Shown: piece by piece, positions 1 to 39,895 of the stretch | How positions within the stretch are numbered: the first letter of the stretch is position 1 | How the letters are laid out: each line of letters starts with the position of its first letter | IMG/VR virus record: IMGVR_UViG_3300046462_001161 | Span: 1-39,895 of that record | Length of the DNA stretch: 39,895 nt | DNA from: a virus | Reading direction: 5' to 3' (one strand) | Made by a program: the position numbers and the translations under genes | The notes under the pieces: generated by a model | Databases searched by the model: none | What the model was told of the DNA's origin: nothing | Seen by the model: only the letters and a program-made list of their open reading frames with translations

Positions 1-210
1 GCCCCGACCCTCGGCCAGACCAAGCGATACGACTACATCGCGTGGGACAGCCGCTGGCACAGGGTCGCCCAGGTGACCTCCGTCAACGACTGGGTAACCA
101 TCCGGCTCGACGGCTACCACAAGCCTATTGAGGGCTGGGCGGACACCAGGGCCAAGCTTGCCCGCGACTATGGCGAGCTGCTGGCCGCGCTGACTGGCGG
201 GTACGCCTGA
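1..210 (+). CDS. partial CDS, hypothetical protein (5' end outside window)
   Basis: Frame 1 is open from the first base to TGA at 208-210 and encodes about 69 residues with no start codon until codon 25, so the gene begins upstream of the window. The product is soluble and mixed in charge (AWDSRWHRVAQVTSVNDWVT, then GYHKPIEGWADTRAKLARDY). It could be a small beta-rich domain, but no family is recognised. The stop overlaps the next gene's ATG by one base (TGATG), which implies a shared transcript. If the window were a closed circle, the preceding in-frame codon would be the TAG at 39893-39895. Confidence 0.6.
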   Translation, partial: APTLGQTKRYDYIAWDSRWHRVAQVTSVNDWVTIRLDGYHKPIEGWADTRAKLARDYGELLAALTGGYA

Positions 211-422
211 TGGCGGGGCGAGAGCGTGTCCCCCCGTCAACGGTGAGCGTCGGCAAGGTCATTTGGACGATTGCCGGCGCCGCCAAGGTAGAGGAAATCG
301 AGGTCATGTCCGGCGGGTCAAAGTACGTGTTCCTGCTGCATGACGGCAGTCACATCACGTACAACGCCGCCGATGCTGTCCCGCTGCCCGGGAAGTTTGA
401 CCGGCTGGACAACCTCATTTAA
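210..422 (+). CDS. hypothetical small protein
   Basis: A 70-residue protein whose ATG overlaps the previous stop (TGATG), a typical translationally coupled phage arrangement. The sequence alternates polar and hydrophobic residues (VIWTIAGAAKVEEIEVMSGG, KYVFLLHDGSHITYNAADAV) and predicts a small beta-rich fold. It has no signal peptide, membrane segment or metal ligands. The family is not recognised. About 130 bp with a strong hairpin follow before the next gene. Confidence 0.6.
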   Translation: MAGRERVPPSTVSVGKVIWTIAGAAKVEEIEVMSGGSKYVFLLHDGSHITYNAADAVPLPGKFDRLDNLI

Positions 423-491
423 GACCCCCGCCGCCGGATGCTGGGGCTCCGCACCCGCTCCCTTCCCGTGGCTCCGGCGGTGGGTGACATC

Positions 492-529
492 CCGCCTGTC
501 TGACTGGCCCCCCGCAGTCAGGCAGGCGG
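492..529 (+). terminator. strong stem-loop, possible terminator or processing site
   Basis: Arms 492-506 and 515-529 pair over 15 bp with one T-G wobble, and the loop is the 8 bases at 507-514. No T-run follows. The hairpin ends 25 bases before the ATG at 554. It could be a T-less actinobacterial terminator for the first two genes or an RNA structure controlling the next. Confidence 0.5.
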
Positions 530-553
530 CCCCATCTATCGAAAGGACCAGCC

Positions 554-736
554 ATGAGCGAGCGCCCCGACCCCGGCACCGGAGTTCCCGAGCTCGACGC
601 CTACCTGAAAACACGACTCACTGATAACGAGCTGCGCGACGTGGCCCAGACCTTCAAGGACGGAGACCCCGAGGGCAGCCAGGCGATCATCAACAAGGCG
701 AACACCCGCAACGACAACCTCAACAAGAAGTCGTGA
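554..736 (+). CDS. hypothetical small acidic/helical protein
   Basis: A 60-residue protein with ATG 6-8 bases after GAAAGGA. It is hydrophilic and mostly helical (ELDAYLKTRLTDNELRDVAQ), without cysteine or a membrane segment, and ends in a basic tail (DNLNKKS). Its TGA overlaps the next gene's GTG (GTGA). The family is not recognised. Confidence 0.6.
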   Translation: MSERPDPGTGVPELDAYLKTRLTDNELRDVAQTFKDGDPEGSQAIINKANTRNDNLNKKS

Positions 737-921
737 TCTACGAACCCCCGCCAAACCCCGACGACTGGATCTGTGACGCTCTGCCCTCGCGCCACACGTC
801 CGAGTCGCCGGACACGCCTTGCGCGGCCCCTTCCCGCCAGGAGGAGCCGACTACGTGGGCTTCGCTGATCGCCTACCGGAATCGCTACAGGGCGCGTCAC
901 GGCGCCGTGGCGCACTTTTAG
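733..921 (+). CDS. hypothetical small protein
   Basis: A 62-residue protein whose GTG start overlaps the previous stop by four bases (GTGA). It begins MIYEPPPNPDDWICDALPSR, with a Pro-rich, Trp/Cys-containing head followed by a basic helical tail (LIAYRNRYRARHGAVAHF). The tight coupling and the open frame support it as real. No family or function can be assigned. Confidence 0.55.
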   Translation: MIYEPPPNPDDWICDALPSRHTSESPDTPCAAPSRQEEPTTWASLIAYRNRYRARHGAVAHF

Positions 922-995
922 ACCCCCGCCCGTTCGACGATCCCGCGGACTTCGAGCGGGCGGATTCATGTCCAATCACGAGCAAGGGAGAGCAC

Positions 996-1538
996 GTGAA
1001 CAAAAGGACGTTGGGAACGCTGGTCCTCGCCGGACTGGTCATCGTCGGCACAAGCGGAGCGTCCGGCGGATGCGGAAGCAGTGGTGACGGAGGCACATCC
1101 GCGCCTGCGGTGGGGGCGGGCGGCGAACAGTCCGCGCCGAGTGAGGAGCACAGCTCAGCCCAGGAAACCGCCGACGAACCGAGCGAACCGCCGGCCGAAG
1201 GCCACGACCCGTGCAACGCTCACCTGTCACCGATCACGGTAGGTCACAAGGTCTCGGCAACGCTCACCGTTGGGCCGTGCGGGGACCAGCCCGAACAGTA
1301 CGATGGCACCCTGGAATTGCAGTTCGGAACGGGCGACCTTCCACACGTGAACTGGGACAGGGCAACCGTGATCCCGATCTACTCGACAGACGCGACACAG
1401 ACGATTTCCGCCCCGTGCCAAGACACGTATTGGGTCGTGGTCTACGACACGAGCGGGCGCGACCACAACGGACACAGCTTCTCGCACAGCTACAGCCGCT
1501 TCTACGACGACGTCCCCCGAAAGGCCAACTGCCCATGA
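996..1538 (+). CDS. exported lipoprotein-like protein
   Basis: A GTG start at 996, about 7 bases after AAGGGAG, gives 180 residues. The open frame continues upstream to 819, but only the GTG start places the signal sequence at the N terminus. Residues 1-25 are a signal peptide (MNKR, then LGTLVLAGLVIVGTSG), followed by SGGC, a weak lipobox with Cys26 as the possible lipidation site. A disordered Ser/Glu/Pro linker (about 27-68) leads to a compact domain with four more cysteines that could form two disulfides. The gene overlaps the next by ATGA. Phage lipoproteins of this kind often act in superinfection exclusion; that role is inference here. Confidence 0.6.
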   Translation: MNKRTLGTLVLAGLVIVGTSGASGGCGSSGDGGTSAPAVGAGGEQSAPSEEHSSAQETADEPSEPPAEGHDPCNAHLSPITVGHKVSATLTVGPCGDQPEQYDGTLELQFGTGDLPHVNWDRATVIPIYSTDATQTISAPCQDTYWVVVYDTSGRDHNGHSFSHSYSRFYDDVPRKANCP

Positions 1539-1903
1539 GCGATGACCGTCCCGTGGCGACCCTGGATGATCCGTCCTACGAAGGCGTACCCGGTAGCTCG
1601 GCGTTCGTCCCCAGTACGGGGCTGGGCCTCCGCGGGGCGGTCGGCTCAACGCTGACGTTCCGGCTCATTGGGCATCCGGACGCCGGCAACCCTGTCTTTC
1701 AGGAGAAGTACCTCCATCACCGGCACGACTACCAGGACACAGAGCTTCGGGTGAACGGGGAGACCTATCCGGCAGTTGAGGTATGCGACACGGATCTAGG
1801 TATCCGCGTCCGCGCCGCGTCCGTCAACGGACACACCGTGGTTGCCGTTGTTCCGGTCGGCCGGGAAGTCCCCGGCGTTAGCGTCACCTGGCCCGGCGCC
1901 TGA
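1535..1903 (+). CDS. hypothetical protein, last gene of rightward unit
   Basis: A 122-residue protein with ATG overlapping the lipoprotein stop (ATGA). It has no signal peptide or membrane span and looks beta-rich (GSTLTFRLIGHPDAGNP, then TELRVNGETYPAVEV and VNGHTVVAVVPVGREVPGVS). The family is not recognised. It is followed within 25 bases by a bidirectional terminator separating it from the leftward operon. Confidence 0.6.
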   Translation: MSDDRPVATLDDPSYEGVPGSSAFVPSTGLGLRGAVGSTLTFRLIGHPDAGNPVFQEKYLHHRHDYQDTELRVNGETYPAVEVCDTDLGIRVRAASVNGHTVVAVVPVGREVPGVSVTWPGA

Positions 1904-1924
1904 CCTGGCCGCACGAAAGCAAAA

Positions 1925-1953
1925 CACCCCCGGGCTCGTATCGCCCGGGGGTG
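1925..1953. terminator. bidirectional rho-independent terminator
   Basis: A perfect 11-bp stem (1925-1935 with 1943-1953) with a 7-base loop, preceded by AAAA and lying between the ends of convergent genes. A palindrome GCTGTACAGC (1953-1962), also found inside two promoters of this window, abuts its right arm. Confidence 0.8.
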
Positions 1954-1964
1954 CTGTACAGCTT

Positions 1965-2540
1965 CTAGTCGGTCCAGCCCAGCTCGACCCGTTCGCCTTG
2001 GATAACGTGGGAGTTGAGCAGTTCCGTTGCGCGGTCCACCGCGCGGTTAAGCCGCTTCCTCGTTGCCTCATCCCGCTTCACTCCAGGCTGATCCCGGTAG
2101 CACCGGACAATCACGTCTTGATAGGCGCCGGGGAGGCCCTTGAAGGCCTCCTGCATGTCCCACAGGGCAACCACCACGCCCCCGGCAAACAGCCGGTTCG
2201 CCTTCTCCTTCTGCGGGGCCTCTTCCCAACAGGCCGGGTCAAAGTAGGCGTCCCGGAACAGGGCTCGAACCTCGTTCGGGGTGTAGATCCACTGCGCCGT
2301 CTGGCGCGTGTAGTGGTCGCGCTCGTTGGCCGCGTAGTCGTGGCCCGCCCTGGCGGCCGACTTGAACAGGTAGTCGTCGTCTCGGGGCATCTTGTCGAAC
2401 TTCGGCAGGAGGAAAACCCATATCTCTTGCTCGATGTCTTCGCGGTCGATGCCGGGCCACTTGCGGGCCACCGTGTAGGCGGCCCGCTGCACGATCTCGG
2501 CGGCCCACTCGTAATCGTCGTGGGTCAAAGTCTCAGTCAA
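1965..2540 (-). CDS. RNA polymerase sigma-factor-like protein
   Basis: A TTG start (MTETLTHDD) gives 191 residues. The first half resembles sigma-70 region 2 (RKWPGIDREDIEQEIWVFLL, compare the usual D.EDLVQE core) and the last third resembles a reduced region 4 (EAFKGLPGAYQDVIVRCYRD, then RKRLNRAVDRATELLN). The typical region 4.2 helix-turn-helix is not obvious, so promoter recognition may be degenerate. It is the last gene of the leftward operon and ends at the bidirectional terminator. It may direct phage-specific transcription or be a diverged relative. The family assignment is fairly likely; activity is unknown. Confidence 0.55.
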   Translation of the reverse strand: MTETLTHDDYEWAAEIVQRAAYTVARKWPGIDREDIEQEIWVFLLPKFDKMPRDDDYLFKSAARAGHDYAANERDHYTRQTAQWIYTPNEVRALFRDAYFDPACWEEAPQKEKANRLFAGGVVVALWDMQEAFKGLPGAYQDVIVRCYRDQPGVKRDEATRKRLNRAVDRATELLNSHVIQGERVELGWTD

Positions 2541-2546
2541 GGCGCC

Positions 2547-3311
2547 TCACTTCCACTCGTACACGGCGCCGTCAACGACGAACCGTCGATCAACCACGGG
2601 AACCAGCTCGGGCAGCACGGTGCGGCCCTTCACGCGCAGGATTCCGAACGCCTGTTGCCAGTTCGCGGAACCGCCCTTCAGGTAGTCGGCCTGTCGAACG
2701 TTCATGGCGTGACCCACCTCAAGGCCCCATCGGGCGCGCACGGCGCCGTTGTAGCCGGTGGAGACAGGGATCAGGCCCGCGCGGTGCGTGTGGCCACACA
2801 CCACGGACTTCCCGAACTTGGTTGCCAGGCCTGCGGCCGTGGCGCCTGCGATGCGGCTGAGGGAGCCCTCATCGCCGTGGGCGACGATCCAGCCGGGGGC
2901 GACGTCGTACAGGTCGTGCACGACTTCGACGCCGTGGGCGTCAGCCTCAATGAGGGTTTCGAAGTCCAGCGCCCTCAGGGGCGCCAGCGCGGGCGCGTAG
3001 CGCCGGATGTAGTCCTGAATCCGCCTATCGTGATTGCCCATTTTCAGGACCACGGGGCCGTCATACACGGCCCGCAGCTCGCCAAGGAGCGCAGAGGCCT
3101 TGTCGAGGGAGTCTTGCAGGGTGCCGGCGTACTCCCCCGCCGCCCCCTTGTTCCAGCGCGACGGCTCCGGGGCGTCCAGGAAGTCCCCGACGTGCACCAC
3201 CTTGTCAGGCTGGCTGTCTCCCACGAACCGGATAAGGGCCCTCATGAACCTCGGATCGTGGTACGGGATCTGCGAGTCAGGGAGTAGGGCAATCGTGGTC
3301 CAGTCGCTCAT
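2547..3311 (-). CDS. calcineurin-like metallophosphoesterase
   Basis: A 254-residue protein with all metallophosphoesterase blocks in order: PDSQIPYHD near residue 12 (the usual D.H is D.Q here), VVHVGDFLDAPEPS near 40, GNHDRR near 90, VAHGDEGS in the middle, and CGHTHRAG. The family binds two metal ions and cleaves phosphodiesters or phosphomonoesters. Phage members are usually grouped with DNA metabolism. ATG overlaps the upstream gene's stop (ATGA), so it is in the replication operon. The substrate cannot be told from sequence. Confidence 0.85.
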   Translation of the reverse strand: MSDWTTIALLPDSQIPYHDPRFMRALIRFVGDSQPDKVVHVGDFLDAPEPSRWNKGAAGEYAGTLQDSLDKASALLGELRAVYDGPVVLKMGNHDRRIQDYIRRYAPALAPLRALDFETLIEADAHGVEVVHDLYDVAPGWIVAHGDEGSLSRIAGATAAGLATKFGKSVVCGHTHRAGLIPVSTGYNGAVRARWGLEVGHAMNVRQADYLKGGSANWQQAFGILRVKGRTVLPELVPVVDRRFVVDGAVYEWK

Positions 3312-3631
3312 GCGTCCTCCCCGAAGTTGTCATCAGTCATGGGCTCGTCGGCTTCGGCGCCCAGTTCCAGCCGGGCATAGCCAATCTTCAAAGCAAGCTC
3401 TATGACGCCGGGGACCTCGGCGTCTGTAAAGGCCAGCAGGCGCCCGTACGTGATGTACGAGAACTCTTCGGCGTTGTTCGCCTCAAGGGTTATGTGCGTG
3501 ATCAGCTCTGCCAGGTCTGACGCCGTGGGCGTCGTCTCCTTGCATCCGTCCAGAGGCCAGTTGTGCGCGCGGAAGATGCCCGCGAGGGTGCTAGCCGAGA
3601 TTTCCAGCTCAACCACAAGGGGTGTGTTCAT
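3308..3631 (-). CDS. hypothetical protein, replication operon
   Basis: A 107-residue acidic protein, ATG-started and overlapping both neighbours by four bases. It begins with strands (NTPLVVELEISASTLAGIF) followed by helices (TASDLAELITHITLEANN) and an acidic tail (DEPMTDDNFGEDA). It has no cysteine pairs or membrane spans. The acidic C terminus is reminiscent of ssDNA-binding-type tails, which is only a suggestion. The family is not recognised. Confidence 0.65.
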   Translation of the reverse strand: MNTPLVVELEISASTLAGIFRAHNWPLDGCKETTPTASDLAELITHITLEANNAEEFSYITYGRLLAFTDAEVPGVIELALKIGYARLELGAEADEPMTDDNFGEDA

Positions 3632-3936
3632 CGGGCATCCCCAATCGTGTCGTTAGCCAGGAACGCGGCTGTGAGCCGCGCTAGGCGAATGTCGAGCATG
3701 GCGGCGTACACGCCGAGGTCTTGCACCTCTTCGCGAGCCATCTGAAGCAGCTCTAGCGGCGTCATCTGCTCGAACGCCTGGAACGGCTTGCCGTTCCGGT
3801 CGCGCTTCTCGTACTGCTCTCGGCCCGTTCCAGCGATCCGCGCCACCGCGGCGTTGAGGAACGTCCCAAGGCCGTATGCCAGATCGGCGCTGGTCATCCC
3901 GAACGTGATGACCTCTTGCGGGTATTCGAAGCTCAC
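3628..3936 (-). CDS. hypothetical protein, replication operon
   Basis: A 102-residue, mainly helical protein coupled by 4-base overlaps on both sides. It contains SADLAYGLGTFLNAAVARI and PLELLQMAREEVQDLGVYAA. This looks like a small adaptor or accessory factor next to the primase. The family is not recognised. Confidence 0.65.
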   Translation of the reverse strand: MSFEYPQEVITFGMTSADLAYGLGTFLNAAVARIAGTGREQYEKRDRNGKPFQAFEQMTPLELLQMAREEVQDLGVYAAMLDIRLARLTAAFLANDTIGDAR

Positions 3937-4580
3937 AGTTCCACCCCCAGTTTCTCTATCAGGGCTTGGGCCCCGAGTTCGTTCACGAATGCGTTTACAT
4001 CCATGCCGACCCCGGCATGTTCCATCGGCACTATGCGGGCCGTCTTGATGTGCAGTGCTGCTTTCTCGGCGAATTCTTCGCCCTGCCCCTTGTCGTCTTT
4101 ATCGGAGAGGATGTATACGACTTCGTAGCCGTCGAATGCTCTTCCCATAAAGGGCTTCCAGGCCTTCACGCCGGGCACACCCACGGCCGGAAGGCCGCTT
4201 TGGTGTGCCGTCATCGTGTCTATTTCGCCCTCGCACAAGCAGATGAACCGTTCGTGCCGGAAGAAGTCAGCCGGGTTGTACAGGCGCGATTCCGCGCCAG
4301 GTTCGGAAAGGTACTTTGCGCCTTCCCCGTGGCCTATCCGCCTGTAGCGGATGCCGACAACCCCAGCCTTAGTCATGTAGGGGATGGACAGGCATCCCCT
4401 GTATTTTTCATGACCCGGCAAAGGGTCTTCTACGTACCCCAGCTTGAAAAATCGAACGCTGTCCTTCGACAGGCTCCGGTTCGTCAAAAGATACTTTTCG
4501 GCGGGGCTGCCTGCCATTGCCTTGTGGTACTGCTTCGCCGCTGATTCCGAGAATTCCAGAAGCGAACTCGACAGCCTCAA
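3933..4580 (-). CDS. DNA primase, catalytic TOPRIM part
   Basis: A TTG start gives 215 residues. The N terminus matches the start of the DnaG-type polymerase core (AAKQYHKAMAGSPAEKYLLT, then GYVEDPLPGHEKYRGCLSIP). The TOPRIM glutamate block is CLCEGEIDTMTAHQSGLPAV and the aspartate pair is YILSDKDDKGQGEEFA. It lacks the zinc-binding domain, which lies just upstream in another frame, overlapping by 173 bases. Together the two would form one primase of about 300 residues laying RNA primers at the phage fork. It is either made separately by re-initiation at this TTG or joined by a +1 frameshift. Confidence 0.8.
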   Translation of the reverse strand: MRLSSSLLEFSESAAKQYHKAMAGSPAEKYLLTNRSLSKDSVRFFKLGYVEDPLPGHEKYRGCLSIPYMTKAGVVGIRYRRIGHGEGAKYLSEPGAESRLYNPADFFRHERFICLCEGEIDTMTAHQSGLPAVGVPGVKAWKPFMGRAFDGYEVVYILSDKDDKGQGEEFAEKAALHIKTARIVPMEHAGVGMDVNAFVNELGAQALIEKLGVEL

Positions 4581-4824
4581 CGAAAGACATCCCCTCTCTT
4601 TGCATGATGATTGCGTAGCCGTCCCCGGCTACGTCACAGCTGAAGCAGTGGTAAACACCTTCGATGGTGTTTACCGAACCGCTCGGGTTCCGGTCTGGCC
4701 CATTAAACGGGCAGCGCATCTGCCTATTCCGGCCTTCCGGAACATGTGGGGCGCCGTAGTGTTCGAGGACTTTAGCTATCGGAAGCTTCGGGGCGGAGGA
4801 GGCGCCGGAGTACCTTGATCTCAT
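4408..4824 (-). CDS. DNA primase, CHC2 zinc-finger part
   Basis: ATG at 4824, 7 bases after AGGAG, gives 138 residues. The zinc motif is MRCPFNGPDRNPSG...YHCFSCDVAGDG (Cys, then Cys-X2-Cys), as in DnaG N-terminal domains. It is followed by the conserved helix MSFVEAVEFASGILGI. After that the frame runs over the start of the TOPRIM gene and its tail (RRKVSFDEPEPVEGQRS) does not look like primase. That suggests this frame is meant to be left, or that its tail is non-functional. Its start overlaps the preceding nuclease gene by 53 bases. Confidence 0.8.
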   Translation of the reverse strand: MRSRYSGASSAPKLPIAKVLEHYGAPHVPEGRNRQMRCPFNGPDRNPSGSVNTIEGVYHCFSCDVAGDGYAIIMQREGMSFVEAVEFASGILGISGEAVPQGNGRQPRRKVSFDEPEPVEGQRSIFQAGVRRRPFAGS

Positions 4825-5176
4825 CGGCCATCTCCTCTCGCTCTCGAACCATCTCGAACCACATTGCGTTTGGCAGGATTGTTACGCCGTGGCGCATGTG
4901 CAAACCACGGAGTTTGAATGACAGGCAGTAGCGGGCAACGCCCGCATTGGCCGCCTGCTCTTTCGCGTCCCGAAGGTATTCAGGGATCTTCGGAACGGCC
5001 ACGTTCTTGACCTGAACGACCCATCCGCGAATGCCGCCGATGTCTCCCCGGTCTTTCGAGCCGAAGCGAGAGCCGTTTCTCTCGGCTTCCAGGAAGCCGC
5101 ATTCGTGTGCGACTTCCACGTATTCGCGTTCCCCGGCGTACCCCTTGGCTTTGGACGAGCGGCCGTTAGAGGCCAT
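4772..5176 (-). CDS. Holliday junction resolvase-like PD-(D/E)XK nuclease
   Basis: A 134-residue protein. The pattern KGYAGEREYVEVAHECGFLE, then KDRGDIGG and GWVVQVKNV, matches the archaeal Hjc-type fold: Glu in GERE, Asp in GDI and the [EQ]-X-K motif with Gln in place of Glu. The C-terminal part is a coiled-coil-like helix (MVREREEMADEIKVLRRLLR). It probably cuts branched DNA during phage recombination or packaging. It sits between the primase and a small gene, with overlaps on the primase side. A single-stop overlap with the upstream gene suggests one transcript. Confidence 0.75.
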   Translation of the reverse strand: MASNGRSSKAKGYAGEREYVEVAHECGFLEAERNGSRFGSKDRGDIGGIRGWVVQVKNVAVPKIPEYLRDAKEQAANAGVARYCLSFKLRGLHMRHGVTILPNAMWFEMVREREEMADEIKVLRRLLRPEASDS

Positions 5177-5409
5177 CAGGCCTCCTCGAAAAGGTCGGGG
5201 GCGAGAACCGTCACGGAGCGGGGGCCAAGCGAGATATGAGCCGCGCCGCCGTGACTGTAGTCACGCTCCAAAACCTTCACGGTGACCGTGCGATTGTTGA
5301 CCTTCTGCACGGTGCCGATATAGCGCCCGCCGAAGTCTCCCCGGCTGTGCGCAACGACCTTCGCCCCGACTTCGATCGGGGTTCCTCGCCAATCCTTCAG
5401 CTCTGCCAC
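5176..5409 (-). CDS. hypothetical small beta-rich protein (KOW-like)
   Basis: A GTG start at 5409 is chosen because GGGAGGGGGG lies 6 bases before it; the frame is open further upstream to 5478 without a ribosome site. The 77 residues begin MAELKDWRGTPIEVGAKVVA and contain GGRYIGTVQKVNNRTVTVKV. This is an SH3-like small barrel pattern also seen in short phage RNA- or DNA-binding proteins. It overlaps the upstream ligase-like gene by 13 bases. The fold reading is inference. Confidence 0.65.
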   Translation of the reverse strand: MAELKDWRGTPIEVGAKVVAHSRGDFGGRYIGTVQKVNNRTVTVKVLERDYSHGGAAHISLGPRSVTVLAPDLFEEA

Positions 5410-5960
5410 GTCTTGCCCCCCTCCCGGTCGAACTGGTCGAACGTGCTCTTGAACTTGGCGCCGGCCGCCGGGTGCCACACAATGACCCCCTCGGGGTCCA
5501 TGAAGCCGGGGGCGGCGACAGAGCCCATGACGGTCAGAGTCGTTTTGATCGTCTCCACCGTGTGAAGGTCGAAGTGGCCCCGGTAGAGCGTGGGGACCAC
5601 GTCAAGGCCGTCAGGCCGGAAGTTCCACATGTCGTCTTGCGGTCCCCAGCGGTGCGAGTTGAAGAGGCTGAACACCCGGCACGGCATGTCGTAGCCGCGC
5701 TGAATCCCCTTGCCCCACCACTCACCGAAGTGCCGTCCGGGACCGAGGAACACCGTCAGTTCCTCACGCTTGCTGTAGGCCCACGCAGCAAACCCCATGT
5801 TGTCGTTGTCAGGGGTTATGAGCCGCTTACGCGACTGGCACGCGAAGTCGCCATCATCGGTGATGACGATGGCGGCATTCGTGCCGTCAAGCTTCTCCGT
5901 GATGACCATTCCCCGGTAAAGCCGGGGCGTGGAGGGCCACGCCTCAAACTGGATCGTCAC
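5397..5960 (-). CDS. RNA ligase-like nucleotidyltransferase
   Basis: A GTG start at 5960 is preceded by AAGGAGGTGA; a longer open frame to 6062 reads the previous gene out of frame and is rejected. The 187 residues show the nucleotidyltransferase lysine motif EKLDGTNAAIV (motif I, about residue 24), then CQSRKRLITPDNDN (motif Ia/III region), GEWWGKGIQRGY (motif IIIa-like), DPEGVIVWH (motif IV) and AKFKSTF (motif V). This is the RNA-ligase/mRNA-capping superfamily. Such phage enzymes reseal cut RNA, often host-cleaved tRNA. No kinase/phosphatase partner was found apart from the metallophosphoesterase. Confidence 0.75.
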   Translation of the reverse strand: MTIQFEAWPSTPRLYRGMVITEKLDGTNAAIVITDDGDFACQSRKRLITPDNDNMGFAAWAYSKREELTVFLGPGRHFGEWWGKGIQRGYDMPCRVFSLFNSHRWGPQDDMWNFRPDGLDVVPTLYRGHFDLHTVETIKTTLTVMGSVAAPGFMDPEGVIVWHPAAGAKFKSTFDQFDREGGKTWQS

Positions 5961-6127
5961 TCCGTCACCTCCTTGCCGGTCAGCAGCTCGATGAGCTTCT
6001 GTGCCTTGTTGAGCGCGTCGAAGCGCGCACGGAACAGCTCTCCGGAGGAGCAACAGCCGCAACCGTCGTCTTCGACGTTCGCCAAGGCCGTCTCAACTGT
6101 CTGGCGCAGTTCTTCGATGATCCCCAT
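5957..6127 (-). CDS. small hypothetical protein with Cys cluster
   Basis: A 56-residue protein with ATG overlapping the previous TAA (TAATG) and TGA overlapping the next GTG (GTGA), so it fills the gap exactly. It carries a DGCGCCSSGE turn with three cysteines between two helices (IIEELRQTVETALANV and LFRARFDALNKAQKLIELL). It could bind metal or dimerise through cysteines. The family is not recognised. Confidence 0.7.
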   Translation of the reverse strand: MGIIEELRQTVETALANVEDDGCGCCSSGELFRARFDALNKAQKLIELLTGKEVTE

Positions 6128-6924
6128 TAGCCGTCAACTCGCATTCTCGGAAGGTCTACCGTCATCGGCATGACCCACCTTCCGGACGGGTCTGCCTTTC
6201 CTGTTCTGTGCTTGACGACGCTCACGCCGAGTTGGCGTATCCCCTCGTAGGTGTCGTCTCCGACGCGGTGAAGAGTGATGACCATCTCGGGGGTCTTGCC
6301 GGTCTTTCCGCGCAGGCCGGACAGCGGGACGGGCATTAGCCCGTCCTCGTATTCGCCTACGACGTGATGAACTGCCATGACGTGAGCGCCCGTTTCGCGG
6401 GCGATCTGGTGAAGGAAATCGCAGTTGTCTTCAAGCTTCGCGACACCGGCAGAGCCGGTTTCTGTGTCGAGGTTCGCTAGAAGGTCCATGACGATGAGGT
6501 CCGGGAAGTCGCCGAACACCTGCCGGTACGCCTTCAGCTCGCTTTCCATCTCCGTCGCCGAGGGCGACGCGTTGAAGTTGAACTGAACGTGCGCTTGGTG
6601 GTGCATCTGTATTTCAAGGGCCTCCGTGAGGCCCTGCTCTAGGGCGTTCTCCACGTCGTCCGTGGTCCAGCCCATCAGCATCGCTCCGGCGCGAACCGCC
6701 ATCGTTTGCTGATCGGTGTCCGCAGAGAAGTACAGGCTTGGGACTCCCGCCCGCATGGCGAGGGTCAGGGCAAGAAGGGACTTGCCGGAGCCGGGGCCAG
6801 CCGCGACTAGCGACAGCTGGCCCATCCGGAAGGCGACGCCTTCCCGGCTCAGGGCTTTGAATACCGGCGGTAGCGGTTCACCTGCGGTGCCCCGCGTTGC
6901 CGTAGCGCGTGCGAGGCTCAGCAC
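6127..6924 (-). CDS. RecA/DnaB-type ATPase, replicative helicase-like
   Basis: A GTG start gives 265 residues. Walker A is AAGPGSGKSLL (residues 43-49), followed by PSLYFSADTDQQ, Walker B FPDLIVMDLLANL, then HVMAVHHV and the loop PLSGLRGKTGKTPEMVITLH and a C-terminal KHRTGKADPSG. This is the compact DnaB/RadA-like core without an N-terminal primase-binding domain. It sits in an operon with primase, nuclease and resolvase. It probably unwinds DNA at the phage fork or acts in recombination. The start is somewhat uncertain, since no clear ribosome site precedes the GTG. Confidence 0.8.
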   Translation of the reverse strand: MLSLARATATRGTAGEPLPPVFKALSREGVAFRMGQLSLVAAGPGSGKSLLALTLAMRAGVPSLYFSADTDQQTMAVRAGAMLMGWTTDDVENALEQGLTEALEIQMHHQAHVQFNFNASPSATEMESELKAYRQVFGDFPDLIVMDLLANLDTETGSAGVAKLEDNCDFLHQIARETGAHVMAVHHVVGEYEDGLMPVPLSGLRGKTGKTPEMVITLHRVGDDTYEGIRQLGVSVVKHRTGKADPSGRWVMPMTVDLPRMRVDG

Positions 6925-6930
6925 TGGTGG

Positions 6931-7326
6931 CTACCGCCCCCACTGCGTTGGACAGTTCTCTGCCTTGGTGGGGCAGTTGTAGCGCTTGTACGGCTTGCCG
7001 TTCTTGCCGATGCCTTCGGCGTAGACCATGACGCCGTGGTCACACTTGCGCCCGTCGCCCTGCGGCGCCGGGCCGGACTGCTGGTAGCCGTCGCCCGGCC
7101 TGTCCGGAAGGCGCTGGCCGCCGAGCTGCGTCGTCACCAAGAACGCGGCGTCGAAGGTCTGCTGAGTCTTGGCGATCTCGTCGAAGATGCCGGAATCGCG
7201 GATCTCCATGAGGGACGGCGCCCAGTCGGTCACGTCGCCTTCGGGCCGGAAGGTGACCTGCGGGGGCTGGCCGGGCTTCAGGTTGATGGAGAACGGGGCC
7301 TCTGGCGGGGTTGTGGTCTCAGTCAA
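6931..7326 (-). CDS. hypothetical protein with C-terminal Cys/His tail
   Basis: A TTG start at 7326 is chosen for the GGAGG 8 bases upstream and the 8-base overlap (TTGACTGA) with the nuclease stop. The 131 residues run from a Pro/Thr-rich head (TETTTPPEAPFSINLKPGQP) to a helical middle and a tail KCDHGVMVYAEGIGKNGKPY ending NCPTKAENCPTQW. The Cys-X-His plus Cys...Cys arrangement suggests a zinc knuckle. Placed between exonuclease and helicase, a single-strand-binding or annealing role is possible; that is inference. Confidence 0.6.
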   Translation of the reverse strand: MTETTTPPEAPFSINLKPGQPPQVTFRPEGDVTDWAPSLMEIRDSGIFDEIAKTQQTFDAAFLVTTQLGGQRLPDRPGDGYQQSGPAPQGDGRKCDHGVMVYAEGIGKNGKPYKRYNCPTKAENCPTQWGR

Positions 7327-8137
7327 GGTCTGAACCTCCGTAGGTGTCGCGGTCGGCGCCGACCGCATCGCAGAAGCGGGCCACGCCGCATGTGCGGCAT
7401 GCGTCGCCGGGGTTGGGGATGAACACTCGGGCGTTGATGGCGCGGTCTAGCCGCGCGAACCAGCGGCCTAGCCGCTCGGTCGTGTACTTGGACAGGGCGA
7501 ACGAGTCGGTTGGGGCGTTGTTCTTGCACATGAAGAAGTCGCCGTAGTCGGGGCGGACCCCGTACATCTGCTCTACGGCTTCGGCGTAGACGCCGAGCTG
7601 AAAAGCGGAGTCGGGAAGCCGGGTTCCGGTCTTCAGGTCCCGGACGCGCAGCGTGCCGTCCGGGGCTTCTAGAACCTGGTCGATGTAGCCGAGGACTTCG
7701 ACCCCGCCTAGAACGACCTTGAACTCAAGCTCAACGGCCTTCTTGCCGTCCGGGGTTTCCCAGATGTCGAAGGGATCGCCCTGCCGGTAGCCGATGTATG
7801 CGGCGACCTGTTCGGCGCCGCGCTGCTTGCGCCTGGCGGCGTCCGTGCCGCCCTTGGTCTTCGGTGTGCCGGTTCGCCACCGGTCAAGGTCCGGTTCGGC
7901 CTGCTGCATCTTCGTGAACCCCGTGTTCCACGACTGCTCGTAGACCTTCAGAACCTCGGCCAGCGGCAACAGCTGGCCGGACAACTCCCAGTGCTCTACG
8001 GCCGCGTGTACGGCCGTGCCTTGCAGCGTCCAAGCCGCGGGGACCTCGGGGGCTCTGGCGATCCGCTCTAAGCGGTACGCCTCACCGCAGCGGACCCACG
8101 AAGTGAGCTGTGAGACGGACCGGTGCGGGGCGTTCAG
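7319..8137 (-). CDS. Cas4/RecB-type exonuclease with CTG start
   Basis: The frame is open from a stop at about 8159 and holds no ATG, GTG or TTG before 7984. A CTG at 8137 overlaps the upstream stop as CTGA and has GGAG 6 bases before it. It gives 272 residues with the N terminus expected for the family: SVSQLTSWVRCGEAYRLERI, then GTAVHAAVEHW. Nuclease motifs are LGYIDQV, RVRDLKTGTRLPD and FQLGVYAEA. The Cys at residue 17 plus CRTCGVARFC at the end make the four ligands of a Cas4/AddB-like iron-sulfur cluster. It probably resects DNA ends for recombination. Confidence 0.8.
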   Translation of the reverse strand: MNAPHRSVSQLTSWVRCGEAYRLERIARAPEVPAAWTLQGTAVHAAVEHWELSGQLLPLAEVLKVYEQSWNTGFTKMQQAEPDLDRWRTGTPKTKGGTDAARRKQRGAEQVAAYIGYRQGDPFDIWETPDGKKAVELEFKVVLGGVEVLGYIDQVLEAPDGTLRVRDLKTGTRLPDSAFQLGVYAEAVEQMYGVRPDYGDFFMCKNNAPTDSFALSKYTTERLGRWFARLDRAINARVFIPNPGDACRTCGVARFCDAVGADRDTYGGSDLD

Positions 8138-8493
8138 GACGGCTCCGGGCCATCAAGGGCCCAGCCAAGCCCCATGCGCCTAAGGGCCTCCCTGCTGGTC
8201 TTCTCCTTCTCGCGGGCGGCCTCCTCGGCCGCCTTCTCTGCGGCTTCCTCGATCAGCCGGATTCCGTTGGTCGCGACGGCTTCCAGGGCGGCGTTGATGG
8301 CCGCGTGAAGCTCGTTCAGGTGCTCAACGCCGAGCACGACCGACGTGGGGTAGAGGGCGTCATCCTCAACGGCCACGTACAGGCCCACGTCGCCGTCAGT
8401 GTCGGTCTGCACCGCCTGGAAGACGAGGGTATTGCCGGTGTCGTCCGAGCATGCGAACCGGTATTCAGCTCCGGCGTAAGTGTTGTCAGTCAA
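8134..8493 (-). CDS. hypothetical protein with charged coiled-coil tail
   Basis: A TTG start at 8493 follows AAGGAGG; the longer frame to 8547 would begin inside a terminator region. The 119 residues have a beta-rich N-terminal half (AEYRFACSDDTGNTLVFQAV) and a long helical Ala/Glu/Lys segment (IRLIEEAAEKAAEEAAREKE). It is the first gene downstream of a 17-bp operator-like site (8509-8525). The family is not recognised. Confidence 0.65.
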   Translation of the reverse strand: MTDNTYAGAEYRFACSDDTGNTLVFQAVQTDTDGDVGLYVAVEDDALYPTSVVLGVEHLNELHAAINAALEAVATNGIRLIEEAAEKAAEEAAREKEKTSREALRRMGLGWALDGPEPS

Positions 8494-8508
8494 CGGGCCT
8501 CCTTGTGT

Positions 8509-8525
8509 CGTCAAGGGAACTACTT
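8509..8525 (+). promoter_or_regulatory. 17-bp operator-like site (perfect match)
   Basis: CGTCAAGGGAACTACTT matches the recurring motif CGTCAAGGGAnnTAMKT at every position. It lies in the short gap between two leftward genes, as a stoperator or operator would. Confidence 0.6.
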
Positions 8526-8535
8526 GATGGGATGC

Positions 8536-8573
8536 GAAAAGGACCACGGTGGTTACCGTGGCCCCTTCGGGGG
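8536..8573 (-). terminator. rho-independent terminator, leftward
   Basis: Stem 8544-8550 with 8555-8561 (7 bp, 4-base loop), followed in the leftward direction by TCCTTTTC. A second small hairpin (8562-8572) lies just upstream. It ends the single-gene unit 8583-8849, perhaps partially. Confidence 0.6.
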
Positions 8574-8582
8574 TTCTGCTGT

Positions 8583-8849
8583 TTAGTTTTTGAGCAGTGT
8601 TACCAACAGGGGAGTGTCTAGGGATAGGCCCCGCTCTTCCCTCATGTCGTTCCCGCAGGGACCACAGTATGGGATCGCGCTTGACTCGTCAAGGGCAATA
8701 CCTGGATCGGTAGTAAAAAGCATCTGACCTGCTTCGAAGCGCCAGCGCCAGGCGTCTACGCCGGGTTCCACGTCGTCGGTGTACTGGCCCTGGAAAGCCC
8801 CCAGCGTCGGCGGCTCCGTACAAATGCCGCACCCCGCCCCTTGGTTCAC
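8583..8849 (-). CDS. hypothetical zinc-ribbon-like protein
   Basis: A GTG start follows GGAGGGATC. The 88 residues carry two Cys-X2-Cys knuckles (CGIC near residue 7 and CGPC near residue 63), a likely four-cysteine zinc site. Between them is an acidic, Trp-containing stretch (DVEPGVDAWRWRFEAGQMLF). It is the first gene of the leftward replication unit, 52-80 bp after a possible promoter. The DNA encoding residues 49-56 includes a weak operator-like copy (8687-8703). The family is not recognised. Confidence 0.65.
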   Translation of the reverse strand: MNQGAGCGICTEPPTLGAFQGQYTDDVEPGVDAWRWRFEAGQMLFTTDPGIALDESSAIPYCGPCGNDMREERGLSLDTPLLVTLLKN

Positions 8850-8900
8850 TGATTGATCCCTCCGGCTTTCTCACGTTCTTCTAACCACCAGCCCGGCGCC

Positions 8901-8930
8901 AGACTAGGCCTTTACCCAAGCTTTACGCAA
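8901..8930 (-). promoter_or_regulatory. possible promoter of leftward replication operon
   Basis: Reading leftward, TTGCGT (8930-8925) and TAGTCT (8906-8901) are 18 bp apart, upstream of the GTG at 8849. The -35 is weak and no operator copy overlaps it. Confidence 0.4.
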
Positions 8931-8944
8931 CCTAATGCGTTAAA

Positions 8945-8972
8945 GCAAAAGGCACCCGTCTATACGGGTGCC
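8945..8972 (-). terminator. rho-independent terminator of the HTH gene
   Basis: A perfect 9-bp stem (8951-8959 with 8964-8972) with a 4-base loop, followed leftward by TTTTGCTTT. It lies 22 bases after the stop at 8995. Confidence 0.85.
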
Positions 8973-8994
8973 TCTCTTGCTACAGCGTGTAGCG

Positions 8995-9435
8995 CTAGCT
9001 CTTCGTTGCTTCCTGGTAATACTCGTCTGGCGGCGTATCCGGCCTACGCTTTGCGTAGTACCAACCGCCATGGGTGGGGCTGGCGGGGCCGGGCGGCTCG
9101 TTCTCGTCGTACTCGACTACAGTCTCGGTCCTGTCGCGCTCGGCGCGCCAGTTCCTGAGCCTGAGCATGTCCGCTTCGGGGATTTCCCCCTCTCGCTTAA
9201 GGCGTTCCAGTGCCCGCAGGTTGCGGGCAGCCGGCGCGTAGGCGCGCGGGCCGTTCAGGCTGAACGGCAACAGAGTCAGCTCACTGTTTCCGGGGTGCCA
9301 GCCGCCGGCGTTTCCAGCTTTGCGCACGGTCTGAGGCTTCACCCCCCATTTCTCAGCAAGCTCTTTTGCGGTGTGGCGGCCGGACTTAAGCAGAGCGGCC
9401 ACCTTGTCGTCAGACTCGGGGATCACTCTCACCAT
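8995..9435 (-). CDS. HTH DNA-binding protein, candidate immunity repressor
   Basis: A 146-residue protein from the ATG at 9435. Residues about 11-36 form a helix-turn-helix: KVAALLKSGRHTAKELAEKW, then GVKPQTVRKAG. A basic helical middle follows (YAPAARNLRALERLKREGEI) and an acidic C-terminal tail. It is transcribed away from the integrase with its own terminator, the usual place of a phage repressor. It is the best candidate to bind the repeated CGTCAAGGGA sites or the CCTAGG palindrome 30 bp upstream of its start, but no direct sequence evidence links them. An excisionase or other regulator is the alternative. Confidence 0.65.
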   Translation of the reverse strand: MVRVIPESDDKVAALLKSGRHTAKELAEKWGVKPQTVRKAGNAGGWHPGNSELTLLPFSLNGPRAYAPAARNLRALERLKREGEIPEADMLRLRNWRAERDRTETVVEYDENEPPGPASPTHGGWYYAKRRPDTPPDEYYQEATKS

Positions 9436-9466
9436 GGTGAGGCCTCTCGATGTTGTCGGGGAAGAC

Positions 9467-9486
9467 GCCTAGGCCTAGGCCTAGGC
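9467..9486. repeat. CCTAGG triple tandem palindrome
   Basis: GCCTAGGCCTAGGCCTAGGC is a perfect 20-bp palindrome made of three overlapping CCTAGG units, starting 32 bp upstream of the HTH gene's ATG. The position suits an autoregulatory operator. Confidence 0.6.
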
Positions 9487-9720
9487 GATACGTGCGGGTG
9501 GTCCCTTCACCCTCACGCGTCAACCACGATAAGTGAAAGGGAGTGCCCTTGACAACCCGGCCCCCGCTCAGAAATAAGTTCGAAGCTTAAGTAAAGCGCT
9601 GGTCAAGGGCAACAAATACGCACAGTAAGTGAGTGTCTTTATATCGAACGGGTGTTCTCTGCATCGTTGAAACGTTTCTGAAACGGCAGGTCAGAGCCCC
9701 GCATTGGAATGAGCGTCCAA

Positions 9721-9756
9721 AACACGCAACACGGATGCGTGTTAGCCAAGCCTAAC
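9721..9756. repeat. adjacent inverted repeats, attP candidate
   Basis: AACACGCA and TGCGTGTT (8 bp, 7-base gap; 9721-9743) overlap a second pair GTTAG/CTAAC (9741-9756). They lie 140-175 bp before the integrase start. They could be an attachment-site arm or a regulator site. Confidence 0.35.
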
Positions 9757-9894
9757 CGGCGAGGCTCATAGCTGGCTCGGAAGTTTGACCCGCTGTGAAC
9801 CGGTCGCTACGGTGTGACGCGACCTACCACCCGTTTAACGGATCTGCTGGTCGCAACGGATTCGTTAAGCATGAACAAGCATCTGGGAGCTAGC

Positions 9895-11439
9895 ATGCAC
9901 CTCGTGAGACTGTTCAAGCCTGTCGGCAAGTATGCCCGCATATCCGATGACCAGGAAGAAGAGGGCAAGGGCGTTGCCCGTCAGGTCAAAGACTGTACGA
10001 CCCTGCTGGGTCTCCGCGACTGGTTGGGCGACGACGAACACACCTACATAGACAACGATGTTTCGGCCTACCGGCGCGGAGTCGTCCGCCCCGAGTGGGA
10101 ACGGATGATGCGGGACCTGGAAGAGGGCCGCATCGGCGGAATCGTGGTCTACGACCTGGACCGATTTGCCAGGCAGCCCAAGGACCTCGAACGGGCGATC
10201 GAGATATACGCCACCCGGGGAAACCTGGTGTTCGCCACAGTCCAGGGTGACATCAACCTGATGACCCCGGACGGAATCACCATGGCCCGCGTCATGGTGG
10301 CCTTCGCCAACAAAGCATCCATGGACACAGCGCGCCGAATGGCGCGGAAGCACCTCGAACAGGCGCAGAACGGTATCCCCGTGGGCGGCTGGCGCCCCGC
10401 TGGGTGGCTCGACGACAAACGAACCCTAGATCCGTTCGAGTCGGAACTCATCAAGGGCGCGGCGGCGCAGATCCTCGCTGGGGTGCCGCTGGCCACCATC
10501 GTTCGAGAATGGAACTCTGCGGGGTTCCTCACACCCGCAGGCAACCCATGGTCGCGGGGGCCTTTTCGTGGCCTGATGATGAGTGCCCGCCTGGCGGGGT
10601 GGCGCGACCTCAAGGGCGAGCCCGTGTACGACGACGCCGGGGACCGCGTACGCGGGAAGTGGACGGCAATCCTGTCAGACGACACTCACGCGGCCCTGGT
10701 AAAGACTTTCAAGGCGGAAGGCCGGGGCGGGGGCGTCCACGAACGCCCCGGCAAAAAGAAGTATCTCCTTGCCGGCATCGTCCAATGTGGCGTGTGCTTC
10801 AGCCCCATGCATGGACACCCCGGCGGTAAGAAACTGCCGGGGCGTCACTACTACGCCTGCCCGTCGCCCACGAACAACGCGAAGAGTTGCGGGGGGCCTT
10901 CCGCTTCAGGGATTGAGGTTGACCGGCTGGTTACCGACCTGTTCCACGAGCAAGGCGCGGTGCGACGGGCGCAGCCCGTAGACAGTACCGCCCGCATAGC
11001 GGCGCTCACGGCAGAGCTTGAGGAGGTCATGGGGCAGATACGACAGTTGGGCGCGGACTTCGGCGCAAGGAGGGTGCCCGCCGAGTTTGTAAATGCGGCT
11101 CTGGGCCCGCTCAACGAATCGCGAGCAACGATCACGGAAGAGCTGGACACACTCAACGCGGCCAAGATGCAAGGTGACCTAGTGCAACACTTGGGGTCCA
11201 AGCCGTGGGACAAGCTAGAAACCGATGAAAAGCGGGCGCTGATCGCCTCTCAGTTCCCGTCCGTACTGATCATGCCTCGAACGACGAACATCGGCCCGAA
11301 GTTCGACCCTGAGCGGGTCGTCCCATCTCGGACCAGAGTAGTTCGGTCCGGCGAATGGACTCCGAGGAAGGCGGCCCCAGCCGCTTCATCTGAGTCTGGA
11401 CCCACGCCCGACGCTGAGCCTCTGACAGTTGAGCCATAG
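9895..11439 (+). CDS. int: large serine integrase
   Basis: ATG at 9895 follows GGGAG; the frame extends to 9814, but the shorter start puts the resolvase fold at the N terminus. The 514 residues contain the catalytic domain with Ser17 in KYARISDDQ and the Arg cluster VYDLDRFARQ. Next come the recombinase domain (about 165-270, GWRPAGWLDDKRTLDP), a zinc ribbon (QCGVC...YYACPS...KSCGG) and a coiled coil (IAALTAELEEVMGQIRQLG). It joins phage attP to a bacterial attB and sets up lysogeny. Directionality would normally need a separate factor, which is not identified here. Confidence 0.95.
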   Translation: MHLVRLFKPVGKYARISDDQEEEGKGVARQVKDCTTLLGLRDWLGDDEHTYIDNDVSAYRRGVVRPEWERMMRDLEEGRIGGIVVYDLDRFARQPKDLERAIEIYATRGNLVFATVQGDINLMTPDGITMARVMVAFANKASMDTARRMARKHLEQAQNGIPVGGWRPAGWLDDKRTLDPFESELIKGAAAQILAGVPLATIVREWNSAGFLTPAGNPWSRGPFRGLMMSARLAGWRDLKGEPVYDDAGDRVRGKWTAILSDDTHAALVKTFKAEGRGGGVHERPGKKKYLLAGIVQCGVCFSPMHGHPGGKKLPGRHYYACPSPTNNAKSCGGPSASGIEVDRLVTDLFHEQGAVRRAQPVDSTARIAALTAELEEVMGQIRQLGADFGARRVPAEFVNAALGPLNESRATITEELDTLNAAKMQGDLVQHLGSKPWDKLETDEKRALIASQFPSVLIMPRTTNIGPKFDPERVVPSRTRVVRSGEWTPRKAAPAASSESGPTPDAEPLTVEP

Positions 11440-11456
11440 CCGCACCCCTTCCCGTT

Positions 11457-11484
11457 ACGCCCCTGCCGTCTGGCGGGGGCGTTT
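11457..11484 (+). terminator. terminator of integrase gene
   Basis: An 11-bp stem with one G-T wobble (11457-11467 with 11472-11482) and loop GTCT, then TTT, 18 bases after the integrase stop. Confidence 0.8.
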
Positions 11485-11485
11485 C

Positions 11486-11527
11486 AAGTATCTCCCTTGA
11501 CGACTTGGACCGTCAAGGGAGCTAAGT
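11486..11527. promoter_or_regulatory. inverted pair of 17-bp operator-like sites
   Basis: The left site (11486-11502, minus orientation) reads CGTCAAGGGAGATACTT and the right site (11511-11527) reads CGTCAAGGGAGCTAAGT. Both match the motif perfectly and are separated by 8 bp. The left copy ends in TTGACG and the right ends in TAAGT, resembling promoter boxes 20 bp apart. Confidence 0.65.
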
Positions 11528-12037
11528 GGAGGGTTGCCGCGATTTACGGCCCGAGATTTTGGCCCGGGATTTCGCCAGCGGATTTAGGCCGAGGGTTACT
11601 CTCCGACAGGCGCCCTTGTGGGCTCCCGTTGCGGGGCGCGTTGGTGGCTCGCTTGGAGCGGCCCCGTTTTGGGGGCCGTTTTGGGGGCCGTTTCCGGCTC
11701 CATTTTTGGGCCCGTTCCCGGGGCGGTTGGTTGTGCTCGTCTCGGCCCGTTCCGGGCCGCGCCTGTCGGGCTGTTCGGCGTGGCGCCTTGGGGCGCACTG
11801 GTCGCCGCCGTGGGCGGCGCGTGGCCCCCGCTGGCTGGCTGTTCGCGGGAAGCTCAGGCGGCCTGTCGAAGCCGTAGCACCACCAGTGCTACGGGCGAGC
11901 GCACGGCTTGCCGGCGTTGCCCCCGCCTGGCGTTGCCGCTCAGGGCGGCCGGGGCTTGCCTGCGTGGCGGCATGGGGTGCCGGCGTACCGGCTGGCCGGG
12001 CCTCGACCCGGCGGCCCCGGGCGGGGCCGGGCTGGTC

Positions 12038-12053
12038 ATAGCGCTAGCGCTAT
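12038..12053. repeat. 16-bp perfect palindrome
   Basis: ATAGCGCTAGCGCTAT, followed by an AT-rich run (TATACC then GAAAATTTTTCC, 12053-12075) that is unusual in this GC-rich sequence. The combination suits a protein-binding site at an origin or recombination site; the function is unknown. Confidence 0.45.
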
Positions 12054-12238
12054 ATACCGGTGAAAATTTTTCCAGGGTCTTCTTTGCGGGCGCGCAGGCG
12101 CGCACGTACAAACTCATGCCCTGTCCGATCGGCAACCTTCGCCCGATTCACCCACTGGCGTCCGAGAGATTCCGCTTCTGGGCGATAGGCGCACCGTGGG
12201 ATAGCACACCCCTTGATGTTCTGGAATGTCCGTTTCCC

Positions 12239-12255
12239 GGATAGCTCCCTTGACG
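12239..12255 (-). promoter_or_regulatory. 17-bp operator-like site (partial match)
   Basis: On the minus strand CGTCAAGGGAGCTATCC matches the first 14 defined positions of the recurring motif; the last three differ. It lies about 90 bp upstream of the promoter at 12342. Confidence 0.45.
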
Positions 12256-12341
12256 GGCGCTCTCTATGTGCTTGTGAAGTGCCACCGGCCTAAGCCGTGT
12301 CACCAGCATGCGCGCGGCGTTTCCGCTGGTCAAGTGCCGTA

Positions 12342-12385
12342 TTGACTAGCTGTACAGCTTGCGCTTATCGTGCTTGACGCCAGCA
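12342..12385 (+). promoter_or_regulatory. promoter P1 with conserved leader start
   Basis: TTGACT (12342-12347), 18 bp, TATCGT (12366-12371), 7 bp, then GCCAGCA (12379-12385), which would lie at +1. The spacer contains the 12-bp palindrome AGCTGTACAGCT. The protease gene starts 35 bp further on, behind GGAAGGGG. Three other promoters in the window share this layout. Confidence 0.75.
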
Positions 12386-12419
12386 TGGAAATACGGATTG
12401 ACCAGGGAAGGGGCCGAGA

Positions 12420-13163
12420 ATGGCTAAGCACACGGCACGCGAGTCATGGCTACAAGAGGCCGCGAAACTCATGCGGTCACGGTTCGATAACATCTCTTGT
12501 CCGGTGCCTGAGGACTTTCACGTAAGCGTGGGGTTCAAGCCTGCCGGAGGCTACGAATCGGCGATTGTCATGGGGTGCTGCTACATCCGTGACGTGTCAT
12601 CCGCGCACGTCAACGAAATATTCATCTCCCCCGAGTGGGATGAGCCGGTTGAGATCCTGGCGACGTTCGCGCATGAGCTGATTCACGCGGCATCGGACTG
12701 CCTTGATGGGCACGGCCCCGGGTTCCGGAAGCATGCCGTGGCGTTCGGCCTCACGGGCAAGATGACCGCGACCTATGCCAGCCCTGAGCTTGCGAAGTGG
12801 CTCAAGAGCATCGCTAAGCGACTCGGCCCGTACCCGCACGGCCGAACCAACATCTTCACTACTACGCGCCGTCTGGGCGCGCCAGCGCCTGAGGCGCCTA
12901 AGCCGCGCGTTAAGGCTCCGGAAGCGCCAGCCCCCGAACCGACGCCGGAAGACTCCCCCGCCATGGGCCGGATTCACTCCGGCCGTGGCAAGCAACCCAC
13001 GTTGCGGCTCAAGGTCACGTGCCTTAACCCCGAGTGCGGCTTTCACTGTCGCGCCACGGCTACCAACCTGGCGCTAGGCATGCCGGAACACTGCGGGACG
13101 TCTATGGAGTGCCCCGAATACGCCATGCTCATAGCCAAGAAACACGGGCTACAGCCCGCGTAG
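12420..13163 (+). CDS. SprT-like zinc metalloprotease
   Basis: A 247-residue protein. Residues about 82-92 carry the HEXXH motif (ATFAHELIHAASD), followed by DGHGPGFRKHAVAFGL with the third ligand, as in SprT/SPRTN domains. A Pro/Ala linker (about 160-185) leads to a C-terminal zinc-ribbon-like part (LKVTCLNPECGFHCR...HCGTSMECPEY). Cellular SPRTN proteases digest DNA-bound proteins. A phage copy may clear host DNA-binding proteins or DNA-protein crosslinks; that role is inference. It is a single-gene unit with promoter P1 upstream and a terminator downstream. Confidence 0.85.
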   Translation: MAKHTARESWLQEAAKLMRSRFDNISCPVPEDFHVSVGFKPAGGYESAIVMGCCYIRDVSSAHVNEIFISPEWDEPVEILATFAHELIHAASDCLDGHGPGFRKHAVAFGLTGKMTATYASPELAKWLKSIAKRLGPYPHGRTNIFTTTRRLGAPAPEAPKPRVKAPEAPAPEPTPEDSPAMGRIHSGRGKQPTLRLKVTCLNPECGFHCRATATNLALGMPEHCGTSMECPEYAMLIAKKHGLQPA

Positions 13164-13178
13164 GCGCCACCCGCTTAA

Positions 13179-13208
13179 GGCCTCCCGACACTGGTCGGGG
13201 GGCCTTTT
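13179..13208 (+). terminator. terminator of SprT-like gene
   Basis: An 11-bp stem with one T-G pair (13179-13189 with 13194-13204) and a 4-base loop, followed by TTTTC. Confidence 0.85.
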
Positions 13209-13219
13209 CACTTTGGCTT

Positions 13220-13273
13220 ACGTAGTTCCCTTGACGAGCTGTACAGCCTGTGGTTTGCTTATCCCCGCCAGCA
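13220..13273 (+). promoter_or_regulatory. promoter P2 overlapped by a 17-bp operator-like site
   Basis: TTGACG (13231-13236), 18 bp, TTGCTT (13255-13260), 6 bp, then GCCAGCA (13267-13273). The minus strand of 13220-13236 reads CGTCAAGGGAACTACGT, a perfect motif copy whose end is the -35 box. The spacer holds GCTGTACAGC. A bound repressor would block the -35. Confidence 0.75.
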
Positions 13274-13301
13274 AGAAACGGAACGAACGGAAGGCAAGAC
13301 G

Positions 13302-13931
13302 ATGAGCATCCCGACCGGCACCTACCGCCCCGCTAAGCCTGGCGCTAAGACCTGGCGCGAGGCGCGAGACATGTACATCGGGAACGAGCACGTGACCGCT
13401 AGCGCTGCGGAGGACGGAAGCGCAACCGTGTTCCTCGGCCTGCGCATCGCCTATCAGGGAGCGATTCCCGCCAGCGTCACTAACAAGGCCGAGTTCTACA
13501 CGTGGGTTATCGCGATCGCCGAGACGTTCGCCGCTGCGCCGGTCAAGGTCGAGACTCGCAAGGGCCGCGACTACACGGGGTGCACGGAAACCGAGGTTGC
13601 GAACCTCAAAGGTGCGCGCTACCTCGCGGCTTTCGTCGATTCGAACTACTCGATGCCGTGGGATGACCGCGAGCACGAACTCATGCGCTCGATCGACCAC
13701 GCGAAGCGCGAACTGTGGACACGGGCCGTTCGCAATCAGGGCCGGTCGCGCTACGTGGACACCTCGCTTGACGCGTCCGACTTCTCGTTCTTCCCCTGCG
13801 TGACCAATGACGCCGAGATCCTTCTCTACACCTTCGAAGTGGTGGACGGGGACATTCAGCGCGCTGAGTGCCCGGACTACCGGGTGCACATGGGGGCGCG
13901 CGGCGGCATCCGCGTTGAGCGCTGCTTCTGA
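13302..13931 (+). CDS. hypothetical protein, accessory operon
   Basis: A 209-residue protein, ATG 7 bases after GGAAGG in the conserved leader. It is soluble with mixed alpha/beta content (KTWREARDMYIGNEHVTASA, AEFYTWVIAIAETFAAAPVK) and basic and acidic patches, ending in MGARGGIRVERCF. The isolated cysteines do not form a clear site. No family is recognised. Being first after the operator-controlled promoter P2, it may be expressed early or repressed in the lysogen. Confidence 0.65.
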   Translation: MSIPTGTYRPAKPGAKTWREARDMYIGNEHVTASAAEDGSATVFLGLRIAYQGAIPASVTNKAEFYTWVIAIAETFAAAPVKVETRKGRDYTGCTETEVANLKGARYLAAFVDSNYSMPWDDREHELMRSIDHAKRELWTRAVRNQGRSRYVDTSLDASDFSFFPCVTNDAEILLYTFEVVDGDIQRAECPDYRVHMGARGGIRVERCF

Positions 13932-13990
13932 CACTGCCCCGGACCATCGGCTACGGCCGGTGACTCCGGGAGTGTGCCAGAGCACACAGC

Positions 13991-14026
13991 GCCAGCAAGG
14001 AACACCACCTCAGGGAAGGCAACACC
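13991..14026 (+). promoter_or_regulatory. orphan copy of the conserved 5' leader
   Basis: GCCAGCAAGGAACACC, then GGGAAGG before the ATG at 14027. It matches the leaders after promoters P1-P4 but has no -35/-10 boxes at the expected distance. The sequence is therefore kept for some RNA-level reason, such as translation or stability, or its promoter has decayed. Confidence 0.5.
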
Positions 14027-14350
14027 ATGTCGGATATGGACAACGTGCTTCGCGAGATCATCAGCGCGAAGCGCGAAGCGCGCACCATTGCCACCGGCTA
14101 CGCACGAACCGTCGCGGCCTGGTATCAGTCGGCCGGATACGAGGGAATCGACTTCGCCCAGTTCGCCTCTACCGGGAAGCTCCCGAACCGCCGAACGCTG
14201 GAGCACTCGATTACCCGCGAGCAGAACGCGCACCGCGCAGAGCTCCCGACGCTTGAGGGCGCTGACAAGCGCGACGCCGAGGGCTGTATCCGTGCCCTCT
14301 CGGCCCTGCGCCACTACGTCCGTAACCCGCGCCTGCGCTCGGAGGTCTGA
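14027..14350 (+). CDS. hypothetical helical protein
   Basis: A 107-residue protein after GGGAAGG. It is strongly helical and basic (DNVLREIISAKREARTIATG, TLEHSITREQNAHRAEL). There are no cysteine motifs or membrane spans. It may bind nucleic acid by its charge pattern. The family is not recognised. The next gene follows after three bases. Confidence 0.6.
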   Translation: MSDMDNVLREIISAKREARTIATGYARTVAAWYQSAGYEGIDFAQFASTGKLPNRRTLEHSITREQNAHRAELPTLEGADKRDAEGCIRALSALRHYVRNPRLRSEV

Positions 14351-14353
14351 CCC

Positions 14354-14578
14354 ATGATCGGGTTTATCGCTTTCGGCGCCCTGGTGGCGCTCGGAGCCCT
14401 CAACGTCGCCCGAAAGCGGCGTGAGGCAGTAGCGCGCGAGTACATCGCCCGGCAACACGCCGAGCGTGCCCGTCATGAGGCCGCTAAGGCGATCGCAGAG
14501 CTTGAGGCACACAAGCTCACCCACCCGGCCCCGCGTCGCGGACGGCCCCGGAAGGCGGCCGACGATGGGACCGTTTGA
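14354..14578 (+). CDS. small membrane-anchored protein with AT-hook-like tail
   Basis: A 74-residue protein with an N-terminal membrane helix (MIGFIAFGALVALGALNVA, residues 1-19), then a basic coiled segment (RKRREAVAREYIARQHAERA) and a tail PRRGRPRKAADDG that matches the AT-hook core RGRPRK. An inner-membrane protein with a possible DNA-touching tail is suggested. It overlaps the next gene by 14 bases. Confidence 0.6.
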   Translation: MIGFIAFGALVALGALNVARKRREAVAREYIARQHAERARHEAAKAIAELEAHKLTHPAPRRGRPRKAADDGTV

Positions 14579-14801
14579 GAAAGTCGCCCGGCAGACGGCC
14601 GACACGCTCACAACCGACACCGTGTGCCTCAACCGGTGGCTCAACCTCAAGACGGCCGACCACCCGGGCGTGTACACGCCTGCCGAGGTAGCCGACTCGA
14701 CCAAGGCGGCCGAGATCTACACGGGCATTCTCAAAGTCCGCAAGCAAGCGGCCCGATGGGACGCATCCGCGCACCACTGCCGATTCTGCAAGACCGTCTA
14801 G
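14565..14801 (+). CDS. hypothetical small protein with Cys/His end
   Basis: ATG at 14565 gives 78 residues; the frame is open upstream inside the previous gene but has no ribosome site there. It begins MGPFEKVARQTADTLTTDTV and ends ARWDASAHHCRFCKTV, where His-His-Cys-X2-Cys could bind zinc. The family is not recognised. Confidence 0.5.
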   Translation: MGPFEKVARQTADTLTTDTVCLNRWLNLKTADHPGVYTPAEVADSTKAAEIYTGILKVRKQAARWDASAHHCRFCKTV

Positions 14802-14831
14802 CCGCGATCCCCCCACACAGGAAGGGCAGCA

Positions 14832-15014
14832 ATGGCGTATAAGGGCTATGGATACGCGGTGAAGCTAGTTCGGGGCATCCACAGGCCCGTTCAGGGCTCT
14901 CGGTGGCGACAGGGCACAGACGGACTCATCTACCCGCAACGGGATTGGTTCCCTACCCGGGCCGCTGCGCAAGAGCGCGCGGACAAGCTCAACGACCAGG
15001 CCACAACCGGCTAG
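14832..15014 (+). CDS. hypothetical small basic protein
   Basis: A 60-residue protein, ATG 6 bases after AGGAAGGGC. It is basic and aromatic (MAYKGYGYAVKLVRGIHRPV, QGSRWRQGTDGLIYPQRDWF) with a C-terminal helix (AAAQERADKLNDQ). It is the last gene of the unit and is followed by a strong terminator. The family is not recognised. Confidence 0.6.
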   Translation: MAYKGYGYAVKLVRGIHRPVQGSRWRQGTDGLIYPQRDWFPTRAAAQERADKLNDQATTG

Positions 15015-15026
15015 CCAACCGCCTTA

Positions 15027-15055
15027 GGCCCTCCCCCAACGGGGAGGGCCTTTTT
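15027..15055 (+). terminator. rho-independent terminator
   Basis: A perfect 10-bp stem (15027-15036 with 15041-15050) with loop CAAC, then TTTTT. It ends the rightward accessory unit. Confidence 0.9.
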
Positions 15056-15198
15056 CGTGTGCCCTGACATCGACCCAAGCAACGAATGGCCTTAGCGGCA
15101 TCCCTAACGGCCTAGCAGACCCCTCAGGGTCTAGCCACACCAGAACGGCCCTACGGGGCCGCGAGAAGCGCCACACGGCGCCGAGAAACGGCAACAGT

Positions 15199-15215
15199 CG
15201 TCAAGCGCGATACGT
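15199..15215 (+). promoter_or_regulatory. 17-bp operator-like site (two mismatches)
   Basis: CGTCAAGCGCGATACGT differs from the motif CGTCAAGGGAnnTAMKT only at positions 8 and 10. It is intergenic, between convergent units. Confidence 0.45.
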
Positions 15216-15226
15216 GGGCAACAGAA

Positions 15227-15304
15227 AGGGCCCCCAAAGGGGCCCTCTCGGGTTTGACCAACACCCGACAACGCCAAAAGACCCGCCCCCCGAAAGGGAC
15301 GGGC
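15227..15304 (-). terminator. tandem leftward terminators
   Basis: Two hairpins after the stop at 15317, read leftward. The first has arms around 15282-15289 and 15296-15303 with one mismatch, followed by TCTTTTGG. The second is a perfect 8-bp stem (15227-15234 with 15239-15246) followed by TTTCTG. Confidence 0.65.
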
Positions 15305-15316
15305 CTTCCTACCGCG

Positions 15317-15640
15317 CTAACCCATCCACACGCCGTACCGGCGCGCCTGCCCAACCTGTCCCCACGTCAACGACGGTCCGTCACCCTCTAGGGCTGCGTC
15401 CACCTGGCGCAGCCACCATTCCCGCGCCTGCATCCACCGAGACTGATCCCGCAGGAACCAGTAGGCCGCGCAGCGGGCAACGTCCGCAGACGGAAACACA
15501 CCCGGGATCAGCGACATGTCCGCAGTGGCGAACCAGGACTGCGACAGGCCACGCGACACCGTGGCGACGACACTTCCCGAGTCGCCATCGAAAGCGGACC
15601 AGCGGTCACTAGCGCGTCGCTCCCAAGTGATGACGCTCAT
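15317..15640 (-). CDS. hypothetical Trp-rich protein
   Basis: A 107-residue protein whose ATG overlaps the upstream stop (ATGA). It has many tryptophans (TWERRASDRWSAFDGD, AAYWFLRDQSRWMQAREWWL) and no signal peptide. The first 35 residues look like strands and the rest helical. It is co-expressed leftward with a small exported protein from promoter P3. The family is not recognised; a lysogenic accessory role is possible. Confidence 0.65.
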   Translation of the reverse strand: MSVITWERRASDRWSAFDGDSGSVVATVSRGLSQSWFATADMSLIPGVFPSADVARCAAYWFLRDQSRWMQAREWWLRQVDAALEGDGPSLTWGQVGQARRYGVWMG

Positions 15641-15822
15641 GCGCAGTCGCCACCCGTCAGGCCCGCGATGTTGCCGAACCAGCCGACCTCGCCCCGGTAC
15701 TCGAAACCGACACAGTGCGTGCTGTCCGTCTGGACGTACACGCCCGACTGACCCGGGTTGTCGTAGTGGTGGACGTTCCCACCGAACACGGCCGCTATCA
15801 GGGCCAAGAGCAGAGCCACCAT
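15637..15822 (-). CDS. small exported protein with one disulfide
   Basis: ATG at 15822 follows GGAAGGA; a far longer upstream extension runs through low-complexity sequence beyond the promoter and is rejected. The 61 residues begin with a signal or anchor helix (MVALLLALIAAVFGGNV) and continue NPGQSGVYVQTDSTHCVGFE to GLTGGDCA, with two cysteines that could pair outside the membrane. It is the first gene after promoter P3. It could alter the cell surface of lysogens; that is inference. Confidence 0.65.
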   Translation of the reverse strand: MVALLLALIAAVFGGNVHHYDNPGQSGVYVQTDSTHCVGFEYRGEVGWFGNIAGLTGGDCA

Positions 15823-15868
15823 GGCTCGCTTCCTTCCGTCGTGGGCTGCTGTACAGCCCGCCGTTTCT

Positions 15869-15912
15869 TGCTGGCGGGCCTCAGTAAAGCCGTCAACGGA
15901 ACTACGTGTCAA
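15869..15912 (-). promoter_or_regulatory. promoter P3 (leftward) with operator-like site in spacer
   Basis: Reading leftward: TTGACA (15912-15907), 18 bp, TTTACT (15888-15883), 7 bp, then GCCAGCA (15875-15869). The spacer contains CGTCAACGGAACTACGT (plus strand 15891-15907), one mismatch from the 17-bp motif. The leader folds as GCCCGCC/GGCGGGC with AGCAAGAAAC in the loop and then passes a GCTGTACAGC palindrome. Confidence 0.75.
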
Positions 15913-16813
15913 GGGCGCAGCTAGCCACCGGAGTTCACATCCCACACCCACACCTAGCCAAGCCGGGCAAGCCAAGCCACGTGCCAGCCAAGCCACACAG
16001 CACACAGCACACCCGCACACGGCCCCATAGCCACGCACACGGCCGACCACGGCCGAGACGGGCAGGCACAGCGGCCAGCCAACGGCAGGGCGCCACACGG
16101 GCAGCCCGAACCATCCCCCCGAGATCACACACCCACCCCCACCACACACACCCAAGACAAGACAAGTCACCAGCAAGCCCACACAGACACCGGCAGCACA
16201 CCCACTAAGGCACACCCCAAGACACAGCATCCGGGCACGTCAAGCCCTGCCAAGGGCGCCTAACCCATCCCCCGGAAACGCATACCCACCCCCGGTTTCA
16301 CGCTTCCGGCCGACCGACCACGGTCGGGGGGTACACCCATGTCACATCAATCAACCATGCAAACTCGAATGTCCGAATACAACCAATGCATTCACATTGA
16401 AACACAAAACGAATGATCGGAAACAAAGATGCAGGGATAGGGGGGTCAAAAGCGTAATGTCCGATATGGCGAGGACCCGCGCAGGTTTATTTTTTACGCT
16501 GCACATTTGGCCGGCGTTTTGCACCGCAAAGCAAACAGGGCCCTCAGTGGGGCCCCGGTCGAAAAGCTCGACGTGGGGGCCGTTGAAGGCCCTGCGGGGC
16601 ACAGCTTGGCACCGCCGAAGGGTCGTCGTCAAGCGAGATAAGTGCGAAGTTTCACGGCTTCTCATCGGTTACAGCTCTGATCCTGGCGGATCACGCTGTG
16701 TGGTGTGACGAAGGGCACAGCGGCTAGAGAGCCGGAAGTGTCCGCAACCCCGAAGAGAGGTCATGTGTTCTATAAGTGGGGGGGTAGGGGGGGCCAATAC
16801 TGGCCCTTGAACA
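15913..16813. other. non-coding region before packaging genes
   Basis: About 0.9 kb without an acceptable gene. 15940-16230 is C/A-rich low-complexity DNA. A hairpin CCGACC/GGTCGG lies near 16310-16327. 16340-16500 is unusually AT-rich for the window. A GGGCCC/GGGCCC hairpin lies at 16538-16555. Being just upstream of HNH and terminase, this is where a cos or pac site would be expected; no cleavage site can be defined. Confidence 0.5.
16627..16643 (+). promoter_or_regulatory. 17-bp operator-like site (one mismatch)
   Basis: CGTCAAGCGAGATAAGT differs from CGTCAAGGGAnnTAMKT at position 8 only. It is intergenic, about 190 bp before the hairpin array. Confidence 0.5.
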
Positions 16814-17071
16814 GGGCTTCCGTAGAAGCCCCGAAGGGCGCCAGCCCGAGAGGGGCTGTCACCCCACAAGAACCCCTGAAGGGGTTCGCCGCCAGAGCGA
16901 ACCCCCTACAGGCTCGCTTAAGGCGAGCCTAATAGCGCGCGTAAGGCGCGCGAGCCAGGGCGTTCGCTCCTTCGGGCTACCGCCGCTTCAACTACCCGCC
17001 GGCTTACCCCGGCGGGGTGACACATGGCGCCCTTGAGGGGCGCATGTCGCATCGGCCCTTAAGGCCGATGC
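16814..17071 (+). repeat. array of eight or nine short hairpins
   Basis: Stems (left arm start to right arm end): 16814-16831, 16842-16858, 16870-16887, alternative 16881-16905, 16910-16930, 16935-16951, 16995-17016, 17022-17047, 17049-17071. Arms are 6-10 bp and mostly perfect, with 4-7 base loops, several containing TTAAG, CTTAA or GTAAG. GGGGTTCGC (16881-16889) can pair with the arm before or after it. No gene fits. The array ends 32 bases before the HNH gene. Confidence 0.7.
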
Positions 17072-17102
17072 TCTTAGAGGGGGGTTCAACATCCCTCGCT
17101 CT

Positions 17103-17369
17103 ATGTGCCGCCGATGCCGGCGGCTAGTTCCTCTCGGTGAAGCTTTTTGCCCGCAGCACCGGGCAGAAGCCCGGTACACATCTGCGTGGGCGACCAACAG
17201 TCGCCTAGCGCGGCTGGCCAATCCGTTTTGTGTCACGTGCGGTTCGGTCGTTGACCTCACCGCCGATCACATCATTCCGCGTTCGCGAGGAGGGTCAGAC
17301 GAACTCCACAACATACAAGTTCTGTGCCGACCCTGTAACTCTAGGAAGCTGAACCACCGAAGGAGGTGA
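17103..17369 (+). CDS. HNH endonuclease
   Basis: An 88-residue protein. N-terminal cysteines (MCRRC...FCPQH) precede the HNH core: [20 protein letters not shown], then [20 protein letters not shown], with the two Cys-X2-Cys zinc pairs and the D-H/N/H metal site. HNH proteins next to terminase in HK97-like phages work with the terminase in cutting DNA at cos during packaging. No strong ribosome site is near the ATG and no in-frame alternative exists upstream, so the start is moderately sure. Confidence 0.85.
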
Positions 17370-17374
17370 ATTCT

Positions 17375-17833
17375 TTGCCGGGGCCGTTGCCGAAACCGAC
17401 TCACCTAAAAGTCTTGACCGGTAATCCGGGCAACAGGCCGCTACCAGAGAATGAACCTCAGCCCCTAAAGGGCGAACCGCGGATGCCTTCCTGGCTGAAG
17501 GGCCGCGCGCGGTCCGCCTGGAGGGAACTAGTCCCGGAGCTGGCCCGCATCGGGCTGCTGACCGTGGTGGATGGTCACGCCCTCGCCGTGTACTGCGAGG
17601 CGTGGGCCACGTACGTTCAGGCCTCCGAAATCGTGCGCGCTGAAGGAATCCTGATCGACTCCTACCGGGGCGGCAAGGCGAAGAACCCGGCCGCCCAGAT
17701 CATGCGCGACAGCGCAGACCTGATGATGAAGGTTGGCGGGCAGTACGGCCTTACGCCGGCAACCCGCACCCGTCTCCAGGTGCCGGACGACGGTACGGAC
17801 GGCTTCGACATGGAATCGCTGTTGAGCGGCTGA
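17375..17833 (+). CDS. terminase small subunit (P27 family)
   Basis: A TTG start at 17375 is chosen because AAGGAGGTGA ends 5 bases before it; a GTG at 17366 lies inside that ribosome site. The 152 residues begin PGPLPKPTHLKVLTGNPGNR and contain KGRARSAWRELVPELARIGL and VDGHALAVYCEAWATYVQAS, the P27-like pattern, then GGQYGLTPATRTRL. The subunit recognises phage DNA and loads the large subunit. The large subunit is 1.8 kb downstream, separated by extra genes, which is unusual. Confidence 0.85.
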   Translation: MPGPLPKPTHLKVLTGNPGNRPLPENEPQPLKGEPRMPSWLKGRARSAWRELVPELARIGLLTVVDGHALAVYCEAWATYVQASEIVRAEGILIDSYRGGKAKNPAAQIMRDSADLMMKVGGQYGLTPATRTRLQVPDDGTDGFDMESLLSG

Positions 17834-17871
17834 GGTTTCCAGCGGACGCGGGGGGCCGCTGGAGAGCGGTT

Positions 17872-17906
17872 GAGGCCCCGGGTTGAGCTTGACTCCCCGG
17901 GACCTC
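17872..17906. terminator. stem-loop between convergent genes
   Basis: GAGG-C-CCCGGG pairs with CCCGGG-A-CCTC (one internal mismatch, 13-base loop). It lies between the small-terminase stop and the end of the leftward mini-gene. No clear T-run follows. Confidence 0.45.
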
Positions 17907-17938
17907 CCGCCAACGCCTTGTATGGTGGGTGGCGCCTG

Positions 17939-18088
17939 CTACCTGAAGCGGGCGTAGATCACAGCCGCAACAGCGGTAGCGATCAGCAGAAATGCCAGGC
18001 GAGCGGTCCGGCCCCAGTTGTCCAGACTCGACCGGACCGCTTCGCCAGCTTGCTTTCCTCCAAGCAAGGCTCGTAGCAGTTCGATAAT
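17939..18088 (-). CDS. small membrane protein with apparent ATT start
   Basis: The leftward frame opens after a TGA 18 bases upstream and has no ATG, GTG or TTG at its head. Codons ATT-ATC follow GGGAG by 6 bases. The 49 residues read IIELLRALLGGKQAGEAVRS, then a basic turn (NWGRTAR), a membrane helix (LAFLLIATAVAAVIYA) and a basic end (RFR). A later TTG (codon 8) is the alternative but lacks a ribosome site. It may be a holin-like or anchor protein on the strand opposite to its neighbours. ATT starts are rare. Confidence 0.5.
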   Translation of the reverse strand: MIELLRALLGGKQAGEAVRSSLDNWGRTARLAFLLIATAVAAVIYARFR

Positions 18089-18292
18089 GGTGGGCTCCCT
18101 CCGTCAGGGTGCTGCCCCGAAGTGGGTGGCACCGATAGTTGGGACCCTCTCCCGGGCGCGAGATCGTTTGCAACACGGATCGGCGTGCCGCGTAACCCCC
18201 ATGGGCGTGTCGCCCATTACGTCGCAGCTCAGAGCACTGAATGAGCAGAACAAAAATTCGATAATTCAACGCGTTTTGACCCGGGGGGGCAC

Positions 18293-18604
18293 ATGGCACG
18301 GCTCGTCGGCATCAAAACCCCGAGGGTTCCCCGGGTGAGGGCGGTGAAACCGCCGAGGGCGGTTCGTGGCGTGAGGCCTGTGAAACCCCCGAAGGACGTG
18401 AAGCTACCGGGGGTCGTGGTTGGGCACAGCTCGCACCGCTCGCCCCGCGCAGGGGCGCACGTCCACCACCACCACGCGACGCCGCACGTGCACAAGGCGC
18501 ACGTGCCACACCCGCACCACCACGCGCCGACCAAGGCGCACGCGCCGAAGCACACCCCGAAGACGCACCACAAGACGCCGCATCACAGGCGCGCACACCA
18601 CTGA
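18293..18604 (+). CDS. His-rich basic protein
   Basis: A 103-residue protein, ATG just after GGGGGGGC. The first half is a Pro/Lys/Arg/Val repeat-like stretch (PRVPRVRAVKPPRAVRGVRP). The second half carries 22 histidines among Lys, Pro and Ala (AHVHHHHATPHVHKAHVPHP). Only one acidic residue is present. It could bind metal ions or nucleic acid. The frame could also be a by-product of biased DNA, but it ends cleanly and has a ribosome site. Confidence 0.5.
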   Translation: MARLVGIKTPRVPRVRAVKPPRAVRGVRPVKPPKDVKLPGVVVGHSSHRSPRAGAHVHHHHATPHVHKAHVPHPHHHAPTKAHAPKHTPKTHHKTPHHRRAHH

Positions 18605-18655
18605 ACAAAACCCGGGCGATCGGGTTCCCGTTCGGTCGGAACCTCGGACCGAACT

Positions 18656-18690
18656 ACTTACTTCCCTTGACGGCGTCAAGGGTGCTACGT
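18656..18690. promoter_or_regulatory. inverted pair of 17-bp operator-like sites
   Basis: The minus-strand copy (18656-18672) reads CGTCAAGGGAAGTAAGT and the plus-strand copy (18674-18690) reads CGTCAAGGGTGCTACGT. With a 1-bp centre they make the perfect 19-bp palindrome CCCTTGACGGCGTCAAGGG. It lies 72 bp upstream of the winged-helix gene and probably controls it. Confidence 0.7.
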
Positions 18691-18761
18691 TCTTCCCTAA
18701 GAGAGAGCGGGAACCGCGCCAACGGTCCCCGCTCCATAGCTCACCAGGGACAGGACCCCCG

Positions 18762-19586
18762 ATGCGCATTCAGCGTAGCAACCCCACCACGCGGTTCGTG
18801 GTGATCCCGAACGACACTGCCCAGAACCACGAGCTGTCGTTCACGGCCCGGGGTCTGCTGGCCTACCTGGTGTCGCTGCCGGATGGCACCATGGAGAACG
18901 CAAAGACGCTGGCCACGCGGTCACGGGAGGGCCGGCAGGCCATCGCTCGGGCCATGCAGGAGCTTGAGGACGCGGGGCATCTGAAGCGCGGTGCGCAGCA
19001 CGCGACGGGTACCCAGTTCCGGGGTATCCAGCTGACCATCTCTGACGTTCCGATGGACGGCGCGGAGAGCCCGAAGGACCGGGAATCCGGCCTCTCGGTC
19101 GATCAAAACCTAAAGAACCAGGTTCAAAACCCAAACCAAACCCAACCCCCGGTTGGGACTGGTTCGGTCGAGATGACTCGATCGGAAAAGGCCCTTGCGG
19201 GCCTGGCGGAGATCGACGGCCGTCTGCATCTGTCTGCCGCCGAGGTAGTTTCCTTGACGCCTCTTGCGGATGAATGGTTTGACCGGGGCGCCGATGAGCG
19301 GCGCTTCGCTGCGGTGCTGACGCTGGCCCTTCCGGAGAGCATCAGCCACCCGGCGGCATTCCTACGCCGTCGCCTCAACGACAAGATGCCGTCCGTACGG
19401 CCCGTAGAGGCCCCTCAGGCGGCCCCGCAGGTCCGTAGGCACGAGTGCCCCGAGTGTGATCGCCCCGTCGTCTCTGAGGGGCGGTGCGCGGGTTGCCGCG
19501 TCAACGAAACTACATCGGTCGAGACGGACACCCGCGATTGGCGCCAGATGGCGCGGCAGTTCGGCGTAGGGGCCTTGACGGCCTAA
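18762..19586 (+). CDS. winged-helix DNA-binding protein between terminase genes
   Basis: ATG at 18762 gives 274 residues; the frame extends upstream only through low-complexity sequence shared with the His-rich gene. Residues 10-75 form a winged helix of the type found in Streptomyces replication/regulator proteins: NHELSFTARGLLAYLVSLPD, then NAKTLATRSREGRQAIARAM and ELEDAGHLKR. A polar linker follows (NQTQPPVGTGS), then a helical domain and a C-terminal zinc ribbon (HECPECDRPVVSEGRCAGCR). It has its own operator and terminator, so it is a self-contained insert. It may regulate or help replication. Confidence 0.7.
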   Translation: MRIQRSNPTTRFVVIPNDTAQNHELSFTARGLLAYLVSLPDGTMENAKTLATRSREGRQAIARAMQELEDAGHLKRGAQHATGTQFRGIQLTISDVPMDGAESPKDRESGLSVDQNLKNQVQNPNQTQPPVGTGSVEMTRSEKALAGLAEIDGRLHLSAAEVVSLTPLADEWFDRGADERRFAAVLTLALPESISHPAAFLRRRLNDKMPSVRPVEAPQAAPQVRRHECPECDRPVVSEGRCAGCRVNETTSVETDTRDWRQMARQFGVGALTA

Positions 19587-19615
19587 CCACCATCCGCTTC
19601 TAGAACAGCCCGAGA

Positions 19616-19634
19616 GGTCCCCACGGGGGCCTTT
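19616..19634 (+). terminator. weak terminator before large terminase
   Basis: A 6-7 bp stem (19616-19622 with 19625-19631, including a T-G pair), tight loop, then TTTC. It probably ends the winged-helix unit only partly. Confidence 0.5.
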
Positions 19635-19643
19635 CGGCATGCG

Positions 19644-21305
19644 TTGGGGGTGCGGATGCTTCTCGCCCCCCACGCTCCGCAGGACGCCGCCGAGGGCCTG
19701 TTCCGTTGGGACCAGGGCGCGGCTGACCGCGTCGTGAACTTCTTCGAAAAGGTGCTCGTCCACACCAAGGGCCGGCACGCCCGAACCCCTTTCTTGCTTG
19801 CCGACTGGCAAAAGAATGACATTGTGGTCCCGCTTTTCGGGACCATGGGCTATGACGAGCAGTACGACGAGTGGGTACGCCAGTACCGCGTTGCGTGGCT
19901 CGAAATGGCTCGCAAGAACGGCAAGAGCGAGCTTGCCTCCGGCTTCGCCCTGTACGGCCTTGTAGGCGACGGGGAAGAGTCGGCCGAGGTGTATTCGGTC
20001 GCGGCTGACCGCGACCAAGCCTCATTGGTTTTCGACGTGGCCCGCCGGATGGTCGAGCTGTCTCCCATCCTGTCTAAGCGGCTCGTGGTGGTCTCGTCCA
20101 AGAAGCGCATCATCGACCCGTCTACGAACTCGTTCTATGCGGTGCTGCCCGGAGACGCCTCTGGCGCTCTTGGCACCAACCCGTCAATGGTCCTCTTTGA
20201 CGAGGTTCTGACCCAGAAAGACCGGCACCTGTGGGACGCGATGCGCCAAGGATTCGGTACCCGACGTCAGCCGATTCTCATTGCTACCACTACCGCCGCG
20301 TACACGTCGGCGCGTTTCGCTTTGGAGGAACACGAGTATGGAGAACAACTCCTCGCCAACCCTTCCGGCGACCCCGCCCGGTATGTGTTCATGCGAAACA
20401 CACCGCGCGATTGGGACTGGCGAGACGAAGGGAAGCCAGGCGATCCCGACACCGGAGAGCCCGCAACCGGCTGGTACCACGCCAACCCCGCCCTTGGCGA
20501 CTTCCTCAGCCTTGGAAACCTCCGATCCGAAGCCATAGAGGCCGAGTCGAAGCCGTCCGCTGAGAACGCCTTCCGGGTGTTCCGGCTGAACCAGTGGGTG
20601 AGCCAGGCGGAGCGCTGGCTAGACATGGCCGTGTGGGACGCGAACGCGGCTGAGGCCGTGTCGCGGGAGGCCCTGAAGGGCCGCTGCTGCTTCGCCGGCC
20701 TGGACCTGGCGAGCGTGAGCGACTTCACCGCGTGGGTTCTGCTCTTCCCGGGCTCCCCTGAGGACCCGGACGCCGAGGGCTTCACACTTCTCCCCCGCTT
20801 CTGGATACCGCGCAAGGCGCTTAAAGCCCGCGGGGCGCAGCGCCAAACCCTTGAGTACTGGCGGGACCTCGGTTACCTCACCATCACCGATTCTGACACC
20901 ACGGATTACAACGTGGTGAAGGAAGAGATAGCCCAAGACGCCGAAGACTTTTGCATTGACCTGTTCGGCTATGACCCGTGGAACGCCACGCACCTAGTGA
21001 GCGAGCTTGAAGACGGCGGGCTTGACGGCGTTAAGGCGCCCCAGACCTCGGCCCGCATGACGGACCCGTGCAAGTGGCTGGAAAGCCTTCTTGCGCAGGG
21101 CCTTCTACACCACGGCGGTAACCCCGTTCTCCGCTGGATGGCGGACAACGTAGAGGTCCAGTACACGGGGGAAGGCCTGTTCAAGCCTTCTAAGGCCAAG
21201 TCTGGCGACAAGATCGACGGCATTAGCGCGCTGCTGAACGCGCTGTTTGTTGCATTCACTGAAGACGACGCAGAGGCGGGTTTTGTCAGCCTGACCGATG
21301 ACTAA
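19644..21305 (+). CDS. terminase large subunit
   Basis: Up to 553 residues. The start is uncertain among TTG 19644, GTG 19650 and ATG 19656. The N-terminal ATPase has the adenine-binding region (RTPFLLADWQ), Walker A-like LEMARKNGKSELASG (about residues 88-98), Walker B SMVLFDE and the coupling motif ATTTAA. The C-terminal nuclease has FAGLDLASVSDFTAW and later acidic residues (FGYDPWNATHLV). It powers DNA into the prohead and cuts the concatemer. Confidence 0.95.
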   Translation: MGVRMLLAPHAPQDAAEGLFRWDQGAADRVVNFFEKVLVHTKGRHARTPFLLADWQKNDIVVPLFGTMGYDEQYDEWVRQYRVAWLEMARKNGKSELASGFALYGLVGDGEESAEVYSVAADRDQASLVFDVARRMVELSPILSKRLVVVSSKKRIIDPSTNSFYAVLPGDASGALGTNPSMVLFDEVLTQKDRHLWDAMRQGFGTRRQPILIATTTAAYTSARFALEEHEYGEQLLANPSGDPARYVFMRNTPRDWDWRDEGKPGDPDTGEPATGWYHANPALGDFLSLGNLRSEAIEAESKPSAENAFRVFRLNQWVSQAERWLDMAVWDANAAEAVSREALKGRCCFAGLDLASVSDFTAWVLLFPGSPEDPDAEGFTLLPRFWIPRKALKARGAQRQTLEYWRDLGYLTITDSDTTDYNVVKEEIAQDAEDFCIDLFGYDPWNATHLVSELEDGGLDGVKAPQTSARMTDPCKWLESLLAQGLLHHGGNPVLRWMADNVEVQYTGEGLFKPSKAKSGDKIDGISALLNALFVAFTEDDAEAGFVSLTDD

Positions 21306-21318
21306 CGGGGGTGGGTTG

Positions 21319-21519
21319 ATGGAGAAGCGTAGCCGCGTGTCGGCTTGGGTTGCGTCGATTATCGAGAGTGCCGGGCTGGGCGTGATCGCCTACGGCGTGG
21401 CTCAGATCTATACGCCTCTGGGCTGGATTCTGCTTGGCGTTCTGCTGGCCCTGTGGGGCTGGGCCCTGACCCCGAAGGGTCAGGATGCTATGGCTGAGCG
21501 GGGGCCTGAGTACCGGTGA
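21319..21519 (+). CDS. small membrane protein between terminase and portal
   Basis: ATG at 21319 follows GGGGGTGGG; an in-frame ATG at 21298 overlaps the terminase end but lacks a ribosome site. The 66 residues contain two hydrophobic stretches (WVASIIESAGLGVIAYGVAQ and LGWILLGVLLALWGWAL), a short hairpin membrane protein. Its TGA overlaps the portal's GTG. The function is unknown. Confidence 0.65.
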   Translation: MEKRSRVSAWVASIIESAGLGVIAYGVAQIYTPLGWILLGVLLALWGWALTPKGQDAMAERGPEYR

Positions 21520-22880
21520 GTCTCTTCTCTCGTATCGAGAAGCGCACGGGGGGTCTCGGGTGGCTGTCTTCACAGCCCCCTGTTGACTGGGTCCGTAACG
21601 CGTTCCTCGCCAATGACCCGATCTACTCGGGGAAGCAGGTCAACGAACAGACCGCTATGCAGGTCTCGGCGGTCTACTACTGTGTTGGGCTCATCTGTGA
21701 CGCTATCGCGTCACTGCCGGTCCAGATCTACAAGGAATACCCGGACGGCACCACGGACTATGTCCGGGCGCCGGCATGGCTGCGCAAGCCCAATTACCGC
21801 ATGACCCCGTTTGACTTCTGGCAGCGCGTTTTCATGTCACTGCTTGTCGCGGGCAACGCCTACATCTTCACGCTGCGCAATGCCAACGGCGACATTGTGG
21901 AACTGTGGCCCATTCATCCGTCGTGGGTGTACCCGTATCCGGAGCAGGGCTCTACGGACATCCTCTTTGACGTTAACGGGACCACGATGGACTCAACCGA
22001 GATCCTTCACATTCCGGCAATGTCGATGCCCGGCTACTTGACGGGCCTTAGCCCGCTTGAGGCGGCCCGGCAGGCTATCGGCGTCAGCATGGTGACTGAG
22101 GAGTTCGGGGCGCGGTTCTTCTCTCAGGGTGCCTACATGTCCGGGATCATTCAGACCGCAGGCAAGATGAACCCCGATGAGGCTAAGCGCCTCAAAGAGG
22201 ATTTCATGAAGCGCCATCAGGGCGTGGCCAACAGCCACGCCGTGGGCGTTCTAACCGGTGGTGCCACCTGGCACCCGATCACCATCACCCCCGAGCAGTC
22301 CCAGTTCTTGCAGACACGGAACTTCACCAAGGCCGATATTGCCCTGTTCTACAGGGTGCCGGCGTACCGGGTTGACCCGGCGGTCACGTCGTCTTGGGGC
22401 AAGGGCGTTGAAGAGCAGAACTACCAGTTGGCACAGGACACGTTCCACCCGTGGGCGGCCCGCGTTGAGCAGGCCATTTCAACGTTCCTCCTGCCCGGCT
22501 TTCAGACCATGCGCTTCAACATGGACGCCCGCATGAGGGCGAAGCTTTCCGAGCGCTATCAGGCGCATGCGTTGGCCATTCAGAACGGCATCAAGTCGCC
22601 GGATGAGGTTCGCGCCGAAGAGGGCGAACCGCCGATTCCTGGCGGCAAGGGTGACCAGTGGTTCCGGCCGGTCAACGTCATCGGGATTGACGAGAACCTG
22701 CCGACGTACAGCGACAAGAACAAGCAGCCGGACACCGTTGACGGCGGCGACGCCGGTTCGTTCGAGTACACGCCTCCGGCCACTCAGGACGGAGTGGCGC
22801 CGGACGGCCCTCAGGGTCAGAAGGACCAGCAACAGCCTCCCCGACAACCGACAGCAAACGCACCGAAGGGGAAGCGATGA
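21516..22880 (+). CDS. portal protein (HK97 family)
   Basis: A GTG start (GTGA overlap) gives 454 residues, the usual length. Family features are NEQTAMQVSAVYYCVGLICD near the N terminus, PVQIYKEYPDG, YRMTPFDFWQRVFMSLLVAG, the stem region VTEEFGARFFSQGAYMSGII and the ALFYRVPAYRV block. The Gln/Pro-rich C-terminal tail is typical. The dodecameric ring at one capsid vertex passes DNA. Confidence 0.93.
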   Translation: MSLFSRIEKRTGGLGWLSSQPPVDWVRNAFLANDPIYSGKQVNEQTAMQVSAVYYCVGLICDAIASLPVQIYKEYPDGTTDYVRAPAWLRKPNYRMTPFDFWQRVFMSLLVAGNAYIFTLRNANGDIVELWPIHPSWVYPYPEQGSTDILFDVNGTTMDSTEILHIPAMSMPGYLTGLSPLEAARQAIGVSMVTEEFGARFFSQGAYMSGIIQTAGKMNPDEAKRLKEDFMKRHQGVANSHAVGVLTGGATWHPITITPEQSQFLQTRNFTKADIALFYRVPAYRVDPAVTSSWGKGVEEQNYQLAQDTFHPWAARVEQAISTFLLPGFQTMRFNMDARMRAKLSERYQAHALAIQNGIKSPDEVRAEEGEPPIPGGKGDQWFRPVNVIGIDENLPTYSDKNKQPDTVDGGDAGSFEYTPPATQDGVAPDGPQGQKDQQQPPRQPTANAPKGKR

Positions 22881-23521
22881 GCCTTCTTGAGCGGCGGTCT
22901 GTGGATACCGCGTTCAACATCACCAACACCGGGGACCAGTGGACTTTCGAGGGCTACGCCGCGAAATTCGACACCCGCAGTCACGACCTGGGCGGTTTCA
23001 TCGAAACCGTCCGAGGTGGCGCGTTCGGACGCGCCCTCAACGAGGGCCAGGACGTGCGAGCGCTCATCAACCACAATCCGGGCCTGATCCTGGGCCGCAC
23101 GGCGGCGGGCACGCTGAAGCTCTCCGAGGACACCACGGGCCTTCACTACGAGGTGGACGCCCCGGATACGTCCTACGCGCGGGACCTCGCCGAGTCGATG
23201 CAGCGCGGGGATGTCACACAGTCGTCTTTCAGCTTCCGCGTCCGCCTGGACGACTGGCAGAAGGAGGGCCGGGGCCGCCTGCGGACCCTGATCGACGTTG
23301 ACCTACTCGACGTCAGCCCCGTGACCTACCCGGCCTATGAGGACACCGAATCGGGTGTTCAGGGCGCCGCCAGGGCGCTTCAGTTCGCGTGTGAGGCCCG
23401 CGGCTGGGACCTCACTGCCGACGACATGGCGGGTTCTTGGAATCCGATTCCGCCGGCACCGGACAGCAACGACGTTCTTCGGACCGCCCTTCGGGCGATT
23501 CGGCTTAGGGGTCGCGCCTAA
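22877..23521 (+). CDS. prohead maturation protease (S78)
   Basis: A 214-residue protein, ATG overlapping the portal stop (ATGA). It begins MSLLERRSVD and shows TFEGYAAKFDTRSHDLGGFI, the catalytic His in ALINHNPGLILGRT and the Ser in TQSSFSFRV, with VDLLDVSPVTYPAYEDTE closing the fold. It cleaves the capsid protein's N-terminal delta region during HK97-type maturation. Confidence 0.92.
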   Translation: MSLLERRSVDTAFNITNTGDQWTFEGYAAKFDTRSHDLGGFIETVRGGAFGRALNEGQDVRALINHNPGLILGRTAAGTLKLSEDTTGLHYEVDAPDTSYARDLAESMQRGDVTQSSFSFRVRLDDWQKEGRGRLRTLIDVDLLDVSPVTYPAYEDTESGVQGAARALQFACEARGWDLTADDMAGSWNPIPPAPDSNDVLRTALRAIRLRGRA

Positions 23522-23543
23522 GGCGCTCGGCTCCATCACTTCA

Positions 23544-23580
23544 GAGGCTCGCCCCGAATAGACGGGGGGCGGGCCTCTTT
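23544..23580 (+). terminator. hairpin between protease and capsid genes
   Basis: GAGGCTCGCCCCG pairs imperfectly with CGGGGGGCGGGCCTC around a 5-6 base loop, then TTTCG. It probably reduces read-through or sets a processed capsid mRNA end. Confidence 0.6.
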
Positions 23581-23619
23581 CGTATGCCGCTAAGGCGGCC
23601 CCTAGGGGGAGGCAATACC

Positions 23620-24897
23620 TTGACTAACTACGCGGCTCAGGCCGAAGCCCTGCTGACTCAGCGGGCGCAGATTTTCGAGCAGCGCAAGGCGGTTACCGAC
23701 GTCGTGAAGGCGGGCGAGCAGCCGACCGCAGAGCAGCGGAGCCAGCTGGACCGGATGGACGCGGACCTTGACCGGCTGGGCACTGAGGCCCGTTCGATCG
23801 TGGAGGAGGGCGAGCGGGAGCGGGACGCTGCGGAGCTGCGTCAGCGCGCTATCGCTCTGGGCGCGAAGCCCGGCGTGTTCTCCGGCGACCAGGGCCGCCA
23901 GGCGCAGGGACAGAGCCTGTCCGAGGAGATTCGGGGCCTGGACTACGGCAAGTCAATCACCATCGGCAATGACCTGTACATCCGGCCGGGCGAGGAGGCC
24001 CGAGCGGCGCTGAATGGCGCTGAGTCCCGCGTTGCGACTACCGGCGTTGCGGCCAACGCTGGCGCTACGATTCCGACCACCTTTGTTGCTCGGGTGCTGG
24101 AATACATGCTGCCGAGTATCGGCGTGTGGCAGGCCGGTCCGACCATCATCACGACCCAGTCCGGCAACCCGATGACGTTCCCGCGTCTGACTGCGCGGCC
24201 GACCGTCGCAACGGTCGCGGAGAACACCACTTTCCCGACCAGTGACGCGGCGTTCAACCAATTCACTCTGGGCGCCCACAAGTATGGCGTGATCGTGCAG
24301 GTCAGCAAGGAGATGGTTGAAGACTCCGGGATTGACATCGCAGGCTTCATCGCTCAGCAGGCGGGCATCATGGCGGGCCGTCAGGTCGCCCATGACCTTC
24401 TGGTGGGTACCGGTGCCGGCGGCCAGCCTAGCGGCGTTCTGACGGCCGCTGTCGCGGCCAACGTGGGTACGACCATGGGCACCATCGGTGCCATTTCCGG
24501 TGATGACATCATTGCGCTGTATTACAGCGTGATCGACGCCTACCGGGGCGGCGCTAAGTTCCTGATGGCTGACGCCACCGTGGGCAAGCTGCGCGGCGTC
24601 AAAGACGCCTACGGCCAGTACCTGTGGCAGCCCGGCCTTGTGTCCGGCGCCCCGGACGTGCTGATGGGCAAGCCGGTTGTCACTGACATCAACATGCCCC
24701 TTGTCGCCACCGGCAATAACTGTGTCCTGTTCGGCGACTTCAACACGTACTACGTGCGTCAGGTCAACGGCATTCAGGTTGAGAAGAGCTTCGAGTACGG
24801 CTGGGGTTCCGACCTGGTGTCGTACAAGGTGACTTGGCGTGGTGACGGCGGCCTGTCGGACACGACCGGCGCTCTCAAGACCCTGCTCGGTAAGTGA
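23620..24897 (+). CDS. major capsid protein (HK97 fold)
   Basis: A TTG start at 23620 follows GGGGGAGG by 7 bases; a further in-frame ATG at 23584 has no ribosome site. The 425 residues have an N-terminal coiled-coil delta domain (1-95, DRMDADLDRLGTEARSIVEE), then the HK97 fold: TGVAANAGATIPTTFVARVL, KYGVIVQVSKEMVEDSGIDI, DLLVGTGAGGQPSGVLTAA and YYVRQVNGIQVEKSFEYGWG. The delta domain is probably removed by the protease just upstream. Confidence 0.93.
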   Translation: MTNYAAQAEALLTQRAQIFEQRKAVTDVVKAGEQPTAEQRSQLDRMDADLDRLGTEARSIVEEGERERDAAELRQRAIALGAKPGVFSGDQGRQAQGQSLSEEIRGLDYGKSITIGNDLYIRPGEEARAALNGAESRVATTGVAANAGATIPTTFVARVLEYMLPSIGVWQAGPTIITTQSGNPMTFPRLTARPTVATVAENTTFPTSDAAFNQFTLGAHKYGVIVQVSKEMVEDSGIDIAGFIAQQAGIMAGRQVAHDLLVGTGAGGQPSGVLTAAVAANVGTTMGTIGAISGDDIIALYYSVIDAYRGGAKFLMADATVGKLRGVKDAYGQYLWQPGLVSGAPDVLMGKPVVTDINMPLVATGNNCVLFGDFNTYYVRQVNGIQVEKSFEYGWGSDLVSYKVTWRGDGGLSDTTGALKTLLGK

Positions 24898-24903
24898 TTC
24901 GTA

Positions 24904-24932
24904 GGGGCAGGGCTTAACGGCCCTGCCCCTTT
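24904..24932 (+). terminator. terminator after capsid gene
   Basis: A perfect 10-bp stem (24904-24913 with 24920-24929) with a 6-base loop and TTTCTTCTT following. It likely boosts capsid over downstream transcripts. Confidence 0.85.
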
Positions 24933-24953
24933 CTTCTTCCCGAGGGGGTTCGG

Positions 24954-25832
24954 TTGTCTCTTCTTCGCGGCTATTCGGGAACGCTTAGTGCCACGTTCAT
25001 GACGGATGAGACGGCCGTAGACGCCGGGGCCGTCACGGTCACGGTTACTAACCAGGCCGGCACGTCTGTTGCTTCCGGCGCGGCCACAAGCGTTTCAACA
25101 GGTGTCTACTCGTTCCCCATCCCGGCGCAGACGGCGCTAGGGACACTCACCGTGGCGTGGGCGGGCTCTTCCCTCTCGCAGACCACACAGATTGACGTTA
25201 TCGGTTCTCCCCTGTTCAACCTGCCCGATCTGAGGGCGGCGGATAGGGCCTTCTCCGACACGTCGAAGTTCCCCACTGCGGCGCTCAGCGCCGCGCGTAG
25301 CGCGGTCACTGACGAGTTCGCCCGCATCTGCGGCCGGTCGTTCGTGCCTAAGGGTGACACGTACACGACGACGCTCGACAACACGGGGTTTCTGCTTCTG
25401 CCGCACGCGGACGTAACCAAGCTGGTTTCGGTCACGATCGATGGTGTCGCGCAGGACGTGACGATGCTTCAGCTTGACCCGATCGGCAAGGTTACGGGGC
25501 TGCCGACGCTTCAAGCGGCGACGCTCACACAGTTGTGGAATGGCTCGATCGGCTCTGGCACGCCAGGGCCGGGCCTGACGGTTGTCACCTACGAATACGG
25601 GTTCCAGCACGTCCCTAACGACTTGTATCGGGCTGCTGTACAGCGCGGCCGGTTCATCCTGGCGTCTGTCGCCTCCGGCATCCCCGACCGGGCAACGTCC
25701 TTCGTCGCCACCGAGGGCGGTTCGTTCACTCTGGCTACGCCGGGCAGTGGCGTGTGGCAGACCGGCATTCCTGACGTGGACGCGGTTCTTGCCCGCTACA
25801 CGATCGCCCCGAAGGGCGTGGTGGCGGTATGA
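24954..25832 (+). CDS. head-tail connector (gp6-like)
   Basis: A TTG start after GAGGGGG gives 292 residues. The first 80 residues look like an Ig-like beta domain (AVTVTVTNQAGTSVASGAAT). The rest is the gp6-like connector: PDLRAADRAFSDTSKFPTAA, then VTDEFARICGRSFVPKG and DLYRAAVQRGRFILASVASG. Its place straight after the capsid gene agrees. The extra N-terminal domain is longer than in most family members. Confidence 0.7.
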   Translation: MSLLRGYSGTLSATFMTDETAVDAGAVTVTVTNQAGTSVASGAATSVSTGVYSFPIPAQTALGTLTVAWAGSSLSQTTQIDVIGSPLFNLPDLRAADRAFSDTSKFPTAALSAARSAVTDEFARICGRSFVPKGDTYTTTLDNTGFLLLPHADVTKLVSVTIDGVAQDVTMLQLDPIGKVTGLPTLQAATLTQLWNGSIGSGTPGPGLTVVTYEYGFQHVPNDLYRAAVQRGRFILASVASGIPDRATSFVATEGGSFTLATPGSGVWQTGIPDVDAVLARYTIAPKGVVAV

Positions 25833-26263
25833 CCGGCAACAACAGCACCAACGCGCTTCTGGTTAAGGCGGCCGTTCAGACCGCCTTGCAGGCCGATCCC
25901 GGGCTCACCGGGATTGACATCGTCTGGGGGCCAGACCCGAGGGACCAGCCTCAACAGTGGGTGCTTCTCGGCGGCATCCGCTGGGAAAACGAGGACTGGA
26001 AGACCCTTAAGACCAAGCAGGAAATCTTCACCTTGGATCTGATTTCCGAGGTGATGTTAACGGCGTCTTCTTCGTTCGAGGCGGAGTCTCAAGCAGCGGC
26101 CATCAACCAGCGTCTTGAGCAGTTCTTCAAGGCCAACCCGGGTCTCGGGTTGGCCTATGTCGTCTCGTCTATCTACAACCCCGGCAAGCTGCTTTCGTTC
26201 CCTGCGGATGACCGCTGGGTGGGGCAGGTTCACGGGGAACTGCGCGTCATAGCGCGCGTCTAA
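25829..26263 (+). CDS. tail completion/head-tail joining protein
   Basis: A 144-residue protein, ATG overlapping the connector stop (ATGA). The alpha/beta pattern (ALLVKAAVQTALQADPGLTG, QEIFTLDLISEVMLTASSS, FEAESQAAAINQRLEQFFKA) and gene order fit tail-terminator-type proteins that cap the tail tube. The assignment rests mostly on context. Confidence 0.6.
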   Translation: MTGNNSTNALLVKAAVQTALQADPGLTGIDIVWGPDPRDQPQQWVLLGGIRWENEDWKTLKTKQEIFTLDLISEVMLTASSSFEAESQAAAINQRLEQFFKANPGLGLAYVVSSIYNPGKLLSFPADDRWVGQVHGELRVIARV

Positions 26264-26277
26264 TCGGGGGGTTCATC

Positions 26278-26562
26278 TTGGCTACGGCCATCACCTACAC
26301 GGGCCCGTTCACGGCGGTTACCGCGCCTGACGGCACCGTGTTTACTCGCGGGGTTTCGGTCCCGGTCGCGGACGAGCTTGCGGCTTCTCTGCTTCTTCAG
26401 AACTTCACTGCCGATCAGCCTTCTGCACCTGCGCCTGTCGTGGCGCCTACGGCCCTTGCGGGGCCTGCTGAGGCCCCGGCTATCCAGGCTCCGGCTCCGG
26501 CCGTGAGCGTCGTTCCTGCGGCCGTTCCTGCGGCTGTTCTGACGCCGTCTACGGGGGTGTGA
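26278..26562 (+). CDS. small structural-region protein with Ala/Pro tail
   Basis: A TTG start after GGGGGGTTC gives 94 residues. The N-terminal 50 residues (TYTGPFTAVTAPDGTVFTRG, PVADELAASLLLQNF) look like a short beta-strand domain with a helix. The rest is a low-complexity Ala/Pro/Val tail. Similar small proteins occur between connectors and tail tube. The function is unknown. Confidence 0.6.
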   Translation: MATAITYTGPFTAVTAPDGTVFTRGVSVPVADELAASLLLQNFTADQPSAPAPVVAPTALAGPAEAPAIQAPAPAVSVVPAAVPAAVLTPSTGV

Positions 26563-26566
26563 GCTA

Positions 26567-27550
26567 ATGACCGTCTATAGCGTCCACGACAGTTTTCTAG
26601 GGATGGCCGAAGAGACCGCCTATGACACGCCGATTGCTCCGGCGCGGTTCTTCGAGCTTCAGACCGAGAGCTTCAGCGGGAAGTATTCCCGCATCGACGC
26701 TAAGGGCGTCAGGGCGGGTAACCGGGTGCTGCGCACTGACCGTTGGGCGCCGAACTTCAAGGGCGCGGACGGTTCCGTGAAGCTTGAGGTTCTGGATGCC
26801 GGCTTCGGACTTCTGCTGAAGCACATGCTCGGCGCTGTCGCGACGGGCACACCCACGGGCGGGTTCACCCCGTATACGGCAACGCTGGGCACCCTGACGG
26901 GCCTGTCTACGACTTGGCAGGCCGGGCGTTACGACACGTCCGGCGGCCTGACGCCGTTCACGTACACCGGGGGCAAGGTTCACAACTGGGAGTTGGCGGC
27001 TGCCGTGGACGGCATCCTTGAGCTGACTCTGAACATGGACTTTGCGGAGGAGCACATAGGCCCCGGGGCTGGCGCTCTGGCGCTGGCCACTCCGACCTAT
27101 CCGGTTGCGTCTCAGCTGTTCACCTACGTGGGCGGCACTGTCACGGTTGGCGGCACTTCCTTTGCTGCGCACGACCTGATGCTGAAGGGCGATAACGCCC
27201 TGAAGGTTGACCGGTTTTTCATGGCTAACAACGGCTTCAAGAAGGAGCCGCTTGAGCAGGAACACCGAAAGCTGACTTGGGAGCTTAAGGGCGAGTTCGA
27301 CGGCATGACTCAGTTCAACCGGGTTGCGTCTTTGACGAACGCCGGGGCCACCGCGGCGATCACGGCCAACTTCACCACCCCGCAGGGTGGCGGCCTGTCC
27401 ATCACCATTCCGCAGGCCCGTTTCGACGTGGGCCCGCCTCACATCGACGGGGCGAAGATTCCGGAAATCTCGTTCACCGGGTCTGTCATGGACGACGGCA
27501 CTACACAGCCGATAACGATCGTGTACACGTCGAAGGACCTGACGCCGTAA
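26567..27550 (+). CDS. major tail tube protein
   Basis: A 327-residue protein. The opening SVHDSFLGMAEETAYDTPIA, PARFFELQTESF, the beta-strand-rich body (KLEVLDAGFGLLLKHMLGAV, LTWELKGEFDGMTQFN) and the closing PEISFTGSVMDDGTTQPITI are typical of siphovirus tube proteins with a two-layer beta-barrel. Its position before G/GT and the tape measure agrees. It forms the hexameric rings of the tail. Confidence 0.85.
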   Translation: MTVYSVHDSFLGMAEETAYDTPIAPARFFELQTESFSGKYSRIDAKGVRAGNRVLRTDRWAPNFKGADGSVKLEVLDAGFGLLLKHMLGAVATGTPTGGFTPYTATLGTLTGLSTTWQAGRYDTSGGLTPFTYTGGKVHNWELAAAVDGILELTLNMDFAEEHIGPGAGALALATPTYPVASQLFTYVGGTVTVGGTSFAAHDLMLKGDNALKVDRFFMANNGFKKEPLEQEHRKLTWELKGEFDGMTQFNRVASLTNAGATAAITANFTTPQGGGLSITIPQARFDVGPPHIDGAKIPEISFTGSVMDDGTTQPITIVYTSKDLTP

Positions 27551-28059
27551 TGGCGTCCCGGGGTAAGCAGTTCACCAGCAACTACAGCAACGACTTCTCA
27601 CAGAAGATTCAGGTTGAAGGCCTGTATGAGTTTCTGGCGCAGGTGAAAGTGGCTGCCCCGGAGGTTGCTAAGCAGGTTGCGGACGTGAACAAGAAGGCGG
27701 CGGACATCGTTAAGGATGCCGCCGCCGCTAAGGCCAACTCGATCGGTTCTACTGCCGCTAAGGCGGCCGGGTCGTTGGCCACGTCTAAGGCTACCCGTCA
27801 GGCGTCTGTGCGCCTTGGGCGCGGTATGCCGTTCGCGTTTGGCGCCGAGTTCGGCGCTAAGCGCTACAACCAGTTCAAGCCTTGGACAGGCAACCAGTGG
27901 GTTAAGGAGTCTGGCCCTGCCGGCGGCGTGGGCTACTTCCTGTACCCGGCCATTCGGGAACAGAAGGCCAAGGTTGAGTCCGAATACATGGCTTCGATGC
28001 TGGCGCTGATGCGCGTTGCCGGTTTCCACGTTACCGATTCCGGCGTTTCGACTGACTAG
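27550..28059 (+). CDS. minor head-tail or tail protein (HK97 gp10-like)
   Basis: A 169-residue protein with TAATG coupling to the tube gene. It contains helices rich in Ala/Lys (EVAKQVADVNKKAADIVKDA) and a conserved-looking aromatic end (FGAEFGAKRYNQFKPWTGNQ, GYFLYPAIREQKAKVE). This pattern is common in gp10-like joining proteins, which are more often placed before the tube gene. The assignment is tentative. Confidence 0.5.
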   Translation: MASRGKQFTSNYSNDFSQKIQVEGLYEFLAQVKVAAPEVAKQVADVNKKAADIVKDAAAAKANSIGSTAAKAAGSLATSKATRQASVRLGRGMPFAFGAEFGAKRYNQFKPWTGNQWVKESGPAGGVGYFLYPAIREQKAKVESEYMASMLALMRVAGFHVTDSGVSTD

Positions 28060-28084
28060 CCCCCGTCCCGCGCGGGGGCCTTTT
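28059..28084 (+). terminator. hairpin before the G/GT genes
   Basis: A 7-bp stem GCCCCCG/CGGGGGC (28059-28065 with 28073-28079) with a 7-base loop, then TTTT. It overlaps the stop region of the preceding gene, so it may attenuate transcription into the tail genes. Confidence 0.65.
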
Positions 28085-28100
28085 ACTTTGGGGGTTTCTC

Positions 28101-28406
28101 ATGTCTGCTCTGAACCTGAACCCGGAAGACCTGTCCATCGGTGACCTTGAGGACTTCGAGAACATCACCGGCATGCAGCTTCAGGACGCGCTAGCGGCCA
28201 AGCCGGTTCTCGACGAGAACGGCAAGCAGAAGAAGGACGCTAAGGGCCGTCCACTGCGTGAGGCGCAGCTCTCTATCACCGTGATTAAGGCGCTGGTCTA
28301 TCTGACTAAGCGCCGTGACAACCCGGCGTTCACCCTGGACGACGCACGCAACGTGAAGGTCACCGAGTTGAACTTCACGGAGGCGGACGCGGAGGGAAAC
28401 GCGTAA
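28101..28406 (+). CDS. tail assembly chaperone G
   Basis: A 101-residue acidic protein, ATG after GGGGG. It runs NLNPEDLSIGDLEDFENITG, MQLQDALAAKPVLDENGKQK, AQLSITVIKALVYLTKRRDN. Its small size, charge and position upstream of the tape measure are those of siphovirus G-type chaperones. Its last codons carry the slippery site that yields the GT fusion. Confidence 0.85.
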   Translation: MSALNLNPEDLSIGDLEDFENITGMQLQDALAAKPVLDENGKQKKDAKGRPLREAQLSITVIKALVYLTKRRDNPAFTLDDARNVKVTELNFTEADAEGNA

Positions 28407-28558
28407 GGCTGGAACGGCTTAAGGACTGGGCTCTCTTGTCCCAGTTCTATGGTTGGACTCCGGCCGAAATCCGCACGTTAACGCTTGGCGAGTACCGCGT
28501 GTACCTCGCCCATGCGAAGTATCTACGGGATTCGGGGGGAAACCGTGGCGGCTGGTGA
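28101..28558 (+). CDS. tail assembly chaperone GT, -1 frameshift product
   Basis: Reading 28101-28400 then re-entering at 28400 in the -1 frame gives 152 residues ending at TGA 28556-28558. The added T part reads RLERLKDWALLSQFYGWTPA, then EIRTLTLGEYRVYLAHAKYL. That is the pattern of T domains (GWTP.EI...TL.E...Y). Slippage occurs on G-GGA-AAC in the G frame. GT and G together hold the tape measure during tail assembly. Confidence 0.85.
28394..28400 (+). promoter_or_regulatory. GGGAAAC slippery heptamer for -1 frameshift
   Basis: The heptamer G-GGA-AAC is in phase with gene G and two codons before its TAA, the classic X-XXY-YYZ type. The shifted frame stays open for 53 codons. Confidence 0.88.
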
Positions 28559-31460
28559 GAAGATTCTCCGCGTCATCATCGCGGGTGACGCGTTGGGCGC
28601 GGTTACTGCCCTCGGGGAGTTGTCGCACGGCCTTGAGGGCGCTCACCACGCGGCGGATAGCCACGGCTCCGGGATTATGGGCGCCTTGGGGGGCGCCGCT
28701 AAGGGAATCGGCCTGTTCGCGGTTGGCGCTGTCGGCGCCGCTGCGCTCGTCGCTGACGAGTTCTACAAGATTGGCTCGGGCTACGAGCAGAACTTGAACG
28801 CCATTCAGGCGTTCACGCATTCGACAACGGGTCAGATGAAGACCCTTGAGAACCAGCTGTACAGCATGTCCCCAGAGTTCGCGAAGATGGGGCAGACGGT
28901 CGAGGACGCCTCAGGGGCGTTGTACGAGCTGACTAAGGCCGGGGCGTCCTCTAAGGACGCCATGACTGAGCTTGAGCCGACTATGGCTCTGGCTAAGGCC
29001 ACCAACACCGACTATTCGGAGTCGGCCAAGGAAATGACCCGGATGTTGAACGCATTCGGGTTGAAGGCCACGGACGCGACCATGGTTGCGGACACGCTGA
29101 CGAACGCGACTCACACGAGTACGCAGACGCTTCAGGACATGGCGGATGGCCTGAAGTACGTGAGCGTCGCGGCTCACGACTACGGCATCAGCTTGCAGAC
29201 CACTGCCGGCGTCATGGCCATGTATGCGAACGCCGGTATCCAGGGCACCAACGCCGGTACGGCGTTCCGTCAGATGCTGCTGAACATGTCGGCGCCTACG
29301 GCGGCGGCGTCCAAGTCGATGAAGGCTATTGGCCTTGAGGCGTTCGACGCCTCCGGCAAGATGCGCCCCTTGGGGGACATCTTCCAGCAGCTTCAAGACA
29401 AGTTCGGCAAGGGCCTGGACTCGCACAGCCTTGAGAAGGTCGCGCCGTACCTGAAGAACATTTTTGGTGCTCGCGGCGTGGAGCCGATCCTTGCGGCTAT
29501 CCGCCAGGGTGGCGGCGGCCTTCAGAAGTACATCGCTCTGATGAACCGCACGGGCGAGGCCAGCGCGATCGCGCAGGCCAAGTCTCACGGCCTGTCGGGT
29601 ACGTTCAACGAGCTGCGGGCCACCGTGGAATCCACGGTTCAGCACCTCTACATGCAGGCCGCACCGAAGCTCGCAGCCTTCCTACAGCCGATGGTTGATG
29701 CCCTTCCGGGCGCCTTGCAGAAGTTCGGCAAGTTCGGTTCTCAGGCGTGGGACGCGTTCTCTAAGGGCATGTCTGGCGGCGGCACGGGCGGCAGCTCGGG
29801 CGCGTCCCAGCTGTTCGCGGGTCTGGGCGATTTCATCCGGAGCGTTCTGATTCCGGAGCTGAAGGGCATCGGCCGGGTCATTCAGCGGGACGTGGTCCCG
29901 ATCATGAAGGACGGTTTGAAGATCTTCGAGGCGCTTGCGCCTGTCGTTCTGAAGATCGCTAAGGACCTGGGGAAGGACGTTGGCCCGATCCTTCGGGACA
30001 TCGGTAAGTTCGTCGAGAAGGACATTGTTCCGGCGTTCAAGCGGTTGTCTGAGTGGATCGCTACTGAGCTTGTTCCGAAGATCGACAAGATGTGGTCTAA
30101 GCTTCAGCCGATTCTAGCGATGCTTGCGGAGTGGATTGACAAGAAGATCATTCCGCTGCTCGACTGGGCCTGGCAAAAGATGCAGCCGCTTTTCTCGGAC
30201 CTGGGAAAGCTGATCCTTACCCTGATCGACTCCTTAACGGGCCTTTTCGAAATCCTGAAGCCTGTGCTTCAGTGGGTCCTGAACGTGTTCGGTGGCCCTC
30301 TGATCGACGCGGTTAAGGGCTTCCTGAACGGCGTGTTCCTTGTCGTGAAGGGCGTTATCGAGTTCTTCCAAGGGCTTTTGGATTTCATATCGGGCGTCTT
30401 CTCGGGCAACTGGTCTAAGGCCTGGACCGGCATTAAGGAGATGGTTGCCGGGATCTTCAACGCCATCGTGGGCCTTGTCGAGACGCTTATTTTCGGCAAG
30501 CTGCTGAAGTTCGCCGTTGAGGGGTTCAAGGCCATTGGTGACGCCATCACGGGGCCACTCAAGGACTCTTGGGACTTCATGACCGGCTTGTGGGACAACA
30601 TCACCAAGCTTTGGTCCAAGTCCATCGAGGGCGTCAAACAGCTTTGGTCTCAAGGCTGGTTGGACGTAAAGAACGGTTTCTCTCACTTCGTCACTGAGCA
30701 GTGGCGGAACTTCCTTGACTGGTCCGGCCGGTTGATGACCTGGTTTGTTGAGCTTCCGGGAAAGATGTTCGGATACCTCGTTAAGGCGCACGTCTGGCTT
30801 GTACAGTCCGGTGTGGACATCCTGAGCGGCCTGCTTGACGGAATCACTAAGGGCGCCGTGGGGGCCTGGAAGTGGTTTTTGGGGCTCAACAAGACGATCC
30901 TTGGCTTCTTCTGGGACATCAACACGTGGCTTTTCGACGCCGGTACTCAGATGATGAAGGGTTTCATTCAGGGTGTCGTGAACATGGCATCCGGCGTGAA
31001 GGATGCCGTGGTGGGCGCGATCAAGGACGCCTATAACGGCGCCCTGTCGTTCCTTGGCATCAAGTCGCCTTCCAGGCTGTTCATGGAGGTTGGCGGTCAC
31101 ACCGCACAGGGCTTCATCAACGGCGTTCAGGACAAGGCGCAGGGAGCCCATGAAGCCATCGTGGGCATGGTGAATGTTCCGGCTAGCAAGTTCTCGGCGG
31201 CGTTCCGTCAACAGTCTCAGACGGCCGCTGCGGCGGCAGCAATGAACGCCCGCAACGCGGGCCAGCTCTGGGGATCTACGGGCCTTCAGGGGCCCGCTAC
31301 GGGCTCTCAAGGCCCGGCCGTGAACGTCACTATCAACGTGGCGGGGAGCATTCAGGCTGAGCGGGACTTCGCGAAGAACATGGCTACGGCGATCCGTGAC
31401 CAGATCCGCCAGATTGGCCGCCAGAACGGCGGCAAGACGGGCCTTACGGGCATCGTCTAA
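28545..31460 (+). CDS. tape measure protein
   Basis: GTG at 28545 follows GGGGGG and is chosen over an in-frame start at 28485 that lies inside the T reading frame. The 971 residues have the tape-measure core near the N terminus (ALYELTKAGASSKDAMTELE, EMTRMLNAFGLKATDATMVA, GVMAMYANAGIQGTNAGTAF), long helical repeats, hydrophobic stretches around 560-700 and a C-terminal Ala-rich end. It sets tail length, here of the order of 150 nm by the usual 1.5 angstrom per residue. Confidence 0.93.
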   Translation: MAAGEKILRVIIAGDALGAVTALGELSHGLEGAHHAADSHGSGIMGALGGAAKGIGLFAVGAVGAAALVADEFYKIGSGYEQNLNAIQAFTHSTTGQMKTLENQLYSMSPEFAKMGQTVEDASGALYELTKAGASSKDAMTELEPTMALAKATNTDYSESAKEMTRMLNAFGLKATDATMVADTLTNATHTSTQTLQDMADGLKYVSVAAHDYGISLQTTAGVMAMYANAGIQGTNAGTAFRQMLLNMSAPTAAASKSMKAIGLEAFDASGKMRPLGDIFQQLQDKFGKGLDSHSLEKVAPYLKNIFGARGVEPILAAIRQGGGGLQKYIALMNRTGEASAIAQAKSHGLSGTFNELRATVESTVQHLYMQAAPKLAAFLQPMVDALPGALQKFGKFGSQAWDAFSKGMSGGGTGGSSGASQLFAGLGDFIRSVLIPELKGIGRVIQRDVVPIMKDGLKIFEALAPVVLKIAKDLGKDVGPILRDIGKFVEKDIVPAFKRLSEWIATELVPKIDKMWSKLQPILAMLAEWIDKKIIPLLDWAWQKMQPLFSDLGKLILTLIDSLTGLFEILKPVLQWVLNVFGGPLIDAVKGFLNGVFLVVKGVIEFFQGLLDFISGVFSGNWSKAWTGIKEMVAGIFNAIVGLVETLIFGKLLKFAVEGFKAIGDAITGPLKDSWDFMTGLWDNITKLWSKSIEGVKQLWSQGWLDVKNGFSHFVTEQWRNFLDWSGRLMTWFVELPGKMFGYLVKAHVWLVQSGVDILSGLLDGITKGAVGAWKWFLGLNKTILGFFWDINTWLFDAGTQMMKGFIQGVVNMASGVKDAVVGAIKDAYNGALSFLGIKSPSRLFMEVGGHTAQGFINGVQDKAQGAHEAIVGMVNVPASKFSAAFRQQSQTAAAAAAMNARNAGQLWGSTGLQGPATGSQGPAVNVTINVAGSIQAERDFAKNMATAIRDQIRQIGRQNGGKTGLTGIV

Positions 31461-31486
31461 GCATCAATTTACGGGGAGGGGTGAAC

Positions 31487-31515
31487 GGCCCCCACGCTTC
31501 GGCGTGGGGGCCTTC
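31487..31515 (+). terminator. strong hairpin directly before the tail fibre gene
   Basis: A perfect 11-bp stem (31487-31497 with 31502-31512) with a TTCG loop, then TTCT. It ends only 5-9 bases before the ATG at 31521. The only G-run able to act as ribosome site (31506-31510) is inside the stem. Confidence 0.75.
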
Positions 31516-31520
31516 TAGCT

Positions 31521-34500
31521 ATGGCTACAACACTCGGTGTTCACGTCTCTTGGACCGGCCTTCCCGGGGACAAGGCCGTTCAGTGGTCCGATGTCAGCTC
31601 GGACGTTACGGCGATCGATACTCAGCGCGGTCGCTCGACCGAGCTGGACCAGGTGCAGACCGGTACGGCAACGATCGAGTTCGACAACTGGAACGGCGCC
31701 TACACGCCAGGCCGCCCGTACGGCCCGGAGCTGCTTCCGCTCGCGGCGAAGAACACCAGCGACGCGACGCAGTGGGCTCACGGCCCGCACTCGGCCCTGT
31801 CGATCGCCGGCGGCATGAACCCGCCTGCGGGGTACCTGGGAAGCTCCACGGCCCTTCAGATCAACATGACGTCGGCTGTTGCTGGGGAAGACCAGGCCAC
31901 CTCCGTGAAGGTCCCTGTGACGCCCGGGAAGGCGTATCGGGGATCGTTCCTGATGCAGACCACCGCCACGGCCGCCGGCATCGTGTCGGCGCGCCTGGCG
32001 TTCTACAACGCGGCCGGGGTCGAGATCACCACCGGCATTGATTACGACTTCGCGTATCGGCAGTACGCGGACGTAGTGAAGATGAGCCTTCCCGACACCT
32101 ATCACCGCATGGGCGCGAACGAGACCCTGACGAGCCAGTCCAACGCCCTTGTGGGCGTTGACCCCATGGTTTGCTACAACATCGGCACCGGTACGTCCTG
32201 GTCCAAGAACCAGGGCTCAGGCCCGGGTTCTGCCGCGTTCACCGGTACGAACTTCTCCGTGGCTGAGGCCTGCGGGGTTCACCTGGTCAACAGCGCCCAG
32301 TCGAGCGTTGAGCTGTGGTTCCAGACCACCGGGGCCGCTCCGATCCTGGCTGAGTACAACTTCAGCGGCCTGTCGTGGACGAACCCAGTTGCCCCGAACG
32401 GCAACGTGGACGGCACTTCCGGCAACCTGTGGCCCTCGCTGTATGTCGGGACTGACGGCTACCTATACGCGCAGTCAAGCAAGCTCAACGTTGCACAGGT
32501 CAAGTCTGCGCAGCTTGTGAACGACGGCTATTGGCACCACTACGTTGTGACCGGCAACGCCTACGGCGTCACCTACTACCTTGACGGCATCGTGATGGGC
32601 ACGGACACCAACAACGCCCGCAACCCGGCACGCCCGATCGTCGGGTGTGCAGACATCACGCACAACACGACTCTCCCCCACGCGACGGGCACCCCGGCGC
32701 TTGCCGCACTGCCCACTAACGCCTTCTTCACCGGCAACATTTCGGACTATGCGCAGTACCGGCACGCCCTGTCTCCGCAGGACGTTGCCGACCACTACCG
32801 GCACGGCACCACTTCCACGAAGCGGATTCCAACCAACTCGGGGTCGAACCTTGGTTGGTGGTTCCCGGTTCAGGCTGCCGCTGTCGCGCCTGCGGGCGCG
32901 GTTACGGCGTCCCTTGTCATGCGCACGGAACAGGCCGTTGCCTCCTCCTCCCTGTGGCTGTATTCGGCTTCGGTGAAGGAGATCAACCCGAATTACGGGA
33001 AGATTCTGCCGCGCCGGAAGGTGCGGGTGTTCTCGACTACGGGGCAGAACCTCATGCCGCCGGGGCTGAACGCGGCATACGACACGTACAACGGTGTTCC
33101 GGCGGGACAGGACGTGAACGAGATTGGCGCTTGGGTTCTTGCCGGCGGTACGAACATTGGGTACCCCGGAGGGGGGATCACGGTGTATTCGCCCAACTCA
33201 ACGTCTGTGTCTTCGCTGTCGCTGTATGGCCCTTCGGGGAACGGCGTCGCCGTTCCGTGGATGCTGGTTCCGGGGAACACCTACACGTTTCAGGCGCAGG
33301 TGGCCGCGTGGCGCTTCGCGGCGAACAGTACGGGCGTGACCATCGGCGTTAACACGACCGTGAACTCTGCCCCGGGCTCTTCGACGTTCTTTAACGGGTC
33401 GGTTGCGCCCCAGACCATCAGCAAGGGCGACGTGTCTTGGAAGACGGTTTCATGGTCTTTCACGATCCCCACCACCTACCAACAGCCTGAGTTTCAGTTC
33501 ACGCTCTACGCAAGCGAAACCCTGTCGTCGGGTACTACGTACGGTTGGCAGGCCGCCATTCGGAACCTTCAGCTTATCGATGTGACTAGGGGGCAGACGG
33601 TTCCGGCGTTCACGCCGGGAGACGGCACCATGCCCGTCTTTCAGGGCTTCGTGGACAAGTGGGAGTCCTTGACCGAGTACGACGACACGTCTTCGGTCGT
33701 GGCGACCTGCTCTGATCCGATGCGCATCATGGGTGACACGCAGTTGCCTAAGGCGCCTCAGGCGTTCGGCTTTCAGTCGGATTGGCGGGTGTTGGGCTCG
33801 TTCGAGATGAACGGGCAGACGGGTAACAACCCGATCGACCCGAACCAACAGGTTGTTGGCGCATACGCGCGCAACAGCAACACCGTGTACAACAACATGA
33901 CGTACTCCCCGACGTATTTGTCTACCACCCCGGGCAACAGCCCGGTGTCGTTGCCGGGTGACTTCCTGGGCACCGGGAACCTTGGGCTTACGTGGCAGAC
34001 TTCCCCGGCCATCTACCTGATGAGCTTTGGGAAGCTCGCGGCGGGAATGTCCATAGAGTTTTGGTTCATTCCACGCCAGAACACATCCGATCCGAACCCG
34101 GGTCTGTACCCGGGTGGAGACCAGTACCTGACCGCGTTTGGGCCGGTCATCTCCATGTATGCCGGCAGCACCTACCACTACTTCTCTTGTGGCTGGTCTA
34201 ACCGTAGTGGCAACTCGGCGAACGTATCGATTGGCGCAGCCAATGACATGTTCAACGGTGGCCATGTCGCCGTTGAGATGACCACCTCGGGAGGTTCGGC
34301 GCCAACGGTCACAACGAAACTGTTCTACAACGGCAGCCTGGTGACAACCTCGGCGGCGGATACCCTGGCTCTCCCGGCTGCTCCACAGTTCCAGATATCG
34401 GGGAATGCCTCGCTGAGTATCGCTGGCGTGACGATCGCCCCGGCGACGTTCGAGTGTTACGCCCCGGCGGCGTACGCCGGCACGGGCCTTGACTGGAATA

Positions 34501-35285
34501 CGCGCCTCTCGGCGTTCAAGTCGTCCAAGGTGGACGGCTATACCGCGACAGGGACTGTCGTTGACGGCCCTCCGGCGCAAACAGTGGTGCCGTGGCTCAT
34601 AGGTGCGTGTGGCCTGGCGCGCCCTCCGGTTGTCACGGGCTCGCCGTCTACGTCGGCGCTGTCTCTGGTGGACCCTCCCATGTTCACTAGCTCAACCGGC
34701 CTGGACGGTATCAACACGCTCGTTCAGCAGCTTGGCGGGCTCATCTGCATGTCGCGCTACAGCGCGGTGATGATTCAGGACTGGGCCTACCGTACTGACG
34801 CGGTTGTGCCGTACGTGTTCTCTGCGCTCGACGCTACGGCGCCTGACTCCTCGCTGCTGTTCCTGTCGGATATCGACAGGACATGGACCGAGGTTGACTT
34901 TGCGCAGGGTTCGTTCAGCTACACCATGAACAACTACCCGGCGTACCTGCGGTACGGCAGTCACCGGCAATCGATGGCTGTCCGGGACGCGGACCTCAAC
35001 CAGTACGCGCGGCCGTCGCTGTTCCTTGCCGAATACATGGTTCCGGCGACGCGCTGTGACAGCGCACAGTTTACCGTCATCAACCAGGCCCTAGCGGCTT
35101 CGGTAATGCGCGTGGACGTGGGGTCACGTGTTGTATTTACGGACCTTCCGGCGAACGCGCCAACAGATCAGTACTTCGCATGGGTCGAGTCCGTTGCGGT
35201 GTCGGCTAAGGCGGACGGCGGGACTCTCGTCCCGACCGTGACGTTTTCGCTGTCCCCGGACTTCGCCCACCTGCCCATTCAGTAA
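31521..35285 (+). CDS. large minor tail protein with LamG-like domains
   Basis: A 1254-residue protein, the largest here. The N-terminal 80 residues (HVSWTGLPGDKAVQWSDVSS, ELDQVQTGTATIEFDN) look like a distal-tail-type domain. Two concanavalin/LamG-like modules are visible: SVELWFQTTGAAPILAEYNF with WHHYVVTGNAYGVTYYLDGI (about 255-420), and another with SIEFWFIPRQN (about 840-980). The C-terminal 250 residues resemble tail hub folds. It probably forms the tail tip and binds the cell surface. No separate distal-tail or tail-lysin genes follow, so functions seem merged. Confidence 0.8.
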   Translation: MATTLGVHVSWTGLPGDKAVQWSDVSSDVTAIDTQRGRSTELDQVQTGTATIEFDNWNGAYTPGRPYGPELLPLAAKNTSDATQWAHGPHSALSIAGGMNPPAGYLGSSTALQINMTSAVAGEDQATSVKVPVTPGKAYRGSFLMQTTATAAGIVSARLAFYNAAGVEITTGIDYDFAYRQYADVVKMSLPDTYHRMGANETLTSQSNALVGVDPMVCYNIGTGTSWSKNQGSGPGSAAFTGTNFSVAEACGVHLVNSAQSSVELWFQTTGAAPILAEYNFSGLSWTNPVAPNGNVDGTSGNLWPSLYVGTDGYLYAQSSKLNVAQVKSAQLVNDGYWHHYVVTGNAYGVTYYLDGIVMGTDTNNARNPARPIVGCADITHNTTLPHATGTPALAALPTNAFFTGNISDYAQYRHALSPQDVADHYRHGTTSTKRIPTNSGSNLGWWFPVQAAAVAPAGAVTASLVMRTEQAVASSSLWLYSASVKEINPNYGKILPRRKVRVFSTTGQNLMPPGLNAAYDTYNGVPAGQDVNEIGAWVLAGGTNIGYPGGGITVYSPNSTSVSSLSLYGPSGNGVAVPWMLVPGNTYTFQAQVAAWRFAANSTGVTIGVNTTVNSAPGSSTFFNGSVAPQTISKGDVSWKTVSWSFTIPTTYQQPEFQFTLYASETLSSGTTYGWQAAIRNLQLIDVTRGQTVPAFTPGDGTMPVFQGFVDKWESLTEYDDTSSVVATCSDPMRIMGDTQLPKAPQAFGFQSDWRVLGSFEMNGQTGNNPIDPNQQVVGAYARNSNTVYNNMTYSPTYLSTTPGNSPVSLPGDFLGTGNLGLTWQTSPAIYLMSFGKLAAGMSIEFWFIPRQNTSDPNPGLYPGGDQYLTAFGPVISMYAGSTYHYFSCGWSNRSGNSANVSIGAANDMFNGGHVAVEMTTSGGSAPTVTTKLFYNGSLVTTSAADTLALPAAPQFQISGNASLSIAGVTIAPATFECYAPAAYAGTGLDWNTRLSAFKSSKVDGYTATGTVVDGPPAQTVVPWLIGACGLARPPVVTGSPSTSALSLVDPPMFTSSTGLDGINTLVQQLGGLICMSRYSAVMIQDWAYRTDAVVPYVFSALDATAPDSSLLFLSDIDRTWTEVDFAQGSFSYTMNNYPAYLRYGSHRQSMAVRDADLNQYARPSLFLAEYMVPATRCDSAQFTVINQALAASVMRVDVGSRVVFTDLPANAPTDQYFAWVESVAVSAKADGGTLVPTVTFSLSPDFAHLPIQ

Positions 35286-35299
35286 CGGGGGTTCTGGGT

Positions 35300-35584
35300 G
35301 TGAGTTTCGACAGCGTGATTTCAACGACCGCCATTCTCGCTGGCGGTCTAGGGCTTGGCTCGGGCGCACGTGCCCGCGTGAGGGCCGCAAAGCTCGTTTC
35401 GACCAATGAGGTTTGGCGGGAAGAGGCGGAAGCCCAGAAGGCCCGAGGAGACCGCCTGGAGGCGGCCGTTGAGGCTTTGACGTCCGAAGTTACGTCGCTG
35501 AGGGGCGAGATCCGGCGTCTTACGGGGGTGCTCCGGTTTGTTGCTCCGGAGCTAATTAAGGGGGGTATGGATGACGACAGCTGA
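35300..35584 (+). CDS. membrane-anchored coiled-coil protein
   Basis: A GTG start gives 94 residues. A short hydrophobic N-terminal stretch (ISTTAILAGGLGLGSGA) precedes a coiled coil (WREEAEAQKARGDRLEAAVE, ALTSEVTSLRGEIRRLTGVL). It overlaps the endolysin gene by 14 bases. Its position suggests a lysis accessory or tail-tip accessory protein. Neither is proven. Confidence 0.65.
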   Translation: MSFDSVISTTAILAGGLGLGSGARARVRAAKLVSTNEVWREEAEAQKARGDRLEAAVEALTSEVTSLRGEIRRLTGVLRFVAPELIKGGMDDDS

Positions 35585-36542
35585 GACTGTTCTCAACGTC
35601 GCACGGGGTCAGCTCAACACGATTGAGAACGGCTCTGGAGACACGCTGTACAGCGACTGGTACGGCCTGCCTAGCGAGAGCTGGTGCGACATGTTCGTGT
35701 CGTGGGTGGGCTCGACCGCTGGCGCCTCCGGTGTCATCGGGCACTTCGCGTACTGCCCGTCTCATGTGAACTGGTTCAAGGGCCGGGGCCAGTGGGGTAA
35801 GACGCCGCGCGTTGGCGCGGTGGTGTTCTTCGACTGGAACGGCGACGGCGAGGCCGATCACGTCGGCATCGTGGAGAAGATCAACGCCGATGGGTCTATC
35901 GGCACGATCGAGGGCAACTCCACCAACCCGCGCGGCGGCCGGTACGGGGTTTTCCGTCACACGGAGTGGCCAAGCTTCATTCTCGGCTACGGCTACCCGG
36001 CGTACGACTCGCAGGGCAACACCACCGTGGGCTCTCCGAAGCTCTACACGGTGAAGCGCGGTGACACCCTTTGGGGTATCGCCGCGGTGCTGGGCGTCAG
36101 CCTCACGGCTCTTCTGGCGGCGAACCCGGGTCCGGCCGCGCATCCGACTGCGCTTCAGCCGGGCCAGACCATCACGGTTCCGCAGGGTGGCAACGTGCCG
36201 TCGCAGGCGCCGACCTCGGCGCCCAAGCCGGTCACTCCGCCTACGCCGGCACCCCCAAAGGGGCCGGTCCCCCCGAAGACCACGCCGCCCAAGGCGCCGG
36301 TTCCGGTGACCAGCCCTGCACACGTGCGGGTGCTGTCCTACGGCATGTCCGGGGATGACGTGAAGCGCATTCAGGCGTGCCTGAGCGGGCGCGGCTACAG
36401 CCAGCCCGTCACGGGCTGGTTCGGCCCTATCACGTCCGCGAACGTGCACTACTTCCTGAGCCTGCGGAGCTGGCTTTGGAGCACGGGCGGACCGGACTCT
36501 ACGGCCGGTCCAATGACCCAAGCCGCTATCTGCAAGTACTGA
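35571..36542 (+). CDS. endolysin: CHAP peptidase, LysM, peptidoglycan-binding
   Basis: A 323-residue protein, ATG after AAGGGGGGT. An N-terminal CHAP domain (1-145) has the catalytic Cys39 in SESWCDMFVSWV and His97 in DHVGIVEKI. A LysM domain follows (YTVKRGDTLWGIAAVLGVSL...PGQTITVP, about 161-205), then a Pro/Lys linker and a C-terminal peptidoglycan-binding module (SYGMSGDDVKRIQACLSGRG...GWFGPITSANVHYF). There is no signal peptide, so holin release is expected. It cuts peptide links of host peptidoglycan. Confidence 0.93.
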   Translation: MTTAETVLNVARGQLNTIENGSGDTLYSDWYGLPSESWCDMFVSWVGSTAGASGVIGHFAYCPSHVNWFKGRGQWGKTPRVGAVVFFDWNGDGEADHVGIVEKINADGSIGTIEGNSTNPRGGRYGVFRHTEWPSFILGYGYPAYDSQGNTTVGSPKLYTVKRGDTLWGIAAVLGVSLTALLAANPGPAAHPTALQPGQTITVPQGGNVPSQAPTSAPKPVTPPTPAPPKGPVPPKTTPPKAPVPVTSPAHVRVLSYGMSGDDVKRIQACLSGRGYSQPVTGWFGPITSANVHYFLSLRSWLWSTGGPDSTAGPMTQAAICKY

Positions 36543-36564
36543 TCACAAACAATCGGGGGGTCTC

Positions 36565-36876
36565 ATGAACCTGTCTCTTCTGAAGCTGAAGCTTGCCAAC
36601 GAGCCCGTGTGGATCGTCCAGGCCTTCAACGCGGCCGTGGGTATCGCTACCGCTCTCGCGACCGGCGGCGACTGGCGGTCGCTGGTGCCGTCGTTCCTGG
36701 TGGCGGTGTCCGCGCCGCTGATCCGTTCCCGGGTTACCCCGGTGCGCGTCGTGGCGCAGCTGGTGAACACGGCGCTTCACACCCCGGCGCCCGGCCCGGG
36801 GCCGGTCGACCCGGCTCCGGCTGCGACTCCGGCCGCTCCGGCGGCTGGCGCGGCGGTCCTCCCGCCCCAGAAGTAA
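36565..36876 (+). CDS. membrane protein, holin candidate 1
   Basis: A 103-residue protein, ATG after GGGGGGTC. Hydrophobic segments are WIVQAFNAAVGIATALATGG and LVPSFLVAVSAPLI, then a helix (RVVAQLVNTAL) and a Pro/Ala-rich tail. Small size, membrane segments and position right after endolysin suit a holin or its partner. Confidence 0.65.
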   Translation: MNLSLLKLKLANEPVWIVQAFNAAVGIATALATGGDWRSLVPSFLVAVSAPLIRSRVTPVRVVAQLVNTALHTPAPGPGPVDPAPAATPAAPAAGAAVLPPQK

Positions 36877-36889
36877 GGGAGGCCGGCGT

Positions 36890-37156
36890 TTGCTGAACAA
36901 GTTCGACCACTGGTTCGGTTCGGCCGCGGGCGTCCTTCATACGCTCGTGGCCGTGCTCGCCGTGGTGGTTGGCGAAGTAACCGGATGGATTCACGATGAT
37001 CACGGCTTTTGGCTGCTGTTCTGGCTGACCGTGTATTCCGGCATTACACAGCCGATCCTGGCCTACTCGAACCGTCGCGCCATCGAGGCTCAGGCTTCGC
37101 GTGAGGATCTGGTTGTGGAGCTGGAAAGGCGCATCCTGTCCAAGCTGGACCGCTAG
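36890..37156 (+). CDS. membrane protein, holin candidate 2
   Basis: A TTG start after AAGGGAGG gives 88 residues with two membrane helices (GSAAGVLHTLVAVLAVVVGE and GFWLLFWLTVYSGITQPILA) separated by a short charged loop (WIHDDH). A charged C-terminal helix follows (EDLVVELERRILSKLDR). This is a typical class II holin layout, and it is the better holin candidate of the two. It closes the late operon. Confidence 0.7.
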   Translation: MLNKFDHWFGSAAGVLHTLVAVLAVVVGEVTGWIHDDHGFWLLFWLTVYSGITQPILAYSNRRAIEAQASREDLVVELERRILSKLDR

Positions 37157-37165
37157 ACACAGGTA

Positions 37166-37197
37166 GACCCCTCGCCCTCGGGCGGGGGGTCCCTTTT
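37166..37197 (+). terminator. terminator of late operon
   Basis: A roughly 10-12 bp stem (GACCCCTCGCCC with GGGCGGGGGGTC, one bulge or wobble) followed by CCTTTTTG. Confidence 0.8.
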
Positions 37198-37205
37198 TGC
37201 GTTCC

Positions 37206-37260
37206 AAGTAGTTCTCTTGACGGTGAATCGTCAAGGGAGGTAAGTTCTTGTCCGCCAGCA
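37206..37260 (+). promoter_or_regulatory. promoter P4 under an inverted pair of operator-like sites
   Basis: TTGACG (37217-37222), 18 bp, TAAGTT (37241-37246), 7 bp, GCCAGCA (37254-37260). A minus-strand site (37206-37222, CGTCAAGAGAACTACTT, one mismatch) covers the -35. A plus-strand perfect site (37229-37245, CGTCAAGGGAGGTAAGT) covers the spacer and -10. This is the clearest repressible promoter in the window. Confidence 0.8.
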
Positions 37261-37286
37261 GGAAACACCGGCAGGAAGGCAGTCCC

Positions 37287-37481
37287 TTGGCCTACACGCT
37301 CCAAGCAGCTATCAACTCGCTCAACGAGTACGAGGGCTTGCACGACGAAGCATGGCTGCTCGCCATGTTCAAGCTTCAGGACGCCAATGCGGCCGGGCCG
37401 CGTGCACTGATGGCGGAGGCTTCACGCCTCCGGGAAGCCTTCTACATCTACTCGCAGGGGTTTGAGTATGGACGCCCGTAA
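37287..37481 (+). CDS. hypothetical small protein, first gene after P4
   Basis: A TTG start at 37287 is chosen because GGAAGG lies 7 bases upstream and the alternative at 37248 would be inside the promoter. The 64 residues are helical (YTLQAAINSLNEYEGLHDEA, WLLAMFKLQDANAAGPRALM) and aromatic at the end (FYIYSQGFEYGRP). The family is not recognised. It overlaps the next gene by 14 bases. Confidence 0.6.
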   Translation: MAYTLQAAINSLNEYEGLHDEAWLLAMFKLQDANAAGPRALMAEASRLREAFYIYSQGFEYGRP

Positions 37482-37791
37482 GACGGTCGAGATTGCGGGC
37501 GAGAACCGGCGCCTGAGAGCCGAGCTTGCTTGCGCCGTCGAACGGCGCGCTATGGCCGCGTCGAAGGCCCGCGCCAGCGCGGTGCGGATTGTCGAGCTGG
37601 AAAGAGAGCGGGCCTCCCTGGCGTCCCGCGTCGCCGAACTGGAAGACGCGCAGAGGCGCCACACAGGCGCCGTACACGCCGCGTACTTCGCGGCCTGGAA
37701 CGAGTGCACACAGCAGATGGCGCAGGCCGCTTTTGCGGCCCGCAACGCCAACCCGGAAGCGGTCCTCAACCTGATGGGGGAACACGAATGA
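37468..37791 (+). CDS. coiled-coil hypothetical protein
   Basis: ATG at 37468 after AGGGG gives 107 residues; a TTG at 37462 is the alternative. Nearly the whole protein is a basic/acidic coiled coil (IAGENRRLRAELACAVERRA, IVELERERASLASRVAELED), then an Ala-rich helix. It probably dimerises. The function is unknown. Confidence 0.65.
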   Translation: MDARKTVEIAGENRRLRAELACAVERRAMAASKARASAVRIVELERERASLASRVAELEDAQRRHTGAVHAAYFAAWNECTQQMAQAAFAARNANPEAVLNLMGEHE

Positions 37792-37817
37792 ACGTCGTGG
37801 AGAGGGCGCAGGCGTGA
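37788..37817 (+). CDS. 9-codon micro-ORF linking two genes
   Basis: ATG at 37788 overlaps the preceding stop (ATGA) and the nine-residue frame (MNVVERAQA) ends in TGA overlapping the next GTG (GTGA). GGAGAGGG within it serves as ribosome site for the next gene. It may only pass ribosomes on. Confidence 0.35.
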   Translation: MNVVERAQA

Positions 37818-38158
37818 ACCGCCGCCAGGCCAAGCAGGCGGCGAGAGACCTGCGCGAGGCTGCCGCGCTCATCGAGCGCAACGGCTGGAATCAGGCGGGC
37901 TTCTTCCTGCCGATCCCCGGCCTTTCCCCGGCGCGTTCTCCGCTGTGTGTCATCGGTGCCGTGTCGGTTGCTACGTCCTGGCGCCCGGTGCCTCCCACCG
38001 GTCGCGGCTATACCCGCTACATGGTCGCCATGAAGGCGTTCGGGCGGTACTTGGACAACTGCGTTGCCGGATGGAATGACCACCCGGCGCGGCGCTCTTG
38101 GGAAGTCGTTTTTGCGCTGCGCACATGCGCGGACCTTTTGGAAGGGGAACAGGCATGA
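37814..38158 (+). CDS. DUF6197-like protein, copy 1
   Basis: A GTG start gives 114 residues. Conserved elements are LREAAALIERNGWNQAGFFL, PLCVIGAVSVATS, and LDNCVAGWNDHPARRSWEVV with ACADLLEG-like ending (RTCADLLEGEQA). This matches the small DUF6197 family common in actinobacteria and their phages, of unknown function. A paralogue follows directly, so it arose by tandem duplication. Confidence 0.7.
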   Translation: MNRRQAKQAARDLREAAALIERNGWNQAGFFLPIPGLSPARSPLCVIGAVSVATSWRPVPPTGRGYTRYMVAMKAFGRYLDNCVAGWNDHPARRSWEVVFALRTCADLLEGEQA

Positions 38159-38505
38159 ACTTGACCGCCATTGAGCGCGAGTTGGCCGTGAAGGACCTGC
38201 GGGCCAGCGCGGACGTAATCGACCGGAACGGCTGGGCACAGGGCGAGTACGCCGAACGGCAGGAAGGCAAGCCGGTTGAGACGTGGCCGGTGTGCGCCTT
38301 GGGCGCCGTGAACGTCGCCACTTCCGGCCACCCGTTGGGCGGCGGCGACTGGGGCACCATTCAGCGGTTCATTCTCACGAAGGAAACGCTTAGCGCCCAC
38401 GTGGGGCAGTCCGTCATCGACTGGAACGACACGCCCGGCCGCACGGCCGAGCAGGTCACGGAAGCGTTCCGCGCCTGTGCGGACCTCATCGAAGCCGGCG
38501 CCTGA
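38155..38505 (+). CDS. DUF6197-like protein, copy 2
   Basis: ATG at 38155 (ATGA overlap) gives 116 residues. It aligns over its whole length with the upstream gene: LRASADVIDRNGWAQGEYAE, CALGAVNVATSGHP, VIDWNDTPGRTAEQVTEAFR, ACADLIEAGA. It keeps the fuller family end WNDTPGRTAE, so it is probably the more typical member. The function is unknown. Confidence 0.72.
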   Translation: MNLTAIERELAVKDLRASADVIDRNGWAQGEYAERQEGKPVETWPVCALGAVNVATSGHPLGGGDWGTIQRFILTKETLSAHVGQSVIDWNDTPGRTAEQVTEAFRACADLIEAGA

Positions 38506-38532
38506 ACGCCCCCTAGGAAAGGCGCCACCCCA

Positions 38533-38673
38533 ATGAGCAACACCCCCCGGCGTAAGCGCCGCACCATCACCATTCCCGAGTGGGAGTTTGTGATTCTCCT
38601 CGGGCTGTCTTGGATCGCATGCACCTGCGCCCTGTTCGTGTTCCTCCTGTCCGTTCTCTCGTACTACACCTGA
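38533..38673 (+). CDS. small single-pass membrane protein
   Basis: A 46-residue protein, ATG a short way after AGGAAAGGC. A basic head (MSNTPRRKRRTITIPEWEF) precedes one membrane helix (VILLGLSWIACTCALFVFLL). The basic head predicts the N terminus inside. The function is unknown. Confidence 0.65.
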   Translation: MSNTPRRKRRTITIPEWEFVILLGLSWIACTCALFVFLLSVLSYYT

Positions 38674-38685
38674 GGAGGTGTCCCC

Positions 38686-38856
38686 GTGGACGAGTACGCC
38701 AACGTTGACGACGACTACGACGGCCCCGACGACTGGGACCCCTGGCAGTGCACGGAGTGTCTTCGGTGGACGGAGCACGGCCACTTCTCGGAGCTGGACG
38801 ACAGCTTTGTCTGTGACAACTGCGCCATGGGCGCCGCCGGGGGCGACTGTGGCTGA
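38686..38856 (+). CDS. small acidic zinc-ribbon-like protein
   Basis: A GTG start 5-6 bases after GAGGAGGTG gives 56 residues. An acidic head (DEYANVDDDYDGPDDWD) precedes CTEC and CDNC, a four-cysteine zinc pattern. It resembles short phage zinc-ribbon proteins of unknown role. It overlaps the next gene by 8 bases. Confidence 0.65.
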   Translation: MDEYANVDDDYDGPDDWDPWQCTECLRWTEHGHFSELDDSFVCDNCAMGAAGGDCG

Positions 38857-39220
38857 GAAGACGGATCTGTTTGCGGGCCAACAGGTCCGCGTGTACGGCG
38901 CCTCTTCGCGGCGCCCCGGCGGGTTTGTGGTCGGCCGGATTACCCGGGTCGGCCGGACCCGCGTAGACATCGAGTACACCGGGGCATACAAGGCCGTCAG
39001 CTTCTACATCGACACACAGCGCCAGATCGGCGAGTCCTACGGCTACGGCGTCTACTTCAAGACGTTGGATCAGGCCGCGCTACAGGACCGTGAGGCGCGG
39101 GCGCTCGAAACGCTCCGACAGCACGGCCTAGGGCCGATCCTGTATCAGGCCCCCAAGGCAACGCTAGAGATCCTTGAGCGGGTCGCTGAGGCGGTCCTCA
39201 CGGCAACGGAACACCTGTAG
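38849..39220 (+). CDS. hypothetical protein with small beta-barrel-like start
   Basis: A GTG start at 38849 overlaps the preceding gene and gives 123 residues; the frame extends upstream within that gene. The first half (AGQQVRVYGASSRRPGGFVV, GRITRVGRTRVDIEYTG) looks like an SH3/KOW-type barrel. The second half is helical (DREARALETLRQHGLGPILY). It is followed by a terminator. The family is not recognised. Confidence 0.6.
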   Translation: MAEKTDLFAGQQVRVYGASSRRPGGFVVGRITRVGRTRVDIEYTGAYKAVSFYIDTQRQIGESYGYGVYFKTLDQAALQDREARALETLRQHGLGPILYQAPKATLEILERVAEAVLTATEHL

Positions 39221-39225
39221 ATACC

Positions 39226-39250
39226 GGCCCCGCTACGGCGGGGCCTCTCT
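39226..39250 (+). terminator. hairpin terminator or attenuator
   Basis: A perfect 8-bp stem GGCCCCGC/GCGGGGCC (39226-39233 with 39238-39245), loop TACG, followed by TCTCT. The next gene starts 16 bases further on. Confidence 0.65.
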
Positions 39251-39265
39251 GCGTTAGGAGGCCCC

Positions 39266-39895
39266 TTGAGCAAGTTTTTGGCGGCGTGGGACATGGACGC
39301 GGACACCCTTGTGAGGGTGGCCGGGAACGTCGCGCACGTTCACAAGAAGAACCCGATTCTGCGGTCGGTGCGGCTCACCATCGCCGTTGAGGGCCTGACG
39401 ATTCTGGGCGGCGACCCGTACGCCGCCGCGTGCGACACGGCGCCCGTGGAGGGCCTTACGAAGCGCTCAGCGCGGCCGGTCATGTTTGAGATTCCCCGGG
39501 AAGGTTTGGACGCGGTCACGTCGTTCTGCCGGCAGCACCCAAAAGAGTCGGTTCACCTGGAGTGGTTCCCCGGGGACGGCTTGGTGTTGGCTGCGGGCGC
39601 TTCTCGCGAGTCCGTTGAGGATGGCGCAGGCCTTACGCCTGCGGCTGCCTGGCAGGCCCTTGAAGGCCTGTTCGAGCGCTACGAAGACCCACGCTCGATG
39701 TTCCTGCTTGACGTGGGACTGGCGTCAAGGTTCCGGCTCGTGAAGTCGGATAAGAACGAGCGCAAAGCCGATTGGATGATCCGCGACCCGGAGGAACCGA
39801 TCTTGGTGAAGGTTGGCCCGTCGTTCCGGGGTCTGATGATGACGGTAGCGCGGGAACGACACGCTGAGGCCGTAGGCCAAGAAGGGCTCTGGTAG
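39266..39895 (+). CDS. hypothetical protein, possibly sliding-clamp-like
   Basis: A TTG start after TTAGGAGG gives 209 residues, ending exactly at the window end with TAG. Alternating strands and helices (LRSVRLTIAVEGLTILGGDP, FEIPREGLDAVTSFCRQHPK, VHLEWFPGDGLVLAAG) and the closing strand LMMTVARE recall half a DnaN-type sliding clamp. The match is loose and the protein is shorter than a full clamp. A replication-accessory role is inference. Confidence 0.6.
   Translation: MSKFLAAWDMDADTLVRVAGNVAHVHKKNPILRSVRLTIAVEGLTILGGDPYAAACDTAPVEGLTKRSARPVMFEIPREGLDAVTSFCRQHPKESVHLEWFPGDGLVLAAGASRESVEDGAGLTPAAAWQALEGLFERYEDPRSMFLLDVGLASRFRLVKSDKNERKADWMIRDPEEPILVKVGPSFRGLMMTVARERHAEAVGQEGLW

Follow-up and report, generated by a model that had tools for sequence, protein, structure and literature searches.

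A hairpin array ahead of the HNH and terminase genes of a putative Streptomyces-type phage: a candidate structured leader of the late mRNA

What is the role of a chain of short hairpins, with no gene to account for it, directly ahead of the packaging genes of a phage? The array lies in a phage genome, the whole of IMG/VR virus record IMGVR_UViG_3300046462_001161 (39,895 bases), which is referred to here as the window. The first-pass annotation of this sequence offered three proposals for the hairpins, namely, a structured leader RNA, a packaging site, and a non-coding RNA. The genes needed to place the array are as follows.

9814-11439, serine integrase
17103-17369, + strand, HNH endonuclease gene (PF01844), with a possible earlier start at ATC 17091
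17366-17833, + strand, terminase small subunit (PF05119)
19644-21305, + strand, terminase large subunit (PF03354, PF20441)

The gene order after HNH is that of a phage, with the small and large terminase subunits followed by the portal, protease, and capsid, and the window is likely to derive from a Streptomyces-type cos phage, the host assignment being putative. A search for relatives of the HNH protein at E 1e-18 found none in approximately 1,090 bacterial genomes, a sample drawn from the class to which a Mycobacterium genome belongs and from two additional families of that class. Strong hairpins also occur at 11490-12100 of the window. In L112, the serine integrase is followed by another GC stretch rich in hairpins, which contains GCCCGTTTT-like words, and L156 contains a stretch nearly identical to this one.

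The array at 16791-17071 comprises nine perfect, non-overlapping hairpins with stems of 6 to 9 bp and loops of 4 to 7 bases, and a tenth hairpin reaches the start of HNH.

16791-16806, + strand, hairpin 1, GGGCCA-atac-TGGCCC
16814-16831, + strand, hairpin 2, GGGCTTC-cgta-GAAGCCC
16842-16858, + strand, hairpin 3, CAGCCC-gagag-GGGCTG, with a stem that is invariant in the window, L003, L010, and L011
16881-16905, + strand, hairpin 4, GGGGTTCGC-cgccaga-GCGAACCCC
16910-16930, + strand, hairpin 5, AGGCTCGC-ttaag-GCGAGCCT
16936-16952, + strand, hairpin 6, CGCGCG-taagg-CGCGCG
16995-17016, + strand, hairpin 7, CCCGCCGG-cttacc-CCGGCGGG, with an invariant stem and a variable loop in relatives
17027-17043, + strand, hairpin 8, GCGCCC-ttgag-GGGCGC, with a two-sided change at one pair in relatives
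17049-17071, + strand, hairpin 9, GCATCGGCC-cttaa-GGCCGATGC, with two pairs changed on both sides in relatives
17075-17103, + strand, hairpin 10 (-14.0 kcal/mol), over a G-run that is the likely HNH ribosome-binding site

The claim of nine mostly perfect stems without an explaining gene holds. In 200 dinucleotide shuffles of the array region, hairpins averaged 0.82 and never exceeded 3, and the best 270-base stretch elsewhere in the window contains 5 hairpins, against 8 in the array. The array had been said to start at 16814, which is too late, as the first hairpin begins 23 bases earlier. The reported loops TTAAG, CTTAA, and GTAAG do occur, and many of the loops start with a pyrimidine and end with a purine (cttaa, ttaag, ttgag, ctga). 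Hairpin 3 does have a perfect stem, but its probability is approximately zero in the full-length fold because a long-range AGCCCGA:TCGGGCT pairing competes with it. The fold z-scores of the region are -6.9 for the + strand and -7.9 for the - strand as RNA and -8.4 as DNA.

These hairpins are explained by no Rfam family, tRNA, direct repeat, or open reading frame. The array region contains neither a tRNA nor a tmRNA, and the Rfam scan of the array returned no family above the curated gathering threshold (weak matches fell far below it), in agreement with the first-pass statement that no named element has this layout. A coding explanation was ruled out by frame-breaking indels of whole hairpins between relatives. 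Palindromes of Streptomyces telomeres were likewise rejected, as kilobases of sequence flank the array on either side in the window, L003, and L004, which makes it internal. The protein sponge RNAs CsrB and RsmZ resemble the array in stringing together short hairpins that have similar loops but differ in their stems; their loops carry GGA, whereas the array heads a protein operon and GGA is not found in the list of its loops.

Relatives were collected by searches with the small terminase and HNH proteins and fall into a close group A (L002, L003-L005, L006, L008, L010, and L011) and a more distant group B (L125-L134). All members of both groups carry hairpins at the same place with differing stems, and in the window and most relatives the number of hairpins is far above that of shuffled sequences. 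Whole hairpins have been gained or lost as units across 12 distinct loci, even between close relatives. In L003, L011, and L008, a hairpin with a different stem occupies the place of hairpin 5. The HNH proteins of relatives whose array stems differ are 73-92% identical. A short-word enrichment analysis singled out no loop or linker word common to the groups, and the more distant HNH relatives L202-L263 contain no comparable array with a box (described below) before HNH. One 89,947-base contig, IMGVR_UViG_3300046678_000420 (L130 and L134), contains the HNH region twice, in similar but non-identical copies separated by 45,042 bases, a pattern of tandem phage genomes or of an assembly join.

Pairing of the array hairpins is maintained in the relatives. 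Hairpins 8 and 9 are alignable across five sequences, where 97.6% of their cells pair and three two-sided changes keep the pairing; the covariation score is 0.141, compared to 0.050 in shuffled alignments, with 0 of 500 shuffles scoring as high and slid controls scoring much lower. Compensatory changes, which the first-pass annotation had set as a refutation test, are thus present in these five aligned relatives. The sample is small and its members are closely related, so it supports pairing, be it as RNA or as DNA. Group A provides no strand evidence, since its - strand folds slightly better than its + strand; the strand asymmetry of folding is mixed.

Four rivals to a leader role were weighed, in the order DNA packaging role, put-like antitermination, switch, and neutral palindromes. 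The turnover of stems bears first on the last of these, in which selfish or neutral palindromes are made by template switching or insertion and are tolerated in a noncoding stretch. The rapid gain and loss of whole hairpins, including an insert relative to L010, is consistent with this reading, and a template-switch mutation could yield two-sided changes. Against it, every group is rich in hairpins at this one place, unlike the rest of the window, and the two-sided changes fall within otherwise conserved hairpins; we regard neutral palindromes as highly improbable.

The position of the array relative to the end of the virion DNA bears on a role in packaging.

16484, strand unassigned, probable left physical end of virion DNA (cos), within GACCCGCGCA^GGTTTATTTTTTACGCTGCA

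L002 and L008, which differ in sequence, both begin at the base aligned to 16484 of the window, and the block around this position is conserved in groups A and B. Contigs including L156 continue past the aligned point, which argues that 16484 is not merely a universal assembly break. It is the probable physical left end of the phage DNA (cos), judging from these alignments, and it would place HNH 619 bases from the left end and the end itself approximately 300 bases upstream of the array. Immediately to its left, at 16360-16470, are TGTCC(G/C)AAT-like repeats, which occur at similar offsets in several relatives and are possible terminase or repressor sites. A - strand terminator-like hairpin lies at 16536-16557, about 50 bases inside the probable end, and near this end group B has a + strand GC hairpin followed by GTTTTC.

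With a probable cos end on one side and the HNH and terminase genes on the other, the array could act in cis, as DNA, in packaging. It would then be an analogue of cosB or cosQ, with TerS, HNH, or TerL recognizing the palindromes in double-stranded or extruded form. The stems are nearly perfect Watson-Crick and fold equally well as DNA and on both strands, as such an element might. Beyond position, however, nothing about the array is specific to packaging. The packaging sites of known cos phages are sequence-specific, whereas the array stems vary between relatives with 73-92% identical HNH proteins; the array region contains no direct repeats, and the TGTCC repeats lie on the opposite side of the probable end. 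A packaging element is therefore unlikely, although it comes first among the rivals and deserves some weight.

Promoter-like signals lie between the probable left end and the array.

16704-16719, + strand, Crp-like box TGTGACGAAGGGCACA, with one mismatch to TGTGA-N6-TCACA
16771-16776, + strand, -10-like TATAAG, from which a transcript start would be expected near 16782

The Crp-like box is the sole site in the window with at most one mismatch to TGTGA-N6-TCACA. It is present in 10 of 10 relatives tested and also in phages R4, Celia, and phiCAM, and every one of the 14 leaders tested has it as its best site, with 0 or 1 mismatch; the background is 7 sites per 381,840 bases of unrelated high-GC sequence, or an expected 0.007 per 400 nt. 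PMC10033298, citing Gao et al. 2012, gives the strong Crp consensus of Streptomyces coelicolor as GTG(N)6GNCAC, which the box fits. Rex sites, given in PMC2883068 as TTGTGAAW4TTCACAA, resemble the Crp box in form, so that Crp is only a putative regulator. The TATAAG word is 67 bases from the start of the box. In L010, L125, L126, L128, L129, and Celia, TAT(T)AAGT-like words occur at a distance of 54-56 bases, and the spacing in the window is longer than that of several relatives by 11, approximately one helical turn. A sigma-70 scan detected no promoter in the region of the box and TATAAG. The conservation of the box hints that the late promoter is subject to cAMP regulation by the host.

Structured leader RNA is the best supported of the three first-pass proposals, with a promoter-like region 5', HNH and terminase 3', and compensatory changes within. 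It is, in our judgment, an even call that the array forms the structured 5' leader of the late HNH-terminase mRNA and serves to shield and insulate it. The leader reading rests on the position of the array, the promoter-like signals, and a parallel in R4-like phages described below. The hairpins themselves, their upkeep by two-sided changes in aligned relatives, their turnover as units, and the conserved box and gene order are observed, whereas transcription of the region, its start point, and the shielding role are inferred. Transcription would be fired by a promoter with a Crp-like box immediately inside the left genome end, giving the late HNH-terminase operon a 5' untranslated leader of approximately 310 nt (roughly 16782-17090). 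The nascent RNA would fold into a chain of short GC stems with AU-rich linkers between them, and the trait that is kept would be hairpin density and not the individual stems. Such constancy of density in the face of changing stems favors a generic role as shield and insulator. The chain may protect the GC-rich RNA, which is long and untranslated, against Rho and RNases and may keep the HNH start within its own local fold.

A more specific regulatory role would be a translational or transcriptional switch, in which a choice of partners for GGGGTTCGC or the hairpin over the HNH start toggles expression. The first-pass annotation had reported that GGGGTTCGC can pair upstream (7 bp) or downstream (9 bp) and had likened this to an attenuator.

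16870-16905, + strand, alternative hairpins, GAACCCC-tgaa-GGGGTTC versus hairpin 4

Both pairings are real, with energies of -10.8 kcal/mol for the upstream hairpin and -17.4 kcal/mol for the downstream hairpin, and this difference of 6.6 kcal/mol means that the downstream form dominates. The choice is limited to the window, the near-identical contig L002, and L011. It is created by an insert that L003 and L010 lack, L010 being an instance of the gain or loss of a hairpin as a unit, so it is not a conserved regulator and lacks support as the key feature of the array. No conserved pair of mutually exclusive stems was found among the relatives of the array, and the + strand of the array contains no GC hairpin followed by a T run that could act as an intrinsic terminator or attenuator.

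Stable hairpins over the HNH start region are also present in L003, L006, L010, and L011, and the hairpin recurs in group A with stem pairs that include G-C, C-G, A-U, and G-U. Random G-runs in the window are equally occluded (median 0.08 unpaired), and G-runs of this genome are commonly so; the occlusion predicted for the ribosome-binding site of HNH was therefore rejected as evidence of translational control, being no stronger than that of random G-runs. Translation of HNH may begin at ATC 17091. Changes in the PRS codons before ATG 17103 are confined to third positions in group A, the position of ATC 17091 is occupied by TTG, ATG, or GTG in group B and L008, and L008 has GTA in place of the later ATG. 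The existence of both GGGGTTCGC pairings and the recurrence of the hairpin over the HNH start speak for a switch; set against the missing choice in L003 and L010, the energy gap between the two states, the lack of a downstream T-run terminator in the + orientation, and the general occlusion of G-runs, they leave it improbable, third among the rivals.

The leader reading draws further on R4-like Streptomyces phages (Arquatrovirinae: R4, Celia, Joe, phiCAM, and others), whose late leaders have the same order from the left end as the window, including the terminase genes. In 15 of these phages (R4, Celia, phiCAM, and 12 others), a box with 0-2 mismatches and a -10-like word precede a hairpin-bearing leader and HNH, and the window has this Streptomyces late-leader layout, with Crp-like box, -10-like word, hairpin-bearing leader, HNH, and terminase in order. 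In R4, Issmi, Omar, TrvxScott, and Celia, among others, HNH lies 639-744 bases from the left end, compared to the 619 bases from the probable end in the window. The R4-like leaders differ in having fewer hairpins and one well-defined covarying element, located immediately 5' of HNH and not found in the window group.

L167:583-641 (R4), the 58-nt R4-like element (model R1), with equivalents in L165, L170, and L172-L183

All 246 of 246 cells in the 19 pairs of this element are paired across the 15 phages, 10 of the 19 pairs have changed on both sides, every slid control scores far lower, and its G-U wobbles pair as RNA on the + strand. Together these features are strong evidence that the element is a structured RNA. 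Scans of three records (R4, Celia, and phiCAM) against Rfam returned no match to the element, which is apparently undescribed in the openly licensed literature, where neither the window leader nor the R4-like leader was found to be described. Searched up to E 10, model R1 has no match in the window, in group A, or in group B, and no DNA similarity to the window region was found in the phage collection. The leaders are thus alike in place and character; homology of the array to the R4 element was dropped as a supported claim on account of the absent model match.

A single covarying element at the same place in R4-like phages, and an array that heads the late operon near the expected transcript start, also invite comparison with put of phage HK022, where hairpins at the head of a phage transcript act with no obvious protein partner. 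As a protein-independent antitermination RNA of this kind, the nascent hairpins would modify RNA polymerase so that terminators in the late operon are read through. Sites of the put type are short two-hairpin elements in which both sequence and structure are constrained, unlike the window leader with its 9-10 hairpins and their changing stems, and the groups do not all share any one element. Antitermination of this type is quite unlikely and ranks second among the rivals.

Joining the structured leader of the window to that of the R4-like phages gives a broader proposal, which we advance tentatively and consider unlikely as a whole. Several groups of Streptomyces-type cos phages would share a class of leader that is fired by host Crp, needs no phage protein, and promotes polymerase read-through of a long late operon, taking the form of a compact covarying element in R4-like phages and of a chain of interchangeable hairpins in the window group.

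If it is transcribed, the leader would mark the onset of late gene expression, a step that has been poorly mapped in these phages, and it suggests that a host cAMP regulator helps to fire late expression. In the array, RNA evolution seems to preserve the density of hairpins and not a fixed fold, and the covarying R4 element provides a concrete, testable RNA family in phages that can be grown on laboratory Streptomyces.
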